From Thermodesulfobacteriota bacterium (GTDB lineage Bacteria; Desulfobacterota; Desulfobacteria; Desulfobacterales; JAUWMJ01), in assembly GCA_034189135.1 (NCBI GenBank), contig JAXHVO010000027.1:1-52328 (forward strand): a stretch of 52,328 bases of DNA, read 5' to 3'. Below, one piece after another: positions 1-52,328 of the stretch. The position numbers and the translations under genes were made by a program. Position 1 is the first letter of the stretch. Each line of letters starts with the position of its first letter. The notes below the pieces were generated by a model. It was given only the letters and a program-made list of their open reading frames with translations, was not told where the DNA came from and searched no databases.

Positions 1-338
1 CGAAAGGAATATCAGGCCTAATAAGCTGATTTCAAATCGATCCCTCTTGATATCGTCACTAAATCGTATTATATTAATTAGTTAGAAGCTTTTATAAAAT
101 TTTAACCGGACACTAATGACTTAAGTTCTTTCTTAACAATTTCTAATACACTCAAACAGTTTCCTCATTTAAAACGGAACATATTTTTGAGAATTACTAT
201 AATCGGTAGATGATCCTGATTATTATATCACCACCTGCTTTTTGTGGCATCATTTTTGCTTATTAAGTTTGTTGTATAAAAAACGAAAAATATTTATGGC
301 AAACAGTATTTAACTTATACCCAAACAGGAGATCCGAA
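1..338. other. Leader region upstream of the response regulator; no gene seen
   Basis: AT-rich stretch with no convincing ORF on either strand. The only signals I can support are a -24/-12 type promoter at 245-260 and a Shine-Dalgarno sequence (aggag) just before the ATG at 339. Nothing recognisable was found in 1-240. Confidence 0.5.
245..260 (+). promoter_or_regulatory. Candidate sigma-54 (-24/-12) promoter
   Basis: TGGCAT-N5-TTGCT: the GG at 246-247 and GC at 258-259 are exactly 10 nt apart, as sigma-54 holoenzyme requires. It lies about 80 nt before the response regulator start at 339, in the right orientation. If real, transcription of the two-component pair needs an enhancer-binding ATPase, which is not encoded in this window. 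No enhancer site was recognised. Confidence 0.5.
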
Positions 339-704
339 ATGAAGAACAGCAAAGAATCCATCTTTGTCGTCGATGATGATCAGGGAATTTTAGATTCTTT
401 TGATGTCATGCTGGGAGACGAATATAATCTGGTTATGATTGACAATGGAACCAAAGCAATAGAACTGCTCGGCAAGGAAATCCCCCGGCTTATATTTCTG
501 GATATTAAAATGCCTGCTCCAAACGGACTGGAGGTTCTAAAAAACATCCGCAAAAAAGCCATTTCTGCAAAGGTAGTCATCGTCACCGCTCTTGTTCAAG
601 ATAGCTTTTTTGAAACAGCCAACCGATATGGAATTTACCGCTACCTGAACAAACCGCTTGATGTGGATGAGGTGGAAGATATCGCCCGCAGGGTGCTTCA
701 TTAA
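339..704 (+). CDS. Response regulator, single receiver domain
   Basis: A 121-residue stand-alone CheY-like receiver without an output domain. The acidic pocket is D12-D13-D14, the phospho-acceptor is D55 (in FLDIKMP), the switch Thr is T83 (VTA) and the conserved Lys is K105 (NKP). Start chosen at the ATG preceded by aggag. It ends 35 nt before a histidine kinase gene on the same strand, so the two probably form one phosphorelay. With no DNA-binding domain it most likely acts by protein-protein contact or as a relay step. The candidate sigma-54 promoter at 245-260 would drive both genes. Confidence 0.9.
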   Translation: MKNSKESIFVVDDDQGILDSFDVMLGDEYNLVMIDNGTKAIELLGKEIPRLIFLDIKMPAPNGLEVLKNIRKKAISAKVVIVTALVQDSFFETANRYGIYRYLNKPLDVDEVEDIARRVLH

Positions 705-739
705 TCTATTTTAAAAACCGAACATAAGGGCAATATCAA

Positions 740-1858
740 ATGAATACTTATTTTGCACCTGCCGAAAGAACGGCCGAAAAGGAACTCGCTGTTGAAATTG
801 ATTTTGTGAGCAAGAGCCCGGTTGTGTCCGCCCTGCTCCAATCAATCAGTGGCCTGCTGGCCGTACTGGACGACCATCGGCAAATTGTAGCTCTTAATGA
901 TTCATTTATACAGATGCTGGGCATCGAGGACCCATCGCAGGCTTTGGGGTTACGGCCGGGTGAGGCGTTACAATGCGTCCACGCCGACGAAGAACCAGGC
1001 GGATGCGGCACCACCAAGTTTTGTTCTACTTGTGGTGCCGCCATCGCAATCGTGTCAAGCCTGGGACATGATAAACCTGTTGAAAGAATCTGCGCCCTGT
1101 CAGCCAAGAGAGGTGGCAAGACAGTAGATATAGCCCTGCTGGTCAGATCTCACCCAATTACGATTAATAAGAAAAGGTTTCTTTTATTATTTCTTCAGGA
1201 TATTACGCGACAACAACAAAAAGCGGCACTGGAAAGAACCTTTTTCCATGACATAAACAACATGCTATCCCTGATAGTCGGAACAAGTGAAATGCTTGTA
1301 GAAGACCATCCCTCAGAACTAGCAAAAACCATTCATCAGGCTTCTTTGCGTCTACTCAAAGAAGTTGATATTCAACAATGTTTGTCGGAAAACGAATCCT
1401 GTAGTTATCAGCCGATATGGAATGAGTTTACCACTGAACAGATTCTTAAAGAGCTTCAATTTTTTTTCGCCCGTCATCCCGTTGCGCATGGAAAACATAT
1501 TGATATTTCTAAAAGTTATCCAGTTGTCTCAATCAAAACAGATCTATCTTTGCTATTGCGCGTGCTGTGCAACATGATCGTAAATGCCCTGGAAGCCACC
1601 GCTAAAAAGGGGGTCGTTAAGGTTTGGCTTGAGCATGAAGACCATTTTCTTTCTTTTTTTGTGTGGAACTCAAAGAAAATACCTCAAAAAATAACCAACA
1701 GAATTTTTCAGCGCAATTTTAGCTCAAAAGAACAAGCTGGAAGAGGGATTGGCACGTATTCGATGAAATTGTTTGGGGAAAAGATTCTAGGAGGGAAGGT
1801 GAGTTTCACAACATCACAGGAACAGGGTACGGTATTTAAATTTTCTCTTCCCTTATAA
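740..1858 (+). CDS. PAS-domain sensor histidine kinase with Cys cluster
   Basis: 372 residues with no membrane segment, so probably a cytoplasmic sensor. Residues ~28-155 form a PAS-like domain containing C79, H81, C89, C95 and C98 (PGGCGTTKFCSTCGA), a cluster that could hold a metal or react to redox; that role is inferred. The H-box is FFHDIN with H170, the N-box has N282 (NMIVNALEA), and the G-box is GRGIG at 335-339. The H-box resembles short HisKA variants in this group. Its likely partner is the receiver protein encoded immediately upstream. The gene is convergent with the kinase gene at 1896-3359, only 37 nt away. Confidence 0.85.
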   Translation: MNTYFAPAERTAEKELAVEIDFVSKSPVVSALLQSISGLLAVLDDHRQIVALNDSFIQMLGIEDPSQALGLRPGEALQCVHADEEPGGCGTTKFCSTCGAAIAIVSSLGHDKPVERICALSAKRGGKTVDIALLVRSHPITINKKRFLLLFLQDITRQQQKAALERTFFHDINNMLSLIVGTSEMLVEDHPSELAKTIHQASLRLLKEVDIQQCLSENESCSYQPIWNEFTTEQILKELQFFFARHPVAHGKHIDISKSYPVVSIKTDLSLLLRVLCNMIVNALEATAKKGVVKVWLEHEDHFLSFFVWNSKKIPQKITNRIFQRNFSSKEQAGRGIGTYSMKLFGEKILGGKVSFTTSQEQGTVFKFSLPL

Positions 1859-1895
1859 AGGATCATGTCGCTGTCATGGAAAAAGGCAGCAGGTT

Positions 1896-3359
1896 TTATG
1901 GAGAAAAGAAATCTTTTAACATATAGAACAACTCATAGGCGATATACAAAATGGCCGGAATGACAATTACAATGACGGCAATGATTATATTAAGGGTTAT
2001 AAAAGGCTTATTTTTAATGCGCGCCTTAACTTTCGCTTCCTCAGATAGAAGCAGTTGTGAAGCTGACATAATATGAGATCCCGTTTCATTAAAGTTTTCG
2101 TTGTTTATCGCTGTCGTTGCTTGCTTTAACAGGCGATGTAACCGTTCTTTGGCGTTGGTTTTGGCATATTTAATGAATTGGGGATCATTAATACGTGAAT
2201 GTAATGATGATATTTTTTTCTGCAGGCTATCATATTGTTTGTCATCTTTAGCAGCGGTACCGCCATCTTTCTCCGGCGTCTTTTCCGTTGGTTGGGTGTC
2301 AGACATTTTGGGTGCCGCACTGTCAGCCATTTCATTGATTTTTAAAAGTTTGCTGACTTTTAACAGTGTGTTTTGTTCCGGAGGGACAGCCTTTTTGGTG
2401 ACAGGGATATCTATTTCCCTAAACGAATCGGCAGAATCAGACATTCTATTTTGCAGTCTTTCCACGTGGCTGAATATTGCTTTTCCCATTGCTTTACAAT
2501 CAGTATATCGCTTTTCCTTATCTTTATTCAGCGATTTTGAAAGGATTTTATATGAATCATCAGCCAGGCCGGGTATCTGTTGTTTGAAATTCGGTAACGG
2601 ACTTTCGCGAATTTTATATATTAAGTCCTCTATGTTTTTGCCCTTAAATGGCAATTTATTGCTAAGAAGGTTAAAAAGTGTCACTCCCAGCGACCAAACA
2701 TCAGATTTCGGGCCGACATCAGAGGAATATGTCTGTTCCGGTGACATGAAAAAAGGCGTTCCCATAATCATTCCCACCACAGTTTTTTCCATGGCTTGAT
2801 TTTGTCTGTTATCAAATGCTTTCGCAAGTCCAAGGTCCATGACCTTGACGTTGCCTTCCCGGGAAATCATAATGTTATCGGATTTAATATCGCGGTGGAC
2901 AATGCCCCTTGCGTGCGCTTCAGCCAATCCCTCGGCCGCCTCTTTTACGATTTCAAAGGCTTGATACTCGGACAGTTTCCCCATGCGTTTAAGACGTTCA
3001 TTAACAGTTTCTCCATCCACAAATTCCATGATCAGGTAGTTAATTCCGTGTTGTGCTTTAACGTCGAAAACATGGATAAGGTTCTGGTGAATGATTCCGG
3101 CAGCAGTTTGTGCTTCGCGAATAAAGCGGTTGGTAAAAGTTGCCCGAGCGTCTGATTCAACTTGCGCTGGTAGCATCATAATTTTAACCGCAACGTCTAT
3201 ATTTAGCCGCAGATGTCGGCCCTTATATATGGCGCCCATATTGCCCTCTTTGAGTTTGGCATATATCAAGACCGGTTCGAGAACTTTATAGTTATCAAAG
3301 ATGGGGACGTCGGCTAACAAGGGATCCTGAACAAGTGTGTAATTTTTTTTCATGTTCAC
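1896..3359 (-). CDS. Ser/Thr protein kinase (Hanks type) with C-terminal membrane anchor
   Basis: 487 residues. The kinase domain covers ~24-305: degenerate glycine loop (KEGNMGAIYKG), ATP-anchoring K59 (VAVK), catalytic loop HRDIKSDN with D157, metal site DLG (175-177) in place of DFG, and an SPE variant of the APE motif (MSPEQ). After a low-complexity linker and a charged ~80-residue helical stretch, a single transmembrane helix lies near 452-475, close to the C-terminus. It therefore looks tail-anchored with the kinase in the cytoplasm; there is no extracellular sensor such as PASTA. It stands alone, with no phosphatase or FHA gene nearby. Substrate unknown. Confidence 0.85.
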   Translation of the reverse strand: MNMKKNYTLVQDPLLADVPIFDNYKVLEPVLIYAKLKEGNMGAIYKGRHLRLNIDVAVKIMMLPAQVESDARATFTNRFIREAQTAAGIIHQNLIHVFDVKAQHGINYLIMEFVDGETVNERLKRMGKLSEYQAFEIVKEAAEGLAEAHARGIVHRDIKSDNIMISREGNVKVMDLGLAKAFDNRQNQAMEKTVVGMIMGTPFFMSPEQTYSSDVGPKSDVWSLGVTLFNLLSNKLPFKGKNIEDLIYKIRESPLPNFKQQIPGLADDSYKILSKSLNKDKEKRYTDCKAMGKAIFSHVERLQNRMSDSADSFREIDIPVTKKAVPPEQNTLLKVSKLLKINEMADSAAPKMSDTQPTEKTPEKDGGTAAKDDKQYDSLQKKISSLHSRINDPQFIKYAKTNAKERLHRLLKQATTAINNENFNETGSHIMSASQLLLSEEAKVKARIKNKPFITLNIIIAVIVIVIPAILYIAYELFYMLKDFFSP

Positions 3360-3850
3360 CAGGGATGTTGCGGTTAACAGTGATTATTTTATACTGGTTT
3401 GCATATGCATGAGATAGATATAAATTATTATCGGCTTATGGTGTTTGAAACTTGAGAGTTGAAGGCGGTATCGATTAAAAAGTTTAATTTTTCATATTTT
3501 CTCATAAAATAATGAATAAATCAAACAGTTTCGGTGAGAAACCATATAAAGTCGCTGAAGAACAAAGACTTTTAGTTAAAGGCAATCGAACAAAATTAAA
3601 GATAAACAGGACCGTGGTTAGACAGTCATTCTTGTTGTAAAAGGATTACCGTAATGCAATCGTTTTTACGGGCAAATGCACTGAGAGCAAAACCATCTTT
3701 TTATACCATAGGGCTTTCTTAATAAGATGGTTAATAGTTTAATCAGTTTTAAATCTATGTTTTGGAAAACTACCCGGTAACATGTGATCCGCCTTCGACA
3801 AGGTTGGATATTTTATCACCTATATTGACAGCGTAGAATAGCATATTTGT
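3360..3850. other. Intergenic region between the kinase gene and the TPP riboswitch
   Basis: About 490 nt without a supportable gene. It contains a short run with 7-nt periodicity near 3441-3465 (tttgaaa, cttgaga, gttgaag), like the intergenic arrays found elsewhere in the window. There is also a 9-bp inverted repeat, aaccatctt near 3694 and aagatggtt near 3724. A 42-codon ORF starting at 3512 has no ribosome binding site and was not called. Confidence 0.4.
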
Positions 3851-3879
3851 TTGACAAGCCCTTAAGATAGTGTTAGAAA
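3851..3879 (+). promoter_or_regulatory. Candidate sigma-70 promoter of the thiamine uptake operon
   Basis: TTGACA at 3851-3856 is separated by 17 nt from TAGAAA at 3874-3879 (4 of 6 to TATAAT). Transcription would begin near 3887, directly before the riboswitch aptamer, which fits the expected geometry. Confidence 0.6.
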
Positions 3880-3886
3880 TTGGTAT

Positions 3887-3985
3887 CAATGCGCTGGGGG
3901 AGCCGGTGAAAACCGGCTGAGAGGAGACTTTTAGTTTCGACCCCTGGAACCTGATCCGGATAATGCCGGCGAAGGAAAGTCGATA
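3887..3985 (+). ncRNA. TPP riboswitch (THI element)
   Basis: The conserved aptamer cores are present in order: a 5' GGGGAGCC-like strand, CTGAGAGGAG near 3917-3926, then ACCTGATCCGGATAATGCC near 3949-3967, and a closing strand near 3970-3980. The CUGAGA and CCUGAUC..GAUAAUGCC boxes are diagnostic of thiamine-pyrophosphate sensing. It lies ~75-90 nt before the ABC transporter ATPase, so uptake genes should be switched off when TPP is high. I see no clear Rho-independent terminator between aptamer and gene, so the expression platform may act on translation; that part is inference. Confidence 0.95.
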
Positions 3986-4060
3986 AATTCATGACCCTTT
4001 TTATCCCACCTCCGCCGTTTTCAAAGCATATCCTTTATATGGTATTTCCAAATCACCTGA

Positions 4061-4822
4061 ATGCGGCCTTTTAACATGCTATCGATTAAAAATTTAAGCA
4101 AAAGATTTAACAGCCTTTCCATATTGGAAGATTTCAATTTGACTGTTCCAAAGAATGGATTCACCGTGCTTATCGGCCCATCAGGTTGCGGCAAGAGTAC
4201 CCTGTTTGATTTACTAACCGGTGTCGTGGAAATAGATAGCGGTGATATCTTCTGGTTTGGTGAGAGGGTGCCTCATCTGAGGGAAACTGCCGCATATATG
4301 CAGCAAAAGGATTTGCTTTTGCCATGGTTTTCCCTGATGGATAACGCCCTGTTGCCGGCACGAATTGCGGATATGGATATTGAACAATCGAGAAATAAGG
4401 CTCTGGCGCTCTTCGAGCGGCTGGGCATCGGCGGGTTTGAAGACTATATGCCGGGAGAAATATCAGGGGGAATGCGTCAGCGGGGTGCGCTTGTTCGTAC
4501 GCTTATGTTTGAGCGCGATCTTGTTTTGTTGGATGAGCCTCTTTCAGCTCTGGATGCCATTACCAGGAGAAGTCTCCAATCATTGCTTTTAATGCTCCAG
4601 AAGGATTTTAACAAGAGTATTCTGATGAATACCCATGATATTGAAGAAGCGTTATTGCTGGCTGATGAACTGCTGGTGCTTACCTCACCACCCATGCGTA
4701 TCCGTGAGCAATTTACCTTTGAAGATGAAAAACCGCGGAGTGTCAGCGACCACCGGTTGATTGAAATAAAAGAATACGTTCTCAGCCGGTTACAAAAAGA
4801 TATGAAAAATGAACCGATCTAG
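4061..4822 (+). CDS. ABC transporter ATP-binding protein for a thiamine precursor (ThiZ-like)
   Basis: 253 residues. The nucleotide-binding domain has Walker A (IGPSGCGKST), Q-loop (YMQQKD), signature (ISGGMRQRGA), Walker B (LVLLDEPLSALD) and H-loop (NTHDIEEAL). It belongs to the nitrate/sulfonate/thiamine-precursor group. The TPP riboswitch upstream and an NMT1/THI5-like binding protein downstream point to uptake of a thiamine pyrimidine precursor. A second in-frame ATG at 4076 gives MLSIKNL, which matches typical family N-termini and may be the true start; neither start has a good Shine-Dalgarno sequence. It overlaps the permease gene by 14 nt. Confidence 0.88.
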   Translation: MRPFNMLSIKNLSKRFNSLSILEDFNLTVPKNGFTVLIGPSGCGKSTLFDLLTGVVEIDSGDIFWFGERVPHLRETAAYMQQKDLLLPWFSLMDNALLPARIADMDIEQSRNKALALFERLGIGGFEDYMPGEISGGMRQRGALVRTLMFERDLVLLDEPLSALDAITRRSLQSLLLMLQKDFNKSILMNTHDIEEALLLADELLVLTSPPMRIREQFTFEDEKPRSVSDHRLIEIKEYVLSRLQKDMKNEPI

Positions 4823-5546
4823 TTTGATTGCATCTTCAGTTGCTTTAGTGATCCTTGCCGTATGGGAATTGTTGTGCCGGAGTTTAAATATACCGGACTT
4901 TATTTTACCTGCCCCGGTAAACATCTTGAAAATTGCAATTTTTCGGGCACCGCTTCTTTTACCCCATGCAGGAGTGACAGCGCTCGAAATTCTGGCGGGA
5001 ATACTGATTTCTCTGGCTGTGGCGGTTCCTCTTTCCATGGTCATGTTTGCATATCCCTCAATAGAAAAGGCGATTGCTCCTTTTCTGGTTGCGTCCCAGG
5101 CAATTCCTGTTTTTGCGGTGGCCCCCCTTCTGGTGGTGTGGCTCGGATACGGCATTGCGAGCAAGGTTTTTATGGCTGCGGTGATTATCTTCTTTCCCAT
5201 TACCGTTAACCTGCTGGAAGGTTTTAAAAGCTGTGATTCGGAGTATCGGGTACTTTTTCAGCTGATGGGGGCACGATTTTTAAAAACCATGCGCCTGCTT
5301 TACTGGCCATGGGCCCTGCCCCATTTCTTTGCCGGGCTCAGGGTGGGGGTTTCGGTGGCAACCATCGGTGCAGTGATCGGTGAATGGGTAGGCGCGCAGA
5401 AGGGGCTCGGGTATCTGATGATACAGGCGAATGCAAGGTTAAAAGTGGATATGGTCTTTGCCGCAATTCTGTGGCTGTCTGTGATGGGAATGATGCTGTG
5501 GATACTTGTCGGCTTTCTGGAAAAAAGGGTTATCAAATGGAAATAA
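4809..5546 (+). CDS. ABC transporter permease for a thiamine precursor (ThiX-like)
   Basis: 245 residues, about six transmembrane helices, of the BPD_transp_1 fold. The cytoplasmic EAA-like coupling loop is around LMGARFLKTMRLLYWPWALP, which would dock on the ATPase encoded just upstream. The 14-nt overlap with that gene suggests translational coupling. With the riboswitch and the binding protein it completes an ABC importer, probably of hydroxymethylpyrimidine or a related thiamine breakdown product. The substrate is inferred from regulation and the binding protein, not from the permease itself. Confidence 0.88.
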   Translation: MNRSSLIASSVALVILAVWELLCRSLNIPDFILPAPVNILKIAIFRAPLLLPHAGVTALEILAGILISLAVAVPLSMVMFAYPSIEKAIAPFLVASQAIPVFAVAPLLVVWLGYGIASKVFMAAVIIFFPITVNLLEGFKSCDSEYRVLFQLMGARFLKTMRLLYWPWALPHFFAGLRVGVSVATIGAVIGEWVGAQKGLGYLMIQANARLKVDMVFAAILWLSVMGMMLWILVGFLEKRVIKWK

Positions 5547-5622
5547 TTAGATACCGCCTGAACGAAAACTCCTGTTTTCGGTCATGCACTATCTTGTACC
5601 GCAGATTATAGTAGCTGTACAC

Positions 5623-5850
5623 GGCTTGAAACTTGAAATTGGAAAGTAGAAATTTGGGATAGCAGAACCGAGTTTAGAGATGGATGAATACAAACCGGCA
5701 TAGGCGTTATCAGATATGTTCTGGCACGATTTTTTTAAATATAACAAAAGTTAAAAACTCGGTCCAAAATTGACAATGTTCATCAACGGCAAAAAACATA
5801 TAGACTGAATTTCCAATTTCAATTTTCTAATTTCAACGTTCTATGAACAT
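5623..5850. repeat. 7-nt periodic inverted array (heptad locus 1)
   Basis: Left arm 5623-5657 reads as successive heptads ggcttga, aacttga, aattgga, aagtaga, aatttgg. The right arm (~5805-5848) read on the minus strand gives gaaatta, gaaaatt, gaaattg, gaaattc. The arms are therefore inverted and share one AT-rich word (ttGAAA). The ~150 nt between them is unique sequence. It fills the 349-nt gap between the permease and binding-protein genes and may fold or separate their expression. Confidence 0.6.
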
Positions 5851-5895
5851 TTATCTATTTTGATTATAATTTTTTAAGTTAAGGAGAATAATATA

Positions 5896-6840
5896 ATGAA
5901 AAAAGGATGTTTCGTTTCAGTTGTGGTACTTTTTTTATCCCTCTGGGCATTTTCCGCTGTTGCTGCTGAAAAACTCACGGTTATGCTCGACTGGTTTCCC
6001 AATGTGGATCATCTTCCGATTTATGTGGCCAGGCAGCAGGGATATTTTTCCGAAAAAGGACTGGAAATCAAAATACTGAGCCCTTCAGACACTTCAGATG
6101 CGCTCAAGCTTGCCGCTTCCGGCAGTGTGGATATTGCTGTTTCCTACCAGCCTCAGACCATTATTGCCGCTTCAGAAGGGATAAATATCACTGTCGTTGG
6201 TCGCCTGATCGAACACCCTTTGACCACCTTGCTTTTTTTAAAAGGAAAAGGGATAAACAAACCTTCGGATCTGGAAGGCAAAAAGATAGGCTACACGGTT
6301 CCGGGTTTAATGGATGTTCTGCTTAAGGCGTTTGCCCGAATCAACGGCATTAAAAACTACACCCCCATAAATGTCGGGTTTACCATAGTACAGTCCTTGG
6401 CAGCAGGAAAAGTCGACGCGATTATGGGGCCGTTTAAAACCTATGAAACTGTTGCAATGCGGCACAGGGGATATCAAGCCGGCTATTTTGAGCTGGAACA
6501 GTGGGGCATACCGGATTACGATGAACTGATTTTCGTATGCGGCGCAACCGCCTTGAAAGAAAAAGAAAGGGCGATAAAAATATTTTCCACCGCAGTTAAC
6601 AGGGGTATTGCGTATTCCCGGGCAAATCCTGAAAAAGCGCTTGAGCAATATTTCAAAGCGGTTCCTGAAGCCGACCGAAGGACCGAAACCGAAGCATTTA
6701 AACTGACATTGCCGTATTTTTGTTACAGTCAGCAACACGATGTAAGGCGTTGGCAACGATTTGCCGATTTTGCACATAAATACGGTCTGGTGGATCGGCC
6801 GGTGGATGTAAAATCAGTGATTAAAGTGTGGGAGAAATGA
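5896..6840 (+). CDS. Periplasmic thiamine-precursor binding protein (NMT1/THI5-like, ThiY-like)
   Basis: 314 residues with a clear signal peptide (1-24, cleavage after AVAA). The mature start (KLTVMLDWFPNVDHLPIYVA) is the hallmark of the NMT1/THI5 family of pyrimidine-binding proteins. The ATG follows aaggagaata. It would capture the ligand in the periplasm and deliver it to the ThiX/ThiZ-like pair encoded upstream. It is separated from the permease by 349 nt containing a heptad array, so it may have additional expression control; normally these genes are tightly packed. Substrate assignment rests on family plus the TPP riboswitch. Confidence 0.88.
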   Translation: MKKGCFVSVVVLFLSLWAFSAVAAEKLTVMLDWFPNVDHLPIYVARQQGYFSEKGLEIKILSPSDTSDALKLAASGSVDIAVSYQPQTIIAASEGINITVVGRLIEHPLTTLLFLKGKGINKPSDLEGKKIGYTVPGLMDVLLKAFARINGIKNYTPINVGFTIVQSLAAGKVDAIMGPFKTYETVAMRHRGYQAGYFELEQWGIPDYDELIFVCGATALKEKERAIKIFSTAVNRGIAYSRANPEKALEQYFKAVPEADRRTETEAFKLTLPYFCYSQQHDVRRWQRFADFAHKYGLVDRPVDVKSVIKVWEK

Positions 6841-6868
6841 TGCTTTAGCTTTTCTGATCTAACAAATA

Positions 6869-7216
6869 GTTCAGGGTTCAGGGAGTTTTTCCCAAAGGGC
6901 CATTTTGGTAAACTAGTAGCTCTTTAATGATTGTCAGCGGTTCGTCCGGGGAATAGCCCACTCGCCCCGCGTAAGTCTTAACAATATTATCGGGGGACTG
7001 ACGTGCGGTAGCTATCTCGCTGAGATTAGATTTGAACCAGCCCCAATAGAAAGATTCCCACGGCGGCAGTGATCGTTTCTGCCTGTATGGGCTTAATGCA
7101 AAGGATAGGGGGCGGCTTCGAGACATTGTAATCATTTGTTAAGACTTACGCGGGGCGAGTGGGCTATTCCCCGGACGAACAGATTAGAGATTGAAAGACT
7201 CCCCGACCCCTCAACT
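6869..7216. repeat. Heptad locus 2 flanking a long perfect inverted repeat
   Basis: Outer arms: 6869-6889 reads gttcagg, gttcagg, gagtttt. On the minus strand 7191-7215 reads gttgagg, ggtcggg, gagtctt. These are again inverted heptads with a shared word. They enclose the 44-bp perfect inverted repeat described separately. No credible gene occupies 6841-7225. Confidence 0.5.
6940..7180. repeat. 44-bp perfect inverted repeat with 153-nt spacer
   Basis: Positions 6940-6983 and 7137-7180 are exact reverse complements (44/44). Both copies read through in one frame as the peptide KTYAGRVGYSPDE, on opposite strands, which suggests inverted duplication of a former coding segment or a transposon-like end. 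An 85-codon minus-strand ORF at 6878-7135 runs across it but has no ribosome binding site and no family I recognise, so it is not called. Could be a MITE or remnant insertion. Confidence 0.7.
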
Positions 7217-7225
7217 ATTTGATTT

Positions 7226-7768
7226 TCAACTAAAAAGATCTACCCACGATTGGAATCGCAGAACCTTGTCGCGGCCGTATTTTTCAAGACGCTTTAAGAT
7301 TTTTTCAACCGGTTTTTCTGTTGCTTTTAACTGGCCGTTTTTAGAAAAAAACTTGTCGGCATAACAGATAATCTGTTCTTCTATGGAAACAGGGCACATG
7401 TCGCGCTGGGGAAGAGGAAGATGATGAGATATGATTTCTTCTTTGGTAATGCCGAGACCCACGTGTCGTTCACATACCAGGGCATGTTTCGGCAATCGGT
7501 TTTTTTCCAGAAGTTCACGGCCCAGATATCCGTGGCAAACATAAGGGTGTTTACCAAAGCAGCCTTTTTTCGGCCAGGCAGTCAGAAAAACACCGATATC
7601 ATGGAGCATGGCCGCTTCTTTGATAAAATCCCTGTCACACTTGAGGTGAGGTACTTTGTCTGCGGCGTCAAGAGCTTTTTTTGCAACCTGTCGGCCATGA
7701 TTCACCATGATATCAAACAGCTTTGATCCCGGAGTATAATACTTACTTATAATTTCAATTGGGTCCAT
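7226..7768 (-). CDS. HD-domain phosphohydrolase-like protein
   Basis: 180 residues. The HD metal-binding motif is LHDIG in the middle of an all-helical domain, with an upstream His (NHGRQVA) and downstream H/D positions (CERHVGLG, CYADKFF) as in HD hydrolases. The best match I can recall is short stand-alone HD proteins annotated as predicted phosphohydrolases; the substrate is unknown. It follows prfB by ~70 nt on the same strand but behind a likely terminator, so it may have its own promoter. No strong Shine-Dalgarno is visible before the ATG. Confidence 0.8.
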   Translation of the reverse strand: MDPIEIISKYYTPGSKLFDIMVNHGRQVAKKALDAADKVPHLKCDRDFIKEAAMLHDIGVFLTAWPKKGCFGKHPYVCHGYLGRELLEKNRLPKHALVCERHVGLGITKEEIISHHLPLPQRDMCPVSIEEQIICYADKFFSKNGQLKATEKPVEKILKRLEKYGRDKVLRFQSWVDLFS

Positions 7769-7798
7769 GGTTTACGTGTAACCATTCACACTTATTCG

Positions 7799-7838
7799 GT
7801 AAAAAAGGTTGTACAACCTGCCTTCTGTAAACAACCTT
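7799..7838 (-). terminator. Rho-independent terminator after prfB
   Basis: On the minus strand an 8-bp stem (aaggttgt / acaacctt) is followed immediately by a run of six T. It begins three nt after the prfB stop codon and would end the lnt-prfB transcript. Confidence 0.7.
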
Positions 7839-7840
7839 GA

Positions 7841-8939
7841 CTATGCTTTTCTCACCAGAAGCGCTTTCTTGATAAAAGGGTCAAGCCCGCCATCGAGGAC
7901 CTCATTCACGTTCCCTGTCTCGAGGTTTGTCCGGTGATCCTTTACCATCTGATAGGGGTGCATCACATAGGACCGGATCTGGCTTCCCCAGGCGATGTCA
8001 TCTTTGCTGTTATGTATTTCCTTAAACTTATCATCCTGTTTCTGCTTTTGTTGCTGGTAAAGTCGGGCTTTAAGTACCTTCATTGCCATTTCTTTGTTCC
8101 TGTACTGTGATTTTTCCTGCTGGCACTGCACCACAATGCCGGAAGGCATGTGTGTAATTCGGACCGCGCTACTGGTCTTGTTTACATGCTGACCACCGGC
8201 TCCGCTTGCCCTGTAGACATCAATACGCAAGTCCGTATCGTCAATCTCTATCTTAATTTCTTTATCCAGCTCCGGATAAACAAAAACAGAGGCAAAGGAG
8301 GTGTGACGTTTGCCGCTGGCGTTAAATGGCGAAATACGAACCAGTCGGTGGACACCGGTTTCCGTTTTTAAGTAACCGTACGGATATTCTCCGCTGGCGG
8401 TGAAAGTCACGCTTTTGATACCGGCTTCATCACCCGGTTGAAAATCGACCATATTGACTTTAAAGCCTTTTCGCTCCACCCATCTGACATACATTCTAAA
8501 GAGCATTTCGGCCCAGTCCTGTGCTTCGGTTCCTCCCGCACCGGCATTTATGGAAACGATGGCATTGTTTTGGTCATCTTTGCCGTTAAGCATGAGATCG
8601 AGGGAAAGCTTATTTATTCTTTCATCAATTTCTTCAAGCTTTGCACTGACTTCTTTTCGAGCTTCCTCATCCGACTCTTCCAGTGCCATTTCCAGAAGGA
8701 GTTCATTTTCTTCCATATCGTTGGAAAGCGATTTAAAGCTTTCTATTCTTGCGGAAAGGGATGTTCTTTCCTTCAAGATGGCCGTTGTTTCATCCGGGTT
8801 GTCCCAAAATCCGTCTTTGCTGATCTGATGTTCAATTTCAGCAAGCCTTTTTTCTTTGCCCCCTATGTCAAAGATAACCTCTTAACTGTTCCAATCGATC
8901 GTAAAATTCCTTTATGGTCTGCTTAAGTTCGCTGGACAT
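7841..8939 (-). CDS. prfB: Peptide chain release factor 2, programmed +1 frameshift
   Basis: RF2 recognises UGA and UAA stops. Translation starts at ATG 8939 (after caggag) and runs 23 codons to an in-frame TGA at 8868-8870 preceded by CTT; a +1 shift at CTT-TGA-C continues into the 342-codon main frame. The total is 365 residues, exactly the usual RF2 length. An internal Shine-Dalgarno-like aagagg lies just before the slippery site. The SPF anticodon-like tripeptide (RISPFNASG) and the GGQ hydrolysis motif (SGAGGQHVNK) are present. The frameshift is autoregulation by RF2 level. It lies 20 nt downstream of lnt. Confidence 0.97.
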
Positions 8940-8959
8940 GGTTATTTTCTCCTGTTGTT

Positions 8960-10525
8960 TTATTTCTTCCCTGCATTTCGCATAAGGTTTGCCAGTATAA
9001 CCAGAAGCAGCAGCCCCATGCAGCAGATGGCAAACCAATCTCCAAAGCGGGTATAAAAAGATGTTTCGGTTATCAAGGGAACTGAGTCTGTCCTGACCGC
9101 GTCCTGAAACAGTTCGGTCGAATCAGTTACCCTGCCCACCGGGTCGATAAACCCGCTTATGCCTGTATTGGCACTCCTGACAAGGGCTCTTCTGTTTTCC
9201 ACAGCCCTGAAGACGGCTTTGGAAAAATGCTGATACGGAGCGCCGGTTCTGCCATACCACGCATCATTGGTGATATTTACCAATAATGCCGCCCGATTTT
9301 TTGCCATGGCCCGGGAAAGATCCGGAAAAATAATTTCATAACAGATCAGAAAACCGAGTTTGTGTGTGTTCCACTGCAGGGTGTCTCCCTTTTTTCCGGG
9401 CCGAAAGTCCCCGACATGCTCCACTATTTTTCCCAGAAACGGAAGCCATCTCTTCAACGGGACGTATTCTCCGAATGGCACCAGATGGGCTTTGTCATAT
9501 CTGCCATACACGTGACCGGCAGAACTGATCAGATAAGCGCTGTTGTAGTATTCTACCTTATGATTCCGGCGATCATAACACGGACTGCCGATGACAAAGT
9601 CTGCTGGGATATCGGCAATTCCCTTTATGATCATCTGAGAAAGCTTTGTGTCTTTTAAAAAATAAAAAGGAGCGGCTGTTTCCGGCCACACCACCAGGTC
9701 CGTCTTTTGTCCTTTCGCCGCATGAGATAAATCGATATATTTTTTTATGGTTGCCAGCTGAAATGCCTGATCCCATTTTTCTGACTGTTTTATATTTCCC
9801 TGTACAATGGTAACACGCTTTGAGGAAGAGTTCGCCACCAGTCGGTCAATCGATTCGATACGCAGTGCGCCATAGGACCAGACAATAATAAAAATAAATA
9901 AAAATAGAGATATAGAAAATAAAGCAAGCTTTATGGTAATTTTTGTATCCTGCCATTTAAGCCCGCTCAAAAATAAAAATCCGATGAAAATGGCCGCATT
10001 GGACAGCACAACCAAAAAAGAAACACCATATACTCCAAATATATCGGAAATCTGGAGGATATGCAACTGGTTAAATTGGGAATAGCCGATCAGTTCCCAG
10101 GGGAAACCGGATAAAAAAAATGAACGGATATACTCCAGTCCAACCCAAAAAACAGGGAGCATTAAAAATAAAACCGAAGGTTTTACCAGCAGTCGAGAAA
10201 TGGTTGCTGAGAATACAGCAAAATAGAGTGCAAGATAGGCGGAAAACAGAATGAGAACCATTACAGATAGATGCCAGGGGAGGTGACCATATGTTCTCAT
10301 CGTATGTATGAGCCAGTATATCAGGGTAAAATAGTGGGTAAGTCCGGTGCAAAAACCAAGCAAGAAACTTTTTTTCCAAGACAGGTCTCTTAAGGATATG
10401 AACAGCGGAACAAAGGCAAACCAGGCCAGCCAGCTAAAATTGACATTGGGAAAAGATCCTGTCAGTAACAGGCCGCTGGATATACTTAAGGCTAATTTTA
10501 TTTTGTCAGATTCTGGTGTTTTCAA
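8960..10525 (-). CDS. lnt: Apolipoprotein N-acyltransferase
   Basis: 521 residues. Eight or so membrane helices in the N-terminal ~230 residues and one at the C-terminus surround a periplasmic nitrilase-like domain. The catalytic triad is visible as Glu in WPETAAPF, Lys in YDKAHLVPFGEYVP and Cys in LICYEIIFPD. It adds the third acyl chain to lipoproteins in the inner membrane, as expected for an organism with an outer membrane. It is immediately upstream of prfB on the same strand (20 nt) and probably co-transcribed with it. Confidence 0.95.
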   Translation of the reverse strand: MKTPESDKIKLALSISSGLLLTGSFPNVNFSWLAWFAFVPLFISLRDLSWKKSFLLGFCTGLTHYFTLIYWLIHTMRTYGHLPWHLSVMVLILFSAYLALYFAVFSATISRLLVKPSVLFLMLPVFWVGLEYIRSFFLSGFPWELIGYSQFNQLHILQISDIFGVYGVSFLVVLSNAAIFIGFLFLSGLKWQDTKITIKLALFSISLFLFIFIIVWSYGALRIESIDRLVANSSSKRVTIVQGNIKQSEKWDQAFQLATIKKYIDLSHAAKGQKTDLVVWPETAAPFYFLKDTKLSQMIIKGIADIPADFVIGSPCYDRRNHKVEYYNSAYLISSAGHVYGRYDKAHLVPFGEYVPLKRWLPFLGKIVEHVGDFRPGKKGDTLQWNTHKLGFLICYEIIFPDLSRAMAKNRAALLVNITNDAWYGRTGAPYQHFSKAVFRAVENRRALVRSANTGISGFIDPVGRVTDSTELFQDAVRTDSVPLITETSFYTRFGDWFAICCMGLLLLVILANLMRNAGKK

Positions 10526-10578
10526 TTTCGGTCACAGGTTGTATTGGTGAAATGTCGTATACATGCATTCATAAAATA

Positions 10579-10743
10579 CTATTCATTTTTTGCTGACGAT
10601 TCATGTTGTTCTGCCAAGGATTTTTGGTATGCCTTCCAGCCTGGACACCACGTGGTGTGCCACTGCCAGAGCCTGGCGATTATTGAACCGGGCTTCTTTT
10701 CAGCATATTTATGTAATTTACAGACCTCGCAACGAGACTTCAT
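10579..10743 (-). CDS. Small Cys/Trp-rich protein, 54 residues
   Basis: Short ORF with an excellent Shine-Dalgarno (aaggaggt, 7 nt before the ATG at 10743). The sequence begins MKSRCEVCKLHKYAEKKPGS and contains CxxC (C5, C8), a Trp/His-rich middle (LWQWHTTWCPGWKAYQ) and a third Cys (C33). The C5-C8-H11 and H29/C33 arrangement suggests a small metal-binding or zinc-ribbon-like fold, but I cannot name a family. It ends 53 nt before the lnt start, same strand, so it may lead that operon. Codon use and the ribosome site make it a real gene in my view. Confidence 0.7.
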   Translation of the reverse strand: MKSRCEVCKLHKYAEKKPGSIIARLWQWHTTWCPGWKAYQKSLAEQHESSAKNE

Positions 10744-11062
10744 TTTTTTACCTCCTTAAAAATATGTTCGGCCATTTGCAAATACGAAAAGCATTGGCGG
10801 TGCACAATTAGGGCTAAACCGGCTGATTGAAAAGACGTATGAGTAAGCGTTAAAAAAAGAGAGCGCTTAAATAGGATTTTCGGCGAGTCGGATAATACCG
10901 GTGGAAACTGACTTTTTTGTTATCGCTTACTTATGCCAGAGTTTCAGTCGTTTAGCAACCCAATTGCCAACTGCCTCGAATTTTCCTTACAATCAGTTTG
11001 TAAATTTATACTCATAGATTTTGGCGGGCTTGATTTATTACAGCCCCATATCCAAAAATATG
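10744..11062. other. Gap between the small Cys protein and the lyase gene; nothing clear
   Basis: About 320 nt. Possible promoter region for the small-protein/lnt/prfB transcripts, but no strong -35/-10 pair stands out. An inverted pair (agtaagcg near 10840, cgcttact near 10925) is visible. A 61-codon plus-strand ORF across 10933-11118 overlaps the next gene antisense and was not called. Confidence 0.3.
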
Positions 11063-11974
11063 TTATGGTGGTTTTTTTTTCATCAGGCGATGCATTTTAC
11101 CGGGGAACTTCTTGTTAAAAAACGTTTCCAGCTTTTGAGAACAGTTTGCAACCTTTGATATATCTACTCCGGTCTCAATGTTTAACGATTTCATCAGCCA
11201 GGCCGTATCTTCCGTGGCGATATTTCCTGCGGCTCCGGGCACAAAAGGACATCCCCCCATGCCCGCCAGAGCGGTATCAAAACGGGCAACCCCACATTCC
11301 ATTGCAGCCATCACATTCACCAGTCCCAATCCACGGGTATCGTGAAGATGCAACACAACGGGTATTTTATCGACCTCGGGCAGCAATTTTTTAATAAGGC
11401 CTTTAATTGAAAATGGATTTGCCATACCGGTGGTATCGGAGATGGCAAGGGTGTGAATTCCCGTTTCCAGGAAATCCCTGGCAATTTTAACCACATGTTC
11501 TTCAGAAATCTTGCCTTCATAAGCGCAGCCGAATGCACACTGAATACCTGCGCGTATCTTCATCTTGTATTTTTGTGCAAGCCGAATCATGTCTTTTCCC
11601 TTTTCCAGGGCAGTTTCAAATGGCATGCCGGCATTTTTCCGGCTGTGGGTGTCGCTGGCAGATATTGAAATTTCTATATGCTGCAAACCGGAAAGCTGAG
11701 CGCGTTCAATTCCTTTCTCGTTTAGCACCAGCGCCCAGTAGCGCACGTCTTTTATGCTGGGAAGGCTCTTTAATAAATCTTCGGCATCTGCCAGCTGAGG
11801 GACCACTTGTGGATGAACAAAAGAGGTCACCTGGATATCTTTGAAACCGGCATCCACGAGACCGGAAATGATTTCATCCTTGAGATGGGTGGGAACTATT
11901 TTTTTTTCAAACTGGAAACCGTCTCTTGGCCCCACTTCAATCAGTGTTATTTTGTCCGGAAGATTTAAAATCAT
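11063..11974 (-). CDS. mvaB: Hydroxymethylglutaryl-CoA lyase-like (HMGL family)
   Basis: 303 residues, full length for HMG-CoA lyase. The TIM-barrel motifs are present: VGPRDGFQ at the first strand with the catalytic Arg-Asp, the metal-binding HLHDTRG, and the flexible loop GGCPFVPGAAGN carrying the catalytic Cys. It cleaves HMG-CoA to acetyl-CoA and acetoacetate in leucine or ketone-body-type metabolism. It stands alone without other leucine-degradation genes, so the physiological substrate could be a related 3-hydroxy-3-methyl acyl-CoA. The start codon lacks a good Shine-Dalgarno. Confidence 0.85.
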   Translation of the reverse strand: MILNLPDKITLIEVGPRDGFQFEKKIVPTHLKDEIISGLVDAGFKDIQVTSFVHPQVVPQLADAEDLLKSLPSIKDVRYWALVLNEKGIERAQLSGLQHIEISISASDTHSRKNAGMPFETALEKGKDMIRLAQKYKMKIRAGIQCAFGCAYEGKISEEHVVKIARDFLETGIHTLAISDTTGMANPFSIKGLIKKLLPEVDKIPVVLHLHDTRGLGLVNVMAAMECGVARFDTALAGMGGCPFVPGAAGNIATEDTAWLMKSLNIETGVDISKVANCSQKLETFFNKKFPGKMHRLMKKKPP

Positions 11975-12370
11975 TAGAAAATGTCCGCATAATAATCTTT
12001 TTCAGATTTCGGCTTTTATTGATATACAACTGGGTTAAGATTTTATCAACTCTCAACTTTGATGATGTCGTAAAAAGCTCAAATAAGACACTTTGTGGCA
12101 CTGTAAACTATAACAAATTATCAATCATATCGAAAGGCTATGATTTGGTTGTTTGAATATTGCTTGAACATCGAGTGATAAAATCGTTGAACCTATGCTG
12201 AGGAATCGAGGTGCTCTACCCGTCATAAATTGGCAGAATGTCTTATTCAAAATTCAGCGTTGAAGGTTCGATGTTGGACGTTCATCGCTTTTTAACAGTT
12301 CAACACATTCGATTGTTTTGCAAAAAGTCCTTGACCATTTCAACCCGCTGCCTGTAATCAAATCTCACTT
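11975..12370. repeat. Gap with 7-nt periodic array (heptad locus 3)
   Basis: About 400 nt without a gene, between divergent genes. 12253-12287 reads as heptads ttcagcg, ttgaagg, ttcgatg, ttggacg, ttcatcg. A weaker opposite arm lies near 12034-12066 (minus strand aaagttg, agagttg). Promoters for both neighbours must lie here, but none is distinct enough to call. Confidence 0.45.
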
Positions 12371-13618
12371 ATGGAAAAACATGCCCCCTTGAGAATTTGC
12401 CTGTTAAGTTACAGAAGCAATCCTCACAGCGGGGGTCAGGGCGTCTATGTTAAAAATCTCAGCAGAGCGCTGAAAGACCTGGGCCATTTGGTTGAAGTGA
12501 TTTCCGGCCCTCCTGACCCGCAGCTTGACAAGGACATTCCTGTCTTCAGATTGCCATGTCTCGATCTTTACGACCCAAAAGACCCCTTCAGGACCCCCAC
12601 CTTAAAGGAGCTTTCCAATCCCATAAATCTCATCGAATGGATTGGGGTTTCCACCATGGGGTTTCCTGAGCCGTTTACCTTTGGGCTCAGGGCATATCTT
12701 TTTTTAAGAAATAAATATCATCAATACCATATCATCCATGATAACCAGAGCCTTTCTTATGGAGTATGGGCAATCAGCAAATTGGTTCCCACCATTGCCA
12801 CCATTCATCACCCCATCACCGTCGATCGAAATATTGAGATTAAAGCCGCTTCATCGTTGTGGAATAAATTGAAACAGATGCGATGGTATTCGTTTATCGG
12901 AATGCAAAAACAGGTGGCCGGTCGACTGTCGCGAATCATCACGGTATCCAAATCGGCAAAAGTGGATATCAGCAACAATTTTAAAATCCTTCCGACCAGA
13001 TTCAATATTGTTCCCAATGGCATTGATACCAACCTTTTTTTCCCCATGCCGGGGGTGACCAGGGGAAAAAACCGCATCATTGTCACCAACAGTGCGGATA
13101 CACCCTTAAAAGGGCTTAGCTACCTTATGCGGGCGGTGGCTGAAATAGCAAAAAATCGTAAAGTCAGGCTGGTTGTGATCGGAACTCCCAAAAAAAGAAG
13201 CGGCATAGTAAAACTGATTAGAGAGCTTAATATCGGAAGTTCAGTGACATTTACCGGCCGAATCGATCATCAGAGCTTTGTGGAACAATATGCCAAGGCC
13301 GCTCTGGCAGTGGTGCCTTCCGTTTATGAAGGGTTTGGCCTTCCTGCGGGTGAAGCCATGGCATGCGCCGTTCCGGTGATCAGCACAACCGGTGGTGCGT
13401 TGCCTGAAGTAGTGGGTGATGCAGGAATCGTGGTTCCTCCTGCCGACGCTGACGCACTTGCCAAAGCCATCATAAAAATCCTGGATAACCCTGACATGGC
13501 TCAGCATATGGCCGCAGCCGGCTATAGAAGGGTGCAGCAACATTTTACCTGGAAAAGGGCGGCTGAGAAAACGGTGGAAGCATACCAGGAGGCGATCAAT
13601 GATTACCGTAGATTTTAG
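12371..13618 (+). CDS. Glycosyltransferase, family 4 (GT-B)
   Basis: 415 residues. The N-terminal Rossmann domain has a glycine-rich loop (SGGQGVYVKNL). The C-terminal nucleotide-sugar-binding domain carries the retaining-GT EX7E-type motif (EGFGLPAGEAMAC) followed by PVISTTGGALPEVVGDAG. It transfers a sugar from an NDP-sugar to an acceptor, probably in cell-envelope glycan synthesis; donor and acceptor cannot be told. It overlaps the following methyltransferase gene by 20 nt, so the two are translationally coupled and probably act on the same product. No strong Shine-Dalgarno before the ATG. Confidence 0.9.
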   Translation: MEKHAPLRICLLSYRSNPHSGGQGVYVKNLSRALKDLGHLVEVISGPPDPQLDKDIPVFRLPCLDLYDPKDPFRTPTLKELSNPINLIEWIGVSTMGFPEPFTFGLRAYLFLRNKYHQYHIIHDNQSLSYGVWAISKLVPTIATIHHPITVDRNIEIKAASSLWNKLKQMRWYSFIGMQKQVAGRLSRIITVSKSAKVDISNNFKILPTRFNIVPNGIDTNLFFPMPGVTRGKNRIIVTNSADTPLKGLSYLMRAVAEIAKNRKVRLVVIGTPKKRSGIVKLIRELNIGSSVTFTGRIDHQSFVEQYAKAALAVVPSVYEGFGLPAGEAMACAVPVISTTGGALPEVVGDAGIVVPPADADALAKAIIKILDNPDMAQHMAAAGYRRVQQHFTWKRAAEKTVEAYQEAINDYRRF

Positions 13619-14348
13619 CAGGCTTTCCATCAAGCCTGGCTTTCGCATCCTCGATATAGGTTGCGGGTCAGGCCGGCATATCTGTGCCGCATACCGGTTC
13701 AAGGATATCGTCGCTGTGGGTGCCGATCTTAACTTCAGTGACCTTTGCGAGGCAAAAGAAAGGTTGAAAACTCACCACCAGCTGGGAGAACACGGCGGGG
13801 GCGTATGGAGCCTTTCAGCTGCGGATGTAAGAAGGCTTCCGTTTAAGGATAATTATTTTGATCTGGTGATCTGTTCTGAGGTGATGGAGCATATCCCGGA
13901 GCATGAAGCCGCTGCAAGCGAGGTCATCCGGGTATTAAAACCCGGTTTTAATCTTGTGATCAGCGTTCCCAGATACTGGCCCGAGCGCATATGCTGGTTT
14001 CTTTCCGATGAATATCATCAGGTAAACCAGGGGCATGTCCGTATATACAAAAAAAAAGACCTTGTAATCCTGTTTGAAAACTTCGGCGTTAAAAAATGGG
14101 CCGGCCATTTTGCCCACAGCCTCCATACACCTTACTGGTGGCTGAAATGCCTGGTCGGCCCGACCCGGAAGGATTGCCTGCCGGTGAATCTATATCACCG
14201 GTTTTTGACCTGGGATATCATGAAAAAACCCCGGATTACTCGATTTGCCGATTACCTGCTCAACCCGATACTGGGGAAAAGTGTGGTGCTATATTTTAAA
14301 AAGACTTTTGAGCCAATTTCAAAACGTCTCAATATGCCCAACCTTTGA
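13599..14348 (+). CDS. Class I SAM-dependent methyltransferase
   Basis: 249 residues, Methyltransf_11/25-like. Motif I is ILDIGCGSGRH (~17-27), the acidic post-I residue is in VGADL, and motif IV is DLVICSEVMEHI. The ATG follows aggaggcgatca inside the end of the glycosyltransferase gene (20-nt overlap). Genomic pairing with a GT4 enzyme suggests methylation of a glycan or glycolipid, or of its precursor; this is inferred from context. The C-terminal ~100 residues after the Rossmann core are not obviously another domain. Confidence 0.88.
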   Translation: MITVDFSRLSIKPGFRILDIGCGSGRHICAAYRFKDIVAVGADLNFSDLCEAKERLKTHHQLGEHGGGVWSLSAADVRRLPFKDNYFDLVICSEVMEHIPEHEAAASEVIRVLKPGFNLVISVPRYWPERICWFLSDEYHQVNQGHVRIYKKKDLVILFENFGVKKWAGHFAHSLHTPYWWLKCLVGPTRKDCLPVNLYHRFLTWDIMKKPRITRFADYLLNPILGKSVVLYFKKTFEPISKRLNMPNL

Positions 14349-14391
14349 GTCAGACTCGGATCCCCTATCATCAGACCGCGGCCCTGGATTT

Positions 14392-15594
14392 TCATGACAG
14401 TACGTTAACCGCTTCTCTCATCAACTTGCCGATAGCCATCTTTTGAGGACACCTTTTCTCTGCCAAGGAATAGTCTATATTTTCCATTTGGAGCCGGACA
14501 TTTTCCGGAATTGTTTTAAATTGAGCAGTGGCGTAATCGAATTCACCATAGCTGCGGAAATACATGAGATACCGCATCACATCACCGATGGGCACATTCA
14601 TTGCAACATTGGATTCACAAATCTGGGTACAACCGGCGCAATAGTCTGAATGCGTTTCCCCAGCATAGCGGTGTAATAAATCAGTGTCTTTTACAGAGAG
14701 GTCGGTCCTGTTCAATGCAGCGGCTACATTGGCCTTAAGAATTGTCATGTTCGGCATCTGAGAACATATGCTGGAAATATTCGGATTTTGCCAAACGGCC
14801 ATTAATTTGGCTTGGGCATCGGTAAATCCTTTTTGCAAAAATCGACCGGCCATTTTGAGTTCGGTAGCTGTATTTGTTTTAACCGATCCTCCGCCCTGTG
14901 TTTTCATGGCGGTTAATCCGATGCCCGCTTTTACACAGGCCTTTACCGCTCGCTTCATGCGGTCGGTATGCATCAAACGAAAATTGTAAGTCATCATAAT
15001 GCCGTCGATCCAGCCAAGCTTGGCAGCCTCCAGCATGCAGGTTTCCATATTGCGGTGGGTACTGAAGCCGAAAAAACGGATTTTTCCCTCCGCCTTGGCC
15101 TTTTCCGCCCAGATTTTGGTGCGTTCATCCAATTCACCAATATCGCTGATTCCATGAACAAAATAAAGATCAATATAGTTGGTATTCATTCTTTTAATGG
15201 ATCGATCAAGGAGCCGGGTCATGCCTCTGGGATTCCGGGCATCGGATTTGGTCACCAGAAAAATCGTATTGCGATCTTCGGGATATTTTTTAAAATATTT
15301 TCCAATGCCCGTTTCGCTGCCGCGCTGATAGCAATCTGCTGTATCCCAGTAGGTTACCCCCCAACGCACGGCCTGTTTCATCATTATCTGGTTAGAAGCG
15401 ATGTCGAACATTCCGCCCAGTGAAAGTATTGAAATTTTTGCTCCGGTTTTGCCGAAGGACCGGACAGGGACCTTTTTATGGGTTTCGGTTGCGTTTGCAA
15501 TTTGACCGACCGGTACCATGACCGCTCCCAATCCAGCACTACCGGTAGCCTTTAAGAAATCCCTGCGAGACCATCTTCCATCATGTGGGTTCAT
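14392..15594 (-). CDS. Tat-exported aldo/keto reductase with C-terminal Cys cluster
   Basis: 400 residues from the ATG at 15594, chosen because ggagga lies 7 nt upstream; a start at 15630 has none. A twin-arginine signal (SRRDFLKATGSAGLGAV) precedes an AKR barrel: RSFGKTGAKISILSLGG, catalytic-type Asp/Tyr region (YWDTADCY), Lys (LVTKSD) and His (LYFVHG). The C-terminal region has CxxCxxxC (YCAGCTQICE) and a later CP (EKRCPQKMAIG), a pattern suggesting a 4Fe-4S site. Last gene of the minus-strand redox cluster. An exported AKR would not see cytoplasmic NADPH, so electrons may come from the neighbouring iron-sulfur protein. Confidence 0.85.
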   Translation of the reverse strand: MNPHDGRWSRRDFLKATGSAGLGAVMVPVGQIANATETHKKVPVRSFGKTGAKISILSLGGMFDIASNQIMMKQAVRWGVTYWDTADCYQRGSETGIGKYFKKYPEDRNTIFLVTKSDARNPRGMTRLLDRSIKRMNTNYIDLYFVHGISDIGELDERTKIWAEKAKAEGKIRFFGFSTHRNMETCMLEAAKLGWIDGIMMTYNFRLMHTDRMKRAVKACVKAGIGLTAMKTQGGGSVKTNTATELKMAGRFLQKGFTDAQAKLMAVWQNPNISSICSQMPNMTILKANVAAALNRTDLSVKDTDLLHRYAGETHSDYCAGCTQICESNVAMNVPIGDVMRYLMYFRSYGEFDYATAQFKTIPENVRLQMENIDYSLAEKRCPQKMAIGKLMREAVNVLS

Positions 15595-15725
15595 TTTATA
15601 TCCTCCGATATTTTCTATTTTTTTTAACATTTCACTTTAATCCTTGAATCTTTTTAGGCTCAACAATTCTTTGGGAAAAGATTGTAGAATAATAAATGGC
15701 TAATGGCTGAATTAAAGTTGTGTTT

Positions 15726-16814
15726 TCATGAAAATACATCTATCGCTTCTTTCATCAACTTGCCGATAGCCATATTTTGAGGGCACCTTTTCTCTGCCAA
15801 GGAATAATCCATATGGGTGATTTCCTTGCGGACATTCACAGGTATTTTTTGAAATCTTGTTTTTGCCCGCTGATGGTTTCCATAGCTGCGGGCATACATG
15901 AGACAGCGCATCACGTCACTGACCGGGACATCACCTTGAATAGAAGGTTCACAGATGTCGGCGCAGCCGGCACAATACTGTGAACGCGTTTCTTGTGCAT
16001 ATTGTCGAAGAAGCCCCATATCCCAAAGGGAAAGTTTTGTTTTATCCACTGCAGCGGCAACGTTTGACATCAAAATGGTCATATTGGGCATTTCCGAGCA
16101 TATGCTGCTGATATAAGGATTGTCCCAGACGGCTTTAAGTTTGGCCTGGGCACAGGCCTCCACCGCTCGTTTCATTTCATCGGTGTGCATCATTCGATAA
16201 TTATAACTCATCATAATGCCGTCAATCCAGCCCAGTTTGGAAGCATGTAACATGCACGCTTCCATGTTTCTGTGAGTACTGAAACCAAAAAACCGGATTT
16301 TGCCCTGGGCTTTCTTTTTGTCAGCCCATACCTTGGTTTTATCATCCAGATCACTGATGTGACTCACCGAATGTATAAAAAAAAGGTCAATATAATCGGT
16401 TTTCATGCGTTCAAGAGATAGGTCAAGGTCCTGGCTCATTCCTTTAAGGGTCCATGCGTGGGATTTGGTTACCAAAAATATCCGTTTCCGGCTTTCCGGG
16501 TATTTTTGCAGATATTTGCCGATACCCTTCTCGCTCTTGCCACCCATGTAAGAATTGGCCGTATCCCAATAGGTGACCCCCCATTTGAAGGCCTGTCTGA
16601 GCACCAACAGACTCATGGATGTGTCCAGGCTCCCTCCATAAGACAGTATAGAAACATCTGCTCCAGTTTTTCCGAACGGACGAGTTGGTATTGTTTTTGG
16701 CCCTTTGGAAGCTCCTGCAAAAGGGGGGATAGCTGCAAAGATTGAACCCAAACCCGCTGCACCGGCAGCTTTCAAAAAATTTCGTCGGGTGTGGCTGTGT
16801 TTTATTGCTGACAT
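15726..16814 (-). CDS. Second Tat-signal aldo/keto reductase, internally shortened
   Basis: 362 residues, a close paralogue of the 14392-15594 product, with Tat signal TRRNFLKAAGAAGLGS, the same AKR motifs (WDTANSY, LVTKSHAW, LFFIHS) and the same C-terminal cysteines (YCAGCADICE, EKRCPQNMAIG). By alignment by eye it lacks about 39 residues corresponding to the KAGIGLTAMKTQGGG... segment of its neighbour. The reading frame resumes cleanly at QAKLKAVW (junction near 16150). That segment covers a late barrel strand and cofactor-contact loop, so cofactor binding may be lost. ggag precedes the ATG. Confidence 0.82.
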   Translation of the reverse strand: MSAIKHSHTRRNFLKAAGAAGLGSIFAAIPPFAGASKGPKTIPTRPFGKTGADVSILSYGGSLDTSMSLLVLRQAFKWGVTYWDTANSYMGGKSEKGIGKYLQKYPESRKRIFLVTKSHAWTLKGMSQDLDLSLERMKTDYIDLFFIHSVSHISDLDDKTKVWADKKKAQGKIRFFGFSTHRNMEACMLHASKLGWIDGIMMSYNYRMMHTDEMKRAVEACAQAKLKAVWDNPYISSICSEMPNMTILMSNVAAAVDKTKLSLWDMGLLRQYAQETRSQYCAGCADICEPSIQGDVPVSDVMRCLMYARSYGNHQRAKTRFQKIPVNVRKEITHMDYSLAEKRCPQNMAIGKLMKEAIDVFS

Positions 16815-16882
16815 ACAAAACTCTCCATTTTTAAGCTAGACGCTAATATTTAGGCTGTTGAAAGAAAATTACCCCCAAAATA

Positions 16883-18835
16883 TCATGACTGTTTAACAAG
16901 CAATACGTGTTCGGGATTTCTCGATTCATTGTCTGCCGTTACCCGGATCGCACGCTTTCCCGGAACCGGGCACTCGTGTTCGCAGATGCCGCAACCGATG
17001 CAGTGTTTGGGATCGACATAGGGTTGCTGAAGCCGTATCTGAATTTCAAGGCGACTTCCCGGTGGCGGTGGTGATTCAAAGGGCAATCCGTCGGCAACTC
17101 TCAAGCCCCTTTCCCAGGTGCTGACGATTCTCCGCCGACGAGGACTCGAGGACGATGGAACCACCGCAAAATAATCACCCGTAGCAAATTGATTCATGCT
17201 GGACACGGTGCCTTGAAACTCGATATAATATGCATCGGCCTTTGCGACAGTTAGCCTGGAACCCTTATCAACCGTGTTGAAAACTTCGCGGGTTCGAATG
17301 GCCTTGGGACTCACCGGGCAATTCTCCTGGCACACAATACAGGGCCTGTCCATTGCCCAGGGCAGACAACGACCCCGGTCGACAAAGGCGGTTCCAATTT
17401 TAATTGGTCCCTGTTCGGCATAGCTGTTTTTTCCCAGTCTTTCATCAAGGCTGATGGGCCGTATCGCTGCTGTGGGGCAAAGATTCCCACAGGCAATACA
17501 ATTAAACTGACAACCGCTGGTTCCGATACGGAAATTGAGAACCGGGGCCCACAAACCTTCAAGACCGCCCTGCACACCCGCCGGCTGGATCACATTGGTC
17601 GGGCAAATGCGCATGCACTGGCCGCACTTGATGCAGCGGGATAGGAACTCTTTTTCCGGTAGGGCACCGGGAGGACGCACCAAACCCGGGTTCCAATTTC
17701 CAGCAAGATGGCCGCTCACCCGCAGCATGGGAATGGCTGCAGCTCCGGAAACTGCCGAGACCAAAAATTGCCTGCGAGACAGATCCGGTGCGAGAATTTC
17801 ACCCGAAGCGGAAGGAACGATCTGATACGTCATTAAATGGTTGCGGCACTCGTTCAAACAGTTCATGCACAGGACGCATTCGCTGATTCGAATTTGCGAG
17901 GTTGGTGAGCACGCCCCTTCACAATTCTTTTCACAGAGTTGACAATCGGCACATTCATTTTTTGTTTTACCCATTCGCCAGAGGGTGACACGACTCAATA
18001 TACCGAGCATTGCCCCCGTCGGACATATGAAACGGCAAAAAAAGCGCGGTACCACTATATTTAGCAATACCGCTGACAAGAATATACCTGCAATCAGCCA
18101 GGTACCGGTGTAGGCACGTGGACGGGTTGAAATGGATATAGAAGTGTGATCCACAAGTGGCAGGAGAATCAGGTTGATGGAGCGGTACACCAACGGAATT
18201 GGATCCAGCAGTCCGATTTGAAGCGCGGCCTGCGAAGTTTGATAGCCGTTATAGAGGGCGCTTAACAACAGCCAGACCGCAAGGATGATCAAAAATACAA
18301 GGGCCATTTTTTTTGCATTCGCTCGAGTTTGGCGCATGGCATTGAAGATCATCCAGGTCAATATGGCCAATAACAGGATCCCGAAAAGCAACCGGTTGGT
18401 TTCGGGTAAAAGAATGAGATCAACTGCCAATTCAAGGGCCGAAACCGTCAAAAGAAAAATCAGAATCCAATATTTGATCGATTGTCCGGGATGGTATCGA
18501 TTGAGTTTTATTTTTTCGGGAATCGGTCTGTTGCGTTTGGCCAGAAAACCAACAAACTGGTGAATGGAACCAAACGGGCATATCCAGCCGCAAAAAAATC
18601 TTCCCAGAATGATGGTAAACACGATCGTTACCAGTCCCCATAATAGGCCGGCATATACCGTTTTGGTGCTCAACAGGGTCGCCAATCCCACCAACGGATC
18701 CAGCTGAATCAACCAGTTTACCGGCCAGCCGCGCAACTGCCACCATTGGTCCCCAAGGGTAGTGACCACACAAAACCATAAAAGCAGCATAAAAAAGAAT
18801 CCCTGACAGATTCGTCGGGTGGTTACAATATTCAT
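16883..18835 (-). CDS. NapH-NapG-like membrane iron-sulfur protein (fusion)
   Basis: 650 residues. The N-terminal ~270 residues hold about six membrane helices with two conserved FCGWICPFG / FCRFICPTG motifs, as in NapH-type quinol dehydrogenases. Next come ferredoxin-type cysteine motifs (CADCQLCEKNC and CVLCMNCLNEC, ~290-325). An internal twin-arginine stretch follows (SRRQFLVSAVSGAAA, ~355), and then a NapG/MauM-like part with at least four further cysteine clusters (CIKCGQCMRICP, CIACGNLCP, CIVCQENCP, CIGCGICEHECP). It likely passes electrons from menaquinol to a periplasmic partner, perhaps the adjacent reductases. No good Shine-Dalgarno before the ATG. Confidence 0.85.
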   Translation of the reverse strand: MNIVTTRRICQGFFFMLLLWFCVVTTLGDQWWQLRGWPVNWLIQLDPLVGLATLLSTKTVYAGLLWGLVTIVFTIILGRFFCGWICPFGSIHQFVGFLAKRNRPIPEKIKLNRYHPGQSIKYWILIFLLTVSALELAVDLILLPETNRLLFGILLLAILTWMIFNAMRQTRANAKKMALVFLIILAVWLLLSALYNGYQTSQAALQIGLLDPIPLVYRSINLILLPLVDHTSISISTRPRAYTGTWLIAGIFLSAVLLNIVVPRFFCRFICPTGAMLGILSRVTLWRMGKTKNECADCQLCEKNCEGACSPTSQIRISECVLCMNCLNECRNHLMTYQIVPSASGEILAPDLSRRQFLVSAVSGAAAIPMLRVSGHLAGNWNPGLVRPPGALPEKEFLSRCIKCGQCMRICPTNVIQPAGVQGGLEGLWAPVLNFRIGTSGCQFNCIACGNLCPTAAIRPISLDERLGKNSYAEQGPIKIGTAFVDRGRCLPWAMDRPCIVCQENCPVSPKAIRTREVFNTVDKGSRLTVAKADAYYIEFQGTVSSMNQFATGDYFAVVPSSSSPRRRRIVSTWERGLRVADGLPFESPPPPGSRLEIQIRLQQPYVDPKHCIGCGICEHECPVPGKRAIRVTADNESRNPEHVLLVKQS

Positions 18836-18867
18836 GATTTTTTTTAATGGTGCGCCAAAGAAGTTTT

Positions 18868-19857
18868 TTAAATGGATGCCATTGCAGGATTCAATTTGTG
18901 ATAATCTGCGATTCCAATTCCAGCGGCTTCCGCTTTTTTAATGAACGGAAGGTCGTCCAAGGATCTTCCGAGTAAGGATGCACCAATTGCATCGGCAGCG
19001 ACCTGATCCGTACTGACGATCATCGTATTGGTATTTTTAAGGTCTGAAAGAGAACCTCCGGTGGGACCGTTGGTCATCATACTCGTGGTCGCGTCCAATA
19101 TCACCACAGACGGCTTGACCATCATGGCCAGCTCCATGATAATGTTGTGTATATCCTGGTGAAAGATATTCCGCCGTCCCCCCAGAAGTCCATACCAGTT
19201 TTTCATGACCATGGATGCACCGCTTCGATGGTGATCTTTAAGCGGCGCCATACCGATCACTTTGGTGATGTTCACAAAGGGTTTGTAAAGAACCGGCCAA
19301 TTGCGGATCAATTTTGCATCTTTAACCGTTACCGGGCTGAACAATTCATCGCGCGGCAATAACACCCGGGCACCGGCACTTCGGGCGGCGTCGGCAATGC
19401 CTGTCAGGCCAAAACAGCTGACAGGATCATTAATGGGGTTATCCGTTACCACCACGGATGCAGCGCCGGCCCGAAAACAAAGCCGAGTCATTTCGCTAAT
19501 AATCGCAGGATTCGTCGTGGCCGACAGCATGGCCGGAGTTGCAAAGGCCGCATTGACTTTGAGCAGCACCCGATCTCCTTTTTTTATAAAGGTTTCAATT
19601 CCACCCAGAGATTTTACAGCCATCCGTAGTGTGGCAACTCTGTCCTCTCCGCGGACAATACTCATTTTTTGTCCCACAGCAGAAATAGAAAAATCCGGCA
19701 GGATCAGTTGTGATTGATCCTTTTTACGAGAGGGACCCCGGGAGTCATGAAACCAGAAACCCGCGGCACAGGCAGCAGTTATGGAAATCCCTGCTTTGGT
19801 TAATCGACCCAGAAACTCGCGCCGGTTCAATCCGTTTATGTCCGGATTGAGGTTCAT
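18868..19857 (-). CDS. DUF362-type protein with Tat signal
   Basis: 329 residues with an N-terminal twin-arginine signal (NRREFLGRLTKAGISIT). The body resembles DUF362 proteins: KVNAAFATP, VVVTDNPINDP, the metal or substrate loop GMAPLKDHHRSGASM, and VVILDATTSMMTNGPTGG. DUF362 proteins often neighbour or are fused to ferredoxin domains, but their reaction is not settled. This one has no cysteine cluster itself, though the next gene is the multi-cluster NapGH-like protein. Its ATG overlaps the upstream gene stop by 4 nt (ATGA), indicating one operon. Confidence 0.8.
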   Translation of the reverse strand: MNLNPDINGLNRREFLGRLTKAGISITAACAAGFWFHDSRGPSRKKDQSQLILPDFSISAVGQKMSIVRGEDRVATLRMAVKSLGGIETFIKKGDRVLLKVNAAFATPAMLSATTNPAIISEMTRLCFRAGAASVVVTDNPINDPVSCFGLTGIADAARSAGARVLLPRDELFSPVTVKDAKLIRNWPVLYKPFVNITKVIGMAPLKDHHRSGASMVMKNWYGLLGGRRNIFHQDIHNIIMELAMMVKPSVVILDATTSMMTNGPTGGSLSDLKNTNTMIVSTDQVAADAIGASLLGRSLDDLPFIKKAEAAGIGIADYHKLNPAMASI

Positions 19858-20864
19858 CGCCCATCCCCCCTTATTCGATGATATAAACGCGTAGCCAGCA
19901 TTTTCGCCTGTTCAATGGTTGCCGCTTCCCGAATACCTGCCAAATAGGAACCATTAGAAAAAACTATTTCATAGGTGTCCAAAATTTCGATCAATCGCGC
20001 ATCCTTTATCGATAGCTGGGCTTTTATCTTTTGTCCCCCATAGGCCAATAAAAAAGAGGCATATGCCGAAGTCAATTCTTTTGCCTCCACCGGTGTGTTG
20101 CGAAGAGAAAGATAGGCCACAAGCCTGTGGTTATTGAGCTCATATTCGGCTGTGTAAATTTTATCGAATCCATCATAACCAAAAGCATCCGAAGAGATTA
20201 GGGTCACACTGTTCTTAACCAAATTATTTTCGGGGAATAAATCCGTCTCATTGACAGTGGCTGCTTCCACAGGCGTGTTACGCATGAATGTTTCGGCCAT
20301 CAATTTTATAGACCGGGGCAACTGTCCGGATATTTTGGAGGCGATGATTTCGATATAATAATGGCCATGAACAAGAAAAAGAGCATTGAGTGTCCGGTAG
20401 GCATATGGTGTCAAATCGAGCGACTCTGCATCTTGCCGGCGTTGGGCGCTAAAAACCGAAAAAGCATTCTGGCCGGTGTCCATGTCATAAACAAAGGCTT
20501 CCATCCACAGGTCGGCGGTACGGTCATCCTTAAAGCGCTGACTAACCAAACGGGTAAAACCGGCGGATAGGTACAATTCTGCTTTACCGTTTATTTTATC
20601 TGAAAGATTATGGACATCAAATGTCTCTATTGATGTCAAGGGGTGGATGCCTTCTGGCAGGGGGACAAAGGATGCATGCGGAAACAATTGAGAGGATGTT
20701 TTGTCTTTGTTTGGCTCGGGTAAAAGCGCATTTTTTTGCAATACCCCGGGGTTGAATTGCGATTGAGTCATCAATATGCCGACCCCGATAAGCACGAGAA
20801 TGGATAAAATAACCATACTAAAAAACGTTTGCTGCCGACTGTGTTTTTTATTCTCCCGAATCAC
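19854..20864 (-). CDS. Membrane-anchored protein of unknown function (DUF6599-like)
   Basis: 336 residues. One N-terminal membrane helix (~14-33) with the rest outside the cytoplasm, rich in beta-strand-like segments and without cysteines in the body. It resembles the uncharacterised DUF6599 group, which I recall accompanying DUF362 genes; I am not certain of that name. First gene of the minus-strand cluster with DUF362, NapGH-like and AKR genes, overlapping the next start by 4 nt. Probably an assembly or scaffold factor at the periplasmic face; this is inference only. Confidence 0.65.
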   Translation of the reverse strand: MIRENKKHSRQQTFFSMVILSILVLIGVGILMTQSQFNPGVLQKNALLPEPNKDKTSSQLFPHASFVPLPEGIHPLTSIETFDVHNLSDKINGKAELYLSAGFTRLVSQRFKDDRTADLWMEAFVYDMDTGQNAFSVFSAQRRQDAESLDLTPYAYRTLNALFLVHGHYYIEIIASKISGQLPRSIKLMAETFMRNTPVEAATVNETDLFPENNLVKNSVTLISSDAFGYDGFDKIYTAEYELNNHRLVAYLSLRNTPVEAKELTSAYASFLLAYGGQKIKAQLSIKDARLIEILDTYEIVFSNGSYLAGIREAATIEQAKMLATRLYHRIRGDGR

Positions 20865-21254
20865 TGAATCCTCAAACTTTGACTATAATTTTTACAAATA
20901 CACCTAATGAAGCAATGGGGCGTTAGAATAGCATAAGATCCGGCTGCCAGTGAGAGAAGTCTTTCTGGGATATCAATAAAGGGTGTATGACTAAAATCTG
21001 ATTGATAGCTTAGCATAATGCGAAAACCCACCAAGTGTCAATTGGCAAATGGATTTTAGGCCTTTTACTAGAAAGTTTTATGACAGCCTTCGTTGAACTT
21101 CTGAGTACATTCCAGTCAAAAGAGATGACAGGTAGATGCTGTGTGTCAATAATCATGTGGCAAAAGGTTGTTATATGGTATTGCATGCGGGATATAAATC
21201 CATGGAGCCCTTGTTTCATGTACCCGAGGCATTCTTCAGGCGCAAGAATCGTTA
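20865..21254. other. Gap of about 390 nt; no gene supported
   Basis: Sits between the redox cluster (start at 20864) and the end of the alkD-like gene. It should contain the cluster's promoter, but no convincing -35/-10 pair was seen. ORFs of 60-130 codons on both strands here lack ribosome sites and family resemblance. Confidence 0.3.
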
Positions 21255-21965
21255 TTAAATCTTGCCTCTCAAATATCGCTGTCGTTTTGATTCGGGAAAT
21301 TTTTCAATGGCATAGCGCAACATGGTCCGCGGCATGGTTTTATAATGGTTTTTTAAAAAATTTTCTTCCACGCTCATATCTCGTTTTCCCACTTCGCGAA
21401 GCATCCAGCCAACCGCTTTATGGATGAGATCTTCTATATCTGATAATAATATTTTTCCAATCTTCAATGTATCAGAAAACTGGTTGCGCTTGATAAAGAA
21501 AAACGTGGATATAATCGATATTCGCCGTTCCCATAAATTTTCAGATTTTGCCAGGTCGTAAAGCGGCTTTTTGCCTTTATCGAAAAGAAAGGCTCCCACA
21601 ATATGTCCGGCTGAGCAGTCCACCAGATCCCAGTTGTTTATCGATTTGGTATTTTTTAAGTAAAGTTCATATATTCTTTTCTTCTCAGCCGAATCTCCCA
21701 TTGAATATCGTTGTATGAGCACAAAAAGGGAGAGTAATCTTTCCTCATGAATGGGAGATCCAAGCAGAAGTTTGATTTCCTGAAATGGTAGGGCGTAATA
21801 TTCCTTGGCCAGCTTTCTTAACTTCGGAACGGGTACCCCGATAAAAGCGTCTCCTTCTCCATATTCACCCGGCCCGGTCTTAAAAAAGCGCTGATGTATT
21901 TTTGCCTTTTCTTTGTTTCCGAGGCGCTTTAACTTGTTTTGTATGTCTTTCAGCGATTGGGTCAT
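21255..21965 (-). CDS. DNA alkylation repair protein (AlkD-like HEAT-repeat glycosylase)
   Basis: 236 residues, typical AlkD length, all-helical HEAT-like repeats. Features seen: FIGVPVPKLRKLAKEY near the N-terminus, the WDLVD motif whose Asp aligns with the AlkD catalytic Asp, and WERRISIIS with the Trp/Arg that contact the DNA backbone. It would excise bulky or cationic alkyl bases (N3/N7) without base flipping. It stands alone on the minus strand, with a heptad array immediately upstream. Confidence 0.88.
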   Translation of the reverse strand: MTQSLKDIQNKLKRLGNKEKAKIHQRFFKTGPGEYGEGDAFIGVPVPKLRKLAKEYYALPFQEIKLLLGSPIHEERLLSLFVLIQRYSMGDSAEKKRIYELYLKNTKSINNWDLVDCSAGHIVGAFLFDKGKKPLYDLAKSENLWERRISIISTFFFIKRNQFSDTLKIGKILLSDIEDLIHKAVGWMLREVGKRDMSVEENFLKNHYKTMPRTMLRYAIEKFPESKRQRYLRGKI

Positions 21966-21989
21966 ATAGGTTTATCCTTAGTGATAAAA

Positions 21990-22190
21990 TATGGGTGGTG
22001 TCCATAGCTCGTTGTCAGTGGTCATTTGTATTTTTCCCAAATATTCAAGTTTTACGACCCTGATTTCCATCGATGTCAAGCGGTAAGGGATAAAAATAAC
22101 ATTATTAGGATTTATTTGCATCTGACTGAATCAACTGTTTTCTTCGTCCTTATACCACGGACAGCTGACCACTATCAACGGACATAACCA
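21990..22190. repeat. 7-nt periodic inverted array (heptad locus 4)
   Basis: Left arm 22008-22028: ctcgttg, tcagtgg, tcatttg. Right arm 22155-22182, read on the minus strand: tccgttg, atagtgg, tcagctg, tccgtgg. The shared word is tcaGTGG/tccGTTG, different from other loci. It occupies most of the 270-nt gap between two minus-strand genes. Confidence 0.5.
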
Positions 22191-22235
22191 AAAGAAATAT
22201 ATCCTGATTATCCGGTTACTCCTGTCTATAATGAA

Positions 22236-22886
22236 CTACTGTTTTGACAGATTATGCGGAATATGTTCGCTGCCGAGTCGTTTGAGAACGCCCAGGGTTT
22301 TAGTCATGGGAAGTTCATGGAAAAGACCGGAGGCAATGGCGAGCTTATAAATACGATAAGGGGCCTGACCGCCCTTGGCAGGGTCTTTAAAGATATCGTG
22401 GATAAGAAGATAGCCATCGGGAATGAGGTGGCCGGCCCAGGAATTGTAATCGGTAAATGCGGTTTCATAAGTATGGCCGCCGTCTATAAAAACAAGACTG
22501 AGTGGCGTCGTCCACTGCCGCGCAGCCACTTCCGATTTGCAGACTATGGGAACCACCGTATCTTCGAGATTGGTAGTGGTGATGGTTTTCCTAAAATTTT
22601 TAAAAGTATCCACGCAGCCGATCCGTGCATCAAAAAGTTCCGGGTCAAAATATTCCTGGCCGGGCTGCTGTTCTTCGGATCCACGATGATGGTCGATTGA
22701 AAAGAGTATGCTGCCGGATTTCCTACAGGCAGTCCCCAGATAAACTGTGGATTTGCCGCAATAGCTTCCTATTTCCAGGCAGGGTCCCAGTTTTCCGGCC
22801 TCAAGGGCAATTTCATACAGACGGCGGCCCTCATCTTCGTCAAGAAAGCCCTTGATTTTATTTAGTATATCTTGGTCAGGTAGCAA
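22236..22886 (-). CDS. Class I SAM-dependent methyltransferase (Methyltransf_24-like)
   Basis: 216 residues. Motif I is LEIGSYCGKSTVYLG (~37-51), the post-I acidic residue is in FSIDHHRG, and the motif IV region is LVFIDGGHTYETAFTDY, a pattern shared with CmcI/Methyltransf_24 enzymes, with a final LLIHDIF. The acceptor is unknown. Located downstream of ftsK on the minus strand, separated by a dispersed repeat, so probably not strictly co-transcribed. Confidence 0.8.
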   Translation of the reverse strand: MLPDQDILNKIKGFLDEDEGRRLYEIALEAGKLGPCLEIGSYCGKSTVYLGTACRKSGSILFSIDHHRGSEEQQPGQEYFDPELFDARIGCVDTFKNFRKTITTTNLEDTVVPIVCKSEVAARQWTTPLSLVFIDGGHTYETAFTDYNSWAGHLIPDGYLLIHDIFKDPAKGGQAPYRIYKLAIASGLFHELPMTKTLGVLKRLGSEHIPHNLSKQ

Positions 22887-22904
22887 TTTGTATCGTCCGA
22901 TTTA

Positions 22905-23060
22905 GACGGTTTCGTAATCCGCCTCAGATCAAATTTCCCCGCTAAAAAGCACCGGAATAAAAAGGCGTGTAAATTTTGTAATCATGAGGCGTACTAATGA
23001 TACGTTGAATGATTACGAAATGCAGCACAACGAAGAAGGTGGCCTTTTTACGAAACCGTC
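22905..23060. repeat. Dispersed intergenic repeat, copy A, with 13-bp terminal inverted repeats
   Basis: The ends are gacggtttcgtaa (22905-22917) and its exact reverse complement (23048-23060), the latter overlapping the ftsK stop codon by 2 nt. The interior, read on the minus strand, matches the sequence at 29490-29593 (copy B), including 29 of 31 nt over 23001-23031. Looks like a non-coding MITE-like element; it may also act as a transcription end for ftsK. Confidence 0.65.
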
Positions 23061-25206
23061 ATGGCATCTTATCATATCCCCTCACCAACACTTCACGGGG
23101 TTTGGAGCCATCTGAAGGTCCGACAATTCCTTCTCTTTCCATTGTTTCGATAATACGCGCGGCACGGTTGTATCCGATACGCAAATGGCGTTGTAGCATT
23201 GATATGGAGGCCTGCCGTGTCTTTGTGATAAGCGCCACGGCATCATCGTATCTTTCATCATAGTCCTCCCCGCCACCTTTTGTTTCATCGACAGCCACAG
23301 TTTCAGTTACCTTTTCGTTGTACTCCGGGGGTTTTTGATTGCGCAAAAAATCAGTAATTCCGGTAATTTCTTCCTCTGATATGTATGCCCCGTGAATACG
23401 CTGGAGTCTGGACGTGCCGGGTGGCAAAAAAAGCATGTCGCCATCGCCCAGCAGGTTTTCGGCGCCGTTCATATCGATGATGGTTCTGGAATCCGTTTTT
23501 GAAGACACCTGGAAGGTAAGACGGGTGGGAAAATTGGCCTTGATGATTCCGGTCAGCACATCTACCGACGGTCTCTGGGTAGCCAGTATCAGATGTATTC
23601 CTGCAGCCCGTGCCATCTGTGCCAGGCGTGTCAAGGCAACCTCTACATCCCTGGAAGCCACAATCATCAGGTCAGCCAGTTCATCGATGATAATGATGAT
23701 AAACGGAAGTTTTTCCAGAGTTTCACCTGCTGAAGGCTTTTTTTCTTTTTCTAGTTTATTGTTGTACTGCTTTATGTTTCTTGCTTTTTTTTCAGAAAGC
23801 AGTTCATACCTTCTTTCCATTTCGCGTACAGCCCAGAAAAGGGCATTGGTCGCCTTTTTTACGTTTATGACTACAGGGGTAATCAGGTGGGGAATTCCGT
23901 CATAAGTGGACAGTTCTATTCTTTTGGGATCAACCATAATGAATTTTACTTCGTCCGGATTCGATTTATACAAAAGGCTGCAAATCATGGCGTTTAAAGC
24001 CACGCTTTTGCCTGCGCCTGTGGCACCGGCAATCAATAAATGCGGCATTTTGTCGAGCTCGGTAACCACTGGATTTCCCACAATATCTTTACCGAGACAG
24101 ATGGTGAGCTTTGATTTGGCCTTTCCAAAAACACCTGAGGCGACCACTTCTTTGAATCTGACCATCTGCCTTTCAGCATTGGGAATCTCTATTCCGATAA
24201 CCGATTTTCCGGGAATCGGCGCCACAATGCGGATACTGGTTGCGCGCAGTGCAAGCGCAAGATCATCCGTCAGGTTAACAATTTTGTTAATTTTAATTCC
24301 TGGAGCAGGCTTATACTCAAAGGTGGTAATCACCGGCCCGGGTGACACCTCTACCACCTGGCCCTTCACGCCGAAATCATCAAGCTTCTTTTCCACCAGT
24401 TTTGATTGCATGCGCAAATTTTCATTGTCCGCATCCACATGTCTTGTTTCCGAAGATTTCAGAAGATTGAAAGATGGAAGCTGAAATCCTGTTTTTGTTT
24501 TCATAAAGTCGAAGACATCCTGTTTCGGAGCCGGCATTGTCTTTATCGGTTTTGTTTTTGACGGCTTAATCTTTATCTCCCGGACTTTATGAACGGTTTT
24601 CTCTTTTTTTCTTTTTAGGCGTTTTTGTGCTTTTTCCCTGCGTTGTTTTCGTTTTAGATAAAATGTTTTTGCATGATCTTTAAAAGTATAAAAAATATTT
24701 CGCCAGCGCTTGAAAAGCCGAACCAGTGATAAACCGGTGGCCATAATTAAACCGATGACCCATAACAGTACAAATATGATAATGCCGCCTGCAGAATTGG
24801 AATATTGTATCACATATGTTTTAAACCAGGTTCCGGCAATGCCGCCGGCTGAAAATTTGCTTCCGAAAATCAGGTAACTGCTTTGTTTAAGCGCAAAAAG
24901 GCTTCCTGACGTTATAATAAGTAAAATGCCACCAATGATGGTCAGCACCACCGCTTTGCCTTGTTGATCACTGAAAAAATGAATACTCAAAAGAAGGAAT
25001 AAGAGGGGAATCCAAAAAACACCCAGGCCAAATAATGTGACCAGAATACCTGATAAATGAGCACCAAGCACACCGAACAGATTGTGGATTTCACCCTTCG
25101 CCCCGGGGTGGAAAATTGAAGGGTCGCCAGGACTGTATGAAACCAGACTGATCAAAGTGAAAACAACTACAAAAAAAAGCAGTATTCCGATAATTTCCTT
25201 ACGCAT
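23059..25206 (-). CDS. ftsK: DNA translocase FtsK
   Basis: 715 residues, the compact FtsK/SpoIIIE form. Four N-terminal membrane helices (to ~165), a short basic linker (~175-225), then the motor with Walker A (AGATGAGKSVALN) and Walker B (IIIIDELADLM). A C-terminal winged-helix gamma domain (~645-710, DDAVALITKTRQASISMLQR) reads chromosome-orienting sequences and contacts XerD. It pumps sister chromosomes apart at the division septum. Its stop codon lies within the end of the repeat at 22905-23060; a heptad array lies directly upstream. Confidence 0.96.
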   Translation of the reverse strand: MRKEIIGILLFFVVVFTLISLVSYSPGDPSIFHPGAKGEIHNLFGVLGAHLSGILVTLFGLGVFWIPLLFLLLSIHFFSDQQGKAVVLTIIGGILLIITSGSLFALKQSSYLIFGSKFSAGGIAGTWFKTYVIQYSNSAGGIIIFVLLWVIGLIMATGLSLVRLFKRWRNIFYTFKDHAKTFYLKRKQRREKAQKRLKRKKEKTVHKVREIKIKPSKTKPIKTMPAPKQDVFDFMKTKTGFQLPSFNLLKSSETRHVDADNENLRMQSKLVEKKLDDFGVKGQVVEVSPGPVITTFEYKPAPGIKINKIVNLTDDLALALRATSIRIVAPIPGKSVIGIEIPNAERQMVRFKEVVASGVFGKAKSKLTICLGKDIVGNPVVTELDKMPHLLIAGATGAGKSVALNAMICSLLYKSNPDEVKFIMVDPKRIELSTYDGIPHLITPVVINVKKATNALFWAVREMERRYELLSEKKARNIKQYNNKLEKEKKPSAGETLEKLPFIIIIIDELADLMIVASRDVEVALTRLAQMARAAGIHLILATQRPSVDVLTGIIKANFPTRLTFQVSSKTDSRTIIDMNGAENLLGDGDMLFLPPGTSRLQRIHGAYISEEEITGITDFLRNQKPPEYNEKVTETVAVDETKGGGEDYDERYDDAVALITKTRQASISMLQRHLRIGYNRAARIIETMEREGIVGPSDGSKPREVLVRGYDKMP

Positions 25207-25213
25207 ATTTGTT

Positions 25214-25328
25214 CCGGGTTTCGGGTTACAGGTTGCGCGTTACGGGGTGCGGGTTGGGTGTTATGAAAAAGGATTGTTTTCAATTAACAGGTCACCACAC
25301 GTAACCCGCAACTCGTAACACAATCTTT
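25214..25328. repeat. 7-nt periodic inverted array (heptad locus 5)
   Basis: Left arm 25214-25262 reads ccgggtt, tcgggtt, acaggtt, gcgcgtt, acggggt, gcgggtt, gggtgtt. Right arm ~25298-25325 on the minus strand reads acgagtt, gcgggtt, acgtg. The shared word is NCGGGTT. It sits immediately upstream of the ftsK start codon, between ftsK and the RNase J gene. Confidence 0.65.
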
Positions 25329-25402
25329 CAACATAGGAGCAACATCAAGTCTGAGATCGACAATAATTTTTGGTGTTGCTGCAGCCAGCGCCTAAAACCT
25401 TT

Positions 25403-27055
25403 TTACACTTCAATAATAAACGGGAGTATAACCGGGCGGCGCCCTATGGTAAAGAAAAAATAGTTTTTTAAGTCTGATTGCATTTTTGATCGTATTTTGT
25501 CAATCCTATCCGGAACGTCCGGACCGATTTCTTCGATAATTTCCAGAATAACACATTGCGCATCTTCCACAAGATGGCCGGTTTCGGTTTCAAACACAAA
25601 GCCTCTGGAAACAATTTCAGGTCCATAAACCACGATTCCGGTTTCTTCATCAAAAGCAATGTTTACAACCACCAGACCGTGTTCGGACAAAAGGCGTCTT
25701 TCTTTAAGCACACTTCTGCCGACATCTCCTATACCCTTGCCATCTACGAGCACGCGACCGGTGGTGACATTTTCTTCAACTCTTCCCCCGCTTTTGTCAA
25801 ATTTGATGATCTGACCGTTTTGAGCCAGAATCACATTTTCATGCAGGATTCCCACCTGTTCCGCCAATCTGGCATGCAATGTCAGGTGCCGGTATTCACC
25901 ATGGATCGGAATAAAATATTTTGGTTTTACCAGGTTGATCATCAGCTTCAGTTCTTCCCGAAATGCATGACCCGACACATGGATTTCAGATATTTTTTCA
26001 TAAATAACGTCCGCACCACGCTTGTATAATTTATTTATGATACCGGTGATGGCTTTCTCGTTTCCAGGAATGAACTTAGAAGAGAGAATAACCGTGTCTT
26101 CTTGCTTGACCTTTATTTGCTTATGGTTTCCTGAGGCCATACGCGCAAGGGCCGACATGGGTTCTCCCTGACTACCGGTGGTTACGATTATAATTTCGTC
26201 ATCGGAAAAATCACCGACCTGCTCAATGTCTATTTCCATACCGTCGGGAACGCTAAGGTATCCAAGCTTCCTTGCAATATTAACGCTTATCTCTATACTC
26301 CTCCCACTGAACACAATCTTTTTTTCTCTTTCCTGCGCAATATTTACAATATGTTGTATCCGAGTAATGTTTGAAGCAAAAAGCGCAATAATAATGCGCC
26401 CTTTTTTCCCCTCCATGATCCTTGCCAAAGTGTCGCTGATCTCTCTGTCGGAAATGGTATATCCTTCTTTTTCCACGTTTGTAGAATCAGAAAGCAACGC
26501 CAGCACCCCTTCCTCTCCACACCGGGCAAAGCGGTTCACATCAGTGGTCATTCCGTCAAGAGAGCTGTGGCTTATTTTAAAATCGCCCGTATGAACAATG
26601 AGTCCAATAGGGGTATTGATGGCAAGACCGACTCCGTCCACAACACTGTGGCCCACGCGGATGAATTCAATCTCAAAGGCGCCCAGCTTAAGTTTTTCTC
26701 CTGGAAAAATTTCATGTAATGCGGCAGAGGAAAGGAGTTTTTTTTCTTCAAGCTTGTGACGTACAAGTCCCAGGGTAAACGGAGTCCCGAAAACCGGTGC
26801 ATGAATCTCTTTCAGCAGATAAGAAAGCGCGCCGATGTGATCTTCATGGCCATGGGTTAAAATAATACCAGACACCTTGAGTCGGCTTTGCTTTAAATAA
26901 TCCATATCAGGGATTACATAATCGATCCCCAGCATATAGTCTTCGGGAAACATCAGGCCGACATCCACCACAAAAAGTGTTTCTTCATATTCAAACACCA
27001 TCATGTTTAGGCCGATTTCACCCAGTCCCCCAAGAGGAATAATTTTAAGTGGCAC
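25403..27055 (-). CDS. rnj: Ribonuclease J
   Basis: 550 residues, the usual RNase J length. Metallo-beta-lactamase motif LTHGHEDHIGAL (HxHxDH) with later ligands in VGHSVVDG and HTGDFK, then the beta-CASP motifs (SDSTNVEKEG, FASNITRIQHI, SGHAFREEL, PIHGEYRHL) and a C-terminal dimerisation domain. It is a dual endo- and 5'-3' exoribonuclease for mRNA decay and rRNA maturation. Encoded 1 nt from plsC on the same strand, so the two are co-transcribed. Confidence 0.95.
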   Translation of the reverse strand: MPLKIIPLGGLGEIGLNMMVFEYEETLFVVDVGLMFPEDYMLGIDYVIPDMDYLKQSRLKVSGIILTHGHEDHIGALSYLLKEIHAPVFGTPFTLGLVRHKLEEKKLLSSAALHEIFPGEKLKLGAFEIEFIRVGHSVVDGVGLAINTPIGLIVHTGDFKISHSSLDGMTTDVNRFARCGEEGVLALLSDSTNVEKEGYTISDREISDTLARIMEGKKGRIIIALFASNITRIQHIVNIAQEREKKIVFSGRSIEISVNIARKLGYLSVPDGMEIDIEQVGDFSDDEIIIVTTGSQGEPMSALARMASGNHKQIKVKQEDTVILSSKFIPGNEKAITGIINKLYKRGADVIYEKISEIHVSGHAFREELKLMINLVKPKYFIPIHGEYRHLTLHARLAEQVGILHENVILAQNGQIIKFDKSGGRVEENVTTGRVLVDGKGIGDVGRSVLKERRLLSEHGLVVVNIAFDEETGIVVYGPEIVSRGFVFETETGHLVEDAQCVILEIIEEIGPDVPDRIDKIRSKMQSDLKNYFFFTIGRRPVILPFIIEV

Positions 27056-27771
27056 TACTTTTCCTTTTTCCCTTCATAAAATGAATGACACATAATGTCT
27101 TTTACTTTATCCATAAGATCGTCTTTGGTTTTTCTTGTATATTCAGAAGTTTCGATCGGTTGCAATACTTCAAGGATTACATTTCCGGGCATGATTCTAA
27201 GGGTGTTTTTTGGCATGATTGACCAGGTACCATGAATGATGACGGGAATAATCGATACCCCGGAATCAACAGTTAAAACAAACCCCCCCTTTTTAAAGCT
27301 CCTGATTTTTCCGTCAAGACTTCTGGTTCCCTCGGGAAAAATTAAAACCGATACACCGTTTCTGATTGTATCAGCCGCTTTTTCAAGGCTTCTAAAGGCA
27401 GATTTCCGATTTGATCGGTCGATGCTGATATAGCCGCACCCTCGCATGGCGCGTCCGAAAAGCGGTATTCTAAAAAGCTCTGCCTTTGCCAGCCATCTGA
27501 ACTGGGCAGGAAGGCATCCCAACAGTACCGGTATATCAAAATTGCTCTGGTGGTTTGGCATAAAAATGTAGGACTTGGCAGGATCAATATTATGAACGCC
27601 TTTGACTGTGACTTTTATGCGACTCACCCAGAGAATCGATTTGCCCCAGAATCTTGCAATGATATGGGGGAAATTTCCTTTTTGACTGAAAAAGGATGAT
27701 ATGATCGCCACAATTCCCAAAAAAAATGTGGCAAAAACAATCCAGATAAAAATAATCAGAGTTCGTATCAT
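27055..27771 (-). CDS. plsC: 1-acyl-sn-glycerol-3-phosphate acyltransferase
   Basis: 238 residues. An N-terminal membrane helix, then the acyltransferase blocks: HQSNFDIPVLL (HX4D, catalytic His), the substrate-binding FPEGTRS, and VIPVIIHGT. It converts lysophosphatidate to phosphatidate at the inner membrane. It overlaps the preceding small gene by 4 nt and abuts the RNase J gene, so the three form one transcript. Confidence 0.93.
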   Translation of the reverse strand: MIRTLIIFIWIVFATFFLGIVAIISSFFSQKGNFPHIIARFWGKSILWVSRIKVTVKGVHNIDPAKSYIFMPNHQSNFDIPVLLGCLPAQFRWLAKAELFRIPLFGRAMRGCGYISIDRSNRKSAFRSLEKAADTIRNGVSVLIFPEGTRSLDGKIRSFKKGGFVLTVDSGVSIIPVIIHGTWSIMPKNTLRIMPGNVILEVLQPIETSEYTRKTKDDLMDKVKDIMCHSFYEGKKEK

Positions 27772-28100
27772 GTTATTATTTCAAGTTTATCAAAGAAGTC
27801 ATCCACCAAGCCGATCAGCCAGCCTATCTGCTTTTCGGTGGCATACCCGATGCAGTCGCATCGCACTCTGTTTTTTGTACGAATAAGCAGTTCGCAGGCC
27901 AACATATCAGATTTAAGCTCCACGGCAAAATAAAAGGGCTGACATTCGGTATGTTCGGCTTGAGTATCTGTAAGGTTCTCCTGTTCTAAAGGGATCCAAT
28001 AAATGCCGTCGATATCGTTAGAATGGAAGTTTTGATCCAGATATGTCTTTAGTTTTTTAAAATCATCCGGCCTTAGCTCATCAATGACATATTGTTTCAT
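27768..28100 (-). CDS. Conserved small hypothetical protein
   Basis: 110 residues from the ATG at 28100, preferred because aggg lies just upstream; a start at 28118 is possible. Acidic, no membrane segment, with three Cys in the middle part (ECQPFYF, ACELLI, RCDCIG). I do not recognise a family. The stop overlaps the plsC start by 4 nt (ATGA), so it is translated with plsC and RNase J. The short alternating hydrophobic pattern suggests a single alpha/beta domain. Confidence 0.65.
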   Translation of the reverse strand: MKQYVIDELRPDDFKKLKTYLDQNFHSNDIDGIYWIPLEQENLTDTQAEHTECQPFYFAVELKSDMLACELLIRTKNRVRCDCIGYATEKQIGWLIGLVDDFFDKLEIIT

Positions 28101-28164
28101 AATCCCTACTGCTATCACAGATCATTATAACTGACAAGATGTATGAAAAAGAAAAATTCTCTCT

Positions 28165-28210
28165 GTTGACCCCGTTACTAAAATAGTTTACAAGTAAATC
28201 CAACTATTTT
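28165..28210 (+). promoter_or_regulatory. Candidate promoter with overlapping inverted-repeat operator
   Basis: TTGACC at 28165-28170 with a weak TACAAG 17 nt on. Overlapping it is a 9-bp inverted repeat, aaaatagtt (28180-28188) and aactatttt (28202-28210). It lies ~20 nt before the ribosome site (aaggag) of the outer-membrane protein gene. Could be a repressor site or an mRNA 5' hairpin. Confidence 0.35.
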
Positions 28211-28231
28211 GGCACAAAAAAGGAGTTTTTT

Positions 28232-29458
28232 ATGCTCGGACTTGAGAGATCCATAAAATTCTATTCGGCAATAATCATATTACTGGTAGTCTTTTTTTCA
28301 GGGCAGGCCATTGCGGCTATGGTAAGTCTTTCTTCAGGCAAAAAATTAGATCTTACATCCCGTCAGGTTGAACTGCTAAAGGAGCAGCAAGGCATTTATT
28401 TTTTTCACTATCCACCGAGGAGAATTATAAGCGGCAATCTTCAGTACTGGGTATTCATAGAAATACCCCAAGAATTTGGCGGTGGATTTCTTATCGGCAA
28501 ACCGGATAAAGTGACTGCTGCCATAAACGCTGTGAGTAACGAAAAAGAAGCCGTAGAAACTGATCCGTTCGTAGTTCAAACCAGGAAAGCAGGCTCTTGG
28601 TTTCAAAGCGAATTCCTGTTAAGCACAGGTTACAGGGTCGATGACCTTGACTGGAATATCGCAGGGGATATTAACGGAAATAATCCCAATATCTTATCTG
28701 AACTAACCTGGAATAATCTGGAAAGCTTTCAGCTTAAAATGGCCAACAAAACCAGTTTCCAACAACGGTTGATGCTTCGTGGTTCGTTGGATTACAGCTG
28801 GATTTTTGATGGTGAAAATCAGGACTCAGATTATTTTGGAGATAATCGTACGTTAGAGTTCTCACGCTCAAACAACAATTCGGATGAAGGAAATATGCTG
28901 GATGCATCTTTTGGGGTTGGCTGGCAATTTACATTTGGCCGCAGCGATTTTGTGATGGCTCCTGTCATCGGCTATTCCTATCATGAGCAAAACCTGACCA
29001 TCACCGATGGATTTCAGACGATTCCACCATCCGGTCCTTTTCCAGGGCTGGACAGCACCTATGAAACAGAATGGAAAGGACCATGGATAGGTGTGGACTT
29101 AACTTTCAGAACCGATGAAAAAAGCAACATAACGCCTGAAATTGAAACGGTCATAAGCCTGGAATACCACTGGGCGGATTATTATGCTGAGGCGGACTGG
29201 AACCTTAGGGCCGATTTTGAGCATCCCAAGAGCTTTGAGCATGAAGCGGACGCTCAGGGGATTATTTTTTCAGCGATTATTAAATTTCTTTTGGATGATC
29301 ACTGGGGGGTAAACGTAAACCTGGATTATCAAGACTGGTCCACCGATGAGGGAACTATTCGGTTTTTTAACGCTGACGGGACAAGACCCATACAACGCCT
29401 AAACGAAGTCAACTGGTCATCATACGCCATCATGGCAGGTATTGTATATCAATTTTAA
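28232..29458 (+). CDS. Predicted outer-membrane beta-barrel protein
   Basis: 408 residues. A signal peptide of ~32 residues (core IILLVVFFSGQAIA) is followed by a ~100-residue soluble-looking region, then many alternating amphipathic strands with aromatic girdles and a terminal Phe (MAGIVYQF), the usual outer-membrane insertion signal. The barrel part (SELTWNNLESFQLK, WKGPWIGVDL) recalls the omptin-like/Protochlamydia outer-membrane-protein group, but that match is from memory. No catalytic residues are identifiable. aaggag precedes the ATG, and a terminator follows at ~29701. Confidence 0.65.
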   Translation: MLGLERSIKFYSAIIILLVVFFSGQAIAAMVSLSSGKKLDLTSRQVELLKEQQGIYFFHYPPRRIISGNLQYWVFIEIPQEFGGGFLIGKPDKVTAAINAVSNEKEAVETDPFVVQTRKAGSWFQSEFLLSTGYRVDDLDWNIAGDINGNNPNILSELTWNNLESFQLKMANKTSFQQRLMLRGSLDYSWIFDGENQDSDYFGDNRTLEFSRSNNNSDEGNMLDASFGVGWQFTFGRSDFVMAPVIGYSYHEQNLTITDGFQTIPPSGPFPGLDSTYETEWKGPWIGVDLTFRTDEKSNITPEIETVISLEYHWADYYAEADWNLRADFEHPKSFEHEADAQGIIFSAIIKFLLDDHWGVNVNLDYQDWSTDEGTIRFFNADGTRPIQRLNEVNWSSYAIMAGIVYQF

Positions 29459-29486
29459 CCATCTGGTAAATCCCGCTATGTGGGAC

Positions 29487-29594
29487 TGCGTTGAGCTGCA
29501 TTTCGTAATCATTCAACATACGAAAAGTGCATTTTATGATTAAAATTTGCACGCTTTTTTTATCACGCTGCTTTTTAGCGGGTTAATTTGAACT
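29487..29594. repeat. Dispersed intergenic repeat, copy B
   Basis: Matches the interior of the repeat at 22905-23060 in inverted orientation. 29490-29520 agrees at 29 of 31 nt with the reverse complement of 23001-23031. 29536-29593 matches the reverse complement of ~22925-22985, including the stretch gctttttagcggg. The 13-bp terminal repeats of copy A are not seen here, so this copy looks truncated. Confidence 0.6.
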
Positions 29595-29700
29595 TATCGC
29601 CGGGTTTTCCACAGCAGACCTTAAAAGATGGCCTGTTATTATCATGATTCAATCTTCGGGCAGGTCTTGCAAACAAGAAAAGCATACATGGGATGTGATA

Positions 29701-29743
29701 CCCTGATCCTTTTACCAAGCAAAGGACCAGGGGAAATTTTTTT
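29701..29743 (+). terminator. Rho-independent terminator
   Basis: A 12-bp stem with one G-U-type pair (ccctgatccttt / aaaggaccaggg, 8-nt loop) followed by gaaattttttt on the plus strand. It would end the transcript of the outer-membrane protein gene, and lies just past the end of the opposing ferredoxin gene. Confidence 0.7.
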
Positions 29744-29750
29744 AAAGTGA

Positions 29751-29939
29751 TTAAATTTCTTCTACGGTGATTGCTCCCGCTTCACAAACCTCAACACAAC
29801 TTTCACAACCCAGGCATTCTTCGGCATTCACAGGAACCGACTTATCATCCTGCATCTCAAATACTTCAACAGGGCAAACATCGACACATTCTTCACAACC
29901 TTCGCATTTTTCTTCATCAACAGTGGGGTTAAAAGCCAT
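29751..29939 (-). CDS. 2[4Fe-4S] ferredoxin
   Basis: 62 residues with two cluster motifs: CEGCEECVDVCP and CLGCESCVEVCE, the latter ending in CE instead of the usual CP. Very acidic, as is usual for clostridial-type ferredoxins in anaerobes. A strong ribosome site (aggagg) precedes the ATG. It is a soluble low-potential electron carrier in the cytoplasm. Monocistronic; partner enzymes are not encoded next to it. Confidence 0.95.
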   Translation of the reverse strand: MAFNPTVDEEKCEGCEECVDVCPVEVFEMQDDKSVPVNAEECLGCESCVEVCEAGAITVEEI

Positions 29940-30176
29940 TTTGAAAAGCCTCCTTTCTAAAAAAATTAATCTATGGTTATATCTTCAACCATTATATCCG
30001 CTATCGGGAAAAAGCCTTATACTAATTAATAAGGCTAGTCAAGCCTTCTTGTGTTTTTTTTTGTTGAAAAATAAAAGGGCTTGGATTAATTAAATAAATA
30101 GATATATCAAAGGGATACGCAAAGTCATGATGTCAGGGCGAAAAAGCCGAATCATTTATTTAGAAGCCATATTCTG

Positions 30177-31205
30177 TCAGGCAGAAAAACCGATATGTCC
30201 GATTAAAGTGTTTTTCAAACCAACTTGACCTTTTTCAATTTTTTCACAGCTAGAATCAACGTCGGTAAAACGGGAAAAATATTCTCCCGGCAATGTTGCT
30301 GGTACCACATATAAAGATAATGAAACTTTTGTGTTGCATTTTGATGCATCAAGACCGAGGGTAAAAGGATGGCCTTTCACCGGCTGTGAACTTTCCGCAA
30401 TTCGATTAAGATATTCCATCATGTCTTCGGGATATTTTATCGGTTTTTCAAGCTGGTTTTCCACCATTGGGATGGCGTCAATGGAAAGCACACTTTTCGC
30501 TTCAGGCGTTTTTTCCAAAAGATGATCGATTGCCTGTCGGCTGCTGGTGACAAAAAGCCCGCAGTTTTCACCCATCCGTGACCTCGGATCGCGACACATC
30601 AATAAGGCCCATGCCGCGATACGTTCCGCTATCATATGATCATCATCCGTCAGACAACCGGTTTTAAATGTGTCCTGATAGCCGGGTACCAAAGGTGAAG
30701 GCCCATCTTCTCCCTGCAAACTTTTCATTAAATCCACCCGGGCGGTTTCAACCGAGGCGATATCCTGTACTACTTTATCGTTTTGCATGTCAAAATTCTG
30801 GGCAATACTTAAAAATATCCTGGCATTAAAAACAGAATCGGACATTGTTCGGTCCGGGCTTTCATCAGCAATATGTTTAATATCCGCCTTGATTTGAGAT
30901 GTGGATGTATCGTTAAAAAAGGGGATCTTGTTTTTTCTGGTTTTTACAAAGTCGAGTTGTCCCCCTCTGCTTCCCTGGTGAAGGTTTGCCCATGCATCAT
31001 ACTCCTTTAAAATCACCGACAATTTTTCCTCGTCTTTTTTTACTGGAATTCGAATGTCCAGCATATCATACTCGGCCAGTTGGTGTGATTCTTCGGGGAT
31101 ATTTTTACTCGAGGGATGATAAACAATTGTTTTTCCGAAGCAGGCATGCAGGGCTTCAGCCACCGGTTTTGAAATATATGTAAAAGGAAAATATATCGGT
31201 TTCAT
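30177..31205 (-). CDS. Hypothetical protein, 342 residues
   Basis: No signal peptide or membrane helix. Starts MKPIYFPFTYISKPVAEALH and is mixed alpha/beta, with charged helical stretches around 100-190 and one Arg/Cys segment (LLMCRDPRSRMGENCG). I do not recognise the family. It lies alone, separated from the cysK-cysS fusion by a heptad array and from the ferredoxin gene by ~240 nt. Composition and codon pattern match its neighbours, so it is likely a resident gene rather than a recent arrival. Confidence 0.65.
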   Translation of the reverse strand: MKPIYFPFTYISKPVAEALHACFGKTIVYHPSSKNIPEESHQLAEYDMLDIRIPVKKDEEKLSVILKEYDAWANLHQGSRGGQLDFVKTRKNKIPFFNDTSTSQIKADIKHIADESPDRTMSDSVFNARIFLSIAQNFDMQNDKVVQDIASVETARVDLMKSLQGEDGPSPLVPGYQDTFKTGCLTDDDHMIAERIAAWALLMCRDPRSRMGENCGLFVTSSRQAIDHLLEKTPEAKSVLSIDAIPMVENQLEKPIKYPEDMMEYLNRIAESSQPVKGHPFTLGLDASKCNTKVSLSLYVVPATLPGEYFSRFTDVDSSCEKIEKGQVGLKNTLIGHIGFSA

Positions 31206-31395
31206 TGGTTGTAAGCGTTCCCAGTTGTCGGTTCACAGTTCACGGTTTTCTCAATGAACGATGCAACAACTCATGTATTTTGCATATTGATCTCAATTCT
31301 TAAATTAATTTTTTAAATCTTCGAAAAAGGGCCACATAATTCTCTTATACTTTTTATTTTTTCAACTGTGAACTGTATAACCGGTAACCGTAAAC
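31205..31395. repeat. 7-nt periodic inverted array (heptad locus 6)
   Basis: Left arm ~31214-31248 reads agcgttc, ccagttg, tcggttc, acagttc, acggttt. Right arm ~31360-31398 on the minus strand reads tttacgg, ttaccgg, ttataca, gttcaca. The shared words are around cGGTTCACAGTT. It fills the gap between two minus-strand genes. Confidence 0.6.
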
Positions 31396-31397
31396 GA

Positions 31398-33683
31398 TTA
31401 CCATTTATTAATTTTCCGGTCTTGAACAGCAACCCCCATGGATTTTAGTTTATCACGCAATTTATCGGCCAGTTCCCAGTTCTTTTCCGACCTTGCTTTT
31501 TCTCTTTGCGCCATAATCTGTTCCACCTTTGAATCGGAAACGGCATCTTGAAAATCAAATATTTTCAATACAGAATCTATTTTGCGGAAAGCAGCCTCTA
31601 TTTTGGCTGCATCATCCGGATCTATTTTCTTATTCGAGATCAGAACGTTGACCTGTTTAACCGCTTTAAAAATAGAGGCCATGGCTGCAGAGATATTCAA
31701 ATCATCATCCATGGCGCTGTTAAAGCCTTTCTTTATGTCATACAAAAGCTGTTGAAGTTCTAAACAATGTTTACCTTCATGAACGTTATGAAGGTTGCGG
31801 ATGAAGGTATCAAGCCTTTTCAGCGATCGTCCGGCATCTTCGAGCCTTTCTGTTGAAAAAATGACATGTTTTCGATAATGGCTTGAACACAGCCAGTACC
31901 TGATTTGTCTTCCCCCATAACCCATATCCTTCAGGTCTTTAAGTGTAAGACCGGTGCCCTTGGTGTCCACCTTCTTGCCGTTTACCAGCACCCGGTCACA
32001 ATGTATCCAATATTTTGCCGGGGTTTTGCCGGCCGCTGCACCGGCAATGGCAATGATGTTTTCATGATGGGGAAATACAAGCTCACGGCTGCTGGTATGA
32101 ATATCATAGCTTTCTCCAAGATATTTCGTGGATATGGCCGCACACTGCATATGCCATGAAGGACGTACATTGCCCCAGTCTGTTTGGGTATAAATTCCCC
32201 TTTTAAGCTCTGAAAGCCTGGATCGCTTAAAAAGGGTGAAATCCCGTGGATTATCTTTTTCATACTCATCAAGATCAACGGTTGCGCCCAGTTTAATCTT
32301 ATTCAGATCAATACCCGACAGCCGGCCGTATTGGGAAAATCGCGAAATGTCAAAATATAAACTTCGCAGCTTTTCATATGCAAACCCTTTTTGGGTCAGC
32401 CTTTCAGCAAGAGAAACCATATCATTGATGTGTTCACTCGCCCTGGGATATTTTTCCGCCGGTTTGATTCCGAGTGCGTCCAGATCGTCTTTAAACGCTC
32501 GTATGTGTTTTTCGGTAAATTCTGAAAGCTTTTTGCCCGCCTGTTCGGAGCCATGGATGGTTTTATCGTCCAGGTCTGTGATGTTAAGAATGTGTTTGAC
32601 TTCATAGCCCCTGTATTCAAGATAACGACAGAGAAGATCGGAAAACACAAACCGTCGTATTTCCCCCACATGCATCCTCGCATGAGCAGTGGGACCGCAC
32701 GAATACATGGAGACCTTCCCCGGCACATGGGGTTCAAAAGGCTCCTTTTTCCTGCTTAAGGTGTTAAATAAGTTCAGTTTGATCTTATCCTTTACTGCAA
32801 AAAGCGGAGTGCTCAGGTATCGTTCCCCGTTATCCGGCAATATCACAACCACCGTGCCGTTAGTCATGGTCGCAGCCTCTTTCAGCGCTCCAACCATAGC
32901 CGCTCCGCTGCTCATCCCCACAAAAATACCCTCTTGTTTTGCCAGCCGTCTGGTCATCTCAAAGGCCTCTTCATCATCAACATTTATTTTTTTGTCCAGA
33001 CGGTTTTTTTCAAAAATTTCAGGGCGGTATGCCTCTTTCATATTTTTTAGACCCTGGATCTTATGACCCAGGTAGGGTTCGACACCGACGATATTTATAG
33101 CCGAATTGTATTCTTTCAGTCTCCTGGAAACGCCCATGAGGGTTCCGGATGTGCCCATGGTGGCGACCAGTACGGAAACTTTTCTGTCAGTCTGCTTCCA
33201 AACCTCCATGGCTGTGGTTGAATAGTGCGCCTTCCAGTTGGCTTCATTATTAAATTGATCCGTCATAAAGTAGGTCTCGGGATTTTTCCGCACGAGCCTG
33301 TAGACCTCTTCAATGGCGCCATCCGTCCCCAGGTGACCTGGAGTTAAAAGGATATCCGCACCACGGGCTTTTAATATTTTCTGTCTTTCCACACTGACTG
33401 ATTCGGACATGGCAAGCAAAAGCTTATATCCCTTAACAGAACAAACAAGCGCAAGACCGATTCCGGTGTTTCCGCTTGTGGCTTCAATTACCGTTTTGCC
33501 GGAAGTAAGCAGTCCTGATTTTTCACCCTCTTCAATCATAAACAGCGCTGCCCTGTCCTTAATCGAACCGCCGGGATTGAAATATTCCAGCTTTGCAAGG
33601 ATCTTCACTTTCGGGTTGGGATTGAGGTTCCTTATTTCAACAAGAGGTGTGTTGCCGATGGCATCCAGAATTGAATGGCTCAT
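31398..33683 (-). CDS. Cysteine synthase fused to a cysteinyl-tRNA synthetase-like domain
   Basis: 761 residues. Residues 1-~300 are an O-acetylserine sulfhydrylase-type PLP enzyme: K42 in NPGGSIKDRA, the Asn loop SGNTGIG, and the phosphate loop GTSGTLMG. Residues ~303-761 are class I CysRS-like: SCGPT with C329, MHVGE at the HIGH position, WHMQC with C514, and FPHHEN. The KMSKS loop is replaced by KKVDTKG (~570-576), and the residue where many CysRS have a zinc-ligand Glu after HHEN is Ile (I543). Cysteine made in the first half could be handed to the second. It may be the cell's CysRS or a relative that activates Cys for another use. Confidence 0.9.
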   Translation of the reverse strand: MSHSILDAIGNTPLVEIRNLNPNPKVKILAKLEYFNPGGSIKDRAALFMIEEGEKSGLLTSGKTVIEATSGNTGIGLALVCSVKGYKLLLAMSESVSVERQKILKARGADILLTPGHLGTDGAIEEVYRLVRKNPETYFMTDQFNNEANWKAHYSTTAMEVWKQTDRKVSVLVATMGTSGTLMGVSRRLKEYNSAINIVGVEPYLGHKIQGLKNMKEAYRPEIFEKNRLDKKINVDDEEAFEMTRRLAKQEGIFVGMSSGAAMVGALKEAATMTNGTVVVILPDNGERYLSTPLFAVKDKIKLNLFNTLSRKKEPFEPHVPGKVSMYSCGPTAHARMHVGEIRRFVFSDLLCRYLEYRGYEVKHILNITDLDDKTIHGSEQAGKKLSEFTEKHIRAFKDDLDALGIKPAEKYPRASEHINDMVSLAERLTQKGFAYEKLRSLYFDISRFSQYGRLSGIDLNKIKLGATVDLDEYEKDNPRDFTLFKRSRLSELKRGIYTQTDWGNVRPSWHMQCAAISTKYLGESYDIHTSSRELVFPHHENIIAIAGAAAGKTPAKYWIHCDRVLVNGKKVDTKGTGLTLKDLKDMGYGGRQIRYWLCSSHYRKHVIFSTERLEDAGRSLKRLDTFIRNLHNVHEGKHCLELQQLLYDIKKGFNSAMDDDLNISAAMASIFKAVKQVNVLISNKKIDPDDAAKIEAAFRKIDSVLKIFDFQDAVSDSKVEQIMAQREKARSEKNWELADKLRDKLKSMGVAVQDRKINKW

Positions 33684-33704
33684 ATGGTAAAAGTCCTGTG
33701 TGAT

Positions 33705-33805
33705 ATGAGTTACGGGTTATGTGTTACGCGTTGCGGATTACGGGTTTCCAATGGGATGGTTTCCTTTTTTATATCTCGTAACACGCAACTCGCAACATCA
33801 GCTTT
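33705..33805. repeat. 7-nt periodic inverted array (heptad locus 7)
   Basis: Left arm 33705-33746 is six consecutive heptads: atgagtt, acgggtt, atgtgtt, acgcgtt, gcggatt, acgggtt. Right arm ~33774-33798 on the minus strand reads gatgttg, cgagttg, cgtgtta. It is the clearest period-7 array in the window, placed between cysK-cysS and tmk. Confidence 0.7.
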
Positions 33806-33870
33806 CAACTTAAAAACCACATGTTGGCTGAGATCCGCAACAAATTTATGATATTGCCAAACACCCATGC

Positions 33871-34497
33871 CTAAATTAAAGCCAGTACCTTCTCGATTGC
33901 CAGCTGAACTTTATTTTTTTCCTCAGACGCATCGATCACTCGAAATCTTTGGGGTTCAAGTCGTGCAAGCTCAAGATAACCTGCTCGGATTTTTTGGTGA
34001 AAGGAAAGCGCTTCTTTTTCAAACCGTGTTTCATCCCCGTTCCTTGAGCCGTTATCGATCTGCTTCCAGGCTCGTGAAAGACCGATTTCAGGTAAAACGT
34101 CAAGAAGGAAGGTTATATCCGGCTTTAATCCTTTGAGGACCAGCTCATGTAGCCGGGCAATCAGCTTTATATCAAGGCCCCTTGCATAACCCTGATAAAC
34201 CAAGGTGGCATCAAAATAGCGATCACATATAATGGTTTTGCCTTCATCTAAAGCCGGTTTTATTAATTGGTTTACATGCTGAACCCGGTCTGAAAAGTAT
34301 AGAAGAAGCTCGGTCATCGGTTCCATTCCTTTACTTTCGGGATCAAGCAGAATTGACCTGATTTTTTCTCCGATCCTGGTGCCGCCCGGCTCTCTAGTAA
34401 CGACACAATCATGACCCCTATTTCCCAGAAAACGATTGATATGGTTTATCTGAGTCGTTTTTCCCGAACCTTCTATTCCTTCAAGTGTAATAAACAT
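33871..34497 (-). CDS. tmk: Thymidylate kinase
   Basis: 208 residues. P-loop LEGIEGSGKTTQ (5-16), the DR[YFH] motif DRYFDATLVYQG with catalytic Arg, REPGGTRIGE with the second conserved Arg, and a lid region (SRAWKQIDNGSRNGDETRFE). It phosphorylates dTMP to dTDP for DNA synthesis. It is flanked by heptad arrays on both sides, which separate it from cysK-cysS and from the surE/exonuclease pair. Confidence 0.95.
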   Translation of the reverse strand: MFITLEGIEGSGKTTQINHINRFLGNRGHDCVVTREPGGTRIGEKIRSILLDPESKGMEPMTELLLYFSDRVQHVNQLIKPALDEGKTIICDRYFDATLVYQGYARGLDIKLIARLHELVLKGLKPDITFLLDVLPEIGLSRAWKQIDNGSRNGDETRFEKEALSFHQKIRAGYLELARLEPQRFRVIDASEEKNKVQLAIEKVLALI

Positions 34498-34570
34498 AGT
34501 CGATTTGCCTACAATTTAACGTATCAGCTTTAGTTAGCAGCAACTTCTTTTAGTTTCATGCGATATTGCT

Positions 34571-34690
34571 GCGGGTTACGCGTTACGAGTTGCGTGTTGC
34601 CTGCCTGTACGTGTCCGCATACAGACAGACGAGATGTTAAACGGAAATAATTTTTATATCCCGTACCCCGTAACTCGCAACCCGTAACAC
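34571..34690. repeat. 7-nt periodic inverted array (heptad locus 8)
   Basis: Left arm 34571-34598: gcgggtt, acgcgtt, acgagtt, gcgtgtt. Right arm ~34658-34690 on the minus strand: gtgttac, gggttgc, gagttac, ggggtac. It uses the same word family as loci 5 and 7 (NCGNGTT). Lies between the exonuclease gene and tmk. Confidence 0.7.
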
Positions 34691-34758
34691 TTACGTGATA
34701 ACCAAACAAATAAGTTTAAAAAGACGCATTCCCGTAAGCGATAACTGTAGTTGTAAGG

Positions 34759-35709
34759 TTAATCCCCCTTCCCTCGGTAAAAATGACGCCCAAGCAGGCG
34801 ATGATATGAGGTCCACGATTCATTCGGATCTTCTGTAGCCATAAAATCGCGAATGCCATTTACCTTGGCATCGATTTCATCGATGTAGTTCAATAAAACA
34901 GCCTCTATTGTTTTGGGCGGCTCCGGTGAGCCGAATTCTCTTGTCCCGTGATGACTGATGATCATATGCCTCAGCAAAACGGCCTGGTCCGGTGGGAAAT
35001 CTTCAATGGCTTCGAGTTTTTCATCCAATATCATCACCCCGATAACAATATGGCTAAGGAGCCGGCCTTCGTCTGAATAGTCGATACTATATTTATAGTT
35101 AAATTCCCCGATCTTGCCGATATCATGAAGTATTGCCCCTGCAAGCAAAAGGTCCCGGTCAACGCCGCTGTAATGTCCGGCTATTCTGTCAGCCAGAAGC
35201 GCCATGGACAATGTATGCTCAAGGAGGCCACCGATATAGGCATGGTGCATTTTTTTTGCTGCCGGAGCGGTTTTAAATTTACGGACAAAATCCATGTCAT
35301 TAAAGAACGCTTCAAAAAGCTTTTTTATATGCCCTGCTTCCATGGAAGCCACGATTTTTAGAAGGCGCAGGAACATTTTATCGATATCACGACGTGTGGC
35401 TGGGAGAAAATCAGAGGGGTTGGTCGAATCTGCTGGAATGGTGGTCATATTTTTCACCACGAATTGAAGCACCCCCTTGTATTCGGAAACCGAACCTTTA
35501 GCCTGCACAAAGTCACCGGAGGTTGTGGCTGCGGATATCTCATCAACCCTGTCCCATATTACCCCCTTTAGACGGCCGGTTTTATCGGATAGGGTGATAT
35601 TTAGAAAATTATTCCCATCCCGTTTTTGAGCCATTGCTTTTTCTGATAATACAAAAATATCTTCCACCAAATCTCCGGCCCTTAAATCCTTGATAAATAG
35701 TTTTTTCAT
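34759..35709 (-). CDS. YhaM-family 3'-5' exoribonuclease (OB-fold plus HD domain)
   Basis: 316 residues. N-terminal OB-fold nucleic-acid-binding domain (~13-90, GDFVQAKGSVSEYKGVLQF), then an HD domain with HHAYIGGLLEHTLSM and the metal-binding HDIGK (~190-194), later SHHGTREFGSPEPP. This layout is that of YhaM/CBF1 nucleases. It probably degrades RNA or single-stranded DNA from the 3' end with metal. The start overlaps the surE stop by 4 nt, so it is translated with surE. Confidence 0.88.
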   Translation of the reverse strand: MKKLFIKDLRAGDLVEDIFVLSEKAMAQKRDGNNFLNITLSDKTGRLKGVIWDRVDEISAATTSGDFVQAKGSVSEYKGVLQFVVKNMTTIPADSTNPSDFLPATRRDIDKMFLRLLKIVASMEAGHIKKLFEAFFNDMDFVRKFKTAPAAKKMHHAYIGGLLEHTLSMALLADRIAGHYSGVDRDLLLAGAILHDIGKIGEFNYKYSIDYSDEGRLLSHIVIGVMILDEKLEAIEDFPPDQAVLLRHMIISHHGTREFGSPEPPKTIEAVLLNYIDEIDAKVNGIRDFMATEDPNESWTSYHRLLGRHFYRGKGD

Positions 35710-36464
35710 AATTCAATATTCCAGTTTTTTAGGTCTTGAAGTACACTGTAATCCGTCATATCGCATTTAATGGGAGTGATGGAAATAAAATTGTGGCAAA
35801 TAGCGGCTGAATCAACATCAGGATTATTATCGTGAAACCGGTAATCACACCCCTGCCAGTAGTATGTGTGGTTTCTCGGATCAACCCGTTTTTCAAAATA
35901 TTCGGAAAAAAATTGAATTCCCTGCCTGCTGAAGCGTAGGCCGGCGGTCTCTTTCATCGGAAGGTCAGGTATATTCACATTAAGAAATGTTCCAAAGGGA
36001 AGCTCTTTTTCAAACACTTTTCTAGATAGCACTTCTATAAAAGCGGCCGCATCATCATAGTGGTTGACTTCAGGTCCTTGTATGGACACTGAAATGGCAG
36101 TCATCCCGTATAATGCGGCCTCTTTGGCTGCTGCCACAGTCCCTGAATAGTTAATATTAACACCTACGTTTGCGCCTGGATTTATTCCGGAAATGACGAT
36201 ATCCGGTTTTTCATCAAGAATTTCCAGAACACCGAGTTTAATGCAATCTGTCGGAGTTCCGGATATGGCATATCCCTCATATCCGCCATTTACTTCTACA
36301 TGTGTTGTGCGAAGCGGCTCATTCAAGGTGATTCCGTGTCCTACGGCACTTCGTTCACGGTCGGGAGCAATCACTGTGACCTCATGATCTCCTGCAAACC
36401 TTTTGTATAAGGCCCACAGCCCTTTAGCATGTATTCCGTCATCGTTGGTTAACAGTACTTTCAT
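35706..36464 (-). CDS. surE: 5'/3'-nucleotidase SurE
   Basis: 252 residues. Signature N-terminus LLTNDDGIHAKGLWAL with the metal-binding DD, then GTPTDCIKLG and SGINPGANVG, which are diagnostic for SurE. A metal-dependent phosphatase acting on nucleoside monophosphates, exopolyphosphate and survival-related substrates. First gene of a two-gene unit with the YhaM-like nuclease (ATGA overlap). Confidence 0.95.
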   Translation of the reverse strand: MKVLLTNDDGIHAKGLWALYKRFAGDHEVTVIAPDRERSAVGHGITLNEPLRTTHVEVNGGYEGYAISGTPTDCIKLGVLEILDEKPDIVISGINPGANVGVNINYSGTVAAAKEAALYGMTAISVSIQGPEVNHYDDAAAFIEVLSRKVFEKELPFGTFLNVNIPDLPMKETAGLRFSRQGIQFFSEYFEKRVDPRNHTYYWQGCDYRFHDNNPDVDSAAICHNFISITPIKCDMTDYSVLQDLKNWNIEL

Positions 36465-36520
36465 GGTAAATTCTTTATTTCATATCCAACTTATTTTTAA
36501 TATAATCTTAAATAAGCGAA

Positions 36521-36605
36521 GGTTGAGGGAACCCCGGGCTCAAGTCGCCCAAGGGTGAAGCCGCAGTAAACGACGGCGAGCCCCTGGCAAGACAGATGAT
36601 GGGGT
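36521..36605 (+). ncRNA. Candidate structured RNA with a branched fold
   Basis: GC-rich island in an AT-rich gap. Complementary segments nest: acccc (36531-36535) with ggggt (36601-36605); gggctc (36536-36541) with gagccc (36578-36583). Inside are two hairpins, cgccc/gggtg (36546-36557) and gccg/cggc (36560-36577), plus a small ctg/cag stem (36584-36595). This gives a closed multibranch structure ~110 nt before lptD, but no known riboswitch class fits. Strand is assumed from the direction of lptD; the fold would also form on the other strand. Confidence 0.4.
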
Positions 36606-36715
36606 ATGCACCCTGTTGATTTTAAGTACATCTTGACTTTTATCATTTAGTTAGCTTTATACTTTAAAAACTAATCATGTTCAATATGTTATAATCAAAA
36701 ATATGAATTAAGCGA

Positions 36716-39058
36716 TTGATTAAAACCAAGCTGAGAAAAATCAAAAAGCCAAAACACAGTGAAACTATGGGGCTGGGCAGCCATATCAGCGGATTTATTC
36801 TCATAATAATCATTTCCACCGTTATAATTCCTCAAGCCATGGCCCGGCAGCCTGATTATTTATTCAAATCGCTTGTGGACATCGATCCCGAATCCCCGTG
36901 GCAGATTGAAGCCGATGAAATTTTTTATGATGACCAGTCTTTTCGCTATATTGCAAAGGGGAGTGTCACTTTAACTAAAAGGGATAAAAAACTTTCTGCC
37001 GACTACATCAGTTTTGATTACAAGAACATGAAGGCATATGCCAAAGGCAAGGTGAGCCTGGCGGTGGGAGAAGATACACTTGCCGGAAGCAGTATGGATA
37101 TTGATCTTGAGAAACAGACAGGAACCATAGAAAACGGTACTTTTTTCATCAAAGAAAATAATTTTTATATTAAGGGAAGTAAAATCGAAAAGTTGGGTAA
37201 AAACACCTATTCCGTTGAAAATACCAGGGTGACCACCTGTGAAGGTGAAAACCCTGACTGGGTAATCACCGGAAAAAGTGCTAAAGTCACCCTGGAAGGA
37301 TACGGACATGTCTGGCATGCGGCGCTATGGGCAAAAAAAGTGCCTGTGGTCTATACCCCTTTTCTTGTTTTTCCTGCAAAAACAAAGCGCCAGTCCGGCT
37401 TTTTATTTCCTGAAATCGGGCATTCCGACAGGTGGGGCGGCTATTTTATACAACCGTTTTTCTGGGCCATCGGCGAAAGTTCGGACGCCACGTTTTACGA
37501 ACACCACATGCACTTTCGCGGAGATAAACTCGGCCTTGAATACCGGTATGTTTTAAGTGAAAAATCCAAAGGTACCGTCATGTATGACTATTTAAACGAT
37601 AGAAAGATAGATGACGGGACTTTGGATTCGAGCAAAGAATGGGGATACCAACACGATGATGAACTCAGGCCCAATCACCATCGTTACTGGTTCAGGATGA
37701 GCCACCACCAGGCGATGCCTGCCGAGTTCTTTGCCAAACTCGATCTGGATATTTTAAGCGACCAGGATTACCTCCTTGAATTTGAAGACGGCCTCACCGG
37801 TTTTAACCAAACGGAAAAATATTTTAATAAAAACTTTGGCAGGGAATTTGATGAATATGACGATCCGGTTCGCACAAACAGGCTGAACCTGACTAGAAAC
37901 TGGACCAGATACAGCTTTAATGCCGAAACACTCTGGTATGATGATATCATCAAAAGACGATGGGAAGATACGGATACAACCATACAGAAGTTGCCTTTCA
38001 TCGGGTTTGACGGATCCAAACAGCCGGTGTTAAAAAGCCCGCTCTATTTCAGTTTGGATTCCGAGTATACATACTTTTATAGCGAAGATGGCCAGAGGGG
38101 ACACCGGGCGGACCTGTATCCTCGTTTTTATATTCCGTACCGGTTTAAAAATATTTTTTCTTTTGAACCTTCGGCCGGGGTGCGGGAGACGGGCTGGTAT
38201 ATGGACAGAAAAGAGACGGGCGAAGATTACCTGTCAGAAGAGAAAAAAAGATTTAACCGGCAGATTTATGATATAAAACTGGATTTTTCCTCAGAAATAT
38301 ATAAGGTGTATGATGGTTCGATATTCGGCACCAGTGGCATCAAGCATTCGGTAACCCCACAGGTGATTTATGAATATATTCCGGATCAGGATCAGGATGA
38401 ATTTCCTGACTTTGATGTGGATTCCATTGACCGTATTGAAAAAAAGAACCAGCTTACTTACTCCATTACAAGCACATTTACTTCAAGATCAAAAAAAAGC
38501 GTGCTAAAAAGTGATGACATTCCTCGGATTGAAAATGATGGACCGATGGCCTACAATTACAGACAGTTCCTCTGGTTCAAGCTTGAACAGAGTTATGACT
38601 TTTATGAGGCCCGGGAGGATGATCCGCTGAAGTGGGAAAATCAGACGGACCAGAGACCTTTTTCTCCGCTAAAAGGTGAACTGGAGTTTTACCCACTAAA
38701 GTACCTATCGTTTGAAGGTGATGCTGAGTGGTGCCAATATGATGATGAGTTTTTATCTTATAATGCAAAGATGAGCCTGTCGGATAACCGGAACGACCGG
38801 TTATATGTCGAGTACAGGTATAGCAAAGACGCTATTAAATCGATTGTCGCTGATCTAACTTTAAAAATTACTGACTCCCTGACGACTTATGGCGGATATG
38901 AACGCAACATTTTAGATGACCAGCGAATTAAAACGAGTGTGGGCATTAAATATCAGGCACAGTGCTGGTCTGTAGGGATAGGCTACACGGATGAGCCGGA
39001 TGACCGTAAATATGAATTTTCCATCAATTTGTATGGACTGGGTGAAGTGGGGAATTAA
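36716..39058 (+). CDS. lptD: LPS-assembly protein LptD (OstA)
   Basis: 780 residues. Signal segment ~22-43 (FILIIIISTVIIPQAMA), an OstA/LptA-like beta-jellyroll (~58-165: IEADEIFYDDQSFRYIAKGS, KGKVSLAVGEDTLAG), then the LptD barrel (FPAKTKRQSGFLFPEIGHSD) to the C-terminus. It inserts LPS into the outer leaflet with LptE. The frame opens with TTG at 36716; a later ATG (36767) would shorten the n-region and lacks a ribosome site, so TTG is kept with caution. Its stop overlaps the next ATG (TAATG). First gene of a long plus-strand run. Confidence 0.93.
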   Translation: MIKTKLRKIKKPKHSETMGLGSHISGFILIIIISTVIIPQAMARQPDYLFKSLVDIDPESPWQIEADEIFYDDQSFRYIAKGSVTLTKRDKKLSADYISFDYKNMKAYAKGKVSLAVGEDTLAGSSMDIDLEKQTGTIENGTFFIKENNFYIKGSKIEKLGKNTYSVENTRVTTCEGENPDWVITGKSAKVTLEGYGHVWHAALWAKKVPVVYTPFLVFPAKTKRQSGFLFPEIGHSDRWGGYFIQPFFWAIGESSDATFYEHHMHFRGDKLGLEYRYVLSEKSKGTVMYDYLNDRKIDDGTLDSSKEWGYQHDDELRPNHHRYWFRMSHHQAMPAEFFAKLDLDILSDQDYLLEFEDGLTGFNQTEKYFNKNFGREFDEYDDPVRTNRLNLTRNWTRYSFNAETLWYDDIIKRRWEDTDTTIQKLPFIGFDGSKQPVLKSPLYFSLDSEYTYFYSEDGQRGHRADLYPRFYIPYRFKNIFSFEPSAGVRETGWYMDRKETGEDYLSEEKKRFNRQIYDIKLDFSSEIYKVYDGSIFGTSGIKHSVTPQVIYEYIPDQDQDEFPDFDVDSIDRIEKKNQLTYSITSTFTSRSKKSVLKSDDIPRIENDGPMAYNYRQFLWFKLEQSYDFYEAREDDPLKWENQTDQRPFSPLKGELEFYPLKYLSFEGDAEWCQYDDEFLSYNAKMSLSDNRNDRLYVEYRYSKDAIKSIVADLTLKITDSLTTYGGYERNILDDQRIKTSVGIKYQAQCWSVGIGYTDEPDDRKYEFSINLYGLGEVGN

Positions 39059-39582
39059 TGGCAACCAAACTGCAACATTTATGGTACGTTCTTCATACAA
39101 AAAGCAGGTTTGAAAACGTAGTCAACGACGGGTTGATGAATAAATCGGTGGAGGTGTTCCTCCCCAAAATTCAGGTCAGAAGCAAGCGCCGTGACAGGAA
39201 AGCCATGATCACCGTTCCACTTTTCCCCGGATACCTTTTTGTTAGAACCGATCTAAATCCTCACCACCACCTTGAAATCGTAAAAACAACCGGCGCTGTC
39301 CGATTGGTTGGTACCAAGGATGGCCCGGTTGCCGTCCCTCAGACAGCCATAGAATCTCTAAAAATCATGGTTCAGGGAAATAATCAGGTTTCAACCGGAT
39401 ATCGTTTAAAAAAGGGGGATCCGGTTATGGTAATAGCCGGTCCCTTTACCGGGGTATCCGGAATATTTGTGCGGTATAGGGGACAAGAACGTGTCGTTGT
39501 AAATATAGAGGCTTTGGGACAATATGCGAGTATCGAAGTAAATGAAGAAGATGTTGAGGTGTTGCCTGAAATATTCGCATAA
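39058..39582 (+). CDS. NusG-paralogue antiterminator (RfaH/UpxY-like)
   Basis: 174 residues. An NGN domain (~8-110: HLWYVLHTKSRFENVV, PLFPGYLFVRTD) is followed by a KOW domain (~122-160: KGDPVMVIAGPFTGVSGIFV). Length and motifs fit specialised NusG paralogues that keep RNA polymerase processive over long envelope-polysaccharide operons rather than housekeeping NusG, which usually sits beside rplK. It overlaps the lptD stop by 1 nt, so it is coupled to LPS export. Its target operon is not in this window unless it acts on the following run of genes. Confidence 0.85.
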   Translation: MATKLQHLWYVLHTKSRFENVVNDGLMNKSVEVFLPKIQVRSKRRDRKAMITVPLFPGYLFVRTDLNPHHHLEIVKTTGAVRLVGTKDGPVAVPQTAIESLKIMVQGNNQVSTGYRLKKGDPVMVIAGPFTGVSGIFVRYRGQERVVVNIEALGQYASIEVNEEDVEVLPEIFA

Positions 39583-39661
39583 GTCCTTGACTTTTTATCA
39601 AGTTTTGTTTTATTATAAACGACAGGTAAATTTCCACCATTTTTTGCATAAAGGAGGATAT

Positions 39662-39937
39662 ATGAATAAATTGGAGCTTATATCCGCTCTTAAAACAAAA
39701 GCAAACATCTCGAAAGCAGAAGCAGCCAATGTCATCCATATTTTTTTCGATAATATGTCCCAGGCCATGACCCAGGGAGAACGCGTTGAAATTCGCGGAC
39801 TGTGCAGTTTTTATGTAAAGCATTATAAAAGCTATACAGGCAGAAATCCGAAAAGCGGTGAAAAAGTCGTTATAAAACCCAAGCGTTTGCCATTTTTTAA
39901 GGCCGGAAAAGAATTAAAAGAACGGGTCGATTTCTAA
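39662..39937 (+). CDS. HU/IHF-family DNA-binding protein
   Basis: 91 residues from the ATG after aaaggaggatat; longer upstream frames have no ribosome site. Two N-terminal helices (MNKLELISALKTKANISKAE), then the beta-arm region. The DNA-intercalating arm reads GRNPKSGEKVVI, close to the HU/IHF consensus GRNPxTGE, and the C-terminus is FFKAGKELKERV. It bends DNA as a homo- or heterodimer. The strong ribosome site suggests high expression. Encoded 79 nt after the NusG paralogue and 2 nt before holB. Confidence 0.93.
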   Translation: MNKLELISALKTKANISKAEAANVIHIFFDNMSQAMTQGERVEIRGLCSFYVKHYKSYTGRNPKSGEKVVIKPKRLPFFKAGKELKERVDF

Positions 39938-39939
39938 CT

Positions 39940-41007
39940 TTGTGTCCGACCTTTGATTCGATAACAGATCAGAAACGGCCCGTGCGAATCCTGGCTGCTT
40001 TTCTTCAAAAACGCAGCATTCCCCATGCGTTACTTTTTACCGGAATTGACGGCGTTGGCAAAAAAGATGCGGCTACCGCTTTTGCCATGGCATGCAACTG
40101 TATTGGAGAAAAGACAGAACCGTCTGAACTTATTGATCCTTCCACTGCCAAAACGAACTTACCGATAGCTGTCAACCCGTGTGGACATTGCCGATCATGC
40201 CGAAAAATAGAATCGGGTAATCACCCGGATATCATTAGGATAAAGCCTTCCGGTGCATTTATAAAGATAGATCAAATAAGAGGCTTGTGTGATATCCTGG
40301 CCATGAAACCATATGAAGCCAAGGTACGGGTGGTAATCATCTCTGATGCCCACGCGATGAATCCTTCAGCCGGTAATGCGCTTCTCAAGATGCTGGAGGA
40401 ACCACCTGACCGCTCCATTTTAATACTTACTGCCTGTCAGATATCCGACCTTCTGCCAACGATTGTTTCACGCTGTCAGCACATCAGATTTAATCCTGTT
40501 TCGGTAAAAAGCATTAAGACCCGGCTTATGGAAAATCAGGGTCTTGCACCGGATAAAGCTTCAGTCATAGCGGCCATGGCAAACGGTAGTATTTCCCGAG
40601 CCATTGTCATGAGCCAGTCAAACTGGATAAATCTTCGGAACTGGCTTATCAATGCCATCGGCCCTGATCAATCCGGGGCATTATGTTCAGTGTCATCCGG
40701 TATACTTATGGCAGTTGCTGAAACGCTGCAAAAAAATAAAGATTTTCTTTTTGATTCGCTTGAGATAATAAAGTCTTGGCTAAGGGACCTTGTTGTATAT
40801 CGGTTTCACCCTGAAAAAATCATGAATAAAGATTTAATAGAAAAAATTCAATTTGTCTCACCCAACATTGACATTCGGTCCCTTCTGCTTAAAATAGATG
40901 CCATCCAGACGGCGCAGAAAAATATTCAGTCCAATGCAAATTTGAGGCTCACCCTGGAAACCATGATGATGCAAATCGGGAGGGGCAGCGACCCATTAAC
41001 CAAATGA
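39940..41007 (+). CDS. holB: DNA polymerase III delta' subunit
   Basis: 355 residues, TTG start just after the HU/IHF stop. Family N-terminus FDSITDQKRPVRILAAFLQK, Walker-A-like GIDGVGKKDAA, the zinc module CxxCxxC (CGHCRSC) with a preceding Cys, and the sensor-type SRCQHIRF after LLKMLEEPP. It is part of the clamp-loader complex. It overlaps ricT by 4 nt. The holB-ricT-metG order is a widespread neighbourhood, which supports both calls. Confidence 0.92.
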   Translation: MCPTFDSITDQKRPVRILAAFLQKRSIPHALLFTGIDGVGKKDAATAFAMACNCIGEKTEPSELIDPSTAKTNLPIAVNPCGHCRSCRKIESGNHPDIIRIKPSGAFIKIDQIRGLCDILAMKPYEAKVRVVIISDAHAMNPSAGNALLKMLEEPPDRSILILTACQISDLLPTIVSRCQHIRFNPVSVKSIKTRLMENQGLAPDKASVIAAMANGSISRAIVMSQSNWINLRNWLINAIGPDQSGALCSVSSGILMAVAETLQKNKDFLFDSLEIIKSWLRDLVVYRFHPEKIMNKDLIEKIQFVSPNIDIRSLLLKIDAIQTAQKNIQSNANLRLTLETMMMQIGRGSDPLTK

Positions 41008-41810
41008 AAAAAGTAGTCGGTATTACATTTAAGCCTTCCGGTAAAATTTATGACTTTGACTGTGGAGCGTTTGTACTGAACCGGGATGATTGTGTGATTG
41101 TGCAGACGGAGAAAGGGCTCGGTTTTGGAACTGTGGCCCTACCACCGGTTCCCTTTGACGAACGTCCGCCATGCAAGCCGCTTAAAAAAATATTTCGGCT
41201 GGCCAGCGAAAAAGATTTTCTTCAAAGAAAAAAGAATATTGAAACTGAAAACAAAGGTCACAGTTATTGTTTAAAGTGTATTAAAGAACTCGGTCTCAAT
41301 ATGAACCTTTTTTCCGTTGAAAAGGCCTTTGATTCGAACAAATTGACATTTTTCTTCACTTCCGATGGACGGGTGGATTTTCGTCAGCTTGTAAAAATGC
41401 TGGTCAAAGAGCTTGGTGCAAGGGTTGAGATGCGCCAGGTGGGAATACGCAATCAGGCAAAAATGTGCGGCGGAATCGGAAGGTGCGGGCGTAGCATTTG
41501 CTGCACGTCATTTCTGGAGAAATTCGGACATGTATCGATCCGAATGGCAAAGGAACAGAAACTTTCTTTAAATCCCACCAAGATCTCAGGTCTGTGCGGT
41601 CGGCTGATGTGTTGCCTTAAATTTGAATATGAAACTTACCTTGCGCTCAACAAAAAAACGCCAAAAACCAACGGGTCGGTAAAAACAGCTGCCGGAGGAA
41701 AAAAAGCGGGCAGGCATCATGTGAATAACGGCCAACCACGCCTGAACAAGGAAGATAACCATGAGGTAGAAACGATTTCTGATAAACTTGAAAACGAAAG
41801 AGACTTTTAA
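41004..41810 (+). CDS. ricT: PSP1-domain protein RicT (YaaT)
   Basis: 268 residues. A PSP1 C-terminal domain (~60-145, SVEKAFDSNKLTFFFTSDGR) is followed by conserved cysteine-rich motifs (MCGGIGRCGRSICC, SGLCGRLMCCLKFEYE) that coordinate iron-sulfur clusters in the RicA-RicF-RicT complex. In Bacillus this complex modulates RNase Y mRNA processing; here the partners are not visible and the same cell carries RNase J. The C-terminal ~55 residues are a basic, probably disordered tail. Overlaps holB by 4 nt and precedes metG by 2 nt. Confidence 0.9.
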   Translation: MKKVVGITFKPSGKIYDFDCGAFVLNRDDCVIVQTEKGLGFGTVALPPVPFDERPPCKPLKKIFRLASEKDFLQRKKNIETENKGHSYCLKCIKELGLNMNLFSVEKAFDSNKLTFFFTSDGRVDFRQLVKMLVKELGARVEMRQVGIRNQAKMCGGIGRCGRSICCTSFLEKFGHVSIRMAKEQKLSLNPTKISGLCGRLMCCLKFEYETYLALNKKTPKTNGSVKTAAGGKKAGRHHVNNGQPRLNKEDNHEVETISDKLENERDF

Positions 41811-41812
41811 AA

Positions 41813-43735
41813 ATGCCGGGATCCTTTTACATCACCACGCCGATTTATTATGTAAATGCTAGGCCCCATCTGGGACATGCATACACAACCATCATAGCCG
41901 ATGTGGCAAGTCGGTTCAATAAAATGTGCAAAAAAGACACCTTTTTCCTCACCGGCACCGACGAACACGGGGACAAAGTTGTACGGGCGGCAAAAAAAGA
42001 AAATTTAAGCTCCAGAAAGTATGTGGACCATATCAGTACACTTTATAAACAGCTGTGGCCAAAACTGAATATAAAGTACAATCATTTTATCAGAACAACG
42101 GATCCTTCTCATATAGCGGTGGTGGAGCAAATCCTGCAAAGAATTTACGATTCGGGAGACATATATTTCAGCGAGTATGAGGGGCTTTACTGTTTTGGAT
42201 GCGAGCGTTTCTACAATCAGCGGGAACTTGTGGACGGCAAGTGCCCTGATCATGAAACAGTCCCGGATGTGATTAAAGAGTCGAATTATTTTTTTAAAAT
42301 GAGTCAATACCAGGACTGGCTGATCGATCATATTAAAAAAAATCCTGACTTTATACGCCCGCATCGTTATAAAAGAGAAGTTTTGGCTTTTTTAAAGGAA
42401 CCCCTCGAAGACTTATGTATTTCCCGACCGAAAACACGACTCAAATGGGGCATTACCCTTCCTTTTGACAAGGACTATGTGACATATGTCTGGTTCGATG
42501 CCCTGTTGAATTATGTTTCTGCACTGGGATATCCTGATGGCGATCTTTTTAAAAAATACTGGCCTGTGGCCCAGCACATCGTGGCCAAGGATATTCTTAA
42601 ACCACATGGCATTTACTGGCCAATCATGCTAAAAGCAGCCGGAATTGACATCTACCAAAACTTGAATGTTCATGGCTACTGGAATGTCGATCAATCAAAG
42701 ATGTCTAAAAGCCTGGGAAACGTCATCGAGCCTTTGCAACTAAAGGAAATCTACGGCCTTGATCAATTCAGGTTTTTCCTTTTAAGAGATATGGTTTTCG
42801 GGTTGGATTCAAGCTTTTCAGAAGAGACCTTTGTACGCAGGATCAATTCAGATCTGGCAAATGACCTTGGCAATCTGTTTTCAAGAATTCTTTCAATGGC
42901 ACATAAGTATTTTAACGGGATTGTCCCTCAGGCTGATCCGCAAGCGGAAAAACAGCTAAAGTCTGATCTTGAACAGGACGCGCGGACTGCGGTTGAAGAA
43001 TTTGAAAAGGAGATGAAGACATTTGCCTTTCACAAGGCATTGGATGCGGTCTGGGAGTTAATCAGCCGCATGAATAAATATATTGATGTGACTGCCCCGT
43101 GGGTGCTGGCAAAGAAAAAATCGGCCCAAAAACAGCTCCAGACCATTATGTATAACCTTCTTGAAGGATTGAGAATCATATCCGGGATGATCTACCCTGT
43201 CATGCCGGATACCGCCGTGATGATGCAAAAGCATCTGGGTATGAATGTCTCGGAGCCGTTCTATACTCTCGATCGGCTCTATGCCTGGAAAGGCCTGTCT
43301 CCAGGCACAGCGCTTTTAAAATCGATTGCACTTTTTCCCAGAATCGATATGAAAAACCTCAAGGCCGATAAAAAAAGAGAACCAGGATCAGGTGATACAG
43401 TGTTCAAAGTTAAACCGGAAATTACATTCGAAGAATTTTCCAAGGTGGATTTTAAGGTCGGCACAGTTGTTCGTGCTGAAGCCATACCAAAGGCAAAAAA
43501 GCTTCTTAAGATTGAAGTGGATATAGGTGAAAAAAGAACCATTGTGGCCGGTATCTCGGAAAGTTACCATCCGGATGACCTGACAGGTAAACAGGTGCTT
43601 ATTGTTGCAAACTTAAAATCTGCCAAAATCATGGGGATAGAATCCAACGGAATGCTGCTCGCCGCTGTGGATGATCAAGTATGCGCGGTTGCCACGTTTG
43701 ACAAAAAAATAAACCCGGGAACATCTGTAAGGTAA
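41813..43735 (+). CDS. metG: Methionyl-tRNA synthetase with C-terminal tRNA-binding domain
   Basis: 640 residues. Class I signature YYVNARPHLGHAYTT (HLGH at the HIGH site), a connective peptide with CFGCERFY and a later C/H pair, then KMSKSLGN. The C-terminal ~105 residues form an EMAP/Trbp111-like domain (FEEFSKVDFKVGTVVRAE) that dimerises and binds tRNA. Aminoacylates tRNA-Met. Nearly abuts ricT. The intact KMSKS here contrasts with the degraded loop in the CysRS-like domain elsewhere in the window. Confidence 0.96.
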   Translation: MPGSFYITTPIYYVNARPHLGHAYTTIIADVASRFNKMCKKDTFFLTGTDEHGDKVVRAAKKENLSSRKYVDHISTLYKQLWPKLNIKYNHFIRTTDPSHIAVVEQILQRIYDSGDIYFSEYEGLYCFGCERFYNQRELVDGKCPDHETVPDVIKESNYFFKMSQYQDWLIDHIKKNPDFIRPHRYKREVLAFLKEPLEDLCISRPKTRLKWGITLPFDKDYVTYVWFDALLNYVSALGYPDGDLFKKYWPVAQHIVAKDILKPHGIYWPIMLKAAGIDIYQNLNVHGYWNVDQSKMSKSLGNVIEPLQLKEIYGLDQFRFFLLRDMVFGLDSSFSEETFVRRINSDLANDLGNLFSRILSMAHKYFNGIVPQADPQAEKQLKSDLEQDARTAVEEFEKEMKTFAFHKALDAVWELISRMNKYIDVTAPWVLAKKKSAQKQLQTIMYNLLEGLRIISGMIYPVMPDTAVMMQKHLGMNVSEPFYTLDRLYAWKGLSPGTALLKSIALFPRIDMKNLKADKKREPGSGDTVFKVKPEITFEEFSKVDFKVGTVVRAEAIPKAKKLLKIEVDIGEKRTIVAGISESYHPDDLTGKQVLIVANLKSAKIMGIESNGMLLAAVDDQVCAVATFDKKINPGTSVR

Positions 43736-43774
43736 AAGGTTAAACCGGAACAAACGGCAAAGAAAAAGATTCTT

Positions 43775-43850
43775 ATCACCAAACACGAAAGGACGAAAAA
43801 GATAAAATGATGATTTGGTGTTTTCCTTATTTCATGTTGTCGTAATCGGT
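43775..43850. repeat. Short 7-nt periodic inverted pair (heptad locus 9)
   Basis: In the 150-nt gap between metG and kdsB the plus strand reads caccaaa, cacgaaa, ggacgaa, aaagata. The opposite arm read on the minus strand includes tgaaata, aggaaaa, caccaaa. Weaker and shorter than the other loci. Confidence 0.4.
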
Positions 43851-43886
43851 TTTTTCCTCAAAATCCCCAAAAAGTTAATTTTAAGA

Positions 43887-44642
43887 ATGAACAAGCTACC
43901 GACATGCTACGGAATCATACCTGCCCGATATCAATCCACACGTTTTCCGGGAAAACCGCTGGCCGATATTCTCGGCAAACCGATGTTCTGGCATGTCTTC
44001 AAGCAAGCCAGTTTGTGTCCTGAACTCGAAAGTGTGGTGCTGGCAACGGACGATGAGCGAATTTTGTCTGCGGCAAAAAAACTCGATGTCCCGGTGGTCA
44101 TGACCAAAGAGAACCACCACAGTGGAACCGATCGGGTGCTGGAAGCCGCCGAATCCATAAAAGTTCCCCGGGATGCTGTGGTCATAAACATTCAGGGAGA
44201 TGAACCGGCACTCAATCCCGCTGTGATCAGCGAGCTGATTGTTCCTTTTAAAAACCCCGAGGTTCATGTCACCACCCCGGCAAGGAAAATTACCATGGAA
44301 GAGGCCCAAAGTCCGCATATGGTCAAGGTTGTTTTTACCATGAACCAAAAAGCACTCTATTTTTCCCGTTCTTCCATTCCCCATCCCAGGGAAAACCAGC
44401 AGGGTCAATTTTATGGTCATATCGGACTGTATGCTTTCCGCATGAGTGTCCTCCAGCGCTTTGTGGCGCTGCCACCCGGTCGCCTTGAAAGGATTGAAAA
44501 ACTTGAGCAGCTTCGTTTCCTGGAAAATGACATACCTGTGCAGGTGATGGTAACCACACATAGAAGTATCGGGGTCGATCGCCCGGGCGATATTGAAAAA
44601 GTCAGTAAATTGCTTAAAAAAGAAAATAACTCAGGTGGATAG
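43887..44642 (+). CDS. kdsB: 3-deoxy-manno-octulosonate cytidylyltransferase
   Basis: 251 residues from the ATG at 43887 ([20 protein letters not shown]); the frame extends upstream to 43815, but the family N-terminus begins at the later ATG. Nucleotide-binding [14 protein letters not shown], then [12 protein letters not shown] and SRSSIPHPR. Activates KDO as CMP-KDO for lipid A core assembly, consistent with lptD and lnt in the window. Followed 60 nt later by the giant GlmS-like gene. Confidence 0.95.
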
Positions 44643-44702
44643 ATTGAAGTCTAAACACCTTAAGCCTGACTACGTGAGTAGTTACAAAAAAAGAGAATAA
44701 AA

Positions 44703-47700
44703 ATGAAAAAACCCGAAAAAGCATACTTTAAAATCATGGTTGGAAAAATGGGCGCATTTTTTCTAGCTGCCTGTAAACTTGCTTATCGCTGCCTGATGGC
44801 AAATGTTTATTTTTGCAATAGCAAATCCAGCGCAGTGGAAAATTCCATTATCTTTTTTCCTTATGCGGAAAACGTTCTCAATTGTGGACTTGCAGGCATC
44901 GTTTCATTTAAGGGCAAAGACAAGGCCGATCGGTCAGTCGACATGGCCTCTTTAGACGACATGGCTCAAAAAATGAGCCGGTTTTCCTATACGGCCTGTG
45001 AGAAAAACAATGACTCTTTTGACAGTCATTATCTTGGTGAAAATGACCTGATCGACTCTTTGTTACAATCCGTCCGTACACTCAAAGAAAAAGATTTTTT
45101 TTACCATCTTTTCATGAATGGAGACACACAGGACGAACTTGTAAAATTGGCAGATTTCCTTTCCAATACCATTGATACCGAAGTGAAATTGCTGTCTGAC
45201 CATATGGGGCATCTGGATACCCAAGCGGTCGATACCATCACCCAACGAATTGAAAGCTTAAAAGATATTGCCTGGTGTATTCATGCTGAAATCATAGACA
45301 ATTTAATAAAGGTGAAGGATCTGCTCAGTCTTTGCCCGACTTCGCCTACCTTTTCATCGGTCAGTATATTTAAAAATATTAATGCGGTGCTTAACAGCAT
45401 TGATCGGCTGGAAGTCCGGGGGCGTGATTCGGCAGGTATCTCTTTGATGTTTATCCTGGAAAAGAGCCAGTTTAAAAGATTTGAAAAATCAATTAAAAGT
45501 GCCAACCTTTATGACCGGTTTAAAGAGCGGTCGGCCCAGGAGGTTCTTACCAACATGGGCATCAGTGTGAATGAAACCAAAGATGAAAGCGGTGAAGAAC
45601 TCTCAGCGATCACGCTTACTTATAAAGTTGCGGCTGAAATAGGAAAACTGGGAGATAATATTAAGTTTTTGCGAAAACAGATTAAAAACGACCCTGTACT
45701 TCAAATCGTGGCCGGTTTTCCCCACCGGTTTCACACTGTTTCTTCCCATACACGATGGGCATCGGTTGGCGCGATCACCGAGGCAAACTGTCACCCGGTG
45801 GACAACGATGTACCTGGAAGCGAAACGGAAAAAACCGGAATCATTCATGTGTGCTTAAATGGCGATATCGATAACTACCTTCAGTTGAAAGCGGAATTTG
45901 AATCAGAGGGAAATTCTATCCACAGCGACATCACCTCCGATACTAAAATCATTCCCCTCCGGATTGAAAAGTATCTTAAACAGGGCCACCGTGTTCGTGA
46001 AGCATTTCGGCTGGCGGTCAATGATTTTGAAGGATCCCACGCCATATCCATGCATACCGATCTTGCACCCGGCAAGCTTTTTCTGGCCCAGAAAGGAAGT
46101 GGACAGTCTATATTTATTGGACTGGCGAACCATCATTACATGCCGGTTTCTGAAGTTTACGGGTTTATTGAAGAGACTCAATCCTTTATTAAAATGGACG
46201 GGGAAACAGTTGCCGATGGGATTGAAGGAACAACCCAGGGACAGGTTTTCACTCTCAGTCAGCAATCAGCGGGAGGCATTCATGGCATCCAGGCCATGTT
46301 TTATGACGGAACTCCGATAAATCTGGGCGAAAAAGATGTTAAACATACCGAAATCACCTCAAGAGACATCGATCGCCAGAAGTTTCCCCACTATTTTTTA
46401 AAAGAGATTTCAGAATCTCCCATCTCAGTGGAAAAAACTATTCAAAACCGCTGGAAGATTAAACCCGGCGAAAAAGACACTTATATTACGGCCATGGATG
46501 AAACCATCATACCCCGATCATTACAACAGGCCCTGGCTGAAAACCGGATACGACGGATATTTTTTGTGGGGCAGGGTACGGCGGGGGTCGCCTCCCTGGC
46601 ATGTGCCAACATTATGACTTATTACCTGGATGATCCGGGGATACAAATCGATGCGCTCAAAGCCTCGGAACTTTCCGGGTTTAAGCTTGACGAAAAAGAT
46701 GATGCGCAGAGCATGATCGACACTCTTGTTATCGCCATCAGCCAGTCAGGAACGACCACCGACACCAATCGTTCGATTGAAATGGTGAAAGATCGGGGCG
46801 CGTATACCCTTGCCATTGTCAACCGGAGAGATTCGGATATCACCTTCAAAGTGAACGGCGTCATGTATACCAGCAGTGGCAGGGATATTGAAATGTCAGT
46901 GGCTTCAACAAAGGCATTTTATTCCCAGATTATTGCCGGAGCTCTCCTGGGGCTTTTTATAGCCGACTTGCAAGGTCGCAGAAATGATGCCTTCATATCA
47001 GAGGAGATAAAACGACTTTTGAAAATTCCTTCGCAAATGAGAAAAGTTCTGGCAATGAGAAGTAAAATCGAGCAATCCGCCGGAAGACTCGCCCCGACCA
47101 GAACATACTGGGCGGCGGTCGGAAGCGGCCCCAACAAGGCTTCGGCAGATGAGATACGTATCAAGCTTTCCGAGCTTTGTTACAAGACGATTTCGTCCGA
47201 CTTTGTGGAGGACAAGAAGCATATAGACCTTTCATCCGAGCCGCTTATCATCGTCTGTGCAGCCGGGACAAGGCCCACCGTCATCGGTGATATTATAAAA
47301 GATACGGCTATATTTAAAGCGCATAAGGCCATGCCCGTGGTCATCGCTGATGAGGGGGAAAACGGGTTTGATACCTATGCCGAGGATGTCTTCCATGTTC
47401 CTGTGGTCAGTGAACATCTTGCCCCCATTCTAAACACGCTGGTGGGACATATCTGGGGATATTACGCCGCCTTGGCCATAAACAAGGGGTCGCGTTTTCT
47501 CTACGGTTTCCAGGAAGAAATTCGAAATACGTTGGACAAACATGCCCAAAAAGGCAGCGATGTCTACGAAGCAATTCTGGAAAAATCGTTCAGGGAAAAG
47601 ATAATGACCTTTTATACTGAACTTAGACGAAAGAAAACCCAAAACCGTTTTCCGGCCGCCATGGGACTCGAAGCCGCATCGGATCTGACGCTTCTTCTTA

Positions 47701-48479
47701 AATACCTGGCCGGAAGGCTTCCGGTGTCTGATTTTGAGCTTGAATTTGGTGTAAAAGGAACACCGCTCAACATGCTGAACAGGCTTTTCAGGTGCCTGGG
47801 TGAGTCGATCAACAGCATGGCCCGTCCTGTGGATGCCATCAAGCACCAGGCAAAAACAGTTACCGTGGGAACCAGTCGAATCAGTGAAAAGGTCGAAGGG
47901 ATACTTTTTGAAGCTTTGGCTGCCCACCATTTCAATACCTACCAGTTGATAAACAGAAATATTCTGGTTCTTAAAAACCTGCAACAAATCGTTTCCGATA
48001 TCAAAGGAGCGATTCGTTACAAAATCGGAAATTTAAATCTTCTTGGTGAACCGACGGATGAAACCACTATCGAGGTATTGAAAAAGGAAGGGGTGCTTAA
48101 ACCTATTCCATCCCGGGTGGAAACCGACACGAAGCTAAAAGGAACAAAGAAAATCATTGTCAGACAGGGAAATGTCTATATCGGCAAAGGTCGTAAAGAT
48201 GACAGGAGCATTATTGTGATCCCCATCATTTCTACCTCCCCGGATATGCCGAACATGATTGAATACCTGCTGTTGCTGAATATCGGTTTTAAAGAGAATA
48301 TTCCACTTTCAACCAAAATAAAGGCCCTGGGGGGCAAGTACGAGCATATCAAGAATATCGTTCAGGAAAACAGCGCCCCATGGGATGACCGGCACCTGGA
48401 ATTGGTTGAAACGGATACCCTTTTCGGAAGATCGGCAGAAAAGATAGGAGAATTTATCGTATCAAGCCTGAGAAAGTAA
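44703..48479 (+). CDS. Giant GlmS-like protein: glutamine amidotransferase plus SIS domains
   Basis: 1258 residues, about twice GlmS (609). Class II amidotransferase motifs are recognisable but spread apart: CGLAGIV with C61 (nucleophile, here behind a 60-residue leader), RGRDSAG (~239), HTRWASVG (~349), NGDIDN, and SDTKIIP. The SIS region follows: HYFLKEISESP, FFVGQGTAG, ISQSGTTTDT, then the second SIS motif AVGSGPNKASADEIRIKLSE with VEDKKHID in place of AGELKHGP. About 300 further C-terminal residues have no counterpart in GlmS. It may make or use amino sugars for the envelope. The leader would have to be removed to free C61. Confidence 0.82.
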   Translation: MKKPEKAYFKIMVGKMGAFFLAACKLAYRCLMANVYFCNSKSSAVENSIIFFPYAENVLNCGLAGIVSFKGKDKADRSVDMASLDDMAQKMSRFSYTACEKNNDSFDSHYLGENDLIDSLLQSVRTLKEKDFFYHLFMNGDTQDELVKLADFLSNTIDTEVKLLSDHMGHLDTQAVDTITQRIESLKDIAWCIHAEIIDNLIKVKDLLSLCPTSPTFSSVSIFKNINAVLNSIDRLEVRGRDSAGISLMFILEKSQFKRFEKSIKSANLYDRFKERSAQEVLTNMGISVNETKDESGEELSAITLTYKVAAEIGKLGDNIKFLRKQIKNDPVLQIVAGFPHRFHTVSSHTRWASVGAITEANCHPVDNDVPGSETEKTGIIHVCLNGDIDNYLQLKAEFESEGNSIHSDITSDTKIIPLRIEKYLKQGHRVREAFRLAVNDFEGSHAISMHTDLAPGKLFLAQKGSGQSIFIGLANHHYMPVSEVYGFIEETQSFIKMDGETVADGIEGTTQGQVFTLSQQSAGGIHGIQAMFYDGTPINLGEKDVKHTEITSRDIDRQKFPHYFLKEISESPISVEKTIQNRWKIKPGEKDTYITAMDETIIPRSLQQALAENRIRRIFFVGQGTAGVASLACANIMTYYLDDPGIQIDALKASELSGFKLDEKDDAQSMIDTLVIAISQSGTTTDTNRSIEMVKDRGAYTLAIVNRRDSDITFKVNGVMYTSSGRDIEMSVASTKAFYSQIIAGALLGLFIADLQGRRNDAFISEEIKRLLKIPSQMRKVLAMRSKIEQSAGRLAPTRTYWAAVGSGPNKASADEIRIKLSELCYKTISSDFVEDKKHIDLSSEPLIIVCAAGTRPTVIGDIIKDTAIFKAHKAMPVVIADEGENGFDTYAEDVFHVPVVSEHLAPILNTLVGHIWGYYAALAINKGSRFLYGFQEEIRNTLDKHAQKGSDVYEAILEKSFREKIMTFYTELRRKKTQNRFPAAMGLEAASDLTLLLKYLAGRLPVSDFELEFGVKGTPLNMLNRLFRCLGESINSMARPVDAIKHQAKTVTVGTSRISEKVEGILFEALAAHHFNTYQLINRNILVLKNLQQIVSDIKGAIRYKIGNLNLLGEPTDETTIEVLKKEGVLKPIPSRVETDTKLKGTKKIIVRQGNVYIGKGRKDDRSIIVIPIISTSPDMPNMIEYLLLLNIGFKENIPLSTKIKALGGKYEHIKNIVQENSAPWDDRHLELVETDTLFGRSAEKIGEFIVSSLRK

Positions 48480-48528
48480 ACGCATTTCTTGTTAACTGAG
48501 CTGTTGTAAAAACACGGGAGGTATCACC

Positions 48529-48711
48529 ATGAGTAAAGCAGCGCCTGATATAAATAAGAAAAAGATGAAAAAACGATCGATAATCGATCGTCGCTCAGGT
48601 GATGACCGACGCAAAAGCTACAGCTTGGATTACTTTGAAAATGAAGGAAAGGAAAGAAGAGTTAACGAAGAGCGCCGGAAGCAGGGTGAACGCAGATCCG
48701 ATCAAAAATAA
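48529..48711 (+). CDS. Small Arg-rich protein with repeated ERR/DRR motifs
   Basis: 60 residues, behind a good ribosome site (gggaggt). Very basic and charged, with repeated RRSGDDRR, KERRVNEERR and GERRSDQ units and one aromatic segment (YSLDYFENEG). Similar Arg-rich tails are seen at the N-termini of some deltaproteobacterial PilZ-type or hypothetical proteins, but no domain is identifiable here. Function unknown; nucleic-acid or c-di-GMP binding is only a guess. It follows the GlmS-like gene by 49 nt. Confidence 0.6.
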   Translation: MSKAAPDINKKKMKKRSIIDRRSGDDRRKSYSLDYFENEGKERRVNEERRKQGERRSDQK

Positions 48712-48797
48712 ATATTGTAGGCCTGGGAAAGGTTTCAGCTAAGCAGTTGCTGTATTTTAGAATTATTAATTCTTTATTCGTTGGCCATGGAATAATA

Positions 48798-48827
48798 TTG
48801 ACATTGACGCCATAAGTTCTATATTAT
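48798..48827 (+). promoter_or_regulatory. Promoter of the hicBA pair
   Basis: TTGACA at 48798-48803, then TATATT at 48820-48825 (16-nt spacing) or TATTAT at 48822-48827 (18 nt). An imperfect palindrome at 48853-48875 (gatcaacga...tgaagatc) between promoter and gene is a plausible operator, since such pairs are usually self-repressed. Confidence 0.55.
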
Positions 48828-48912
48828 CTATTAGTTTCAAAGGATTATATAAGATCAACGATATCATTGAAGATCCCATTTTCCTGTAAAATATTGATTA
48901 TGAGGTGCTCCG

Positions 48913-49119
48913 ATGAATATATTTACCGCTATTTTGCATAAAGAAGAAGATTTCTATGTGGCACTATGTCCCGAGGTAGGAACGGCCAGCCAGGGGGAGA
49001 CCATTGAAAAGGCTGTAAAAAATCTCCAGGAAGCGACAGAGCTTTATCTGGAAGAATTTCCCATGGATCAAACGTCCCGCTCACTTATGACCACCTTTGA
49101 AGTGTCAGCCCATGCCTGA
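48913..49119 (+). CDS. hicB: HicB-like antitoxin
   Basis: 68 residues, the short HicB form: a partial RNase-H-like fold beginning MNIFTAILHKEEDFYVALCP with the typical VGTASQGETIEKAVKNLQEATELYLEE-like helix segment, and no C-terminal DNA-binding domain. It neutralises the HicA toxin encoded immediately downstream (8-nt overlap). Order is antitoxin first. Preceded by a good sigma-70 promoter. Confidence 0.88.
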   Translation: MNIFTAILHKEEDFYVALCPEVGTASQGETIEKAVKNLQEATELYLEEFPMDQTSRSLMTTFEVSAHA

Positions 49120-49336
49120 ACTTCCCAGAATATCAGGCAATGAAGCCATTAACGCATTCAAAAGACTCGGTTTTTATCAGGCACGCCAGAAAGGTAGCCA
49201 CGTTGTGATGCGCAAGGATGACCGAGGATGTGTCATACCTTTGCATAAAAATCTTGCCATTGGAACACTAAGAAACGCAATCCGACAGGCCGGCGTTTCC
49301 GTTGACGAATTTGTTGTTGCCTATAAAGAGAAATAA
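49112..49336 (+). CDS. hicA: HicA toxin (mRNA interferase)
   Basis: 74 residues from the ATG at 49112; an in-frame ATG at 49097 lies deeper inside hicB. dsRBD-like HicA fold: RISGNEAINAFKRLGF, then GSHVVMRKDD with the catalytic His, and VIPLHKNLAIGTLRNAIRQAG. It cleaves mRNA when not bound by HicB. Intact, with no frameshift. Confidence 0.92.
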   Translation: MPELPRISGNEAINAFKRLGFYQARQKGSHVVMRKDDRGCVIPLHKNLAIGTLRNAIRQAGVSVDEFVVAYKEK

Positions 49337-49540
49337 TCCCCCCAGAAGTCGCTTGGCTGTTTTAATTTCCGCCCGAACGATTAAGATTTCAATTATCCGG
49401 TTGCTGGTCAGATGTTATTTCCCACGCTTTTATCGTAATATTGGGTTGCGGATCACGGGCCCATCAAATTATAACTCAAGTTTCGCACCCCGGTTTGGCG
49501 AAAAGAAATGTCCTGATGGCACGTAAAATATAAAATCAGA

Positions 49541-49746
49541 TGTGAATCGAAACGGTTGTATTCTTTTCTGTAAGGGGATATGTGGGTCATCTGTTCCACC
49601 TTTTCGCAGTGTCCGGGTATTTGGGATAGACCGTCCTTTTTATATTGTTTAGCAACGGGTAGACTTTATCCCAAATATCCGGACACGCTGCAACCGATTT
49701 AATTCATATCCCCTGGAAGAAAATAATATAACTGTCTCGATTCACA
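49541..49746. repeat. Long imperfect palindrome (REPIN/MITE-like)
   Basis: The left arm begins gtgaatcga (49542) and the right arm ends tcgattcac (49745). Matching inner blocks include ggggatatg/catatcccc and gtgtccgggtatttgggata against tatcccaaatatccggacac. Each arm is ~90 nt with a ~35-nt loop. It is enclosed by a 21-bp perfect inverted repeat at 49471-49491 and 49796-49816. A plausible substrate of the adjacent RAYT transposase. Confidence 0.75.
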
Positions 49747-49822
49747 CCTTCAACACCAATCGGTGCCTTAAAAATTTATGCTCCACCGTAGATAAGGGGT
49801 GCGAAACTTGAGTTATAAGATT

Positions 49823-50830
49823 CTATTTATCGATTAGTGAGTATTCATTTTCTGACGCTATTTGCTCTCCACGCTGAACACTCATGCTGACCGCCGGTTG
49901 CGAGATATTAAGCTTCAAAGCCAAATCCGTCATGGTAAACCCCAACTCCCTGACCGCCCAGTAACACAAAAGACTTCTTGCTTTGACTTTTATCGGCTGC
50001 TTTCCGGGTTGAAATATATCTTCCGGGTGAATGGAAAAAATATGAGCCACTCTATCTGAAAGTTTATCTATATTATAACCCTTTGATTTCAGATCATACT
50101 TTCGGTCCAGAGCCTCATTGGCAGACCTTAAAACCCTTTCAACAAAATCAGAATCGCCCAGCACACGCTCGTCACTTTTAGAGTGAATCTTAGCTCGCCG
50201 AAGAGATTTGAGCATAGTCCAGCCGCCACTGCTTCGGATGAGGCCGCCTCCGGTGAGGTCATGACGCTTCCCTTGCTGGATACCTTTCTGAACGAATATT
50301 TTATAGCGGCGTCGCGCTGTTGATCTGTTTTCATGGAACAGTTTCAGCACATAATTATCATCCTGCCATTCTTTTTTCTTGTTACCCATAATAACGGCGT
50401 GTCCGCAAAAAGAATATTTGTCCAGTGCCTTGATGTCCGCAACTAACTTGGCTCGAATCGGATTAAGGTGGATATAGCGGACCAGTTCCAATAGGTAGGT
50501 ATCTTCCTGACACAGAATCGATTTGTAACGGTTCTGAAATAGCTGGCCGCTGCGACGATGTCGGCGGTTATAATACATGGCATGTCCGGTGAGAAGCCTG
50601 CGCATCACAGTGGAAAGCGGACAAGCACCTGTACGCAATAAAAGGTGAAAGTGGTTGGGAATCAGCGCCCATGAGAAGCATTGGGTATCGGTTTCTGAAA
50701 GCACCTTTCCCAGCCGATCCAGAAAATGAATCCGGTCGACGTCATCATCAAATATGTTTCTTCGCTCGATGCCTCTGGCGATAATATGATGGAGGGCACC
50801 CGGAGCATCAATACGGGCTTTACGTTGCAT
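49823..50830 (-). CDS. REP-associated tyrosine transposase (Y1, RAYT) with C-terminal HTH
   Basis: 335 residues. The Y1 HUH domain shows HFH at 60-62 (PNHFHLLLRTG) and the catalytic Tyr Y119 (VRYIHLNPIRA). N-terminus RKARIDAPGALHHIIARG is typical of the group. The C-terminal ~90 residues (SKGYNIDKLSDRVAHIF, YWAVRELGFTMTDLALKLN) resemble a DnaA-C-type helix-turn-helix, common in deltaproteobacterial RAYTs. Such enzymes nick hairpin-forming REP DNA; here a long palindrome lies just downstream of its stop. Appears intact. Confidence 0.92.
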   Translation of the reverse strand: MQRKARIDAPGALHHIIARGIERRNIFDDDVDRIHFLDRLGKVLSETDTQCFSWALIPNHFHLLLRTGACPLSTVMRRLLTGHAMYYNRRHRRSGQLFQNRYKSILCQEDTYLLELVRYIHLNPIRAKLVADIKALDKYSFCGHAVIMGNKKKEWQDDNYVLKLFHENRSTARRRYKIFVQKGIQQGKRHDLTGGGLIRSSGGWTMLKSLRRAKIHSKSDERVLGDSDFVERVLRSANEALDRKYDLKSKGYNIDKLSDRVAHIFSIHPEDIFQPGKQPIKVKARSLLCYWAVRELGFTMTDLALKLNISQPAVSMSVQRGEQIASENEYSLIDK

Positions 50831-50892
50831 GGTAGGACTATATCATATATCAGATAAAGTAGAAACTTATAATTTTATGGGCCCGCAACCCA

Positions 50893-51113
50893 GGATCGAT
50901 ATTGGCCTGCTTCAAACCGAGGATCTTTTCAAAAGTCAAAATTATCAGTTTGAGCCGCTGAGCTTTGAGATTCTAAAAACCGCTTCCGAGATCGATGACA
51001 TCCCGGAGTTGCATGACCGGCTTATTGCCGCAACCGCCGGATATCTTGACTTGCCAATTATCACCAATGATCCTGTCATCAGAGATTCTCAATTTGTTGA
51101 AGTTCTGGAATGA
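50893..51113 (+). pseudogene. Truncated PIN-domain (VapC-like) gene, 3' part
   Basis: The last ~70 residues match the C-terminal half of PIN toxins: FEILKTASEIDDIPELHDRLIAAT-like segment with the acidic Asp (HDRLIAATA) and ITNDPVIRDS with the final Asp. The N-terminal half, with the first catalytic Asp/Glu, is missing; the frame runs into the RAYT element end at ~50892. I did not find the missing half on the other side of the element. Confidence 0.65.
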
Positions 51114-51459
51114 TTTTAAAATAAGGAAGCCGCTTGTCTATCTTAACCGTTCCCGCCTGTCATGATAAAGTGCATTTATACATAAGTAATTTTGATCGTA
51201 CAGAATTTTTATCTATCTTATTTATTTTGCTGCGGTAAAAATGCCGTCCGATAAAATTGTCTTATGTACACTGCATTTATCACGCCAGACAGGAACTCTA
51301 CTTGCAGAAAGCGGCTGTCTTATCTTATGCCCGCCCGCCAACCCTAAAAGGATGGAATCGATTTTATTGCAATTAAAAAGAAAAGGCAGTAACGCTTAGC
51401 CAGCTACTGCCTTGTGTTTAATTGAAATTTCAACAACTACACCCACAAGCCATTCTACA
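51114..51459. repeat. Gap with a ~60-bp imperfect inverted repeat
   Basis: Left arm 51126-51186 (agccgcttgtctat...tgataaagtgcatttata) pairs with right arm ~51261-51325, with matching blocks cttatgta, tgcatttatca, caggaac and gcggct. The spacer is ~75 nt of AT-rich DNA. Looks like a REP/MITE-type hairpin in the accessory segment. No gene seen; a terminator follows at 51375-51413. Confidence 0.5.
51375..51413 (-). terminator. Rho-independent terminator for the minus-strand pair
   Basis: On the minus strand a 9-bp stem (aaggcagta / tactgcctt, 13-nt loop) is followed by ttctttttaatt. It lies 46 nt after the stop of the zinc-ribbon membrane protein and would end the RHS-linked transcript. Confidence 0.7.
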
Positions 51460-51783
51460 TTACTTCTTGTGTTTATTTTGGTATACTCCAAGCCCGCAAT
51501 TCATACATTTGCTCGAAAAACCGTTTGCCCAAAATTTTGACCAGAAGAAAAACTTATTACAATTTGGACATCTAGTAAAATTCAAAACAACAAGCTGCCA
51601 ACCAATTATAATGAAAGCTAATATTGCGAAGATTAGGGTCACCTTTTCCGATTTAAAAAGATAGTCAGTTATCCCAATAAATGGAACAAAAAATAAAATT
51701 GATAATAAAGCAATATTTCTTCTACGCAGTATCCCCCTTATTATTTTAATCAGGTCGTTATTGCCAGATGATTTTATAACCAT
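51460..51783 (-). CDS. Small membrane protein with zinc ribbon; candidate RHS partner/immunity
   Basis: 107 residues from the ATG at 51783, chosen because agagg precedes it; a longer frame to 51948 would overlap the RHS gene and lacks a ribosome site. Two membrane helices (~24-40 IALLSILFFVPFIGI, ~50-70 VTLIFAILAFIIIGW), then a C-terminal CPNC...CMNC zinc-ribbon. I do not recognise a named family. It begins 34 nt after the end of the RHS gene, the usual place of a cognate immunity gene, but this is position-based inference. Confidence 0.6.
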   Translation of the reverse strand: MVIKSSGNNDLIKIIRGILRRRNIALLSILFFVPFIGITDYLFKSEKVTLIFAILAFIIIGWQLVVLNFTRCPNCNKFFFWSKFWANGFSSKCMNCGLGVYQNKHKK

Positions 51784-51817
51784 TTTTAACCTCTGAATTA
51801 AAAAATTGCCAACATTA

Positions 51818-52328
51818 TCACGGACAAGGATTCGTCTCACCATCAAATATTGGATAAAAAATTGTATTATTATTTGAAATAGTTCCTTCAACCGGGGCCC
51901 CTTTAGCCCAGCCAAACACAAATCCCCATTCCCAACTTCCACCATCATTCGTTACAAAACCTACTGAAAGTGGACCAAGTCCTAATGTCGCAATCTCAGT
52001 TTTTCCACTCATAGAGCCAGTGTAGAACCCGGCTTCATAACCTATGGAGGCTCCAGCACCTGTTGTAGTTCCTGTCGTTGTGTAACCACCCATTCCAGAA
52101 CCAGAATCATATGCAATACCACTTCCGGCATTCCCTCCCCAGGGGCCCCATGAAGCAACACCGGTTGTTCCACCCCAAACTGCCCATAATCCCCACGGAT
52201 CAACTGCATTAACCGGATCATTTAGGACATATCCATAAAGATCGGTATCTCCACCGGCAAACAGAATGGGATCTTTTGCCGTCCATCTTCCGATATCAGG
52301 ATCATAGTCTCTGTAACCGAATCTGAGA
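51818..52328 (-). CDS. RHS-repeat protein, C-terminal end (5' part outside the window)
   Basis: Partial: 169 codons visible, and the gene continues past the right edge. The first ~46 residues are the RHS-associated core ([36 protein letters not shown]). After DPWG comes the variable tip, ~120 residues that are Gly/Thr/Ser-rich ([19 protein letters not shown]) and end in NPCP. In RHS proteins this tip is the released effector, but no nuclease or deaminase motif is visible; it looks more like a glycine-rich membrane-active or surface domain. Confidence 0.88.

Follow-up and report, generated by a model that had tools for sequence, protein, structure and literature searches.

The window analysed here, a stretch of 52,328 nucleotides from a Thermodesulfobacteriota bacterium (contig JAXHVO010000027.1 of assembly GCA_034189135.1), carries near its right border an open reading frame of 335 aa on the reverse strand (49823..50830) that encodes a Y1 (REP-type) transposase. 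Its Y1_Tnp domain matches Pfam PF01797 with 38.9 bits against a cut-off of 23 (E 1.1e-9). With the NCBIfam equivalog model NF047646, the protein scores 64.8 bits (E 7.5e-18), which is below the cut-off of 80 and makes it a related non-member; "RAYT" is therefore used here as a label of relationship only. The HFH in IPNHFHLLL and a tyrosine in LLELVRYIHLNP, both read by eye in the unaligned protein, are candidates for the HUH motif and the catalytic tyrosine. In the assembly (4.6 Mb in 140 contigs), no other full-length match of this type was found, the two further matches being fragments.

The gene lies between two inverted ends, delimited from the sequence and from the ends of relatives. The left end (3', gene-distal; 49442..49474, forward strand) reads TGGGTTGCGGATCACGGGCCCATCAAATTATAA and consists of a tag GGTTGCG, an extra GATCACG and GGCCCATCAAATTATAA. 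The right end (5', gene-proximal; 50867..50892, reverse strand) reads TGGGTTGCGGGCCCATAAAATTATAA as its reverse complement, that is, a single tag GGTTGCG followed by GGCCCATAAAATTATAA. Since 25 of the 26 paired positions are alike and the left end has 7 extra bases, we could confirm, with small changes of coordinates, a first-pass annotation in which the two ends matched except for a 7-nt unit present on the left. Its reading of these bases as one heptad unit fits their number but less well their letters: GATCACG, whose phase is ambiguous, shares no more than 4 of 7 positions with the tag, and when read as ATCACGG it agrees at 5 of 7 with GTTRCGN, the word of the dispersed arrays described below. 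The GTTGCGG at both ends of this copy is made of the outer GGTTG and the start of the usual palindrome CGGGACGCCC, whose ACG is absent at both ends.

A dispersed repeat of ~340 bp (49475..49812), absent from the first-pass annotation, is nested between the left end and the gene and splits that end. It has inverted ends (CTCAAGTTTCGCACCCC) and is bordered by TTATAA at 49469-49474 and 49813-49818; TTATAA borders the element on both sides in two copies that we read. A search with this element returned 80 match rows, many of them partial or self-complementary. Of these, 19 span almost the full query: the window copy itself and 18 others with identities of 78-92%. Further copies lie on contigs C5, C138, C8, C81 and others of this genome, and no gene was noticed in the element.

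We conclude that 49442-50892 holds a single Y1/RAYT element, bounded by inverted ends and probably inactive: because ACG is missing at both ends and the left end is split by the nested repeat, the element is probably not moving. DNA folding of its two ends gave z values of -0.43 and -0.27, and its left flank, sought for an empty site, was not found in either of the two genomes of the same genus (G001 and G002). To the left of the element, at 48913-49333, lie a HicA toxin gene (PF07927, above cut-off) and a HicB-like partner below cut-off. Beside the right end, the frame 50895-51113, which by eye we take to resemble the C-terminal part of a PIN/VapC toxin, gave no match in a Pfam search; the RAYT element may have landed in or beside this frame.

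Passages of PMC3733652 describe RAYT genes as lying between GTAG repeats or long inverted repeats. Like these IS200/IS605-like Y1 elements, the window element has a Y1 domain and a single gene between inverted ends. However, it is flanked by GGTTGCG + GGCCCAT inverted repeats and not by GTAG-tagged REPs, and the long inverted repeats of its relatives are of the GGGACG type. The tag is particular to the genome and can be repeated in tandem.

The GGTTGCG tag at RAYT-type ends

Searching this genome with the inner end gave 15 matches, one of them the window right end, against 1 for the reversed control. Further copies of the element's ends are thus dispersed in the genome, a trait that groups the element with RAYTs. 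At the ten inner-end places displayed, the tag is GGTTGCG in 7 and GTTTGCG, GATTGCA and TCTTGCG in one each; at all ten, which were found by the inner end alone, the fourth word position is G. With a strict pattern, which also missed the split partner in the window, no partner end was found within 1.5 kb in ten loci. Moreover, a second inner end type (TTGATATATTGA, as in the relative L034) bears the same GGTTGCG tag.

Most RAYT-type ends in this genome have one tag unit. Two tandem units are present at C73:19149, C73:24830, C9:6301 and C80:2932 (AATTGCG twice), three at C73:15946-15971, with a diverged triple near C73:26150, and the window left end has two, the second diverged. One-unit differences therefore recur at RAYT-type ends, although four of the seven multi-unit cases lie on C73 within a single cluster of related repeats and thus are not independent events. 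A strict unit-counting script gave 30 rows, some of them duplicate registers (26 with one unit, 1 with two, 3 with none), and the remaining multi-unit ends were read mostly by eye. The pattern GGTTGCGGGACGNCC with up to 2 mismatches has 53 matches against 40 for its reversed control, which is near background; the tag evidence is taken from places with the inner end or in fetched clusters and not from this pattern alone. Given the tandem GGTTGCG tags at other ends, we dropped the idea that GTTGCGG at the RAYT end is unrelated to heptads at RAYT ends.

In the relatives, we analysed 35 RAYT loci, 29 from one search and 6 of the 7 from a second. An alignment recovered inverted ends in 25 of them. 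Of the other ten loci, several of which are cut genes, 9 fell below the required score and 1 lacked a flank. These ends are built of a tag, GGGACG(C/T)(C/T)C and an AT-rich core, and script patterns found GGACG-type letters at the 5' side in 25/25 and at the 3' side in 22/25. In assemblies of Desulfobacterales and related groups, the nearest relatives, with 80-85% protein identity, mostly have ends of the type CTTCCGGGACGCCCC... or CGGGACGCCCAT..., and where they have CTTC the window copy has an outer TGGGTTG. The comparison of flanks across relatives that the first-pass annotation had called for bears out the inverted ends, but the heptad tag GGTTGCG was seen in none of the 25 loci of other genomes. 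One further relative does carry it: L104, in another assembly, has GGGGTTG at the single end seen, with GGGGTTGC ahead of the palindrome.

Among the 48 end sites that a script picked in the 25 loci, at least 2 of which (L038 5' and L040 3') differ from the aligned end, one reaches 5/7 at lag 7 and is of low complexity; GTTGC is absent from the 14 bases printed at each of them. RAYT ends without the GGTTGCG tag are also those of four array-bearing genomes, G076 (one end seen), G088, G029 and G026. In G002, which has many arrays, the RAYT contig has another end type (...GATTAATGGGGGACG) with a 19-nt period, and the tag was not seen on this contig, where the gene's own ends are ambiguous. At L325 (G002:C341), RAYT-type letters GATTAATGGGGGACGTTGC are repeated with a 19-nt period. 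Tandem duplication at RAYT-type ends may therefore occur elsewhere with other unit lengths.

The gain or loss of units at the ends, as the first-pass annotation had it, is thus supported by the recurring one-unit differences of this genome, but was not seen in the 25 loci of other genomes. Either the Y1 enzyme or slippage in a short repeat would add or drop a tag unit. Alternatively, the 7-nt difference could have come about by drift or slippage after the copy had died, long ago, with a likeness to a heptad that arose by chance, a possibility that we take seriously but lean against. The poor match of GATCACG to the tag and the decayed, split state of the copy are consistent with it. The 14/16 agreement of the left end with the array at 33729-33744, to which the first-pass annotation had pointed, is real; however, the comparison was picked after the fact, and when 6000 random 16-mers were drawn from the array-masked window, 6 were as close to one or other 16-mer of the arrays. 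Among 27 GTTGCG sites outside arrays, only the left RAYT end reaches 14/16. Arguing against drift, extra 7-nt units are present at several other ends of this genome and are not seen at the ends of other genomes (1 borderline of 48).

Dispersed heptad arrays and the RAYT

The word GTTRCGNGTTRCGNGTTRCG, with up to 2 mismatches, has 145 + 128 matches in this genome (overlaps counted) against 1 + 3 for the reversed control. We examined 38 array loci, 35 fetched and 3 from the window. Both arms are present in 28 of them, with the GTT side first in 28/28, and one arm in 10. The cores of the pairs measure ~35 nt or 100-200 nt, and longer conserved flanks surround many loci. Within the word, position 4 is A in 44% and G in 44% of units, and position 7, which was left free when units were picked, is G in 44%, A in 37%, T in 12% and C in 7%. 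The other five positions are 93-98% constant, but this owes something to the way units were picked, which allowed no more than 1 mismatch to GTTRCG.

Of the GTTRCGN inverted pairs in the window, the one at 25211..25319 differs in unit number among this genome (G000), G001 and G002, so that units turn over at an orthologous site. The pair at 33709..33796, number 7 of the first-pass annotation, lies in a dispersed repeat (~33704-33857, type B), and the pair at 34575..34688, found at the same place in G001, in another (~34508-34763, type A). An inverted pair with a different word, GTTCACG, occupies 31217..31395; the element is absent from G001, which has only a short, unalignable spacer there in which a target duplication could not be read. 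No four-helix-bundle gene is present in the displayed type A, B and C repeats. A known RNA family was rejected for the arrays, as an Rfam search of eight array loci returned only three microRNA models, all sub-threshold. Another dispersed repeat, of ~110 bp, lies at 29486-29595 and has many matches in both same-genus genomes.

We compared the distribution of arrays, RAYT and four-helix-bundle genes (S23p, PF05635) over 96 genomes, this one and 95 relatives, of which 2 (G001 and G002) belong to the same genus. The array word, with up to 1 mismatch, was found in 20 genomes, a RAYT match in 72 and a PF05635 match in 72. First, RAYT matches occur in 18/20 array-bearing and 54/76 other genomes (Fisher p 0.144), and strong ones in 12/20 and 29/76 (p 0.126). 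Second, the figures for PF05635 are identical to those for RAYT (18/20 and 54/76). We therefore rejected the presence of a RAYT as a predictor of GTTRCGN arrays, the association being non-significant and PF05635 doing no better; since both genes co-occur equally with the arrays, presence alone favours neither. Third, G001, which is 75% complete, has 32 array matches per Mb compared to 35 here, and no close RAYT (distant Y1 matches only, best E 1.4e-12). Also, a small number of arrays is present in G078 and G084, neither of which has a Y1 match.

The first-pass annotation had linked the transposase to the heptad family and suggested that the arrays may serve it as REP-like substrates, with one unit gained or lost per event; on this view the Y1/RAYT protein would recognise the heptad GTTGCGG. 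The one to three GGTTGCG units at RAYT-type ends of this genome are compatible with the array word GTTRCGN, and the end of L104 shows that such letters precede the palindrome in another assembly too. However, RAYT-type letters lie within 120 nt of only one of the 38 array loci, L081, which is itself a RAYT-type repeat. Moreover, the invariant G at the fourth position of the tag differs from the even mixture of A and G in the array units, the four array-bearing genomes named above have untagged RAYT ends, and G001 reaches the same array density with no close RAYT. A role of the dispersed arrays as RAYT substrates is thus not supported, and recognition of the heptad by the RAYT appears improbable. 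Position decides where co-occurrence does not, as arrays adjoin four-helix-bundle genes.

G076, of another family, is the genome richest in arrays. In eight stretches viewed by eye, with one ORF list, no four-helix-bundle gene was noticed between its arrays. By eye, arrays of one word are nested in arrays of another at L267 and L268, and arrays fill the spacers on either side of tmk, beside cysS-like and surE-like genes, like in the window.

Inverted word arrays around four-helix-bundle genes

One array pair of this genome, L075, encloses a four-helix-bundle gene (TIGR02436). The genome has 11 PF05635 rows, 10 of them above cut-off, with two (on C56) apparently parts of one gene; for the C65 copy, whose word is GTTRCGN, TIGR02436 gives 93.8 bits against a cut-off of 24. 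The inverted words seen on their flanks are GTTRCGN, TTGAAAC, ACATCGA, GTCAGTT and an 8-nt word common to several copies. We assembled 118 loci, made of 9 of the 11 rows here, 29 new loci from a further search and 80 more chosen among the E-value-ordered matches it listed; places near contig ends were skipped and one locus was dropped for a missing flank. A locus passed when the inverted alignment score was at least 15 and at least 13/21 period matches were found on both sides, with periods of 5-12 allowed. These thresholds were fixed after the first 38 loci had been seen, and 29/37 of these and 56/80 of the later ones pass.

Inverted short-period arrays flank 85/117 four-helix-bundle loci, compared to 1/108 for a distal control ~600-800 nt off within these loci and to 1 of the 31 RAYT genes used out of 36. 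The complementary ends around the gene that characterize S23p elements are therefore present in 85 loci, with 32 failing. The period is 7 in 63 of the 85 passing loci, 8 in 17 and 9 in 5. Among the failing loci, strong arrays stand on either side of the gene in L150, L153, L181 and L208 but are not inverted copies of each other, and L198, L213, L216 and L219 have no arrays. On named plasmids (36 records with a match, 16 examined among the 30 listed, with slightly different windows), 12/16 loci pass, 11 of the 15 cyanobacterial ones and one from Azospirillum, against 0/16 for the control; a part of the plasmid loci seem to be copies within a single family.

The word varies between genes. When the majority word of one arm is compared with that of the other, no more than 1 base differs in 53/85 loci, including 19 in which the two are identical. 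Between genomes, protein identity and word similarity are correlated (r 0.416, 0/1000 permutations as high, 62 period-7 loci; 4 of the 85 loci were left out for short reading frames), a correlation also expected from plain co-inheritance, which the permutation test cannot tell apart from recognition. The word GTTRCGN itself belongs to two elements with 81% identical proteins, L112 in this genome and L218 in G001.

The PF05635 rows of this genome place no such gene inside the window, whose arrays are thus assigned by word and by a match to L113 only. In blastn, 5605..5848 (forward strand; word TTGAAAC/TTGGAAA) matches the four-helix-bundle element L113 (G000:C74) at 82% over 157 columns including the array and the gene start, and at 76% over 95 columns at the other end; it is an internally deleted copy of that element. 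A single arm at 12258..12308 has the word of the element L114 (GTTCGAT..., 78% over 51 columns). From these likenesses in sequence, we read the window arrays as gene-less relatives of four-helix-bundle elements.

Could the arms act by base pairing, in the transcript or in single-stranded DNA as a long hairpin, and not through recognition of a word? Their inversion would suit this, as would the Coxiella intervening sequence, whose 28-bp terminal stem is cut by RNase III according to a passage of PMC4990558. However, native arms pair worse than swapped ones (mean -24.75 vs -26.90 kcal/mol for 28-nt duplexes at 24 loci; 99% of permutations paired better), a result that speaks against a simple hairpin without settling the matter. 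Also, at the 34575 locus the differences between G000 and G001 fall mainly at variable positions, with no compensation seen by eye. Pairing as the function of the arms is therefore rather doubtful.

As for the tag, the RAYT of this lineage might have landed in, or next to, a four-helix-bundle array and retained its GTTGCGG units as a new tag, which would account for the word that both have in common. Consistent with such a capture, the tag is shared by two inner end types of this genome whose relatives in other genomes differ in their outer letters, and some ends have two or three units. On the other hand, the tag is inverted at both window ends, which is not expected from one insertion into one array, and its units lack the variation of array units. 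Furthermore, the two inner types occur together in one composite repeat on C73 and so may not be independent. We regard capture as unlikely.

Our preferred reading, which we consider probable, is that the window holds a Y1/RAYT copy and a separate heptad-array system tied to four-helix-bundle genes. RAYT-type ends here carry the tag GGTTGCG, at times in tandem, this copy's ends having one and two units. The arrays are, on this reading, inverted pairs of 7-9-nt tandem words around S23p/IVP genes, or gene-less, some of them deletion derivatives. The four-helix-bundle protein may recognise its element's word, with one binding site per unit, and the arrays may delimit a unit that is mobile, or was so in the past, and that some enzyme would move. 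We presume, from a solved relative, that this protein forms a ring, and that it could bind as one. The positional rule joining arrays to genes, with a protein-specific word, leads to a binding experiment bearing on S23p function and on the spread of heptamers. The changing copy number of the tag at RAYT ends offers a small, testable hint of how Y1 enzymes choose or rewrite their ends.

Heptamer repeats have long been known in cyanobacteria and other bacteria. We put forward, tentatively, that S23p genes are widespread word-marked mobile elements in which protein and word co-diverge, that genomes would fill with gene-less arrays of private words, of which the cyanobacterial and other bacterial heptamers would be traces, and that the RAYT here adopted one such word as its tag. 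In the literature searched, with subscription journals mostly outside it, we found no description of inverted word arrays around four-helix-bundle genes.

Several known systems resemble parts of this one. The 23S rRNA intervening sequences have the same protein family (PF05635, TIGR02436) in a small gene between complementary ends, and part of PMC4990558 reports three or two GACAGAT heptamers, by strain, before the S23p gene of Coxiella. In contrast, both ends are here tandem arrays of a 7-9-nt word, many arrays are gene-less, and the annotated neighbours of 15/16 plasmid loci are protein genes, with rRNA absent, in an annotation table that omits rRNA genes. A sequence search of the PDB (E up to 0.01) had 2gsc as its sole match (E 0.0011), which a passage of PMC10053308 relates to Avd (4DWL), so that the four-helix-bundle protein is related to this accessory protein of diversity-generating retroelements. 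The TAACTGA heptamers of giant sulfur bacteria, cyanobacteria and Bacteroidetes are, in sections of PMC4679880, intergenic tandem arrays of 7-nt units that are dispersed by no evident mechanism; unlike the arrays here, they are mainly direct repeats right before start codons. The available text of that paper has 0 matches to "four helix", "S23" or "intervening sequence", and the portions available of PMC4990558, PMC11270868 and PMC4679880 leave open the function of S23p/IVP and the spread of dispersed heptamers.

Two observations concern individual elements. The 8-nt-word copies of this genome (L108-L110 and L115-L118) have by eye common outer letters, ~CCGATTAGTTGTAGTTAATT on the left and ~TTCTCCAACTAAATTGGAGAAGAACC on the right, which may define the true borders of these elements. 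On a plasmid of Pseudanabaena galeata (L252), a four-helix-bundle gene with 7-nt inverted arrays lies between cas6 and cas4.
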